NCBI GenBank assembly: GCA_024697185.1
Contig: JAILGB010000004.1
Location: 1-35,910 of the forward strand
Length of the DNA stretch: 35,910 nucleotides
DNA from: Opitutales bacterium
GTDB lineage: Bacteria > Verrucomicrobiota > Verrucomicrobiia > Opitutales > UBA953
Reading direction: 5' to 3'
Shown: piece by piece, positions 1-35,910 of the stretch
How the letters are laid out: each line of letters opens with the position of its first letter
Numbering within the stretch: the first letter of the stretch is position 1
Position numbers and translations under genes: made by a program
The notes under the pieces: model-generated
What the model saw: the letters and a program-made list of their open reading frames with translations, nothing else
Databases searched by the model: none
What the model was told of the DNA's origin: nothing

Positions 1-1
1 C

Positions 2-420
2 ATTGTCGCAGACAACACAGACAAAAAACTTATCGTCACAGGGCTTGAAATATACGAGGGTGGTGCAAAGGTGCCAAACTCGCCTCTGACCCTACATTCT
101 AATCCCCTGAGCCGCAAAGAAGAGATTGGAGCCTCGTTAAAAAAGAGATTAGCACAAATCGATGCCGTGCGCAAGTCAGAAACGAATGTCCAATACGATC
201 TCGGCGGAATAAGAGCCGTTGTAGCAACAACGGGCAAAAATTCGTTTGCCATAACAGGGTTTGAAATACACGAGGATGGTGCAAAGGTGCCTAACTCGCC
301 TCAGAACCTACAATCTAATCCCCTGAGCCGCAAAGAAGAGATTGGAGCCTCGCTAAAAAAGAGATTGGCACAAATCGACGCTGTGCGCAAGTCGGAACCG
401 AATGTCAAATACGAACTCGC
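2..420 (+). repeat. Tandem 216-bp (72-codon) repeat, two visible units
   Basis: The stretch 2-204 aligns without gaps to 218-420 at an offset of exactly 216 bp. Differences are mostly single bases, many of them synonymous. The period is a whole number of codons, so it is a protein-level tandem repeat. The window begins inside the first visible unit, and more copies may lie upstream. Confidence 0.85.
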
Positions 421-1069
421 CTGGAACGGCGGCAGTGCATCGTTTGACAAATTCACCCTCGAGATGCGAGGAAAAGGCGAAGGGTTTGCTGCACACGGAC
501 AAGACGGGCGTTTTTATGTCCACGAGGTTTTCACAATGGACGAAATAAAGAAGAACGCCCGTGCGTTTCGATACCACCGCCTCGACGAAAAGTCGATTGA
601 GGGCGCACGGGCGTTCTATATGGATATTATTGTCAACTTTTTAAACAATGTCAACAAAAATATTTCAAAACAGATAAAATGGCAACTCGACGACAACGCG
701 GACAAGGTAAACGCGGGAACGGCAAATCCGGAACAACAGCCCGCGGGAACGCTCGAAGAAGCGGGAACGCGTTACGGCTACAAAAGTCCTGCGATGCAGT
801 TTTCGACTTCGTCCATGTCGGCGGTCGGCTCAAAACGTACCACGACTTTCCCGCTGCGGTCAACGACAAATTTTGTAAAATTCCATTTGATGTCCGGTTT
901 TTTGTCGAAATCGGGATCCGCTTTCCCCAGCATTTCATTGAGGAGGTCTGAAAATTTGTGTTTACCGAAGCCTGCGAAGCCTTTTTGGGATTTCAAAAAC
1001 GCATATAGCGGCAATTCGTTTGCGCCGTTCACGTCTGATTTTTTCATCTGCGGGAACGTCGTATTGTAA
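2..1069 (+). CDS. 3' part of a tandem-repeat protein gene, probably truncated against gpx
   Basis: The frame is open from the window edge, so the 5' end is missing. The visible protein has two copies of a 72-residue unit containing the segment NPLSRKEEIGASLKKRLAQI, followed by a segment with FDKFTLEMRGKGEGF and YVHEVFTMDEIKK. That segment vaguely recalls domains of large phage or mobile-element polyvalent proteins, but I cannot assign a family. Near 715-770 the frame holds three copies of the GGGAACG word, each read as Ala-Gly-Thr. From 778 the frame runs antisense through the end of the glutathione peroxidase gene, so the last 97 residues are unlikely to be native. The simplest reading is a gene remnant that lost its own 3' end beside gpx. 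Function unknown. Confidence 0.5.
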   Translation: MVADNTDKKLIVTGLEIYEGGAKVPNSPLTLHSNPLSRKEEIGASLKKRLAQIDAVRKSETNVQYDLGGIRAVVATTGKNSFAITGFEIHEDGAKVPNSPQNLQSNPLSRKEEIGASLKKRLAQIDAVRKSEPNVKYELAWNGGSASFDKFTLEMRGKGEGFAAHGQDGRFYVHEVFTMDEIKKNARAFRYHRLDEKSIEGARAFYMDIIVNFLNNVNKNISKQIKWQLDDNADKVNAGTANPEQQPAGTLEEAGTRYGYKSPAMQFSTSSMSAVGSKRTTTFPLRSTTNFVKFHLMSGFLSKSGSAFPSISLRRSENLCLPKPAKPFWDFKNAYSGNSFAPFTSDFFICGNVVL

Positions 1070-1323
1070 TGCAGTGTGCAAAATTCGTGAATCTCCGCGT
1101 CGGAGCCCGGTGCCTGTCCTCCAAACTGGTTGCAGGGGATGTCCAAGATTTCGAGTCCCTTGTTGTGGTAGTCCTTATACATTTTTTCGATCGGCGCATA
1201 ATGGGGCGTAAAACCGCAACCCGTCGCCGTGTTCACGATAAGAATCACTTTGCCTTTGAGTTCGGACAATTTGAGTTCTGTTCCGTCTGTCCGCAAAACG
1301 GCATAATCATATATTGAGGGCAT
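778..1323 (-). CDS. Glutathione peroxidase family protein (Cys type)
   Basis: A 181-residue thiol peroxidase of the GPx family, which reduces hydrogen peroxide and organic hydroperoxides using thioredoxin or glutathione. The family landmarks are in order: the peroxidatic motif NTATGCGFTPHY with Cys36 in the position that is selenocysteine in animal enzymes, CNQFGGQ with Gln66, and WNFTKF with Trp147 and Asn148. This gives the usual Cys-Gln-Trp-Asn site. Length is normal for bacterial members (BtuE/Gpo type). No signal peptide is seen, so it is probably cytoplasmic. The ATG at 1323 has an AGGAG 8 bases upstream, one of the few good Shine-Dalgarno sites in the window. A tRNA-Gly gene lies 45 bp upstream on the same strand and may share its transcript. 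Confidence 0.93.
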   Translation of the reverse strand: MPSIYDYAVLRTDGTELKLSELKGKVILIVNTATGCGFTPHYAPIEKMYKDYHNKGLEILDIPCNQFGGQAPGSDAEIHEFCTLHYNTTFPQMKKSDVNGANELPLYAFLKSQKGFAGFGKHKFSDLLNEMLGKADPDFDKKPDIKWNFTKFVVDRSGKVVVRFEPTADMDEVENCIAGLL

Positions 1324-1368
1324 CGCTCGTCTCCTAATTGGGGTGAATCGGAGTGTTTTTTTTTCAAA

Positions 1369-1442
1369 TGGTGCGCCTTGTGAGAATCGAACTCACCTCT
1401 CAACCTTGGGAAGGTCACATTCTACCGATAAACTAAAGGCGC
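1369..1442 (-). tRNA. tRNA-Gly (anticodon CCC)
   Basis: Read on the minus strand, a cloverleaf can be drawn: acceptor arms GCGCCTT and AAGGCGC pair over 7 bp, the T arm contains GTTCGATTC, and the anticodon loop is TTCCCAA, giving CCC. Discriminator A is followed by an encoded CCA. The anticodon loop matches that of E. coli tRNA-Gly(CCC). Confidence 0.93.
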
Positions 1443-1490
1443 CTATATTTTGATACTATTGCAAGCGGGCGGCTTTTTCAAGGGCAATTT

Positions 1491-1547
1491 TTGAGAGCAA
1501 AAAAGTTTTAAATTTAAATTGCCTTATGCGGCGTTAGAGATTATCCT
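1491..1547 (+). promoter_or_regulatory. Possible promoter region of the autotransporter gene
   Basis: The 182-bp gap between the tRNA and the autotransporter is AT-rich. Two sigma-70-like arrangements can be read: TTGAGA (1491-1496), 17 bp, TTAAAT (1514-1519); and TTGCCT (1519-1524), 17 bp, TATCCT (1542-1547). Either is only a partial consensus match. No clear Shine-Dalgarno site precedes the start at 1625. Confidence 0.3.
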
Positions 1548-1624
1548 TTTACTTATATATAGAACCCCTTATCTGTTTTAACCTTCATTTTTCCTTTTTA
1601 AGGGAAAAAAATAAAAAATCATTT

Positions 1625-4600
1625 ATGAAAAAAGCAACGACTCGTTTATCCAAAAATTTTCTTTTTGTTGCCGCGCTGGCATCGTCTGCAATTTGTGCGG
1701 ACGCTGCGACGCCCACAAGCGTTTACAGTGATCCGCTTGTATCGCAACAATGGCAATGGGATCCGAATCGCAATGGTGTCAATATCGCCGACGTTTGGGC
1801 GAGCGGCATTACGGGTCGGAATATTGTTATCGGCATTATTGACCAGTGGGTGGAGCCGTTCCATGAGGATTTGAATGTCTCGACCTACAACACGGCGACG
1901 AGTTGGGCACAAGCGGATCTCAGTCAGGGTTTGAGCTATGACTTTATCAATCCGGGTCAGTCTCCGGGCAGAGATGATGCGCAAATCTACCAAGGGCGCG
2001 AGCACGGAACCGCCTGCGCCGGTTTGGCAGCGGCAGTCGGCGGGAACGGCGTCGGTCTCGTCGGCGCGGCGCCGGGAGCGACCATCGCCGGTTTGAACGC
2101 GAGTTATGAAAACACCCCCGGCATCACTGTTTGGAGCAGGCACTTCCTTTGGGCGTCAGGCATCACGAACTCCTACACTTACAGCGGCGAAGCGCTCATT
2201 GACGTCAAAAGCAACTCCTACGGCTCCACTGCTAACAGTTCATCGGATGGTGAAGCGGACCGCGGCATTACTTTTTCTTCCGCGAACAATGTTATTTATT
2301 GTTTTGCCGCGGGCAATTCCCGTCAGGACCGCGATGAGGTTTCCAACACGGCTTTTTCGAGTTTCCTCAACGATCGTCGCGTGATCACCGTCGCCGCCTG
2401 CGGCGGGAACAGCGCGACCGGCGGCGAGGATATATTTTCCGGATTTTCAAGCTACGGTTCCAACGTCTTTGTCGCTTCGCCGGGAACGCGCGTTGTGGGC
2501 ACGGACCGCACGGGGGTTATCGGTTATGACATGACCTCAAACTATTGCACCTGGGACGGAACGTCTGCGGCGACGCCGATTGTCTCCGGTGTGATGGCGC
2601 TCGGCAAGGAAGTTTTCAAGGACATGGACGTCCGCTGGGCAAAACATGCGATCGCCTGGTCGAGCGGCCACAACGAAAATCCCAACATTAACGCAAACGA
2701 CAGTTCGGGAACGGGATCGTGGCAAAAAAATAACGGCGGCTATTGGTTTAACAACAACTACGGATTCGGCAAAATCGACGCCGTGGGTTTTGTTGACGCC
2801 ACGAGAAACATTCTCTATACGACAACGGAAAAATCGCTTGTCGTCAACAACGGTTTTACTGCGGGAACGCTCAGCAACGAAGGCGTGAAACGCACGATCA
2901 ATTTCACCTTTACCCCGACAAGCGATTTGCTCCAGCGCAATTTGGAGGCGGTTTCCGTCCGGCTCAATTTTTCGCAAGCGGCGTTCCAAACGATGAATTT
3001 CGCGAAATTGAAACTGACACTCACCGCGCCTGACGGCAAGTCCAGTGTGCTTGCCGAGCCCAACGCCACCGATCCCGCACTGAGAGCCAGCATCGACTTT
3101 TACACCTTCCTCACCAATGCGTTTTGGGGCTCCAACTACGACAACTCGGGCGAATGGACATTGCGCGCCGAATACGAGGCGGGCTCTGCCGACCAAAATA
3201 CGACGGGTTGGGTGACGATGAATCAAGTCGAGTTCACGACCGGTTCGTTCGTCTTTGAAAGCGCAGACAATGCAGTTGCCGCGGGAACGACGCTTGAAGC
3301 GCACGCCATCGCCATTGACGGAGCCGAGACCAATTTTGACATCGCGGGAACGGTTTTGCTCGAAGACTCGGTTTTTGTCAACGCGGGAACGCTCACGCTC
3401 GCCCCGACCGGCAGCATCGCCGCCTACACGGAAGGTATCTTGGGCGACAAAGGTGTCAAATACCAGCAAAGCGGCGGCAATGTCAGTTTTGCGGGAACGG
3501 GAAATTTTAAACGCGGTTTCAAACAGACCGGCGGCACTTTCACGCTCTCCGGCACGCTCAACGCGAACGCCGGCATCACGGTTTCCGGGAGCGGCAAATT
3601 TGTCGTCTCCGGAGCGACTGCCACCATCAACAACACCATGACCGTCAGCGGCAGCAACACTTCGCTCACGGTCGAAAACGGCGGGCTTTTGAACTACCGT
3701 TCGGGAACGCTGACGATCAACAGTTCCTCTTCCCTGATCTTCAAAACCGACACCGTCGCCACCTCCAGCATCAATGTTGCCGGCGGATCCATTGTGGTCA
3801 CGGACAATGTCAAACTGATCGTCAATCTCAGCATCAGCACTCTCGACGTCTCCGCTTTTGAAATCGCCGTCATTACCGCCGCCAATTTGGCGAACATCAA
3901 TTTGACGGAAAGCAATGTCACAATCCGCGGAACAGACGGCACTTACAACGGCGCCTTCGAATTTTTCAAGGAAAACGGCGAAGTCAAACTCGGCATCCTC
4001 GGACAAGGCGAGCTCATTGAGACCATTGACGAAAGCAAAGAGATCGGCGAAGGCGGCGCGCGCTACAAATCTACCTTGACGCGCTTTGAAGGCACGCTCA
4101 CGGGCGACGGCATCCTGACCGTCAACCACGACCTCGCCTTTGCCGCAAATGCCAGCGCCTACAGCGGCGAAACCAGAATTTTGGCAAACTGCACCTACAC
4201 AATCGAAGAGACGGCGCAACTGGGAACGGGAACATTCAATATCGCCGAAAAAGGCAAACTGGTCTTTAGCGGCACCCAAACGGTCAGCAACACGATCAGC
4301 GGCGACGGCACTCTGTCCGTGACGGGAACGCTCACCTACTCCGGCGACGCTGGCGCGCTCAACGGGAAGGTGGAAATCTCGGGAACGGGAAATAAGATTA
4401 TCACCGCGAGCGGATCGACCCTGAAAACGCTTTCGCTGAAAAACAACGCGACGGCGGAAATCGGCGGCAGTCTCACCGGGGATTTGAGCGCAAGCGGCGC
4501 AAATGCGGAACTGCTCGCCACCGGCACGCTCGGCGGCAAAATCGATTTGGACAATGCGACGCTCACAACGGCGGGAACGCTGACTTTGGGCGCCGCCAAC

Positions 4601-7261
4601 GAAACGAATTTGCGCAACAATTCGCGAATCGTCGGCGATGTCATTGTCGGCGCGACGGTTCTGACCGTCCGCCGTTCGACAATTGACGGAGATTTGACGG
4701 TCAGCGACGACGCGTCTGTCGTCCATCTCAGCGAAGCGAACATCACGGGCGATTTTACGGCGACGACGGGAACGATCAATATCAGCAACGACAATGTCAT
4801 CGACGGAACGATCACTATCCAGGACAATGTCGTCGTCAACCAAGCCGCCAACGCCACGCTCTCGGGAGGCTCTATGAACGTGGACAATGCGGAATACGAT
4901 GTCGCCGGCGATGTCAATGTCGCCAATCTCATCATCGAAAACAACGCGACGCTCAATCAAGACTCCGGCAATATTCTGAATCTTGTCCTGAGAAACAACG
5001 CAACGGCGATGCTCGCGGGAACGGTCTCCGGCACCATCTCCGTCGATAGCACCTCCACTCTCAACGCGACGGCGGGAACATTTACGGGAACGTCCGTCAC
5101 CAACAACGGTATGCTCCATCTTTACGCGGGAACGCTCCTCAGGAGCATTTCCGGCACGGGAACGACAATCCTCGACGAAGATGTGAGCACCGACGCCGGC
5201 AATATCGGGATGACCTTCCAAAACAACGCAAGCCTCACGCTCACGGGAGGAACGCTCTCCAACACCGTCAACGGAAGCGGCAATATTGTTGTTGACGGAG
5301 CGGTCAGCGGGAACGCCGATTATTTTTGCAATCCCGTGACCAACAACGCGACGCTCACGCTCACTGGCGGCACCGTCACCATGGGTATTGACGGGGACGG
5401 CACAACCGTTATCGACGGCAATGTGACGAGCGACGCCGACCTTTTGGGCACAGTCGTCACCGTCACGGCAGGCAACGCCCTCACCGTCTCCGGCGGAAGC
5501 ATTGACAACGAAATCAACGGCGCGGGAACGACGATCCTCACCGGCAGCGTCAATGTCAACGCAGACCTCCTGAAAACCGCCGTCACCAACAACGGCAATA
5601 TGCTTGTGAATTCGGGGACCTTGAACACTCCCGTCATGGGAACGGGAACGATCACCGTCAGCAACGCCCTCAAAACCGACGCGAGCTATTTGGGCGTTCC
5701 CGTCATCAACAATCAAAGACTGACATTAACCGGCGGCTCTCTCAGCCAATGCATCACGGGAACGGGAACGACATCGATCGAAGGAAATGTCTCTGTCGCC
5801 GTCAACAGTGCGTTCGGCAGCAACAAAATCACGATCAATCACGGTCAACTCAACATCAACTCCGGCGTCAGCGTCAACAACAACGTCACCCTGCTCCTGA
5901 GCAACGACTACCGCCTCGGACTCGCCTCGACACCGATTGCCGCCCTCACCGGCAACGGCAATTTCAGCGGCACCGTTACAATCTCCGCCATCAACTCGAG
6001 ATATGTCACGCGCCTGAGCGACTACACATCACTCTCCTTCCTCTTGGCTGATGCCGGAACTCAAGTCGCCGCAGACCTCAATTCTGTCACATTCAGCATC
6101 GACAGCGCCATTTGGCCGGAATGGTCGGTCGCCGATTATTCCGCCGGAATCCTGACGCTCGCCTACCGTTACGATCCGACGCCCTACACGGCGCCGTCAA
6201 ACCTCAAAGGCTTATACGGGCTCGTCAACGGGACAACGATTTTAGGCTACCAAAAATCAACGTTTAACGCGCGCCTGGTCGCCCTCTCGCCGATCGCTTA
6301 CGGCAGCCTGATCGAAATGCAAAGCGGTTGCGCCGCCATCGTCAATGATTTGCTGCGGGAACGCCTCGAACAACGCCGCTACGAACTCGGCGGGCTGCCG
6401 CAAAACACGACGGGAACCACCTTCTATGCCAATGCGTTCAGCCAAATGCGCGATAGCGACGGTGACGGCAGCAAATCCGCCAACTACGACATCGACCATA
6501 TGGGCATCGTCGCCGGCGTGGATGCGCATCTCGGCAGAGACACGCTCTTCGGATTCGGTGTCGCCGCAGACTTTGCGACAGCACAAACAAAGGACGGTAA
6601 GAAAAACAATGCCGACACCGTCATGATCTCCTTCTCGGGAATGCAGGTTTTTGAAAACACCTACATCGGCTTCGGATTGAGCGCCGGTTCCTCTTCAATC
6701 AAGGCGAGACGCAACTTCGACGCTGAAGATTTTTCGCAAAAAACAAACGGCAACAATGTCAATTTCTCATTGATCGCCGGCGCCGGCTGGGTGCTCAGCG
6801 ATGTCGCCCGAATTGACATTTCACCCTTTGTCGGAATGGATCTGGGCTATGCCCGCGTGAACGGCTTCAACGAAAGCTCCTCCGTTGTCGGTGGCGGCTC
6901 CTCGTCGGTGGCGCTCAATGTGGATTCCTACGAACATTTTTCCTTGCGCGGCAAGGTCGGCACTTCGCTCAATTGGCGGGCGACGCCCAAACTTCGCCTG
7001 GGACTCGAATTTACTTTCGCCCACGAATTTATCAAGCCGGAGCTGGACATTGACGCACGATTCGGACAAAACGCGACGCTCGGATCCCAAAAATTCACAT
7101 CGACGGCTTACCTGATGGACGAAAACAGTTTCCAGGCGGGACCGCGCATCGACTATTCGCTCAACAAAAACTGGTCGCTCTCGGCAGCCTATACCTACGA
7201 AAGCGATTTTAAAGATGTCGCCGGGCATTCCGGCAATGTCGGTGTCCGCTGCCGATTCTGA
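1625..7261 (+). CDS. Subtilisin-like (S8) serine protease autotransporter with P-domain and beta-helical passenger
   Basis: An 1878-residue secreted or surface protein. Residues 1-28 form a signal peptide (basic start, hydrophobic core, cleavage near Ala-Asp-Ala). Residues about 40-390 are a peptidase S8 domain with Asp73 (IGIIDQ), His127 (REHGTACAG), oxyanion Asn231 (FAAGNS) and Ser314 (DGTSAATP). Residues about 400-535 resemble the proprotein-convertase P-domain (SGEWTLRAEYEAG). Residues about 550-1560 are Gly/Thr/Asn-rich repeats of beta-helix type, including six regular 40-residue units. The last ~280 residues are an autotransporter beta-barrel ending in Phe, the usual outer-membrane signature, so the protein should follow the type Va route. 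The passenger holds about 25 GGGAACG words, all on the coding strand and many read as Ala-Gly-Thr. Its substrate is unknown. A terminator follows 24 bp after the stop. Confidence 0.92.
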   Translation: MKKATTRLSKNFLFVAALASSAICADAATPTSVYSDPLVSQQWQWDPNRNGVNIADVWASGITGRNIVIGIIDQWVEPFHEDLNVSTYNTATSWAQADLSQGLSYDFINPGQSPGRDDAQIYQGREHGTACAGLAAAVGGNGVGLVGAAPGATIAGLNASYENTPGITVWSRHFLWASGITNSYTYSGEALIDVKSNSYGSTANSSSDGEADRGITFSSANNVIYCFAAGNSRQDRDEVSNTAFSSFLNDRRVITVAACGGNSATGGEDIFSGFSSYGSNVFVASPGTRVVGTDRTGVIGYDMTSNYCTWDGTSAATPIVSGVMALGKEVFKDMDVRWAKHAIAWSSGHNENPNINANDSSGTGSWQKNNGGYWFNNNYGFGKIDAVGFVDATRNILYTTTEKSLVVNNGFTAGTLSNEGVKRTINFTFTPTSDLLQRNLEAVSVRLNFSQAAFQTMNFAKLKLTLTAPDGKSSVLAEPNATDPALRASIDFYTFLTNAFWGSNYDNSGEWTLRAEYEAGSADQNTTGWVTMNQVEFTTGSFVFESADNAVAAGTTLEAHAIAIDGAETNFDIAGTVLLEDSVFVNAGTLTLAPTGSIAAYTEGILGDKGVKYQQSGGNVSFAGTGNFKRGFKQTGGTFTLSGTLNANAGITVSGSGKFVVSGATATINNTMTVSGSNTSLTVENGGLLNYRSGTLTINSSSSLIFKTDTVATSSINVAGGSIVVTDNVKLIVNLSISTLDVSAFEIAVITAANLANINLTESNVTIRGTDGTYNGAFEFFKENGEVKLGILGQGELIETIDESKEIGEGGARYKSTLTRFEGTLTGDGILTVNHDLAFAANASAYSGETRILANCTYTIEETAQLGTGTFNIAEKGKLVFSGTQTVSNTISGDGTLSVTGTLTYSGDAGALNGKVEISGTGNKIITASGSTLKTLSLKNNATAEIGGSLTGDLSASGANAELLATGTLGGKIDLDNATLTTAGTLTLGAANETNLRNNSRIVGDVIVGATVLTVRRSTIDGDLTVSDDASVVHLSEANITGDFTATTGTINISNDNVIDGTITIQDNVVVNQAANATLSGGSMNVDNAEYDVAGDVNVANLIIENNATLNQDSGNILNLVLRNNATAMLAGTVSGTISVDSTSTLNATAGTFTGTSVTNNGMLHLYAGTLLRSISGTGTTILDEDVSTDAGNIGMTFQNNASLTLTGGTLSNTVNGSGNIVVDGAVSGNADYFCNPVTNNATLTLTGGTVTMGIDGDGTTVIDGNVTSDADLLGTVVTVTAGNALTVSGGSIDNEINGAGTTILTGSVNVNADLLKTAVTNNGNMLVNSGTLNTPVMGTGTITVSNALKTDASYLGVPVINNQRLTLTGGSLSQCITGTGTTSIEGNVSVAVNSAFGSNKITINHGQLNINSGVSVNNNVTLLLSNDYRLGLASTPIAALTGNGNFSGTVTISAINSRYVTRLSDYTSLSFLLADAGTQVAADLNSVTFSIDSAIWPEWSVADYSAGILTLAYRYDPTPYTAPSNLKGLYGLVNGTTILGYQKSTFNARLVALSPIAYGSLIEMQSGCAAIVNDLLRERLEQRRYELGGLPQNTTGTTFYANAFSQMRDSDGDGSKSANYDIDHMGIVAGVDAHLGRDTLFGFGVAADFATAQTKDGKKNNADTVMISFSGMQVFENTYIGFGLSAGSSSIKARRNFDAEDFSQKTNGNNVNFSLIAGAGWVLSDVARIDISPFVGMDLGYARVNGFNESSSVVGGGSSSVALNVDSYEHFSLRGKVGTSLNWRATPKLRLGLEFTFAHEFIKPELDIDARFGQNATLGSQKFTSTAYLMDENSFQAGPRIDYSLNKNWSLSAAYTYESDFKDVAGHSGNVGVRCRF
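5096..5821 (+). repeat. Six in-frame repeats of about 120 bp in the autotransporter passenger
   Basis: Units start at 5096, 5216, 5336, 5456, 5582 and 5702, so the period is 120 bp with one unit of 126 bp. Each encodes about 40 residues on the pattern VTNN-x-LTLTGGT, then GxGTTxIDGxV, then a DADLLG-like segment (residues about 1158-1399). The DNA is much less conserved than the protein pattern, so these are old duplications held by structure, most likely beta-helix rungs. Confidence 0.8.
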
Positions 7262-7285
7262 TTTTATCCCCGCAGCCAATAAAAA

Positions 7286-7326
7286 AAAACGCCGTTCCCC
7301 TCTCAAAAATACGGGAACGGCGTTTT
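7286..7326. terminator. Intrinsic terminator built from two inverted GGGAACG copies
   Basis: The arms AAAACGCCGTTCCC (7286-7299) and GGGAACGGCGTTTT (7313-7326) pair perfectly over 14 bp around a 13-base loop, with a T run after the stem in either direction. It lies just after the autotransporter stop and before gspG, so it should end autotransporter transcription. Confidence 0.88.
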
Positions 7327-7388
7327 AATATATTGACGCGCGGGAACGAATAAAAGATAATAAAAGGGAGTAAGACCCCTCTAAAATT

Positions 7389-8006
7389 ATGAAAATATTT
7401 AAGAAAAAATCTGGATTTACGCTTGTCGAAATTTTGGTCGTCATCGCCATCATCGGTCTCCTCGCCGGGCTTCTCGTTCCCGTCGTCGGCTCCGCAATGG
7501 GCAAAGTCACCAAGACAACGACAAAATCAAAGTTCGCTTCGTGGGCAACCGCTATTGAAAACTACAAGCAGACTTACAACTATTATCCGATCCTCGTCAA
7601 AGGACAATCTGTCGGCGACGATCAGGAATACAATCTCGGCGACGGCTCAACTTCACTCAATTTTGTCAAGGCGCTCTCCGGACGCGATCCCGCGACCGGC
7701 GACGTGCTCTCTCGGGAAGACCTCAAAAGTTTCAACCGCAAGGGAACGAGTTTTTACGAATTCGCCCAAGACGATTTTGAAGACTCCGACACCTCCTCCG
7801 GCCAACTCGTTGACGGATTTGGCAATCCCAACATCCACATCGTCATGGACACCGACGGGAACGGGCGCGTGGTCATCCCGAGCCAATACATGCCCAAAGA
7901 CGCCACTGACGCCGAAGAAGACGCGAACGGCATTATGAGAAAAGTGATCATCTTTACCTCCTCGCTGGACGGCGACGACTACGAAGACATTTACAGCTGG
8001 CGCTAA
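7389..8006 (+). CDS. gspG: Type II secretion major pseudopilin GspG-like protein
   Basis: A 205-residue prepilin-like protein. The leader ends at Gly9, followed by FTLVEILVVIAIIGLLAGLL, the type IV pilin/pseudopilin N-terminus with Glu at +5 for prepilin peptidase cleavage and methylation. The C-terminal part has an Asp-rich SSLDGDDYEDIYSW ending, matching the GspG pattern in which this loop binds calcium. GspG is the main subunit of the type II secretion pseudopilus in the inner membrane and periplasm. It is slightly longer than the E. coli-type protein (about 140-150 aa). It is the first of four pilin-like genes; no secretin, ATPase or platform gene is in the window. Confidence 0.85.
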   Translation: MKIFKKKSGFTLVEILVVIAIIGLLAGLLVPVVGSAMGKVTKTTTKSKFASWATAIENYKQTYNYYPILVKGQSVGDDQEYNLGDGSTSLNFVKALSGRDPATGDVLSREDLKSFNRKGTSFYEFAQDDFEDSDTSSGQLVDGFGNPNIHIVMDTDGNGRVVIPSQYMPKDATDAEEDANGIMRKVIIFTSSLDGDDYEDIYSWR

Positions 8007-8063
8007 CAGTCGTTCCCGCAAAGCGGAATCCCGCCGGCAGGCTTAAAAATAAGAAAAATCACA

Positions 8064-8813
8064 ATGTTATTTTCAAAAAATCCGGGCTTTCGTTCCCGCA
8101 AACCTTTCCGCCGTTTTTTTGCGTTCACCCTCATTGAAATTTTGACGGTGGTCGCCATTATCGGTCTGGTCGCAGTGGTCATCGTCGGGCTCAAGCCCGG
8201 AAATCCGCGCGGCATGGACGACGCCTGCAAAATGGCGGGAATGGAATTCAGGATCGCACAAGCGCAAGCGGTTCGCGGCACCAATCCCGATCGCGATCCC
8301 GACAACAACAAACGCTACAATGTGCGCGCCGCTGTCCTCGTCCTCAACGACGAAGAGGATCCCGACAACCACCTGAGACGCCTGCAAACGGTTGTCGGAG
8401 GAACTGACGACATCGAGAAGACCGACCTTTCCGATTACTACTGGTATGCCGTCGGCGAACCTGTAATCTTGCCGGACAACATCTATTTTGTCGAGCCCAA
8501 CGCCGTCGGCATCACCACGCGCTCCATTATCAAACCGCTCGAAGGCAGCGAAGAAGTCGCTCTCGACCCGACAACGGAGATCGGCGGCTGTCGCGCCGGC
8601 TCCGGCAAAAAACGCTGGTATGCCTACTATTTTGACGGGAACGGCCAAACCTATATGACCAAAGCGACATTTATGATCGCCAAGGGCGCCTATATCCCCG
8701 GCACCGGCGTCAGATTTGAAACGGACACGCCCGCCCAAGGTTTTGTCATCACACGCAACGGTTCCATCATCTTCACACGCGATAGCGACGAAGCCGAAAT
8801 CGCCAGTGAATAG
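8064..8813 (+). CDS. GspH-like minor pseudopilin
   Basis: A 249-residue protein with a 20-residue basic leader and then FTLIEILTVVAIIGLVAVVI, so a class III prepilin signal with Ala20 instead of Gly before the cleavage site and Glu at +5. After the helix comes MAGMEFRIAQAQAVRG, which matches the region after the helix in GspH-type minor pseudopilins. The rest is unrecognised and longer than classical GspH. Position two in a G-H-I-J-like order supports the assignment. Verrucomicrobial pilin-like cassette proteins (the Verru_Chthon type) are an alternative. The leader codons for Arg-Ser-Arg-Lys contain a CGTTCCCG word. Confidence 0.65.
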   Translation: MLFSKNPGFRSRKPFRRFFAFTLIEILTVVAIIGLVAVVIVGLKPGNPRGMDDACKMAGMEFRIAQAQAVRGTNPDRDPDNNKRYNVRAAVLVLNDEEDPDNHLRRLQTVVGGTDDIEKTDLSDYYWYAVGEPVILPDNIYFVEPNAVGITTRSIIKPLEGSEEVALDPTTEIGGCRAGSGKKRWYAYYFDGNGQTYMTKATFMIAKGAYIPGTGVRFETDTPAQGFVITRNGSIIFTRDSDEAEIASE

Positions 8814-8863
8814 ACACTCTGAAACACAATCAACCTATCGTCTTTTTACAACACCGCAAACTC

Positions 8864-9574
8864 ATGATCTCCTCTCTAAACAAATGCTCACATTCCCGCA
8901 AGCGCGGCTTCAGTCTCGTTGAAGTCCTTCTCGCCCTTGCCGTGCTCGCGATGGCGATCTTGACAATTTTAGGTCTGCTCAACGCCGCATTTGACACCGT
9001 CAGCGAAAACCTCCAGACCTCACAGGCGCTCACGGTTCGCGACACAATGGACCGCGCCCTTCTCACGCCCACGGACATTCTCGACGAAAACGGCGTTCCC
9101 GTCGTCACACAAGCCTCACTCCCCGACACCAAGTTTTCCTATGTTTACGATTGGGTCAAGGACAAGACAGGCAAATCCTGGAACGACGCGGCATTTTTTG
9201 TCGTCTTCTCCCGCCGGCTCAACGAAGAGGAGGACGATGCGCCCCAAATGATTTCTCAAGCGATGTATTGCAGCTCGGCGACCGCAATGCCGGGAAAAGA
9301 CACCCTCGACAATCTCAACCAGGACGGGAACGCCTATCTGGTGCGACTCTTCATCTCGCCCGAGCTCGACGGACAATACATCAATATGGACGAAAACGGA
9401 GAAGTCGCCAATAGCCGTTATTCCATCGGCTCCACCCTGCCTGCAAAGGCCGACCAATACGCCCTTCCCTATTTGCCGATGACGATCGAAATCTATCCCT
9501 TTGCCATCGGGCTCTCAAAACAGGCGGAAGACCAAATCCCGATCTTCTCAAATATGCTCATTCTCGCTCGCTAA
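8864..9574 (+). CDS. GspI-like minor pseudopilin
   Basis: A 236-residue prepilin-like protein. Gly15 precedes FSLVEVLLALAVLAMAILTI, with Glu at +5 and the LVEVLLALAVLA pattern characteristic of GspI/PilV-type minor pseudopilins. The body is longer than classical GspI and has no further motif I recognise. It starts 50 bp after the previous gene and ends 30 bp before the next, which suggests one transcript. No good Shine-Dalgarno site precedes the ATG. A pilin-like subunit of a verrucomicrobial cassette is the alternative. Confidence 0.65.
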   Translation: MISSLNKCSHSRKRGFSLVEVLLALAVLAMAILTILGLLNAAFDTVSENLQTSQALTVRDTMDRALLTPTDILDENGVPVVTQASLPDTKFSYVYDWVKDKTGKSWNDAAFFVVFSRRLNEEEDDAPQMISQAMYCSSATAMPGKDTLDNLNQDGNAYLVRLFISPELDGQYINMDENGEVANSRYSIGSTLPAKADQYALPYLPMTIEIYPFAIGLSKQAEDQIPIFSNMLILAR

Positions 9575-9604
9575 TTTTCCCGTTCCCGCAATAAGCTTGC
9601 AACT

Positions 9605-10648
9605 ATGAAAAATTTTTCTCCATCCCTTGGCAAAAACCGTTCCCGACGGGCTTTCACGCTCGTCGAAATCATGACGGCGACAGCCATTATGCTGATTTTA
9701 ATCATGTTCACGACGCGCATCGCCAGTGACATGTTGAAAGCTTACAGCAACACCATTTCCTCATTGGCGGCAAACGCGGACTCGAGAGCCGTGCTCGATC
9801 CGATTACAGAAGACATGGGAACCCTCTATTTCCCCGAAGACGGCAAATATTGGCTTGAAGTCCGCTACGACGAAAACGACCAGGGAAATTTGACGGGCGA
9901 AGCCCTGCCCTGTGTCTATTTCTTCTCCCAGGCTCGCGACCGCATCCGCCGCATCGTCAACGGCAACAGCACGGAAGAATTGCCGGCAACGATTGCCGCA
10001 ATCGCCTATCGCGTCAAACAAGAGTCTCCGTTCGGAACGACCGTAAGTTCTCCGGAAAATCTCTCCTATATTTTTTATCGCTCGACACTCAACACCCGCG
10101 ACACGCAAGGAATGGCGATGGGATATGTGATCGGCAACCAGACGGCAACAACAGCAGAAACCCGCCTGCCCAGCTTGTTTTGGAAATCTTCCGAGCAAAT
10201 CACAGACCCGACGGACGAACGCAAATACAATGTAAAAAATTGGGCGACGGATTTGCAAAACTACACCTGCGACGGGATTGTCAGCCTCTATTTTTCTTTT
10301 TGGTATGACGACCTCGATGACGGCAAGCGCAAGATCGCGATAATGCGCAATTCCGATCTCGAAACCCAAATGAGACAGTCTTACCCCGACAACGACATTC
10401 GTGTTTTTTCAAAATCGATCGCCATCGCTTCCGACAAAATTATGTTTGACGAGCGCGCCAACAACACGATCAATGCGAGATTGCGCGCCATCGATGTCTC
10501 TGTGACAATTCTCGACCAAGCGGGGCGCGAATTGCTTTCCGCCGAACAGCGTCAGCGCAATTCGGGAAAAATCGACGACGAAAAATTCACACAAATCCTG
10601 CGGGAACACGGAGTCACCTATACTCGCAATATTAAAATAAAGCCCTAA
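9605..10648 (+). CDS. GspJ-like minor pseudopilin
   Basis: A 347-residue protein with leader KNRSRRA, then FTLVEIMTATAIMLILIMFT with Glu at +5. The cleavage residue is Ala16 instead of Gly. After the helix, SSLAANADSRAVLDPITEDM resembles the early part of GspJ/PulJ proteins. It is much longer than classical GspJ (about 200 aa), so the extra C-terminal part may be lineage-specific. It is last of the four pilin-like genes, and the glycosyltransferase gene begins 11 bp later. The Arg-Ser-Arg of the leader is written by a CGTTCCCG word. Confidence 0.62.
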   Translation: MKNFSPSLGKNRSRRAFTLVEIMTATAIMLILIMFTTRIASDMLKAYSNTISSLAANADSRAVLDPITEDMGTLYFPEDGKYWLEVRYDENDQGNLTGEALPCVYFFSQARDRIRRIVNGNSTEELPATIAAIAYRVKQESPFGTTVSSPENLSYIFYRSTLNTRDTQGMAMGYVIGNQTATTAETRLPSLFWKSSEQITDPTDERKYNVKNWATDLQNYTCDGIVSLYFSFWYDDLDDGKRKIAIMRNSDLETQMRQSYPDNDIRVFSKSIAIASDKIMFDERANNTINARLRAIDVSVTILDQAGRELLSAEQRQRNSGKIDDEKFTQILREHGVTYTRNIKIKP

Positions 10649-10659
10649 AGCGACTCGTC

Positions 10660-11388
10660 ATGTCGCTCCCGCGAGCCGAGAAAATCTCTATTGTCATCCC
10701 GTGTTTTAACGAAGCGGAAAATATCAGGCGCTCTTACGACGCCCTAACAAGTCTCGATCTCGAGATTGAAACGATATTTTTTGCCGACGACGGCTCGACC
10801 GATGACAGCGGACAGCGCATCCGGGAACTCCGCGATCCGCGCGTGATCCATCTCGCGTTCCCGCACATCGGCAAAGAGGCGGCGCTCCTGCGCGGCATCA
10901 GGGCAGCTCTCGGCGGGAACGCCGATTATATTGCGACCGCCGACGCCGACGGACAAGATCCGCCGGAACTCTTGCCCGAACTGTTCAGGGCCGTGTCCGA
11001 AGAAGGTTTTGAACTCGCCAACGCACGCTGCCGTTCCCGCGGGAACGCGCCTTTGCCTCGACGGCTGCTCGCAAAAATCGCCTACGCGCTCGCTCCCGCC
11101 ATTTGCAAAATCCGTCTCGTGGACGGAGCGCGCGATTTTAGGCTTATGACAAGAGAGACCGCCCAAAAAATCGCCGGTCTGCCGGAACACGCCCTTTTCC
11201 TCAAAGGACAAATCCAAGCGATGAATTTCAAGACCCGCTGGGTCGAATTCGATTTTATCCCGCGAGCCTCCGGGACGAGCCGATGGTCATTCCTGCAACT
11301 GCTCCGCTACACGCTCAAAGGGGCCGTGTTGACCCGCCGCGCTGTAAAATCCGCTCGATCCAACGGCGATGCGGACCCGAAAAAGTAA
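10660..11388 (+). CDS. Family 2 glycosyltransferase (polyprenyl-phosphate sugar transferase type)
   Basis: A 242-residue GT-A fold enzyme. Landmarks: ISIVIPCFNEAENI at the N-terminus, FADDGSTDDS (nucleotide binding), DADGQDPPE at 95-103 (the metal/donor site), and DGARDFRLMTRE further on. This order is that of dolichyl- or undecaprenyl-phosphate mannose/glucose synthases. It lacks the C-terminal membrane helices found in GtrB/ArnC-type enzymes, so it resembles the short DPM1 form. It may supply a lipid-linked sugar for glycan or protein glycosylation; the acceptor is unknown. It follows the pseudopilins closely, and its last 74 bp overlap the end of mutY on the other strand. Confidence 0.82.
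   Translation: MSLPRAEKISIVIPCFNEAENIRRSYDALTSLDLEIETIFFADDGSTDDSGQRIRELRDPRVIHLAFPHIGKEAALLRGIRAALGGNADYIATADADGQDPPELLPELFRAVSEEGFELANARCRSRGNAPLPRRLLAKIAYALAPAICKIRLVDGARDFRLMTRETAQKIAGLPEHALFLKGQIQAMNFKTRWVEFDFIPRASGTSRWSFLQLLRYTLKGAVLTRRAVKSARSNGDADPKK
11032..11047. repeat. Perfect 16-bp palindrome from two abutting copies of the GGGAACG word
   Basis: CGTTCCCGCGGGAACG lies inside the glycosyltransferase gene and encodes part of Arg-Ser-Arg-Gly-Asn-Ala. It joins one minus-strand and one plus-strand copy sharing GC in the centre. It is in coding sequence and has no T run, so it is not a terminator. Confidence 0.85.
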
Positions 11389-12331
11389 TTTTATCCAAGT
11401 CCGCAACGGGAACGGGAACAATCGTTTCCGGCCATTTTGACGGCGCGGGAACGGCAAAAATAAATTCGCAAATAGACTCCTGCGCGATCGCCCGTTTCCC
11501 CTTGAATAAAAATTTTTCAGGCGGCGGAACTCCCTTGAAAAGTGTTTGCCAGCGCGGCATTTCGTAAAGTTCCCGCAAACGTTTTGACGTTCCCGCCGTG
11601 CGCTCGAGCAAAATTTCCCCATTTTCCGTTTTGGCGAACGCCCGTTGCAATTCAATCTTTTTTATCTCTTTGGCGACAAAACGCGGCAGTCGTTCCAATT
11701 CTTTGAGATGACGCCCTTTGCAAAACTTCGCGACGGGACAAGACGCGCATTTGGGATTGAGCTTTGTGCAAACTGTCGCGCCCAATTCCATCATCGCCTC
11801 ATTGTGCACGCCCGGATTTTTTGCCGATAAAAATTTTTCTGCCGTTCCCGCGAAATGCGCGATTGCCGTTCCCGTGTTTTTAAAAACGGTTTTATCGGCT
11901 GTCACGCGTGCGAGAATGCGGATGACATTGCCGTCGATCACGGGAACGCGCTCGCCTTGGACGATGCTGGCGATTGCCGCCGCCGTGTATTTGCCGACAC
12001 CTTTGAAAGTCTGCCAATCCGCCGCGCACTGCGGGAACGACGGACGTTTGACGATTTCGCACGCCAAACGATGAAGATTGCGGGCACGGGAATAATATCC
12101 GAGCCCTTCCCAAGCGTGCAGGACTTGCGTTTCATCCGCGCGCGCCAAGGCCTCAAAATCCGGCCATCGGGAAACCCAGCGTTCAAAATAAGGAATGACC
12201 GTCGCCACCTGCGTTTGTTGCAGCATAAACTCGGAAACGACCGCAGCATAGACAGAACGGCGTTCCCGCCACGGCATCGCCCGACGATTTTTCAAAAACC
12301 AATCTTGTAAGGCTGACGAAAACGCGGTCAT
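11315..12331 (-). CDS. mutY: A/G-specific adenine DNA glycosylase MutY
   Basis: A 338-residue base excision repair enzyme that removes adenine mispaired with 8-oxoguanine. The N-terminal domain has WRERRSVYAAVVSEFMLQQT with catalytic Glu34, then the helix-hairpin-helix GVGKYTAAAI, and VIDGNVIRIL with catalytic Asp133. The iron-sulfur cluster loop is intact: Cys188, Cys195, Cys198 and Cys204 (C-x6-C-x2-C-x5-C). Residues about 225-338 correspond to the NUDIX-like domain that recognises 8-oxoG. Length is typical. It lies 27 bp downstream of secA on the same strand and overlaps the convergent glycosyltransferase gene by 74 bp. It contains about eight GGGAACG/CGTTCCC words. Confidence 0.94.
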   Translation of the reverse strand: MTAFSSALQDWFLKNRRAMPWRERRSVYAAVVSEFMLQQTQVATVIPYFERWVSRWPDFEALARADETQVLHAWEGLGYYSRARNLHRLACEIVKRPSFPQCAADWQTFKGVGKYTAAAIASIVQGERVPVIDGNVIRILARVTADKTVFKNTGTAIAHFAGTAEKFLSAKNPGVHNEAMMELGATVCTKLNPKCASCPVAKFCKGRHLKELERLPRFVAKEIKKIELQRAFAKTENGEILLERTAGTSKRLRELYEMPRWQTLFKGVPPPEKFLFKGKRAIAQESICEFIFAVPAPSKWPETIVPVPVADLDKITFSGPHRRWIERILQRGGSTRPL

Positions 12332-12358
12332 TGCGGAAAAAATTCTTTTTCCCCGCGC

Positions 12359-15300
12359 CTACTGCGGACGCCCCAAAAGTGTTGCGCCTTCAGCGATCAA
12401 TTCTTTTGCCTTTTTCCATTTGAGCAAATGCTTTTCTCCGTTGGACTCGATGACGACCAAATCGTTGCGACCGATTGTTTCGGGATCGGCGGGAACGAGA
12501 TTTTCGGGAATCGCTGCTGCAGGAACGGGAGACTCGGCGGAATCGACCGGCGCCAGACTGTCACCGCCGAACAAACTTTTGATGGCGGGATTCATTCGCA
12601 CGGCATCAGCCGGCTGGGCGCGGCGGGCGGCATCGGCGGCTTCGCGCAACTTGGCGACATCGAGTTCGATCGGCTGCGGATCGGCCTCACCACGCAGACG
12701 GCGCAAAAGCGTCTGGAAAGCGTCCATACTCGTCGCCACGCGGAACATTCCTTTGCAAACAGCGCTACGGCAACGGCCGATCATCGTGCTAAAACAGGAA
12801 TAAGCCTCGTTTTTATACTCGACAAGCGGATTGCGCTGACCATAACCGCGCAAGCCGATACTCTGGCGCAAATCCGACATTTGGGCGAGGTGGTCCTGCC
12901 AATTGTTATCAATCGCGCGCAAAATAACCTGGCGTTCAATATATTTCAAATGTTCGGAATCCTCGATCCCGTCGCGTTTTTCATAGGCTTCGCGAATACG
13001 CTTGGAAACAAGCTGTTCCGCCTCTTCAACACCGACATTCAAAAGTTCCTCCACTGAAAAATGAATCGGGAACGTGGTATTAAGCCAACGGACAAAATCC
13101 TCAACGGCGACTTTGTTGATTTCGCCTTTGTTGTCCGGCGGAAGCGCCGTTCCCGCCCGGTCTGAAATCTCCTCGTCGCAGAGAGCGAAAAGCAGTTCCC
13201 GCGGGTTGTCCGAACGGAGCGCCTGATTGCGGATTCCGTAAATAATTTCGCGCTGTTTGTTAAACACGTCATCGTATTGCAAAGTGTTTTTGCGATACAT
13301 GAAATGCACGCCTTCGACGCGGCGCTGCGCTGTCTCCACGGAGCGGTTCAACAAGGGATGCTGCAACGGCTGGCCTTCGACAAAAGAATGTTGCAAAACA
13401 CGAGAAATCATACCGGCATTGGTGAAAAGCCGCATAAGATTATCCTCGAGGGAAATCAAGAATTTGGAACGGCCGGGATCGCCCTGACGGGAACAGCGTC
13501 CGCGCAACTGGCGATCGACACGACGGGATTCGTGACGTTCCGTTCCCAAAACAAACAGACCGCCCAATTCGCGAACGCCCTCGCCCAATTTGATGTCGGT
13601 CCCGCGTCCCGCCATATTGGTGGCGATTGTGACTGCGCCTTTCTGTCCGGCGTTGGCGACAATCTCCGCTTCGATTTCGTGATTTTTTGCGTTCAAAACA
13701 TAGTGTTTGATGCCTTCCCGATCGAGGAGTTTCGAAAGGTATTCGCTGGCCTCAACACTCGCCGTTCCCGCGAGCACCGGCTGCCCTCTGCCATGCGCCT
13801 CCTTGATTTCCTTAACCGCTTCGGCATATTTTTCGCGGGCGGTTTTAAAAATCATATCATCCTCATCGATGCGAATACAGGGACGGTTGGTCGGGATCAC
13901 GACGACGCCCAAACGATAAATGTCATAGAACTCGCCCGCTTCGGTTTCTGCCGTTCCCGTCATACCCGCGAGTTTTTCATACATACGAAAATAATTTTGA
14001 ATCGTGATCGTCGCGTAAGTTTTCGTTTCTTTTTCAATCTCCACGCCCTCTTTGGCTTCGATTGCCTGATGCAGACCTTCCGACCAACGGCGTCCCGGCA
14101 TGATGCGGCCGGTATTTTCGTCAACAATCATCACCTTGCCGTCTTTGACGACGTATTGGACGTCTTTTTCAAAAAGCGCATAGGCTCGCAAAAGTTGGGA
14201 AATACAATGAATCGTTTCGCTAATGGCGACAAAATCATTTTCCGCATCCGCCTTCATCTGGGCGCGCGCCTCGGCGTCGAGATCTGTGCGACCGTCGATT
14301 TCGATAAATTTTGACGGCAAATCCGGCAGAACGAACGCATCCGGATTGTCCGGGCGCAAGGTGTCGCGTCCGCGCTGGGTCAAATCGCTCTCACGACGTT
14401 TTTCGTCGATGGCGTAATAAAGTCCTTCTTTGATTTCAAAACGTTTTTGACGATTGAAGGCGTTCATCATCTCCGCGTCGAACATGTCGAGAGCCTTGCG
14501 CCAATGACCGTTTTCCATCATTTTTAAAAAGCGCTTGTTGCGCGGCGCTCCGAGCTTCACTTGCAAAAGCGGCACCATCGCCTCCTGTTCCTCGCGACTG
14601 CCGGGCTTGGCTGTTTTCAAAATGTTTTGCGCCTTGTCGATCAGCGATTCGCAAAGTTTGTGCTGGCTCGCCACCAAAGCCTCTATACCGGGCTTGAATT
14701 GGTCAAAGGGCATCTCGCGATCTTCGTTGACAGGACCGGAAATAATCAGCGGGGTGCGCGCCTCGTCGATCAAAATCGAGTCGATTTCGTCAACAATGCA
14801 ATAATAATGGTCCGCCTGAACCTGGTTTTCCCGCGTTGTCGCCATACCGTTGTCGCGCAGATAGTCAAAACCGAATTCCGACGCTGTGCCGTAAGTGATA
14901 TTGCAAGCATAAGCCTCCCGACGTTCTGCCGGAGACATCGAGTTTTGAATACAACCGACCGTCAAACCGAGAAATTTGTAAAGATGCCCCATCCACTCGG
15001 AGTCGCGCCGCGCCAAATAATCGTTAACTGTCACCAATTGGCAGTTGCGTCCCGTCAATGCGTTCAAATAAAGCGGGAGAGTCGCCACGAGCGTTTTTCC
15101 CTCACCGGTCGCCATCTCCGCGATCTGATTGTTGTGCAAAGCAATCCCGCCGATCAGCTGCACGTCAAAATGCACCATATCCCAGGTCAATTCGTGATCG
15201 CAAACGGTCACTTTGCTCCCGCAAAGACGCCGCGCCGCATTTTTGACCACCGCGAACGCCTCCGGCAAAATCGAATCCAAGGTCGCACCCTCTTTTATGC

Positions 15301-15460
15301 GCGCCATAAATTCCGCCGTCTTCGCTTGCAGCTGCTCGTCCGTCAACGACTGGTAAGAGAGTTCAAACTGATTGATTTTTTTGATAATCGGTTTGCACTT
15401 TTTGACAAACTTGCGGGAACGGCGTCCGGCAAAAATTTTAAGAATGGAGAAGAAGCCCAT
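12359..15460 (-). CDS. secA: Preprotein translocase ATPase SecA
   Basis: A 1033-residue motor ATPase that drives proteins through SecYEG. Walker A is ATGEGKT at 117-123, the DEAD-like motif is DEID at 224-227 within VDEIDSILIDEARTPLI, followed by preprotein cross-linking and second nucleotide-binding domains (NMAGRGTDIKLGEGV, GRCSRQGDPGRSKF) and the helical scaffold. It is longer than E. coli SecA (901 aa), with extra sequence around residues 245-340. The C-terminus lacks the cysteine-rich zinc motif of proteobacterial SecA; instead IGRNDLVVIESNG is followed by LKWKKAKELIAEG, a tail I associate with some Bacteroidetes and Verrucomicrobia. It lies between tgt and mutY on the same strand. Confidence 0.97.
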   Translation of the reverse strand: MGFFSILKIFAGRRSRKFVKKCKPIIKKINQFELSYQSLTDEQLQAKTAEFMARIKEGATLDSILPEAFAVVKNAARRLCGSKVTVCDHELTWDMVHFDVQLIGGIALHNNQIAEMATGEGKTLVATLPLYLNALTGRNCQLVTVNDYLARRDSEWMGHLYKFLGLTVGCIQNSMSPAERREAYACNITYGTASEFGFDYLRDNGMATTRENQVQADHYYCIVDEIDSILIDEARTPLIISGPVNEDREMPFDQFKPGIEALVASQHKLCESLIDKAQNILKTAKPGSREEQEAMVPLLQVKLGAPRNKRFLKMMENGHWRKALDMFDAEMMNAFNRQKRFEIKEGLYYAIDEKRRESDLTQRGRDTLRPDNPDAFVLPDLPSKFIEIDGRTDLDAEARAQMKADAENDFVAISETIHCISQLLRAYALFEKDVQYVVKDGKVMIVDENTGRIMPGRRWSEGLHQAIEAKEGVEIEKETKTYATITIQNYFRMYEKLAGMTGTAETEAGEFYDIYRLGVVVIPTNRPCIRIDEDDMIFKTAREKYAEAVKEIKEAHGRGQPVLAGTASVEASEYLSKLLDREGIKHYVLNAKNHEIEAEIVANAGQKGAVTIATNMAGRGTDIKLGEGVRELGGLFVLGTERHESRRVDRQLRGRCSRQGDPGRSKFLISLEDNLMRLFTNAGMISRVLQHSFVEGQPLQHPLLNRSVETAQRRVEGVHFMYRKNTLQYDDVFNKQREIIYGIRNQALRSDNPRELLFALCDEEISDRAGTALPPDNKGEINKVAVEDFVRWLNTTFPIHFSVEELLNVGVEEAEQLVSKRIREAYEKRDGIEDSEHLKYIERQVILRAIDNNWQDHLAQMSDLRQSIGLRGYGQRNPLVEYKNEAYSCFSTMIGRCRSAVCKGMFRVATSMDAFQTLLRRLRGEADPQPIELDVAKLREAADAARRAQPADAVRMNPAIKSLFGGDSLAPVDSAESPVPAAAIPENLVPADPETIGRNDLVVIESNGEKHLLKWKKAKELIAEGATLLGRPQ

Positions 15461-15573
15461 AATTTTTATTGCAAATGAAAAAGGGAGCGCTTAAAACGCA
15501 GAAAATTCTTAATATATTAGTTTACTATTATCCTACAAAATATCGGCTCGGGCAAATACATTTACAAGGCGAA

Positions 15574-15603
15574 ACTCGCGAAAACAAAAGCGTTCCCGCG
15601 AGT
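15574..15603 (-). terminator. Weak inverted repeat between tgt and secA
   Basis: ACTCGCG (15574-15580) and CGCGAGT (15597-15603) can form a 7-bp stem with a 16-base loop that contains one CGTTCCC word. It lies 25 bp beyond the tgt stop and has no strong T run, so termination is doubtful. The rest of this 167-bp gap is AT-rich and may hold the secA promoter. Confidence 0.25.
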
Positions 15604-15627
15604 CTTCAGCTTAAAATCCTGCCGGCA

Positions 15628-16767
15628 TCACCGTTTGCCGGAACCGCTCTCGTAACGTTCGCACCACTCCTTGCTCCATGAGGAATAATCGCCCGCCAAA
15701 ATGTGTTCCCTCGCCTGACGCATCAGATCCTGGAAAAAATGAATATTATGGAGGCTCAAAAGGGTCGCGCTCAAAATCTCGCCGGAAACAAAAAGATGTC
15801 GCAAATACGCCCGCGTAAATGTCCGGCAGGTATAGTTGTCGAGACCTTCGACAAGCGGACGGCGGTCGAGCTTGAATCTTTCGTTTTTAATATTGATAGT
15901 CCCAAACGGCGTAAAGGCTGTCCCGTGACGCGCCAAACGCGTCGGCATCACACAGTCGAACATGTCCGCGCCCAAGGCAATCATTTTTAACAGCTGCGGC
16001 GGCGTTCCCACGCCCATCACATAACGCGGTTTCTCTTCAGGCAGATACGGCGTTGCCGCCGCCACCTGCTGCAACATTTCAGGCTCGGGCTCTCCCACAG
16101 AAACGCCGCCGATTGCGTAGCCCGGGAAATCCATCGCGCTGAGTTTTTCGGCGCATTCCCGCCTCAAATCGGCATAAACCCCGCCTTGGACGATCCCGAA
16201 AACATGATGGCCGGACTCGATAAAGCCGTTCCCGCGCGCCTCGTCGATAAATTCACCCGCCCACCTCAATGTCGTTTCGTCGGCATCGGCAACCTCCTTT
16301 TTGCCGCACGGGAACGGCGGACAAATATCGAGCACCATCGCGATATCCGTGTTCAAATTCATCTGAATCTGCAAACAGGATTTTGGCGTAAGCGTGATGC
16401 GCGAGCCGTCGAGATGGGAGGCAAAAGAAATGCCCTCACGGGTGATTTTTCGCAATTTTGCGAGAGAAAAAACCTGAAAACCGCCGCTGTCCGTGAGGAT
16501 CGGTTTGTGCCACTGCATAAACTCATGCAGCCCGCCCAAATCGCGAACGACTTCGGATGTCGGTCTCAGATTCAAATGGTAAGTGTTCCCGAGAATGATT
16601 TGCGCACCCGTTTCTTCGACTTGTTGCGGTGTAAGGGATTTGACGGACGCAACGGTTCCCACCGGCATAAAAACTGGAGTTTTGATCGTGCCGTGCAGTG
16701 TTTTGAGTTCCCCGCAGCGCGCCATGCTGACGGGATCTTTTTTTAAGAGTGAAAAATGTGAGGGCAT
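15628..16767 (-). CDS. tgt: Queuine/preQ1 tRNA-guanine transglycosylase Tgt with altered zinc site
   Basis: A 379-residue enzyme that exchanges guanine 34 for preQ1 in tRNAs with GUN anticodons. The TIM-barrel residues are present: Asp93 in LTDSGGFQVF, and the nucleophile Asp271 in FDCVMPTRLARHG. The structural zinc site (three Cys and one His in E. coli) is only half kept: the two positions equivalent to the CxC pair are Leu309 and Asn311, whereas Cys314 (YTC) and His340 (LHN) remain. The surrounding sequence NYTCRTFTRAYLRHL aligns clearly, so this is substitution and not misalignment. Loss of these ligands is, as far as I recall, also seen in Bacteroidetes Tgt. The start lies 6 bp after the recN stop. 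Confidence 0.95.
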   Translation of the reverse strand: MPSHFSLLKKDPVSMARCGELKTLHGTIKTPVFMPVGTVASVKSLTPQQVEETGAQIILGNTYHLNLRPTSEVVRDLGGLHEFMQWHKPILTDSGGFQVFSLAKLRKITREGISFASHLDGSRITLTPKSCLQIQMNLNTDIAMVLDICPPFPCGKKEVADADETTLRWAGEFIDEARGNGFIESGHHVFGIVQGGVYADLRRECAEKLSAMDFPGYAIGGVSVGEPEPEMLQQVAAATPYLPEEKPRYVMGVGTPPQLLKMIALGADMFDCVMPTRLARHGTAFTPFGTINIKNERFKLDRRPLVEGLDNYTCRTFTRAYLRHLFVSGEILSATLLSLHNIHFFQDLMRQAREHILAGDYSSWSKEWCERYESGSGKR

Positions 16768-16773
16768 CGTTTG

Positions 16774-18447
16774 TCAGCGTTTGAGGAGTTCTTTGGCGTG
16801 TTCGCGGGCCGCTTTGGAGTTGCGATCGCCCAGCATGCGCGCCAATTCGTCTTCGCGCTCTGTCGTCGCGCCGCTGCCGAGCGACAAGATTTTTATCGCC
16901 GTCGAAGTTTTGTTTTGTATTTTTTCAACACAGAAATGATGATCGCCGATTGCCGCGACCTGCGCCAGATGGGTAATACAAAAAACCTGGTGTGTTCCCG
17001 CGATCTCCGCAAGTTTGCGTGCGACATGCACGGCAATTTCGCCGCCGACATTGGCATCGACTTCATCAAAGACCAAAACCGGCGTTTCATCCACTTCGGC
17101 AAAGACTGCCTTGAGCGCCAGCATCACGCGCGCCGTCTCGCCCGCCGAGGCGATTTCATCCAACGGGAGCAGACGCTGTCCGGCGTTAGCGGAGAACAAA
17201 AATCTGCAATGCGTCCAACCGCTTTCCGTCAGCGTTCCCGTGGCATTGAGTTCGAGATCGAGATCCGCCTTTTTAAATCCCAGCGCTTTCAAATTCGCCA
17301 CAGCGGCGCCCATCAATTTTTTGGCGGCGCGGGAACGCGAAAGATGAAGCTGTTCTGCGAGCGTTTTAAGTTCGTCTTCGATTTTTTTTGCAGCCTCGCG
17401 GGAACGCTCAAGCGCGCCTTCGATATCGCTCTGTCGGGCGATGCGCTCCGCCAAAGCGTCCCGTTTGTTCCGCACTTGTTCCGGTGTCGGACCATATTTT
17501 CGGCGCAGTTCCAACCAAGCGTTCATACGCCCGTTCAAAATTTCGATCTCCTCTTCGTCCAAAGACGCTCCGCTCTGCAATTTTTCGTATTCGGCGCGCA
17601 GATCTTCAATTTCTATCGCCAACGATGAAAGCCGTTCCGAAAGCGTTCCCGCGGCGGGAACGATGGAGGCGATTTCTGCGGAAATCCGCATTGTCTTGGC
17701 GAGCGTTCCCGCGAGACCTTCGTCCCCAAAAAGATTTTCAGCCTCCGACAACAACTGCGTCAAATCCTGCGCGTGAGCGGCTTGCGCATAACGGTTTTCG
17801 AGTTCGGCAAGCGCCTCGTCGCTCAGATCGAGGGCGTCAAAAGCCGCCAGTTGATTTTGCGCAAAAACAAGTTCGTCATCGGAGAGCTTTTCCTGGGTTT
17901 TAATTTCATCGACAAGCGCCAGGGCCTTATGCCACTCCTGGTAGCGTTCCCGGTATTTCGCCAAAATTTCTGTATTGCCGGCAAAAAAATCCAAGAGTTG
18001 CAACTGGTATTTTTCGTGAAACAATTTTTGCGGTTCGCCGGGGCCGTGAAAATCGATCCATTCGTTTCCCAGCGCGTTGAGCTGCGCCAAGGTCGCCAAG
18101 CCTCCGTTAATAAAGACCCTGCCGGATTTTTCGACATTGATGGTGCGCTTGAGCAAAAGCTGCCCGTCATCGCAAGGCGGGAGTCCGTTTGCGTCCAAAA
18201 AAGCGTTTATGCGTTTTTCCAATCTCGCCGTAAGACAGACAATCGCCTCGACTTCGCAAAAAGTCGTTCCCTCGCGAACAACGGACTTGGGAACGCGATT
18301 TCCCGCCAAGATGCTCAACGCGCCCAAAAGCACGCTTTTGCCGGCGCCGGTTTCTCCCGTAACCACATTAAAGCCGGACTCGAATTCAAGCTCGACCGCA
18401 TGCATCAAAGCAAGATTCGTGATTTTCAAATAAGAAATCATCGACAA
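16774..18447 (-). CDS. recN: DNA repair protein RecN
   Basis: A 557-residue SMC-like ATPase of double-strand break repair, standard length. Walker A is GETGAGKS at 31-38, the middle (about 150-370) is a predicted coiled coil rich in Glu, Leu and Ala, and the C-terminal half has PVLVFDEVDANVGG (Walker B region) followed by ITHLAQVAAIGDHH. RecN is linked to recombination and, in some naturally transformable bacteria, to processing of incoming DNA. It carries about nine GGGAACG/CGTTCCC words, including an inverted pair near 17645-17664. It lies between nuoF and tgt on the same strand. Confidence 0.96.
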   Translation of the reverse strand: MSMISYLKITNLALMHAVELEFESGFNVVTGETGAGKSVLLGALSILAGNRVPKSVVREGTTFCEVEAIVCLTARLEKRINAFLDANGLPPCDDGQLLLKRTINVEKSGRVFINGGLATLAQLNALGNEWIDFHGPGEPQKLFHEKYQLQLLDFFAGNTEILAKYRERYQEWHKALALVDEIKTQEKLSDDELVFAQNQLAAFDALDLSDEALAELENRYAQAAHAQDLTQLLSEAENLFGDEGLAGTLAKTMRISAEIASIVPAAGTLSERLSSLAIEIEDLRAEYEKLQSGASLDEEEIEILNGRMNAWLELRRKYGPTPEQVRNKRDALAERIARQSDIEGALERSREAAKKIEDELKTLAEQLHLSRSRAAKKLMGAAVANLKALGFKKADLDLELNATGTLTESGWTHCRFLFSANAGQRLLPLDEIASAGETARVMLALKAVFAEVDETPVLVFDEVDANVGGEIAVHVARKLAEIAGTHQVFCITHLAQVAAIGDHHFCVEKIQNKTSTAIKILSLGSGATTEREDELARMLGDRNSKAAREHAKELLKR

Positions 18448-18509
18448 AAAGCCGATTCAACAGATTGCGTCTGGCGAATCACCGCGACAAAAGCGTTCCC
18501 GGAAAATCG

Positions 18510-19889
18510 CTAAATGAGTGGCGGGCAGTTCGGGAACGGTGAATTTTCGCCCGCTTTGCGCCAACGAATCGATTCGAGATATTCATCGCGGAACTTGGCG
18601 ATGGCGCCCTGAATAGGCCATGCCATACCCTCGCCGTGCGCGCAGATTGTGCGGCCGCAAATAGTGTCGGCAACGCTTTTGAGCGTGTCGATATCTTCGG
18701 GATCGCCGTTGCCGTCGCAAATACGCTTTGAAATGCGCGCTGTCCACATCGAACCCTCGCGGCAGGGAGTGCATTGTCCGCAAGATTCGTGTTTGTAAAA
18801 AGCGTTGAGATTGGCGAGCGCCTGAATCATTTCGACGGAATCGTCAAAAACGATCATTCCTCCCGTGCCGATTGAAGAGCCGCAAGCCATCAATGACGCA
18901 GCATCCAGGGGAACATCTTCGAGGAAAACCTCTTTTTCGTTCCCGTCGGCATCCTTGATTTTATATTTTTCGTCAAAACGCAAGGGCTTCATCGACGAGC
19001 CGCCCGGGATCACCGCTTTAAATTTACGGCCGGGCAAAGGTCCGCCGCACATGTCGTTGAGAAGTTCGCCGACGGTGACCGTTCCCGTGGCGATTTCAAA
19101 AATACCAGGTTTGGAAACAAGTCCGGAGACATTGAGCACACGCGTTCCCGCATCGCCTTTAACACCAATTTTGGAATAGGCTTCGCCGCCCATTTGAAAA
19201 GCATTCAGACATTGGCAAACGGTTTCGACGTTGTTGACGACGGTCGGGCAGTTGTAAAGCCCGAGCACTGCCGGAAAATACGGTGGCTTGATGCGCGGCT
19301 GACCGCGTTTGCCTTCGAGCGCTTCGAGAAGACCCGTTTCCTCACCGCAAACATAAGCGCCGGCGCCACGGTGAACAACAATTTCAAGATTAAAACCGCT
19401 GCCCAAAATATTGTCGCCGACAAAGTTGTGGGCGCGCGCCTCTTCAATCGCTTTTTCAAGAATTTGCGCTCCGTGGACAAACTCGCCGCGAATAAAGATG
19501 AACGCCTGTTTCGCCTGCGTCGCATACGAGCACGCCACGATGCCTTCGATCAGTTCGTGCGGGTCATAATAAATGATCCAGCGATCCTTGTGCGTTCCCG
19601 GCTCGGATTCGTCGGCATTGACGACAAAATAAATCGGCTTGCCGCTTTTGCGATCCAAAAACTTCCATTTCATCCCGGCAGGGAAACCCGCGCCGCCGCG
19701 ACCCTTGATGCCCGCGACTTCGATTTCGCTGCAAAGCGCGGCGGGATTGCCCGCAGCCATTATCTTCTTCAAAGTCTCATAGCCCCCGTTGCGGATATAA
19801 CAGTCGATGTCCGGCGTATAATCGGGAGTCCCGATGCGCTTGTAGATAACGCGCGTCTCTTTGGGATGTGCAATATTTGGGAATGCCAT
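18510..19889 (-). CDS. nuoF: NADH-quinone oxidoreductase subunit F (NuoF)
   Basis: A 459-residue NADH- and FMN-binding subunit of respiratory complex I. The nucleotide motif KGRGGAGFP is at 62-70, GAGAYVCGEETGLLEALEGK at 176-195, and the N3 4Fe-4S ligands are Cys370, Cys373, Cys376 (SCGQCTPC) and Cys416 (RTICAHGEG). The length fits NuoF; there is no extra ferredoxin or thioredoxin-like domain as in HydB of bifurcating hydrogenases. No other nuo gene is beside it: upstream is a divergent lipoprotein gene, downstream recN. It either joins subunits coded elsewhere or belongs to a smaller NADH-oxidising complex. Confidence 0.93.
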   Translation of the reverse strand: MAFPNIAHPKETRVIYKRIGTPDYTPDIDCYIRNGGYETLKKIMAAGNPAALCSEIEVAGIKGRGGAGFPAGMKWKFLDRKSGKPIYFVVNADESEPGTHKDRWIIYYDPHELIEGIVACSYATQAKQAFIFIRGEFVHGAQILEKAIEEARAHNFVGDNILGSGFNLEIVVHRGAGAYVCGEETGLLEALEGKRGQPRIKPPYFPAVLGLYNCPTVVNNVETVCQCLNAFQMGGEAYSKIGVKGDAGTRVLNVSGLVSKPGIFEIATGTVTVGELLNDMCGGPLPGRKFKAVIPGGSSMKPLRFDEKYKIKDADGNEKEVFLEDVPLDAASLMACGSSIGTGGMIVFDDSVEMIQALANLNAFYKHESCGQCTPCREGSMWTARISKRICDGNGDPEDIDTLKSVADTICGRTICAHGEGMAWPIQGAIAKFRDEYLESIRWRKAGENSPFPNCPPLI

Positions 19890-19993
19890 AATACTAAAAA
19901 TTTTAATCCTTCACGGGAACGCTCGCAATAATGAATTGCTCTTCCAAATTTTGTTTGAAAGCCCCCAAAAATCTCCTTATCATAAGTTTAATT

Positions 19994-20443
19994 ATGATTA
20001 AAAAATTAGTCGCTCTCACTCCTTTAACGCTCATCGCCCTCGCCGGTTGCACAACTGTCGATGTCGATCTCCCCGGATCCAAGTTCTCAAATCAGGCGAT
20101 TTGGACTTACCGCACACTCGAAAATGTAAGATTTTACTACAGCGATGTCAACGCTGTCGCCGAAGCGGCAATCACCGCTGGACGCTCGATGGGGCTTTAC
20201 TACGCGGGTGACAATTTCAGCGACAACCACCGCGAACTCTTTTTCTGCGGTCCCAAGTTTGTCAAAATCACCGTGGATGTCGAACGCGTGACTCCGGCGC
20301 GTCCGCGCGATCCCAACTTGCCCGCCGGACAGCCCTACACCGAAGTTTCCGTTGTCTGGGGCTCGATGGGCGATCTCGAAAAATCGCGAAAATTCGTTTC
20401 AGAAATCGCCAAGCTTCTTCCCTCTGAAGCCGACCGCCGCTAA
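19994..20443 (+). CDS. Small lipoprotein of unknown function
   Basis: A 149-residue protein with a typical lipoprotein signal: MIKKLVALTPLTLIALAG then Cys19, with LAGC as the lipobox. The frame is open from 19931, but the ATG at 19994 gives a proper signal peptide, so it is preferred. The mature part contains SNQAIWTYRTLENVRFYYSD and ends with GDLEKSRKFVSEIAKLL; I do not recognise a family. It should be anchored in the outer or inner membrane facing the periplasm. It is 21 bp ahead of prs and divergent from nuoF. Confidence 0.78.
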   Translation: MIKKLVALTPLTLIALAGCTTVDVDLPGSKFSNQAIWTYRTLENVRFYYSDVNAVAEAAITAGRSMGLYYAGDNFSDNHRELFFCGPKFVKITVDVERVTPARPRDPNLPAGQPYTEVSVVWGSMGDLEKSRKFVSEIAKLLPSEADRR

Positions 20444-20464
20444 TTCCTTTTTACCAACCCAATC

Positions 20465-21412
20465 ATGAACTCACCGATCAAAATCTTCACAGGCAATGCC
20501 AATCCGGCACTCGCGAAAGCCATTTGCGAGTCCATCTGCGTCCCCCTCGGGGAAGCCGAAGTCAAACCGTTCCCGGACGGCGAGACTTTCGTCCAGATCA
20601 AGGAAAACATTCGCGGATGCGACGTCTTCGTCATCCAGCCGACCTGTTATCCGGCAAACGAGCGTTTAATGGAGCTGCTCATTATGATTGACGCTCTCCG
20701 TCGCGCCTCCGCCGCCCGCATTACAGCCGTCATTCCGTTTTTCGGCTATGCCCGACAAGATCGCAAAGATCGCCCGCGCGTGCCGATTACGGGGAAGCTG
20801 GTCGCCAACCTGCTTACCGCCGCGGGAGCGAACCGTGTCGTCGCGCTCGACTTGCACGCCCAGCAGATCCAAGGCTTTTTTGACATTCCCGTTGATCACC
20901 TTTTCGCCTCTTCGGTATTTTACAACTATATCAAAGACAAGCCTTATCTCGAAAACGCAACGGTGTTTTCACCGGATATCGGCGGCATGAAGGCGGCCTC
21001 AGCCGTCGCCAACCTTTTGGACCTCCCTATCGGCTTTATCGCAAAGCGTCGCATCGACGCCGCCAACGTCAAAGCGACCAGCCTCGTCGGCGAAGTCGAA
21101 GGACGAAATATCATTCTCGTCGATGACATGACGGAAACCGCGGGAACGCTCTGCTCCGCCGCAAAACTTTTGCGCGAAAACGGTGCGGCGACTGTCCGCG
21201 CGATGGTCTCGCACTGCATGCTCAACGAAATCGCCTACGAGCGTCTCTCCACCGGTGTCATCGATGAGCTCATCACCACAAACTCCGTTCCCGTCGATGC
21301 CAAAGGCTTGCCGATTACAGTCCTCTCAATCGCCGAGCTTATCGGAAAAGCGATCCAATGCATCCACACCAACACCTCGGTTACCGGGCTTTTCAAAATC
21401 AAAGGCTACTAA
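20465..21412 (+). CDS. prs: Ribose-phosphate pyrophosphokinase
   Basis: A 315-residue PRPP synthetase, converting ribose 5-phosphate and ATP to PRPP for purine, pyrimidine, histidine, tryptophan and NAD synthesis. Landmarks: FPDGETFVQI near the N-terminus, FFGYARQDRKDRPRVPITGK (ATP binding loop), VVALDLHAQQIQGFF (signature with metal-binding His), FSPDIGGMKAASAVA, and the PRPP loop ILVDDMTETAGTL. Length equals that of class I enzymes. The product feeds TrpD in the trp operon of this window, but the two are not linked in transcription. Confidence 0.96.
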   Translation: MNSPIKIFTGNANPALAKAICESICVPLGEAEVKPFPDGETFVQIKENIRGCDVFVIQPTCYPANERLMELLIMIDALRRASAARITAVIPFFGYARQDRKDRPRVPITGKLVANLLTAAGANRVVALDLHAQQIQGFFDIPVDHLFASSVFYNYIKDKPYLENATVFSPDIGGMKAASAVANLLDLPIGFIAKRRIDAANVKATSLVGEVEGRNIILVDDMTETAGTLCSAAKLLRENGAATVRAMVSHCMLNEIAYERLSTGVIDELITTNSVPVDAKGLPITVLSIAELIGKAIQCIHTNTSVTGLFKIKGY

Positions 21413-21450
21413 ATCGACCCTTCCATAAAAAAATCACATCTATTAAAAAT

Positions 21451-22662
21451 ATGAAAATCTCAACAGTTTTTCTCTCTGGCGCCGCCTTGGCGATCGCGCC
21501 CTTTGCGACAGCGCAAGAAACTCAAAATGTTCCCGCGCCCGATGCCGCAAGTCCCGCGACTGTCGTTCCCGCACAAGAAAACAATACGACAAAAATTACG
21601 CTCGAAATCCCCAATGTCAATTTTGGAAAATTTGACGACATCGAGATTATCCCGACGGCAATGGTGCAAATCCAATACGCCTATGCCGACAATTCCTACA
21701 GCCGTTCCGGCGTAAGAAACGGATTTGCGGTCCGCCGCACAACACTCGGGGCGACGGCAAAAATGAACGACGGCTGGTCAATGTCCTTGGTTTACGAATT
21801 TGACAGCGGCAACAACGGCAACAACAACTGGAGCCGCTATATCGACAAAGCGATCATCTCCAAAAAAACAGAATACGGAACACTTACCGTCGGCCACAAG
21901 AAAAACAATTTCGGGCTCGAAGAATATTCGCCCTCCTCGCTTTTCCCCTGCATCGAACGTTCGCTTAACTCCAACTTTTTGAACGGAGCCTACGCGAAGG
22001 GTCTCTCCGGATATCACTGCGGCATCGAGTGGTCGGGCAAGGAAAAAGAAATCGACTATGGCGTCTCGCTCACAAATGCCGTCGCCAGAGACTATGACAA
22101 CAAATCAAACGATCTCGCCCTCACCTATTGGCTCGGCAAAAAATTTGAACTCGACAAAGGCGAAAATGTCTATGTCGGCTTTAACGGCACTTTCAACTGG
22201 GGCAACGACGAAGATCCCGCCGTCCAGGGCAATTCCGGCCCCGTCTATGGCTTTGAGACCTATGCAAAATACAATCGCGGCGCTCTCAATGTTTTGGCGG
22301 ACGTATTTTATGTCAATGGCGCGACAGGTTCCGCCAATATCGCCAATGGTCCGCGCAGCATCAGCGATTTTTACGGCCTCAACCTGACGGCGACCTACAA
22401 ACTCGACTGCGGCATCGAACCCGCTGCGCGACTCACCTACCTGCACACAAACTCCGGTTTGGTCAACGCAAACTTGCAAAACCGCGTTCCCACCAACGAT
22501 GCTGGCAACGATATGGCATACACCGCTTACCTCGGTGCAAACTATTATTTCAACAAACATGTCAAAATCGCTGCCGGCTACGAAATCGGGCACCTCTACG
22601 GAGGCGCACGCAACAATCACGATTATGGCGCGTTGCGGACAATGCTCCAGATGAAATTCTAA
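21451..22662 (+). CDS. Outer-membrane porin, phosphate-selective porin O/P-like
   Basis: A 403-residue beta-barrel protein. The ATG at 21451 gives a clean signal peptide (MKISTVFLSGAALAIAPFAT, cleavage near Ala-Gln); an open frame upstream from 21358 overlaps the end of prs and is not needed. After a Pro/Ala-rich linker, the barrel begins with alternating strands such as GFAVRRTTLGATAKMNDGWS and SLVYEFDSG, resembling OprP/OprO-family porins. It ends in LRTMLQMKF with the terminal Phe recognised by BAM. Transported solutes cannot be told from the sequence. A strong terminator follows 21 bp after the stop. Confidence 0.85.
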   Translation: MKISTVFLSGAALAIAPFATAQETQNVPAPDAASPATVVPAQENNTTKITLEIPNVNFGKFDDIEIIPTAMVQIQYAYADNSYSRSGVRNGFAVRRTTLGATAKMNDGWSMSLVYEFDSGNNGNNNWSRYIDKAIISKKTEYGTLTVGHKKNNFGLEEYSPSSLFPCIERSLNSNFLNGAYAKGLSGYHCGIEWSGKEKEIDYGVSLTNAVARDYDNKSNDLALTYWLGKKFELDKGENVYVGFNGTFNWGNDEDPAVQGNSGPVYGFETYAKYNRGALNVLADVFYVNGATGSANIANGPRSISDFYGLNLTATYKLDCGIEPAARLTYLHTNSGLVNANLQNRVPTNDAGNDMAYTAYLGANYYFNKHVKIAAGYEIGHLYGGARNNHDYGALRTMLQMKF

Positions 22663-22683
22663 AATTTCCCAAAACGGAAAAAC

Positions 22684-22721
22684 AAAAAGCCGTTCCCGCG
22701 AAATTTCGGGAACGGCTTTTT
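22684..22721. terminator. Bidirectional intrinsic terminator built from two inverted GGGAACG copies
   Basis: AAAAAGCCGTTCCCG (22684-22698) and CGGGAACGGCTTTTT (22707-22721) pair perfectly over 15 bp around an 8-base loop, with A and T runs on the two sides. It lies between the convergent porin and crcB genes and can serve both. Confidence 0.92.
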
Positions 22722-22737
22722 TATGCTCCAATAAAAC

Positions 22738-23112
22738 TTATATTCCCTTGTCCGCCGGCAAAAGAATCAAGAAGATAATCCCAAGGCAGACGATGAGAGT
22801 CAGCAACAAGTTGAGCAATGCAATCTGCCAGGCACCCATTTTTAAAAGTTGGACCGTCTCATAGGAAAAAGTGGACATCGTGCTCAATCCGCCCAAAAAT
22901 CCGGTAAAAAGCAAGAGCCTCAAATCCGCCGACAACTGCGTTCCCGCGAGCGCCAGCAATCCGGCTCCCGCGCAGGCCAGAAGATTGGCAATCAGCGTTC
23001 CCGCGGGAAAAAACGTCGTTCCCGCGACAAGAAAAACCGCCCGCCCGATCATCCAGCGCGCAAGCCCTCCAAGTCCTGCACCGACGAAAACCAAAACCGA
23101 CTGCCAAAACAT
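22738..23112 (-). CDS. crcB: Fluoride exporter CrcB/Fluc
   Basis: A 124-residue membrane protein with four predicted transmembrane helices. Family motifs are present: GAGLGGLARW in helix 1, GTLIANLLACAGAG in helix 2 with the conserved Asn, and GFLGGLSTMSTFSYE in helix 3 with the Thr/Ser-Phe fluoride track. Such proteins form dual-topology dimers that let fluoride leave the cytoplasm. It begins 15 bp after the stop of the upstream gene, so it is likely co-transcribed. I see no fluoride riboswitch before it. Several CGTTCCCG words lie in the gene. Confidence 0.92.
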   Translation of the reverse strand: MFWQSVLVFVGAGLGGLARWMIGRAVFLVAGTTFFPAGTLIANLLACAGAGLLALAGTQLSADLRLLLFTGFLGGLSTMSTFSYETVQLLKMGAWQIALLNLLLTLIVCLGIIFLILLPADKGI

Positions 23113-23127
23113 TTGAGGCGTCCGATC

Positions 23128-24579
23128 TTACTCCGTCGGAGGCTCGATCGGTTGGGTCATCACGGGAACGCTCTCCGTAATCCCGCTTTCGTCAAGCACC
23201 GGCTCCAAAGCTTCACGCGGCTTGGGCGCCTCATTGTTTTCCGCCGCCTTTGCCTGTTCTTCCGTCATCGCCTGAAAAACAAAAAGTTCACCCTTTTCCA
23301 TTTCGCAAACATAACCTTCGGAAACCAGCCAGCGGACCGAGCCGGCGAGCTTCGCCTTGTCGGCATCCGTCGCACCTTCGCCGAGAATGTCTGAAAGCAA
23401 AACATCAAGCCGCGCACCCTGGTGCTCGTCCAAATATTTGAAAATCCCCAAAACCTCGTCCGAGAAATGCGTGCTCGGCGTCCGGAACTTACGGCGAATG
23501 CCCGAAACGACAACGATGCCCTCCGGTGCTTTTCTGAAAAAGACAAGTCCCATGTGGCGCAAACGCCCGCGAAAACCGTTGGCGGTTTCAAGCGGGAACT
23601 TGCGTTGTTTCGCCAGTTCCGACTCAATCTGCGCGCGCAACTTGCCCTGCGGCAATTTTTCAATCATCGTTCCCGGAATTCTCCATTGGGACGCCGTCGC
23701 GATCATTTTTTCACGGCGATGCGTTTTAAGGAACTCGACAGCGGCATGCTTGCTCTCGAATTTTTCCGGCTCGCCTTCCGCGCGATCTTTCAAAATATAG
23801 ATCGTCTGCTTGGTCATACTTTCAAGCCAGGATTTGACAAGCACTTCATCGGTGGAGTTTTTGACCGTCATCATAAATTTTTCAAACGGCCAATTCGGGA
23901 AATTTTCCTCATGATAACGACGCAACGCCAAATTATAACCATGATGGTTGGGCGCCCCTATCACCGCTCCCGTCGTTTCGCAAAGCGCCACCATTTTATA
24001 TTCGCCCTTGGGCGGATCAAGTTCAATCTCGGCACTGTCAAAAAGGCTGTCAAAAACGAGTTCACACGCGTGATTGAACGCATCTTCTTCGCGCAAAAAC
24101 GGCATATTGTCCGGAACGGAAATCGACAGCGCCTGCGCCTCCGTCTCGCCTTTGCGCGGCAAAGGAAGGATCATCACATTAAAACGGTCCGGCCGCTCCA
24201 ACAAAAGAAGCGCGATCGAAAAAAGCGTGTAAGTGCGACCCGAATTTTTTATCGCATTCACCAAGGCGATAATCGGTTTGTCTTCGGGATAAAAATGCAA
24301 AGTCGCGACCGGCTGCGGCGGGAACGGACGAGACGGCTTGGCGTTGCGTTTGCCGCCAAAACGGTGAGAGCTGCGCGCATTTTTTTCTCCGGCGTTCCCG
24401 CGCGAATCGTTCCCGCGAAAAGCTCGTTCCCGCATAGCTCCGTTCCCGTGCGGACGACGACCGTGAAACTTGTCGCTTCGCCGCTCCCTGGGTTCCGTCG
24501 GCGACGGTTTCGCTTCCAAGTCCGTAAAACCTTTTTCCAAAAGTTCACTAAAATCAATCTCAAAACCTTTGTCTTCCAT
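23128..24579 (-). CDS. Conserved hypothetical protein with disordered basic N-terminus
   Basis: A 483-residue soluble protein with no signal peptide. Residues about 25-90 are rich in Arg, Gly, Asn and Ser and look disordered; four GGGAACG words in 55 bp write much of this stretch (RERAFRGNDSRGNAGEKNAR). Residues about 90-330 form an unrecognised globular region (PIIALVNAIKNSGRTYTLFS and later NGFRGRLRHMGLVFFRKAPE). The part around 370-430 (VLGIFKYLDEHQGARLDVLL and SVRWLVSEGYVCEMEKGELF) looks like a winged-helix fold. A nucleic-acid-binding role is possible but is inference only. crcB follows 15 bp downstream. Confidence 0.75.
   Translation of the reverse strand: MEDKGFEIDFSELLEKGFTDLEAKPSPTEPRERRSDKFHGRRPHGNGAMRERAFRGNDSRGNAGEKNARSSHRFGGKRNAKPSRPFPPQPVATLHFYPEDKPIIALVNAIKNSGRTYTLFSIALLLLERPDRFNVMILPLPRKGETEAQALSISVPDNMPFLREEDAFNHACELVFDSLFDSAEIELDPPKGEYKMVALCETTGAVIGAPNHHGYNLALRRYHEENFPNWPFEKFMMTVKNSTDEVLVKSWLESMTKQTIYILKDRAEGEPEKFESKHAAVEFLKTHRREKMIATASQWRIPGTMIEKLPQGKLRAQIESELAKQRKFPLETANGFRGRLRHMGLVFFRKAPEGIVVVSGIRRKFRTPSTHFSDEVLGIFKYLDEHQGARLDVLLSDILGEGATDADKAKLAGSVRWLVSEGYVCEMEKGELFVFQAMTEEQAKAAENNEAPKPREALEPVLDESGITESVPVMTQPIEPPTE
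24393..24447 (-). repeat. Cluster of four GGGAACG words in 55 bp
   Basis: CGTTCCC occurs at 24393, 24408, 24425 and 24441 on the plus strand, all in the same direction, at 15-17 bp steps. This is the densest cluster in the window and falls in the low-complexity N-terminal coding region of the hypothetical gene, where protein constraint is probably weak. Confidence 0.9.
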
Positions 24580-24647
24580 AATGCTTTCAAATATGGTCTT
24601 TTAGCGCTGTTTAAAAATTCATTTTACAAATTATCTTATCGGCAAAG

Positions 24648-24722
24648 TGGCGCTCCCGCCGAGACTCGAACTCGGATCGCCGGCTTCGGAGGCCAGCATT
24701 CTAACCATTGAAATACGGGAAC
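24648..24722 (-). tRNA. tRNA-Arg (anticodon CCG)
   Basis: On the minus strand the acceptor arms GTTCCCG and CGGGAGC pair over 7 bp (one G-T). The anticodon stem CTGGC/GCCGG holds the loop CTCCGAA, giving anticodon CCG; the T arm contains GTTCGAGTC. Discriminator G is followed by an encoded CCA. The loop and discriminator agree with E. coli tRNA-Arg(CCG). The 5' acceptor arm happens to match six bases of the CGTTCCC word. Confidence 0.92.
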
Positions 24723-24864
24723 TTTTTTTTGACGACAACATATTAAGTAAACGCGAAAACAATCGGATTTGCAATTATCTTTTTTACTTTTTTACTCCAT
24801 ACGGATACAATGGTTCTAAAGCGACAGTTTCCTAATGTCGTGTCCATAAAATTCTCTTATAAAA

Positions 24865-25968
24865 ATGTTACAAGCAGGTATTGTCGGTTTGCCCAATGTC
24901 GGCAAAAGCACCCTTTTTAACGCTTTGACGCGTTCCCGCAAAGCGGAAGCGGCCAATTATCCCTTTTGCACTATTGAGCCCAATGTCGGGATCGTCGAAG
25001 TCCCGGACGACAGGATTGAGCCGTTGCGCAAGATTGCAAAAACCAATGTTACCGTTCCCGCGGCCATCGAATTTGTCGATATCGCAGGCTTGGTCGCCGG
25101 CGCCTCAAAAGGAGAAGGGCTCGGCAACAAATTTTTGGCGAATATCCGCGAAGTTGACGCCATCGTTCATGTCGTGCGCTGCTTTGACAACGACGACATT
25201 ATCCACAACATGGGTTCCGTCGATCCCGTGCGCGACATCGACGTCATCAACACCGAACTCGTTCTCGCAGACCTGCAGTCCTGCGAACAACAACTCGAAC
25301 GCAATGTCAAAAAAGCCCGCGGACAAGACAAGGAAGCCATCGCCAATGTCGCCCTGCTCGAACGCCTGATTCCGCATTTAAACCAAGGGAAAACGGCCGC
25401 CAGCCTTCCGATGAGCGATGACGAACGCGCCCGCATAAAACTTTTTTCACTCCTCTCCGTCAAGCCCGTCCTCTACGCTTGCAACGTTGACGAAACAACC
25501 CTCGCCAATCCCGACGGGAACGCCTATGTGCAGACGGTCAAAAAGTTTGTCGCCGACAATCACGACGCCCGCGTCTGCGTCATCTGCGCCCAAGTCGAAG
25601 CCGAACTCTGCGACCTTTCGCCCGAAGAAGGAAACGAATTTCTCAAAGAACTCGGCGTCAGCGACTCCGGAGTTTCCCAACTCATCCGCCTTTCCTACGA
25701 TCTTCTCGGACTTGCCTCCTATTTTACCGCCGGAGAAAAAGAGGTCAAGGCATGGACTTTCAAAAAAGGAATGACGGCTCCCCAATGCGCCGGCATCATT
25801 CATACGGATTTTGAAAAAGGCTTCATTAAGGCAGATGTCATCTCTTGTGAGGATTTGATAGCAGCCGGCTCCTTTGCCGCAGCCCGCGAAGCCGGCAAAT
25901 ACCGCCTCGAAGGCAAAGACTATCTCTTCCGCGACGGAGATGTCGCTGTCTTCAGATTTAACAACTAA
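24865..25968 (+). CDS. ychF: Redox-regulated ATPase/GTPase YchF (OLA1 family)
   Basis: A 367-residue Obg-family P-loop protein, standard length. G1 is GLPNVGKST at 8-16, followed by [14 protein letters not shown] (switch I), [20 protein letters not shown] (G3), and ACNVDE in the place of NKxD, the change linked to ATP preference in this family. The C-terminal TGS domain is visible ([14 protein letters not shown]-like segment and [20 protein letters not shown] at the end). YchF binds ribosomes and is involved in stress responses. aroQ begins 12 bp downstream. Confidence 0.97.
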
Positions 25969-25980
25969 GCGTTTATGACT

Positions 25981-26412
25981 ATGAAAAAAATCGCCATTCT
26001 CAACGGTCCCAATCTCAACTGGCTCGGCAAACGCGAACCCGAAATCTACGGCTCGACAAGTCTCGAACAGCTCGAAGCCGCACTCGCCCGAGAAGCCGAA
26101 ACGCTCGGTGTCCAAATCGTCTGCGCCCAATCAAACACCGAAGGCGAACTCATCGACACGCTTTACCGCTGGCACAAGGAAGGCGTTGCCGGCGTCATTT
26201 TCAATCCCGGCGCCTACACTCACACCAGCATCGCCTTGCGAGACTGCATCGCGGGAACGGGCATTCCCGTCATCGAGGTTCACATCTCAAACATTCACAA
26301 GCGCGAGGAATTTCGCCACAAATCCCTCACCGCTCCCGTTTGCCTCGGACAAATCTGCGGACTCGGACTCGAAGGCTATTCGCTCGCTCTCAAATATTTT
26401 GCAAAAAACTAA
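25981..26412 (+). CDS. aroQ: Type II 3-dehydroquinate dehydratase
   Basis: A 143-residue shikimate-pathway enzyme that dehydrates 3-dehydroquinate. From the ATG at 25981 the protein starts [20 protein letters not shown]; an ATG two codons earlier (25975) is also possible. Active-site landmarks: Tyr23 in the flexible lid ([11 protein letters not shown]), [14 protein letters not shown], and [14 protein letters not shown] with His101 and Arg112. Length is typical for the dodecameric type II enzymes. The pathway leads to chorismate, the substrate of the TrpE product encoded by the convergent trp operon. The two units share a terminator. Confidence 0.96.
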
Positions 26413-26428
26413 ACGCTAAAAAGCCGAA

Positions 26429-26468
26429 AAAACTCCGTTCCCGCGAATTTAAGAGGGAACGGAGTTTT
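26429..26468. terminator. Bidirectional intrinsic terminator built from two inverted GGGAACG copies
   Basis: AAAACTCCGTTCCC (26429-26442) and GGGAACGGAGTTTT (26455-26468) pair perfectly over 14 bp around a 12-base loop, with T runs on both sides. It sits between the convergent aroQ and trpA genes and should terminate both. Confidence 0.92.
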
Positions 26469-26481
26469 GTTTTACGGTCGC

Positions 26482-27285
26482 TCAAATCCGCGTTCCCGCC
26501 TTCATCTCCGCCGAAAACTTTTGAAGTGCCGTAGCCATCGCGGGAACGTCATTTTTTAAACGCTCGATAATTTTTACAACGGCGGATCCAGAAATCGCCC
26601 CGCTCGTTCCCGCGGCGATGGCGGCGCGGACTTGCGAAGGCTCTGCAATGCCGAATCCCAAAACAGCCGGCGGCGCGCCAAAACTTTTTAAAACATCCAA
26701 AACTTCGCCGACTGGCGTTCCCGCGCGATTTTCCGTTCCCGTGACACCGGCACGCGAGAGCAAATAAGTGTAGGCGTTCCCGTAACGGGCGATTTTTTCA
26801 AGCATCGGCAAATCCGCATTGGGCGGCGCGATAAAAACAAGCGGCAATCCTGTGCGCTTTGAAATTTCCAGATAATCATCGCTCATTTCCACGGGAACGT
26901 CGGCGATCAGCAGCGAATCCGCACCCGCCGCCTTCGCCTCTTCAAAAAATTTCGCGTTCCCGCGGTGATAAATCAAATTGGCGTAAACGAGCAGTCCCAT
27001 CGGCAAATCCGGATGACGGGAACGAATGCGGGCGATGATTTTAAAACAATCGTCAACACGCGTTCCCGCGGCGAGCGCGCGATTGTCCGCCTCTTGAATC
27101 GTCGGTCCGTCCGCCAACGGATCCGAAAACGGGAAGCCGAGTTCCAAGGCGTCCGCACCGCCGGAGATCAAAGCTTCAATCGCGATTTCACTTGACGCGG
27201 GATCGGGATCGCCCAAAACGACAAACGGGATAAACGCGCCCTCGCGACATTGCGAAAGCCGTGAAAACATTTTTTGATAACGCAT
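26482..27285 (-). CDS. trpA: Tryptophan synthase alpha subunit
   Basis: A 267-residue TIM-barrel enzyme that cleaves indole-3-glycerol phosphate to indole and glyceraldehyde 3-phosphate. Catalytic Glu48 (ALELGFPFSD) and Asp59 (PLADGPTIQ) are present, as are the ADVPVE, YTYLLSRAGVTG and GAISGSAVVKIIE segments. From memory, it resembles the enteric TrpA closely in these blocks. It is the last gene of the trp operon, 24 bp after trpB, and is followed by the shared terminator. Ten GGGAACG/CGTTCCC words occur in its 0.8 kb. Confidence 0.97.
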   Translation of the reverse strand: MRYQKMFSRLSQCREGAFIPFVVLGDPDPASSEIAIEALISGGADALELGFPFSDPLADGPTIQEADNRALAAGTRVDDCFKIIARIRSRHPDLPMGLLVYANLIYHRGNAKFFEEAKAAGADSLLIADVPVEMSDDYLEISKRTGLPLVFIAPPNADLPMLEKIARYGNAYTYLLSRAGVTGTENRAGTPVGEVLDVLKSFGAPPAVLGFGIAEPSQVRAAIAAGTSGAISGSAVVKIIERLKNDVPAMATALQKFSAEMKAGTRI

Positions 27286-27309
27286 AAAATTTCCCTTTCA
27301 GATTTTTAT

Positions 27310-28494
27310 CTATTTGATGTGAAGATATTTCATAACATTTTCCAAATCCTTGTCGCCGCGGCCGGAAATATTGACAATTAACGTCTGCTCCTTTTCCGGA
27401 TTTTGACGAATCATTTTTAATGCATACGCAAGCGCGTGCGAGGATTCGAGCGCCGGGATAATCCCCTCGTTTTTGCAAAGCGCCTCAAAAGCTTCGAGCG
27501 CTTCGTCGTCGCGAATATTGACATAGCGCGCTCTGCCGATTTTTGCCAAATGCGCGTGCTGGGGCCCGACGGCGGGAAAATCCAAACCTGCCGAGATCGA
27601 ATAAGACTCCTCGATCTGTCCGTCGTCGTTTTGCATCAGCGGCGCCCGCATTCCGAGATAAATGCCCGTATTGTCGTTCCCGCAAGAAATGGCGGCGCCG
27701 TGTTTTCCTGTCTCGACACCTTTTCCGCCCGGTTCAACGCCGATCAGTTCGACACTCGGCTCGTCGATAAAGTCCGCAAAAATGCCGATCGCATTCGAGC
27801 CTCCGCCCACACAGGCGATGACGGCGTCCGGCAAATGTTTTTCCTTTTGTAAGCATTGCGCCTTGGCTTCGCGGCCGATAACGCGCTGGAACTCGCGAAC
27901 AATCGTCGGGAACGGGTGCGGTCCCGCCGCCGTGCCGAGCAAATAATGCGTCGTCTGATAAGTCGCCGTCCAATCGCGCATCGCCTCGTTGCAAGCGTCT
28001 TTGAGCGTCTGCGAACCCGTCGTCACGGGAACGACTTCCGCACCCAAAAGTTTCATTCTGAAAACATTGGGTTTTTGCCGCTCGCAATCTTTGGCGCCCA
28101 TATAAATGCGGCACTTCAAGCCGAGCAAAGCGCAAACGATCGCCGTCGCGACGCCATGCTGTCCCGCGCCCGTCTCCGCGATAATGCGCGTCTTGCCCAT
28201 CCGTTGCGCGAGCAAGGCCTGTCCGAGCACCTGGTTGGTCTTGTGCGCGCCGCCATGCAAAAGGTCTTCGCGCTTGAGATAAAGTTTTGTGCGCGTTCCC
28301 GCAGTCAAATTGCTCGCCAGAGTCAAAGGCGTCGGACGCCCCGCGTATTCTGTCAGCAAATCGCTAAAACGCTTCATAAAACTCTCATCGTTCATCGCTT
28401 CGACAAACGCAGCTTCGAGTTGTGTTAAAACGGGAACGATAATTTGCGGAACATACATCCCGCCGAATTCCCCGAAAAACGGATTTAATTTCAT
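27310..28494 (-). CDS. trpB: Tryptophan synthase beta subunit
   Basis: A 394-residue PLP enzyme that joins indole and serine to make tryptophan. The PLP lysine is Lys85 in [24 protein letters not shown] (phosphate binding) and [13 protein letters not shown] are intact. It belongs to the TrpB1 type that pairs with TrpA. The N-terminus [13 protein letters not shown] and the C-terminal [11 protein letters not shown] match enteric TrpB in position. A strong AGGAGGA (28502-28508) overlaps the stop codon of trpCF, pointing to translational coupling; the gap between the two genes is 12 bp. Confidence 0.98.
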
Positions 28495-28506
28495 TATTTT
28501 TTCCTC

Positions 28507-29880
28507 CTAAAATTTTCTTAATTGTTCAAATGCCGCCGCGATTTTTTCCGGTGATTTTTTACCGGGGACCGATTCCACGGCAGAGTTAAATTCCACGCCG
28601 AGACAGCCGACACGATGCGCGTCGCGGGCGTTGGACGCGCCGATCCCGCCGGCAAGCATTGACAGCGACTTGAGTTTCTCGGGGATTTTGCTCCAATCAA
28701 AACTTTTTCCGCCACCGCTCCCTCCATCGAGAATATAGCGGTCGTAAAGTCCGGCATCCGTCACGGGAACGCCCGTTAAAGCGTTCCCGTCAAGCGCGCG
28801 CCAAATCTGCGTTCCCACCGGAAGGCGTTCCCGCAGACGATGCGCAAAATCGTCGCTCTCGTTCCCGTGAAGCTGCACGGCAAAAACTTTTAACGTTCCC
28901 GCAACATCCAGGATTTCCGACTCCGGATTGTCCTTAAAAACAGCAACATAATCAAGCGCGGGAACGGCATTTTTGATTTCGAGCGCTTGCGGTAGCGTCA
29001 AAAGTCTCGGTGATTTTTTAGCAAAGATCAATCCGCCGAAAAGCGTTCCCGTAGACAATGCCGCTTGTGCAGATGTCGCATTATCGAGACCGCAAACCTT
29101 ATTTTCGCCAAAAATCAGCCGGCGGCACGCCCTGTCCAGATTTTCCTGCCGCATCAAAGCAGTTCCGACCAAAAAAGCGTCCGCGACTGCCGACAAAGAT
29201 TTTGCGTCGCCATGCGAATGCAGTCCGGACTCTGCGACACAGACGGCGTCTTTTCGCACGTTCCCGGCGAGTTCGCGGCTGCGCTCGATATCCGTTTGCA
29301 ACGTTCTCAAGTTGCGATTGTTAATCCCGACAACACGCGCGCCGAGAGCGTTGGCGCGTTCGATGTCTTCGTGACTGTCCGCCTCCGTGAGAACACCCAT
29401 TCCCAAACGGTGCGCCAAATTTTCAAGCCGCAAATACGTTTCATCATCAAGAACGGAGAGCATCAGCAAAATCGCGTCCGCGCCAAAATGTCGCGCCAGA
29501 TAAACTTGATATTCGTCGATTATAAACTCTTTGCAAAGCACGGGAACGCTTGTGCGGGAACGGACGATCGAGAGATTTTTGTAATCACCCTGAAAAAATT
29601 TTTCATCGCACAAAACCGAAATCACATCCGCATATTTTTTGTAAACATCTGCAATTGCCGCGGGATCGAAATCCGCACGAATCAAACCTTGAGACGGCGA
29701 AGCTTTTTTACACTCGAGAATAAAAGCGGGAACGCCGGCATGTTTGCGATCTTCAAGAACTTTATAAAAATCGCGATCGGCGGGAACGAGCTCTTTTACA
29801 AATTGTTCCAACGGGAACGCCTTGCGCCGCGCCGCTATTTCGAGGCGTTTTTGAGCTACGATTTCTGAAAGAATATTCAT
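28507..29880 (-). CDS. trpCF: Fused indole-3-glycerol phosphate synthase / phosphoribosylanthranilate isomerase
   Basis: About 457 residues forming two TIM barrels in one chain, as in E. coli TrpC. The N-terminal part is indole-glycerol phosphate synthase (FILECKKASPSQGLIR, VLCKEFIIDEYQ, VGINNRNL, AESGL). From about residue 262 (KVCGLDNATSAQAA, with the catalytic Cys) it is phosphoribosylanthranilate isomerase, with VAVFKDN, FAVQLHGNE and ILDGGSGGGKSFDW. The frame is open to an ATG at 29904, but the one at 29880 matches the family start and avoids overlap with trpGD, leaving a 10-bp gap. Fourteen GGGAACG/CGTTCCC words in 1.4 kb make it one of the densest genes. Confidence 0.95.
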   Translation of the reverse strand: MNILSEIVAQKRLEIAARRKAFPLEQFVKELVPADRDFYKVLEDRKHAGVPAFILECKKASPSQGLIRADFDPAAIADVYKKYADVISVLCDEKFFQGDYKNLSIVRSRTSVPVLCKEFIIDEYQVYLARHFGADAILLMLSVLDDETYLRLENLAHRLGMGVLTEADSHEDIERANALGARVVGINNRNLRTLQTDIERSRELAGNVRKDAVCVAESGLHSHGDAKSLSAVADAFLVGTALMRQENLDRACRRLIFGENKVCGLDNATSAQAALSTGTLFGGLIFAKKSPRLLTLPQALEIKNAVPALDYVAVFKDNPESEILDVAGTLKVFAVQLHGNESDDFAHRLRERLPVGTQIWRALDGNALTGVPVTDAGLYDRYILDGGSGGGKSFDWSKIPEKLKSLSMLAGGIGASNARDAHRVGCLGVEFNSAVESVPGKKSPEKIAAAFEQLRKF

Positions 29881-29890
29881 AAAAAATCGA

Positions 29891-31489
29891 TTAGTTGTTA
29901 ACAATCATTTTTTGAACAAAATCCCACGCGTTCCCGCTAAGAATATGCTCCCTGACGCGAGCGACACCCTCTGCGAGCGTTCCCGCCGTGCCGTTAAGAT
30001 AAAGGAGCGCGCCTGTGTTCAAGGCGATTACCGCATTTTGGGCATCACTGCCCTTCCCTTTCAAAATCTTCTCCGAGATCACGCGGTTTTCCTCCGGATT
30101 GCCGCCCAAGACAGTTTCGAGTGCGAATGTTTTCAGCCCGAAATCTTCCGGCTGAAACGCATAATCGCGGATTTCTCCATTTTCCAAAAGCTCCGCGACT
30201 TGAGTTTCCCCGTGAATAGCCATTTCATCGAGCCCTGCGCCATAAACAACCATCGCTCGACGATAACCCAATCTTTTGAGAGACTCCGCGATCGGCATCA
30301 GCAGAGACGGCGCATAGACGCCGACCAATGCGAATGTCGGGTGCGCAGGATTGATTAACGGCCCCAAAACATTGAAAATTGTCCGCGTTTTCAAACTTTG
30401 ACGCACCGGCATCGCAAAACGCATTCCGCTATGATAAAGCGGCGCGCGCATAAAACAAAAATTGTGCCGGTCGAGTGATTCGCGGGCAGCCTCCGGAGAA
30501 AGGTCTGTAGCGATCCCGAGAGCCTTTAACAAATCCGAAGAGCCCGTCTTTGAAGAAACGCTGCGATTGCCGTGCTTGGCGATTTTGACGCCCATCGACG
30601 CCGCGAGCAATGCGGATGTTGAGGAAATGTTGATTGTGCCGACACCATCGCCGCCCGTTCCTACAATCTCGCCGAACGGATAATCCGGACGCGGGAATTT
30701 TTTCGCGTGCAAAAGCAATGCGTCCGCCGCTCCCGAAATTTCCTCCGGAGTCTCGCCTTTCATTTTTAACGCCACCAAGGCTCCCGCCAACGATGTCGCA
30801 TCGACATTCCCGCTGATGATTTCATTGAAAAGCTCTGAACTTTGTTCCTTGCTCAAATTTTCACCTTTGTAGAGACGATTTAAAATTTCAAGCGTGTTCC
30901 CGCGACGCTCTTCGCGTGTTATAAACTTGAGAGATTTGCGCAAGAGTTCGGAGCCTCTCGGCGACATGATCGACTCGGGATGAAATTGGAATCCCAAAAC
31001 ACGATCGGCGCGATTCATTACCGCCATCGGCACATCATGATAATGCGCGATGACCTCAAGAGAATTGGGCAGCTTTGCCCCGACTAAAGAATGATAGCGC
31101 GCAAACGGCAGCGGGGACGGCATTTCCGAAAACGGCCCTTCGCCCGAATGCTCAATCAAAGAACTTTTGCCGTGCATAATCTCCGCCGCGGGAACGACAG
31201 AGCCGCCATAATATTGACAAATCGCCTGATGGCCGAGGCAAATGCCGAGTATTGGATATTTGCGATGACAAAGCGCGACCAGACGCAAAAGGCAACCGGC
31301 TTCATCCGGCATGCCCGGCCCCGGCGAAATAACCAAAACAGGATTTTTTGCCGCTTGCATTTTTTCGAAAATATATTCCGCGGGAACGCTGTTCCGATAA
31401 ACAAAAACATTCGTATTCTCGTAAGAACGGAACTCGTCGACGAGATTGTAAACGAAGGAATCAAAATTATCTAAAAGAAAAATATCCAT
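29891..31489 (-). CDS. trpGD: Fused anthranilate synthase glutaminase / anthranilate phosphoribosyltransferase
   Basis: A 532-residue fusion. Residues 1-190 are a class I glutamine amidotransferase (LLDNFDSFVYNL, SPGPGMPDEAG, catalytic Cys84 in GICLGHQAI, His170 and Glu172 in FHPES). Residues about 200-532 are anthranilate phosphoribosyltransferase (GTGGDG at 277-282, AKHGNRSVSSKTGSSDLL, RTIFNVLGPLINPAHP). This is the arrangement of TrpD in E. coli and relatives, and the domain joint (LKFITREERRGNTLEILNRL) lies in the same place. It starts 43 bp after the trpE stop. Confidence 0.96.
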   Translation of the reverse strand: MDIFLLDNFDSFVYNLVDEFRSYENTNVFVYRNSVPAEYIFEKMQAAKNPVLVISPGPGMPDEAGCLLRLVALCHRKYPILGICLGHQAICQYYGGSVVPAAEIMHGKSSLIEHSGEGPFSEMPSPLPFARYHSLVGAKLPNSLEVIAHYHDVPMAVMNRADRVLGFQFHPESIMSPRGSELLRKSLKFITREERRGNTLEILNRLYKGENLSKEQSSELFNEIISGNVDATSLAGALVALKMKGETPEEISGAADALLLHAKKFPRPDYPFGEIVGTGGDGVGTINISSTSALLAASMGVKIAKHGNRSVSSKTGSSDLLKALGIATDLSPEAARESLDRHNFCFMRAPLYHSGMRFAMPVRQSLKTRTIFNVLGPLINPAHPTFALVGVYAPSLLMPIAESLKRLGYRRAMVVYGAGLDEMAIHGETQVAELLENGEIRDYAFQPEDFGLKTFALETVLGGNPEENRVISEKILKGKGSDAQNAVIALNTGALLYLNGTAGTLAEGVARVREHILSGNAWDFVQKMIVNN

Positions 31490-31532
31490 AGCTTTTAAGT
31501 GTTAAAATTGCTTTTTCTGTTTTTTTTGAATT

Positions 31533-33098
31533 TTATAAATCTTTGAAAACGATGCGTTTGCCTTGGGATTGCGCGATAGCTGCGATAGGCGCCATAGCCT
31601 TGTTGCGAGATTCGTCCGCTTCGTTTTGCGGGATCGAGTCAAGAACGACGCCGCCGCCCGCCTGCACTGTCGCGATACCGTCTTTTACAAACGCTGAGCG
31701 GATCAGAATACAGGTGTCCATGTCGCCGTTCCCGTTAAAATACCCCACAGCCCCGCCATAACTCCCGCGACGACAGCCTTCGACTTTTCGCAAAAGCTCT
31801 GTCGCGCGAATTTTGGGCGCTCCCGTGAGCGTTCCCATATTCATACAGGCCTGATAAGCGTGAAGCGCGTCAAGATCCGAGCGCAGTTTTGCCACGACAT
31901 GCGAAACCAAATGCATCACATGACTATAGCGGTCAACCTTCAAAAGTTCTTGCGTGCAACGGGTTCTCGGCTCTGCAATTCGCGCAAGGTCATTGCGCGC
32001 CAAATCCACCAGCATCAAATGCTCCGACAGCTCTTTGTTGTCCATTCGCAATTCAAACTCAACACGGGAATCCAAGTCCGGATTAACGTTGCCGTCCGCA
32101 TCAAAACCACGACGACGCGTTCCCGCAATCGGATAAAGTTCAACCAAACGAGACGACGCCGTAAATTTAACAGAAATTTCCGGAGACGCCCCAAAAACGA
32201 TAAATTCCGCATCATCGACAAAAAACATATAGGGGCTCGGGTTGCTTTTGCGCAAAACGCAATAAGCGCGCTCAGGATCCGGACACGGCAAATTGAACGA
32301 ACGGGAGGGAACAACCTGAAAAATATCACCGCGATGAATAAATGTTTTCAAATATTCAACTTCACCGCAATAAACCTTGTCGCTCTTGTTCGTCGTTACC
32401 GTGACCGCATTAAAATCTTTTTCGGGAACGACCTGGCTATTCAAAAATTTTCTTTCACAAAACGCAGCCAATTCACGGGAACGATTTTCAAGCCGGGAAC
32501 GTTCCGCCAAATCCTCGCTTAAAAGCAAAGACGAAATATGTGTCGTTTGCGCAATATGGCTGATCGTCAAAAAATTTTCAGCCAAATAAAACAAAAAATC
32601 AGGACATGTGTTCGTTCCTGTCTCGACAGCGGGGAGTTTTTCAAAAACCTCAATCAAATCATACGCAAAAATCCCGGCGAGCAAAATGCGCTCCGGATCG
32701 GCGAATTCCAACGCGGCCTCGCGAACAGCGCGCAAAACATCCATAGGAGAACTTGCAAGCAAACGGCTTTCCTCATCAAGATTTTCAGGAATCGGCGGGA
32801 ACGAAAAAATCAAAGACTTCCCCTTTTGCTCTTTTGCAATTTCAGGAAGGACTTCGCAAATTTTCGAAAGCAAACATTCACCGTTCGGCGTCAGCGCATT
32901 CACAGTAACCGAACGGCCGCGACAGACAATCCTCAATGCCGCATCCGACAAAATCAAAGACTGCGTTCCCGCATGTGTCGTAAGATCTGCGGACTCCAAC
33001 AAAAGCGTGTTGCCGTTGCGACCGTTTTTTATCGCCCCATACAAATTCATCGGGTCATTTACATAAGGCGCATCGATTATTGAGATTTGTTTTTTCAT
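31533..33098 (-). CDS. trpE: Anthranilate synthase component I
   Basis: A 521-residue chorismate-utilising enzyme that makes anthranilate with the TrpG domain. The N-terminal LLLESADL (residues 32-39, with Ser36) is the tryptophan feedback site motif. The catalytic half contains FQVVPSRSFNLPCPDPERAY, KSNPSPYMFF, YPIAGTRRRG, EHLMLVDLARNDLARI, MGTLTGAPK and GSYGGAVGYF. Several N-terminal blocks that are usually variable (SLILSDAALRI, PNGECLL, CPDFLFYLAE) match enteric TrpE as I recall it, so it is of enteric type and not the more usual short bacterial form. It is first in the operon after the attenuator. Confidence 0.97.
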   Translation of the reverse strand: MKKQISIIDAPYVNDPMNLYGAIKNGRNGNTLLLESADLTTHAGTQSLILSDAALRIVCRGRSVTVNALTPNGECLLSKICEVLPEIAKEQKGKSLIFSFPPIPENLDEESRLLASSPMDVLRAVREAALEFADPERILLAGIFAYDLIEVFEKLPAVETGTNTCPDFLFYLAENFLTISHIAQTTHISSLLLSEDLAERSRLENRSRELAAFCERKFLNSQVVPEKDFNAVTVTTNKSDKVYCGEVEYLKTFIHRGDIFQVVPSRSFNLPCPDPERAYCVLRKSNPSPYMFFVDDAEFIVFGASPEISVKFTASSRLVELYPIAGTRRRGFDADGNVNPDLDSRVEFELRMDNKELSEHLMLVDLARNDLARIAEPRTRCTQELLKVDRYSHVMHLVSHVVAKLRSDLDALHAYQACMNMGTLTGAPKIRATELLRKVEGCRRGSYGGAVGYFNGNGDMDTCILIRSAFVKDGIATVQAGGGVVLDSIPQNEADESRNKAMAPIAAIAQSQGKRIVFKDL

Positions 33099-33129
33099 AA
33101 TTTCGTATTTGTTAATTTTTTATAAAAGC

Positions 33130-33225
33130 AAAAAATCCACAGATTTTAAATCTGCGGATTTCATTCAAAAAAGTTTGTAATATCACCTAATTACGCAACA
33201 AATAGTCCGCAGATCTTCTGCAGAC
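33130..33225 (-). promoter_or_regulatory. trp attenuator: alternative hairpins ending in a terminator
   Basis: Read on the minus strand, region 1 GTCTGCAG (33225-33218) pairs with region 2 CTGCGGAC (33212-33205). Region 2 can instead pair through ATCTGCGGA (33214-33206) with TCCGCAGAT of region 3 (33158-33150), nine Watson-Crick pairs plus two weaker ones. Region 3 also pairs with region 4: AAATCCGCAGATTT (33161-33148) with AAATCTGTGGATTT (33146-33133), followed by six T, a terminator. The two Trp codons of the leader (33232-33227) lie just before region 1, so a ribosome stalled there frees region 2 to pair with region 3 and prevents termination. This is the classical attenuation geometry. 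Confidence 0.9.
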
Positions 33226-33259
33226 GCCACCAAGCGAAGCTATTGTTGCTGTAAATCAT
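33191..33259 (-). CDS. trpL: trp operon leader peptide
   Basis: A 22-codon open frame, ATG at 33259 and TAA at 33193-33191, 92 bp ahead of trpE. Codons 10 and 11 are tandem TGG (Trp-Trp) followed by Arg, as in E. coli TrpL (GWWR; here AWWR). The frame overlaps regions 1 and 2 of the attenuator, and its stop lies just past region 2, so a ribosome that reaches the stop covers region 2 and allows the terminator. No Shine-Dalgarno site is visible. It is too short for ordinary gene finders. Confidence 0.9.
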   Translation of the reverse strand: MIYSNNSFAWWRLQKICGLFVA

Positions 33260-33267
33260 TAAAAATA

Positions 33268-33296
33268 AGTAAAACTATTTTTTTTATAACTGTCAA
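33268..33296 (-). promoter_or_regulatory. Probable trp operon promoter
   Basis: A perfect -35 TTGACA (33296-33291), a 17-bp spacer and a -10-like TTTACT (33273-33268) are read on the minus strand. Transcription would start near 33261, only a couple of bases before the trpL ATG. No obvious TrpR operator palindrome (CTAG-centred, as in E. coli) is seen. The remaining 120 bp up to the next gene are AT-rich and show nothing else. Confidence 0.55.
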
Positions 33297-33416
33297 TAAT
33301 TTTTAATTGATTCGTTTATATTCATCCCTCGAAAAATTGTTTCAACCGCTACAAACTCCGATAATGTTTAAATATTATTAGGAAAAAACAAGATTTCAAA
33401 TCTAAGGCATTAAAAT

Positions 33417-33863
33417 CTACTTTAACATTTTTTGCAGATAGGCCGCTTTCATTTTTTGCAATTCTTCTTCATATGCTGCTCTTCTTAGTTGTGCCCATTT
33501 CTGTATGTCAGGCTTTGCAATAATAATCCAATATCGTTCATCACCATATCTATATAATGAAACCTGCTTGTAATAAAGGTCGTTATTTATATCAAATATC
33601 TGGGAAAGAGCTTCTTCATCGCGTTTGATTATATGCCCGCGAGCCCACCTATCCCATCTCGCTCTATCATCATCAGAAGCATGATAATACGGCTCACCAG
33701 ATAAATCGCCAACAAAATTGAAGAAAATAGAAGAAACAAGCATTGGAGGAAAAAACCATTTCAGAAAACTCAAGAAAAAACCTATTAAACTAAAATTCAA
33801 ACTTATAGGTTTTGACCACCAGACCAAAAAATTTATTAATTTTTCTTTAATGTTCATAAACAT
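33417..33863 (-). CDS. Hypothetical membrane protein
   Basis: A 148-residue protein with a hydrophobic segment at about residues 20-50 (SLIGFFLSFLKWFFPPMLVS) and a charged C-terminal half rich in Tyr, Trp, Arg and Lys (DRARWDRWARGHIIKRDEEA), ending in a helical KMKAAYLQKMLK. I recognise no family. It begins 6 bp after the stop of the FGE-domain gene and is probably the last gene of a three-gene unit. It is AT-rich and free of the GGGAACG word. Confidence 0.6.
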   Translation of the reverse strand: MFMNIKEKLINFLVWWSKPISLNFSLIGFFLSFLKWFFPPMLVSSIFFNFVGDLSGEPYYHASDDDRARWDRWARGHIIKRDEEALSQIFDINNDLYYKQVSLYRYGDERYWIIIAKPDIQKWAQLRRAAYEEELQKMKAAYLQKMLK

Positions 33864-33869
33864 CCTTAA

Positions 33870-34847
33870 CTAATCCGCGGCAATATCGAGAACAACACGA
33901 AATCCAATTGTAAAAAACGGAATTTCCGAAATCGAAAAATCGATTTTAGAAACCCGACAATATTCCTCGTTTTGAGAATAATTTCCTCCTCTAACAATAT
34001 TCATATACAAATTTCCGTTTCTTAGTGCTTTATCCCATTTCTCCAAATTATAACTCCCCGCCTTAAACATGGAACGAATATCAGAATCTAACTTTTTTAT
34101 TTCTTTATCGCTCATCGATACAGAAGCAAGCCTTCGATCGGAACACCACTCTGACACATTACCTTGCATATCATAAATTCCCCAACTATTCGGTTCTTTT
34201 AACCCGACAGCGTGATGGCTCCCAGAAGAGTTTTCACTAAACCAAGCAACAGTTTTCAAATAATTAAGGGTTTCGCCACCTCCAAAACGCCTATTCGTTC
34301 GCTCTCCCGCTCGACATGCATATTCCCATTCTTCAGAAGTCGGCAGCCTATATTTCTCATCACTTTTTATAATTCCCTTTTCTCTGGCTGCTATTGTCAA
34401 TTTCTTACAAAATTCTTCTGCATCACTATAGTGAACGCAAGTTACAGGCATATTGGGGCTTTCATCATTATATAGCGAAAAATCAAAACCCATAACCGAT
34501 GCAAATTCTTTATGAGTAATCTCATATTTCCCAATTGAAAATCCCCGCGGAGTCTCAACCATCTCAGGAAAAGAAATTATAGGATCCGGAGCTGAAATCA
34601 ACTTGGAAGAAGAGAGATGCTCCGGTATCGAAAACACACCGATGATAGAACATATTACGCTTATTGAAATAAAAATAAGACCCAATCTATTAATTTCTTT
34701 TATTTCATTTTTTTGAGAAAAATCCAATTTTATCGTAAAGTCCTTACCGCAATTAAGACAAGTTGTAATATCACCATCCTTTGCAGAAAGTTCACTTTCT
34801 AAATACGAATAATGTGTTCCGCAATGCGGACAAGTAAATTTAAGCAT
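33870..34847 (-). CDS. Zinc-ribbon membrane protein with FGE/SUMF1-like domain
   Basis: About 325 residues from the ATG at 34847; the frame is open to 34919, but this start lines up with the neighbouring paralogue. Residues 1-37 are a zinc ribbon (Cys6, Cys9, Cys30, Cys33). Residues about 53-73 are one membrane helix. Residues about 95-323 are an FGE-sulfatase domain: GKYEITHKEF, NMPVTCVHYSDAEEFCKKL, YRLPTSEEWEYACRAGE, WGIYDMQGNVSEWCSD, VRGGNYSQNEEYC and IGFRVV. In genuine formylglycine-generating enzymes the RGGSxLCxxxYC motif has two copper-binding Cys; here the first is Gln and only the second remains, so that activity is unlikely. A binding or scaffold role is possible. Confidence 0.83.
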   Translation of the reverse strand: MLKFTCPHCGTHYSYLESELSAKDGDITTCLNCGKDFTIKLDFSQKNEIKEINRLGLIFISISVICSIIGVFSIPEHLSSSKLISAPDPIISFPEMVETPRGFSIGKYEITHKEFASVMGFDFSLYNDESPNMPVTCVHYSDAEEFCKKLTIAAREKGIIKSDEKYRLPTSEEWEYACRAGERTNRRFGGGETLNYLKTVAWFSENSSGSHHAVGLKEPNSWGIYDMQGNVSEWCSDRRLASVSMSDKEIKKLDSDIRSMFKAGSYNLEKWDKALRNGNLYMNIVRGGNYSQNEEYCRVSKIDFSISEIPFFTIGFRVVLDIAAD

Positions 34848-35277
34848 TCCTAAACCTTTACTTTTTTGACATATGCTCAAGCATCGCACCAATCGCCCAC
34901 GGGATAGCCATCGATCCAAAAATAGTGGGAATCCACGAACAAAATATTATGAGAAGTACACCAACATTAACCTCTCTCTTGACATAATGAACATAAACAA
35001 CTGCCACAAAAATATAAAAAATTGTAGCAACCCAAAATCCTAAATATGAAATTATATAAAAAAACTTCGGGAGCAACTTTGGAATTCGCAAACCTAAATC
35101 ATTCGATGGCGATTTTATTGTTTTAAGAACAGGAGAAGGAGCTTTCGGAGTTTGAAGTCGTATCACAAAGTCTTTTCCACAATTAAGACAAGTTGTAATA
35201 TCTCCATCCTTTACAGAAAGTTCACTTTCTGAGTAAGAATATCGTTTTTTACAATGCGGGCAAATAAAATTAAGCAT
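34739..35277 (-). repeat. Pair of ~109-bp direct repeats coding for the zinc ribbons
   Basis: The stretch 34739-34847 aligns without gaps to 35169-35277, at an offset of exactly 430 bp, ending at the start codon in both cases. Identity is highest around AATTAAGACAAGTTGTAATA. It is a duplicated 5' gene end, giving two proteins with the same N-terminal zinc ribbon and different C-terminal parts. Confidence 0.85.
34858..35277 (-). CDS. Zinc-ribbon protein with membrane segments
   Basis: A 139-residue protein. Residues 1-38 are a zinc ribbon (CPHC and CLNCG) almost identical to that of the next gene, resembling MJ0042-type finger-like domains. After a Pro/Ser-rich linker, residues about 70-132 hold two or three hydrophobic segments (FYIISYLGFWVATIFYIFVA and GVLLIIFCSWIPTIFGSMAI). 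It is upstream of the FGE-domain gene with a 10-bp gap and appears to be first in the unit. Function unknown. Confidence 0.75.
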   Translation of the reverse strand: MLNFICPHCKKRYSYSESELSVKDGDITTCLNCGKDFVIRLQTPKAPSPVLKTIKSPSNDLGLRIPKLLPKFFYIISYLGFWVATIFYIFVAVVYVHYVKREVNVGVLLIIFCSWIPTIFGSMAIPWAIGAMLEHMSKK

Positions 35278-35910
35278 AAATTATGGCAGGTTAAAATTTA
35301 CGCTTATTCTAAAATCAAAAAAAAAAAAAACGCAATATTATTTTTACACCAATAATATATCATTGCTTTTTCATTTGTTAATTTAATTACTTGCATTTAT
35401 ATTTTTTAGTATCTTGTTTAAGTAACTTAATTTCTCCTTTTCATTTATAATTGAGTTTAGTTTTTGTTTTATAAACAAAACAAATTCGCCTGAATTTTAT
35501 CAAACAGGCTCGTGTGAAAACGATGTCAGAGCATACAACGACGGCAAAAATCCGCCACAATCTTTATGCCCCGATCGACGATTAGGCAACATCATCTGTC
35601 AGCATCGCGGAGTCATAAAAACGACAAAAAAGTAATCATTTTGTCCAAGAACGCAGAAACAGAGAAAATCAACCATTTCTTCTTTGACAACTGCTCCCCG
35701 AGGGGGAGCAAATTCTACGGCCTTGCTACTTAAAAGACACAATCCGTAGGAATACTGAAAAATCGTCTTTAAGCGTCATATGACAAAGTTCTCTCAACTT
35801 ATATCACGTTTGCAAATTGCATTATAACATTTCTCGTTGCTATCTCCGCCTTAATAAAAACTTAAAGCATCTGCAAATAGACAATTTTAACAATCGTTTC
35901 AAAAACTATC
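35278..35910. other. AT-rich stretch without a recognisable gene
   Basis: This 633-bp end of the window has no open frame above about 60 codons that I can support. The first part is very AT-rich with a run of 14 A (35317-35330). A perfect 7-bp hairpin, GCTCCCC-GAG-GGGGAGC, lies at 35693-35709 without a T run. No GGGAACG word, tRNA or repeat array was found. Confidence 0.6.
35306..35335 (-). promoter_or_regulatory. Possible promoter of the zinc-ribbon/FGE gene unit
   Basis: On the minus strand TTGCGT (35335-35330), an 18-bp spacer made mostly of a T tract, and TAGAAT (35311-35306) lie 29 bp before the start codon at 35277. The match is moderate, and AT-rich DNA gives such matches easily. Confidence 0.35.

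Follow-up and report, generated by a model that had tools for sequence, protein, structure and literature searches.

The window analysed here is a 35,910-nt contig from an Opitutia genome (G000), and it carries a complete trpE-GD-CF-B-A operon on a single strand. All of the genes are read from the minus strand. The first is trpE, which encodes anthranilate synthase component I of the gammaproteobacterial type (31533–33098; TIGR00565 and NF010079 above cut-off, and placement in a tree). It is followed by a trpGD fusion (29891–31489; PF00117 plus PF00591, the best match being NF007073, below its cut-off), a trpCF fusion (28507–29904; NF006945 above cut-off), trpB (27310–28494; TIGR00263 and a tree) and trpA (26482–27285; TIGR00262). 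Elsewhere, the window encodes an autotransporter of 1878 residues (1625–7261, plus strand) that has a P-domain and, at its N-terminus, a subtilase domain.

Inspection of the sequence ahead of trpE, together with RNA folding, revealed a trp leader control region at 33130–33259 of the minus strand, with a spacing of 31 nt between the leader and trpE, which starts at 33098. All features of the leader given below lie on this strand. A 22-codon leader peptide ORF (MIYSNNSFAWWRLQKICGLFVA; 33191–33259) runs from an ATG at 33259–33257 to a TAA stop codon at 33193–33191, and its predicted product reads M I Y S N N S F A W W R L Q K I C G L F V A. Codons 10 and 11 are tandem Trp codons, TGG TGG (33227–33232), and region 1 (GTCTGCAGA; 33217–33225), the 5′ arm of the 1:2 hairpin, begins one base past the second of them. 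Region 2 as a whole spans 33205–33216. Its segment TCTGCGGAC (33205–33213) forms the 3′ arm of the 1:2 hairpin, which has nine pairs and an AGA loop, and the extended region 2, AGATCTGCGGA (33206–33216), is the 5′ arm of the 2:3 antiterminator, in which it forms 11 pairs with TCCGCAGATTT of region 3 (33148–33158; duplex −17.6 kcal/mol). Region 3 (GAAATCCGCAGATT; 33149–33162) is common to the antiterminator and the terminator. With region 4 (AATCTGTGGATTTT; 33132–33145) it forms the 3:4 terminator of 14 pairs and three loop bases (−16.1 kcal/mol), and a run of six T residues at 33130–33135 was also picked up by a terminator scan; the first four of these also close the 3:4 stem.

A first-pass annotation had described a 22-codon leader with tandem Trp codons directly before region 1, a 1:2 hairpin, an antiterminator of at least nine pairs and a terminator with six T as four parts that fit together, without assigning a strand. 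All four parts were confirmed on the minus strand, with the T run reading from 33135 to 33130. Its description of the locus as a full ribosome-mediated trp attenuator agrees with this anatomy, which supports the interpretation at the level of sequence; the features by which such an attenuator is recognized, namely a Trp-containing ORF at region 1, mutually exclusive pairings and a terminator, are all present.

Two other species of the genus, G002 (loci L144 and L004) and G006 (loci L033 and L145), have counterparts of the leader. ORFs for leader peptides precede trpE in both genomes (MNRVQSNIAFWWRPCDSSGRRLGAQKKRQP in G002 and MFATNAQFFGNWRRRSTTGRRAVPVAF in G006), as do terminators, CCGCAGA/TCTGCGG followed by seven T residues in G002 and AAACCTGC/GCAGGTTTTTTT in G006. 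The leader parts are common to all three species and the sequences are very different: the few shared bases are TGGCGTC, which is the last Trp codon plus the start of region 1. The Trp codons of G002 are placed at region 1 as in the window, and G006 has this placement with a single Trp codon. Region 2 lies 12–31 nt downstream of the Trp codon across the three species, and in each of them the piece that forms the 3′ arm of the first hairpin is also able to base-pair with the terminator's 5′ arm. We also folded the leaders with 13 nt hidden, counted from the A-site Trp codon, and no other constraint. With region 1 masked in this way and the RNA cut off after region 3, the window, G002 and G006 all had a minimum-energy fold in which region 2 pairs with region 3; when region 1 was free, the 1:2 hairpin formed in all three species, and with region 4 present the 3:4 pairing formed. 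The first pass had named the absence of the alternative pairings from close relatives as evidence that would count against an attenuator, and we found that G002 and G006 both retain the Trp leader and the 1:2, 2:3 and 3:4 pairings. The leaders of these two species are weaker than that of the window. The G002 antiterminator contains two mismatches and has an energy that is ordinary for a GC-rich region (20% of shuffles), and G006 fails the six-pair threshold of a fold-based switch test. The terminator region of G006 (L145 5543–5611, minus strand) also gave a sub-threshold match to Rfam STnc370, an enterobacterial sRNA (35 bits; cut-off 54), which is probably just the hairpin.

A TTGACA sequence at 33291–33296 (minus strand) is the likely −35 box of the operon promoter. 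A TTGAC[AG] motif is found 37 nt upstream of the leader ATG in the window, 53 nt upstream in G002 (TTGACA) and 50 nt upstream in G006 (TTGACG). A 17-nt spacer from the TTGACA of the window would place the −10 box at TTTACT (33268–33273), which is weak and was not picked up by a scan. If TTGACA is the −35 box, transcription would start within about three bases of the leader ATG at the usual spacing. Thus, the leader peptide of the window may be read from a near-leaderless mRNA. No clear Shine–Dalgarno sequence was found ahead of the leader ATG in the window, G002 or G006.

Phylogenetic trees bear on the origin of the operon. In the TrpE tree, the window, G002 and G006 form one clade (support 100) that lies inside a clade of Aeromonas, Zobellella and Succinivibrionaceae (support 99). 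TrpB falls beside Succinivibrionaceae (support 88), and TrpCF is nested among gammaproteobacterial TrpCF proteins with no finer resolution. The best TrpE relatives outside the genus are gammaproteobacterial (Aeromonas and others, 51–59% identity), and native TrpE proteins of the same Opitutia family are 40–51% identical to the window TrpE over part of its length. The GD and CF fusions, the proteobacterial-type TrpE and the placement of the proteins inside the gammaproteobacteria are the features expected of a gammaproteobacterial whole-pathway operon.

Occurrence of the operon is patchy. Window-type TrpE and TrpB were found in three of eight genus members, G000, G002 and G006, with identities to the window of 67% (G002) and 62% (G006) for TrpE and of 83% (G002) and 80% (G006) for TrpB; the operon is complete in G002 as well. 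Three of 373 genomes of the order have window-type TrpE, all within the genus, and none of the 370 others does. In a phylum-wide sample of 388 genomes drawn without G002 and G006, only the window genome had it, and window-type TrpCF was found in one of 384 genomes of the class, again that of the window. The three carriers are scattered across the genus on the YchF tree, a pattern compatible with a single acquisition and later losses, or else with movement between members of the genus. The flanks of the operon differ between carriers: aroQ and ychF adjoin it in the window (24865–33863), and the G006 operon (L145 3893–5760) is divergent from a bioB-like gene. The TrpE and TrpB trees show that trpE and trpB are foreign, from gammaproteobacteria near Aeromonadales and Succinivibrionaceae, and with the patchy occurrence they support transfer of the operon.

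A second TrpB, 44–47% identical, is encoded in six of the eight genus members (L116–L121: G002:C6, G003:C10, G004:C20, G005:C14, G001:C22 and G006:C5) and is absent from G000 and G007. Genus members that lack the transferred operon had no good TrpE match either; possibly these are auxotrophic for tryptophan, with TrpB retained alone.

We searched gammaproteobacterial loci for TGGTGGC[AG] with a terminator downstream of it, ahead of trpE. This strict pattern was present at 54 of 79 loci, examples being the leaders of Aeromonas (MQTTSILTIWWWHTP), Ruminobacter (MFFSKLFNAFSWWHTR) and the uncultured proteobacterium RUG520 (MLTNSALIFWWWRTCM). Because these 54 relatives have a like leader in the same place, arrival of the leader together with the operon is the simplest history and the most likely one. 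The proposal of the first-pass annotation that the operon was transferred with its control region is thus upheld for the operon by the trees and patchy occurrence; for the control region it is the simplest reading, and the leader sequence itself is no proof.

Common descent with the gammaproteobacterial trpL is suggested by position and layout rather than by sequence. The Rfam model RF00513 (Trp_leader; gathering threshold 41 bits) matches the Vibrio and Ruminobacter leaders and, even with E values up to 5–10 allowed, missed those of the window, G002 and G006. A covariance model that we built from 21 gammaproteobacterial leaders placed the leader of the window at the top of its hits in 76 kb, with 23.6 bits and an E value of 1.7e-4. 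A plain terminator that follows a ribosomal protein L16-like gene upstream of hisG scored 24.9 bits with the same model, so the score of the window comes mostly from its terminator, and we dropped the covariance score as proof of descent. A sequence profile without the Trp codons and terminator gave no match. Upstream of 25 native trpE genes of the Opitutia family (at least 350 nt each), we found no WW or clustered-Trp leader. W-rich ORFs seen ahead of native trpE were rejected as Trp leaders; those ending in LWGRW are the end of the upstream gene. The gene that closely precedes native trpE in many family relatives is conserved and SAM-dependent-methyltransferase-like, and its product has LPLSLWGRW as its C-terminus. 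Ahead of hisG there was no convincing His-rich leader.

These results bear on the possibility that the operon came with some other control and that a working attenuator then arose anew in Opitutia, its likeness to trpL being convergence. Homology was undetectable beyond the Trp codons, CG(T) and the terminator, and the Opitutia leader ORFs have 22–30 codons and run past region 2, compared with 15–16 codons in Aeromonadales, as convergence would have it. We nevertheless consider this history improbable, given that leaders of this kind occupy this position in close gammaproteobacterial relatives, that all three Opitutia species have it in common, and that the 25 native trpE genes have no such leader, so that the lineage offers no switch to copy.

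It is considerably less probable still that the hairpins are mere terminators guarding against read-through from the upstream gene at 33417–33863 and that the WW pair is there by chance. That gene does have the same reading direction as the operon, and both hairpins look terminator-like in a simple scan, but neither the 2:3 pairing nor the placing of WW is expected by chance. In our main test, the 300 nt ahead of trpE were subjected to 3000 dinucleotide shuffles. A terminator appeared in 761 of the 3000, the full set of 1:2, 2:3 and 3:4 pairings in one, and the full set plus a WW (or single-W) leader in none; a short ORF with WW anywhere appeared in 757 of 100,000 shuffles (0.8%). With only the upstream part shuffled, 0.1% of sequences matched the 2:3 duplex of the window; with both parts shuffled, none of 3000 did. 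Folding of the whole window leader gave z = −4.3. A laxer test, which asks whether the minimum-energy fold changes once region 1 is hidden, is only mildly selective, being passed by 146 of 2000 shuffles (7%) for the window and by 2% for G002. Since 7% of shuffles reach the fold switch, the switch by itself is unconvincing; it is the conjunction of parts that convinces. Moreover, the same set of parts occurs in the two other species, and the gene upstream of the G006 operon is the divergent, bioB-like one. Gammaproteobacterial contamination of the assembly, to which the type of trpE and trpB might point, can hardly be credited, as ychF on the same 35.9-kb contig is 83–86% identical to that of all seven other genus members, diverged copies (62–67% TrpE) in two other MAGs form one clade with the window, and the G006 copy (JAJPZB010000167) was deposited as Opitutia.

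Thus, the locus very probably carries a ribosome-mediated trp attenuator that was brought into this Opitutia genus with its operon from an Aeromonadales-like gammaproteobacterium. The predicted course of leader translation, termination and response to tryptophan is as follows. With ample charged tRNA-Trp, the leading ribosome would pass both Trp codons and regions 1 and 2 and reach the stop codon. The 1:2 hairpin would re-form behind the passing ribosome, or region 2 would be partly covered by the ribosome at the stop; region 3 would then pair with region 4, and RNA polymerase would halt ahead of trpE. With charged tRNA-Trp in short supply, the ribosome would stall on TGG TGG and cover region 1. 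This would leave region 2 available for pairing with region 3, so that the terminator would not form and trpE-GD-CF-B-A would be transcribed. Because the leader ORF runs through region 2, termination in tryptophan excess would probably come about by refolding of 1:2 behind the ribosome. Region 2 is separated from the leader stop codon by about 11 nt in the window, 26 nt in G002 and 20 nt in G006; in the latter two, where the stop lies about 20–26 nt past region 2, a ribosome at the stop is therefore unlikely to mask that region.

The layout resembles the trpL of E. coli and other gammaproteobacteria in its tandem Trp codons at region 1, its exclusive 1:2, 2:3 and 3:4 pairings, its terminator ahead of trpE and the gene order trpE-GD-CF-B-A. 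As in Succinivibrionaceae, the GCGG core of region 2 lies about 19 nt past the start of the last Trp codon. The E. coli leader ORF stops right behind region 1, whereas those of Opitutia extend through region 2 and stop beyond it, and the Opitutia leaders differ from the trpL family in giving no RF00513 match. Also unlike the E. coli system, the mRNA is possibly near-leaderless and no TrpR was found in the genome, nor in any of the eight genus members; no T-box was found in the window. The attenuator may be the sole specific control of the operon. We more tentatively suggest, while thinking it on balance doubtful, that this is a transferred regulatory RNA whose logic was kept and which was rebuilt in its new host, with a near-leaderless mRNA, no TrpR, and 1:2 refolding in place of masking at the stop codon. 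The Opitutia family's own trpE genes serve the same enzyme step and belong to another TrpE lineage, at most about 50% identical over the conserved part, with no Trp-rich leader found upstream.

Outside the Proteobacteria, classical trp attenuators with double or triple UGG are known from Corynebacterium and Streptomyces (PMC1262725). The Opitutia leaders are of the same class, in another phylum and with other sequences. The Corynebacterium trp operon is likewise said to have been transferred. A survey of 255 genomes concluded that amino acid attenuators possibly originated in gammaproteobacteria, with very few transfers (PMC3766115); an attenuator survey of 2010 (Lopatovskaya et al.) is cited in PMC4833913. 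We found no report of leader-peptide attenuation of trp in Verrucomicrobiota in the open-access literature, a scope that takes in few subscription papers, in accordance with the first-pass remark that no verrucomicrobial example has been described. The mechanism is a textbook one; what is new, within the open-access literature searched, is its verrucomicrobial occurrence.

Our findings place what is very probably classical ribosome-mediated attenuation in Verrucomicrobiota by way of a traceable transfer, with one donor group, one recipient genus and three surviving copies, in which the alternative pairings have outlasted the sequence. An attenuator can move with its operon because it needs just a ribosome, a polymerase and tRNA-Trp, whereas a repressor-controlled operon would lose its control on such a transfer.
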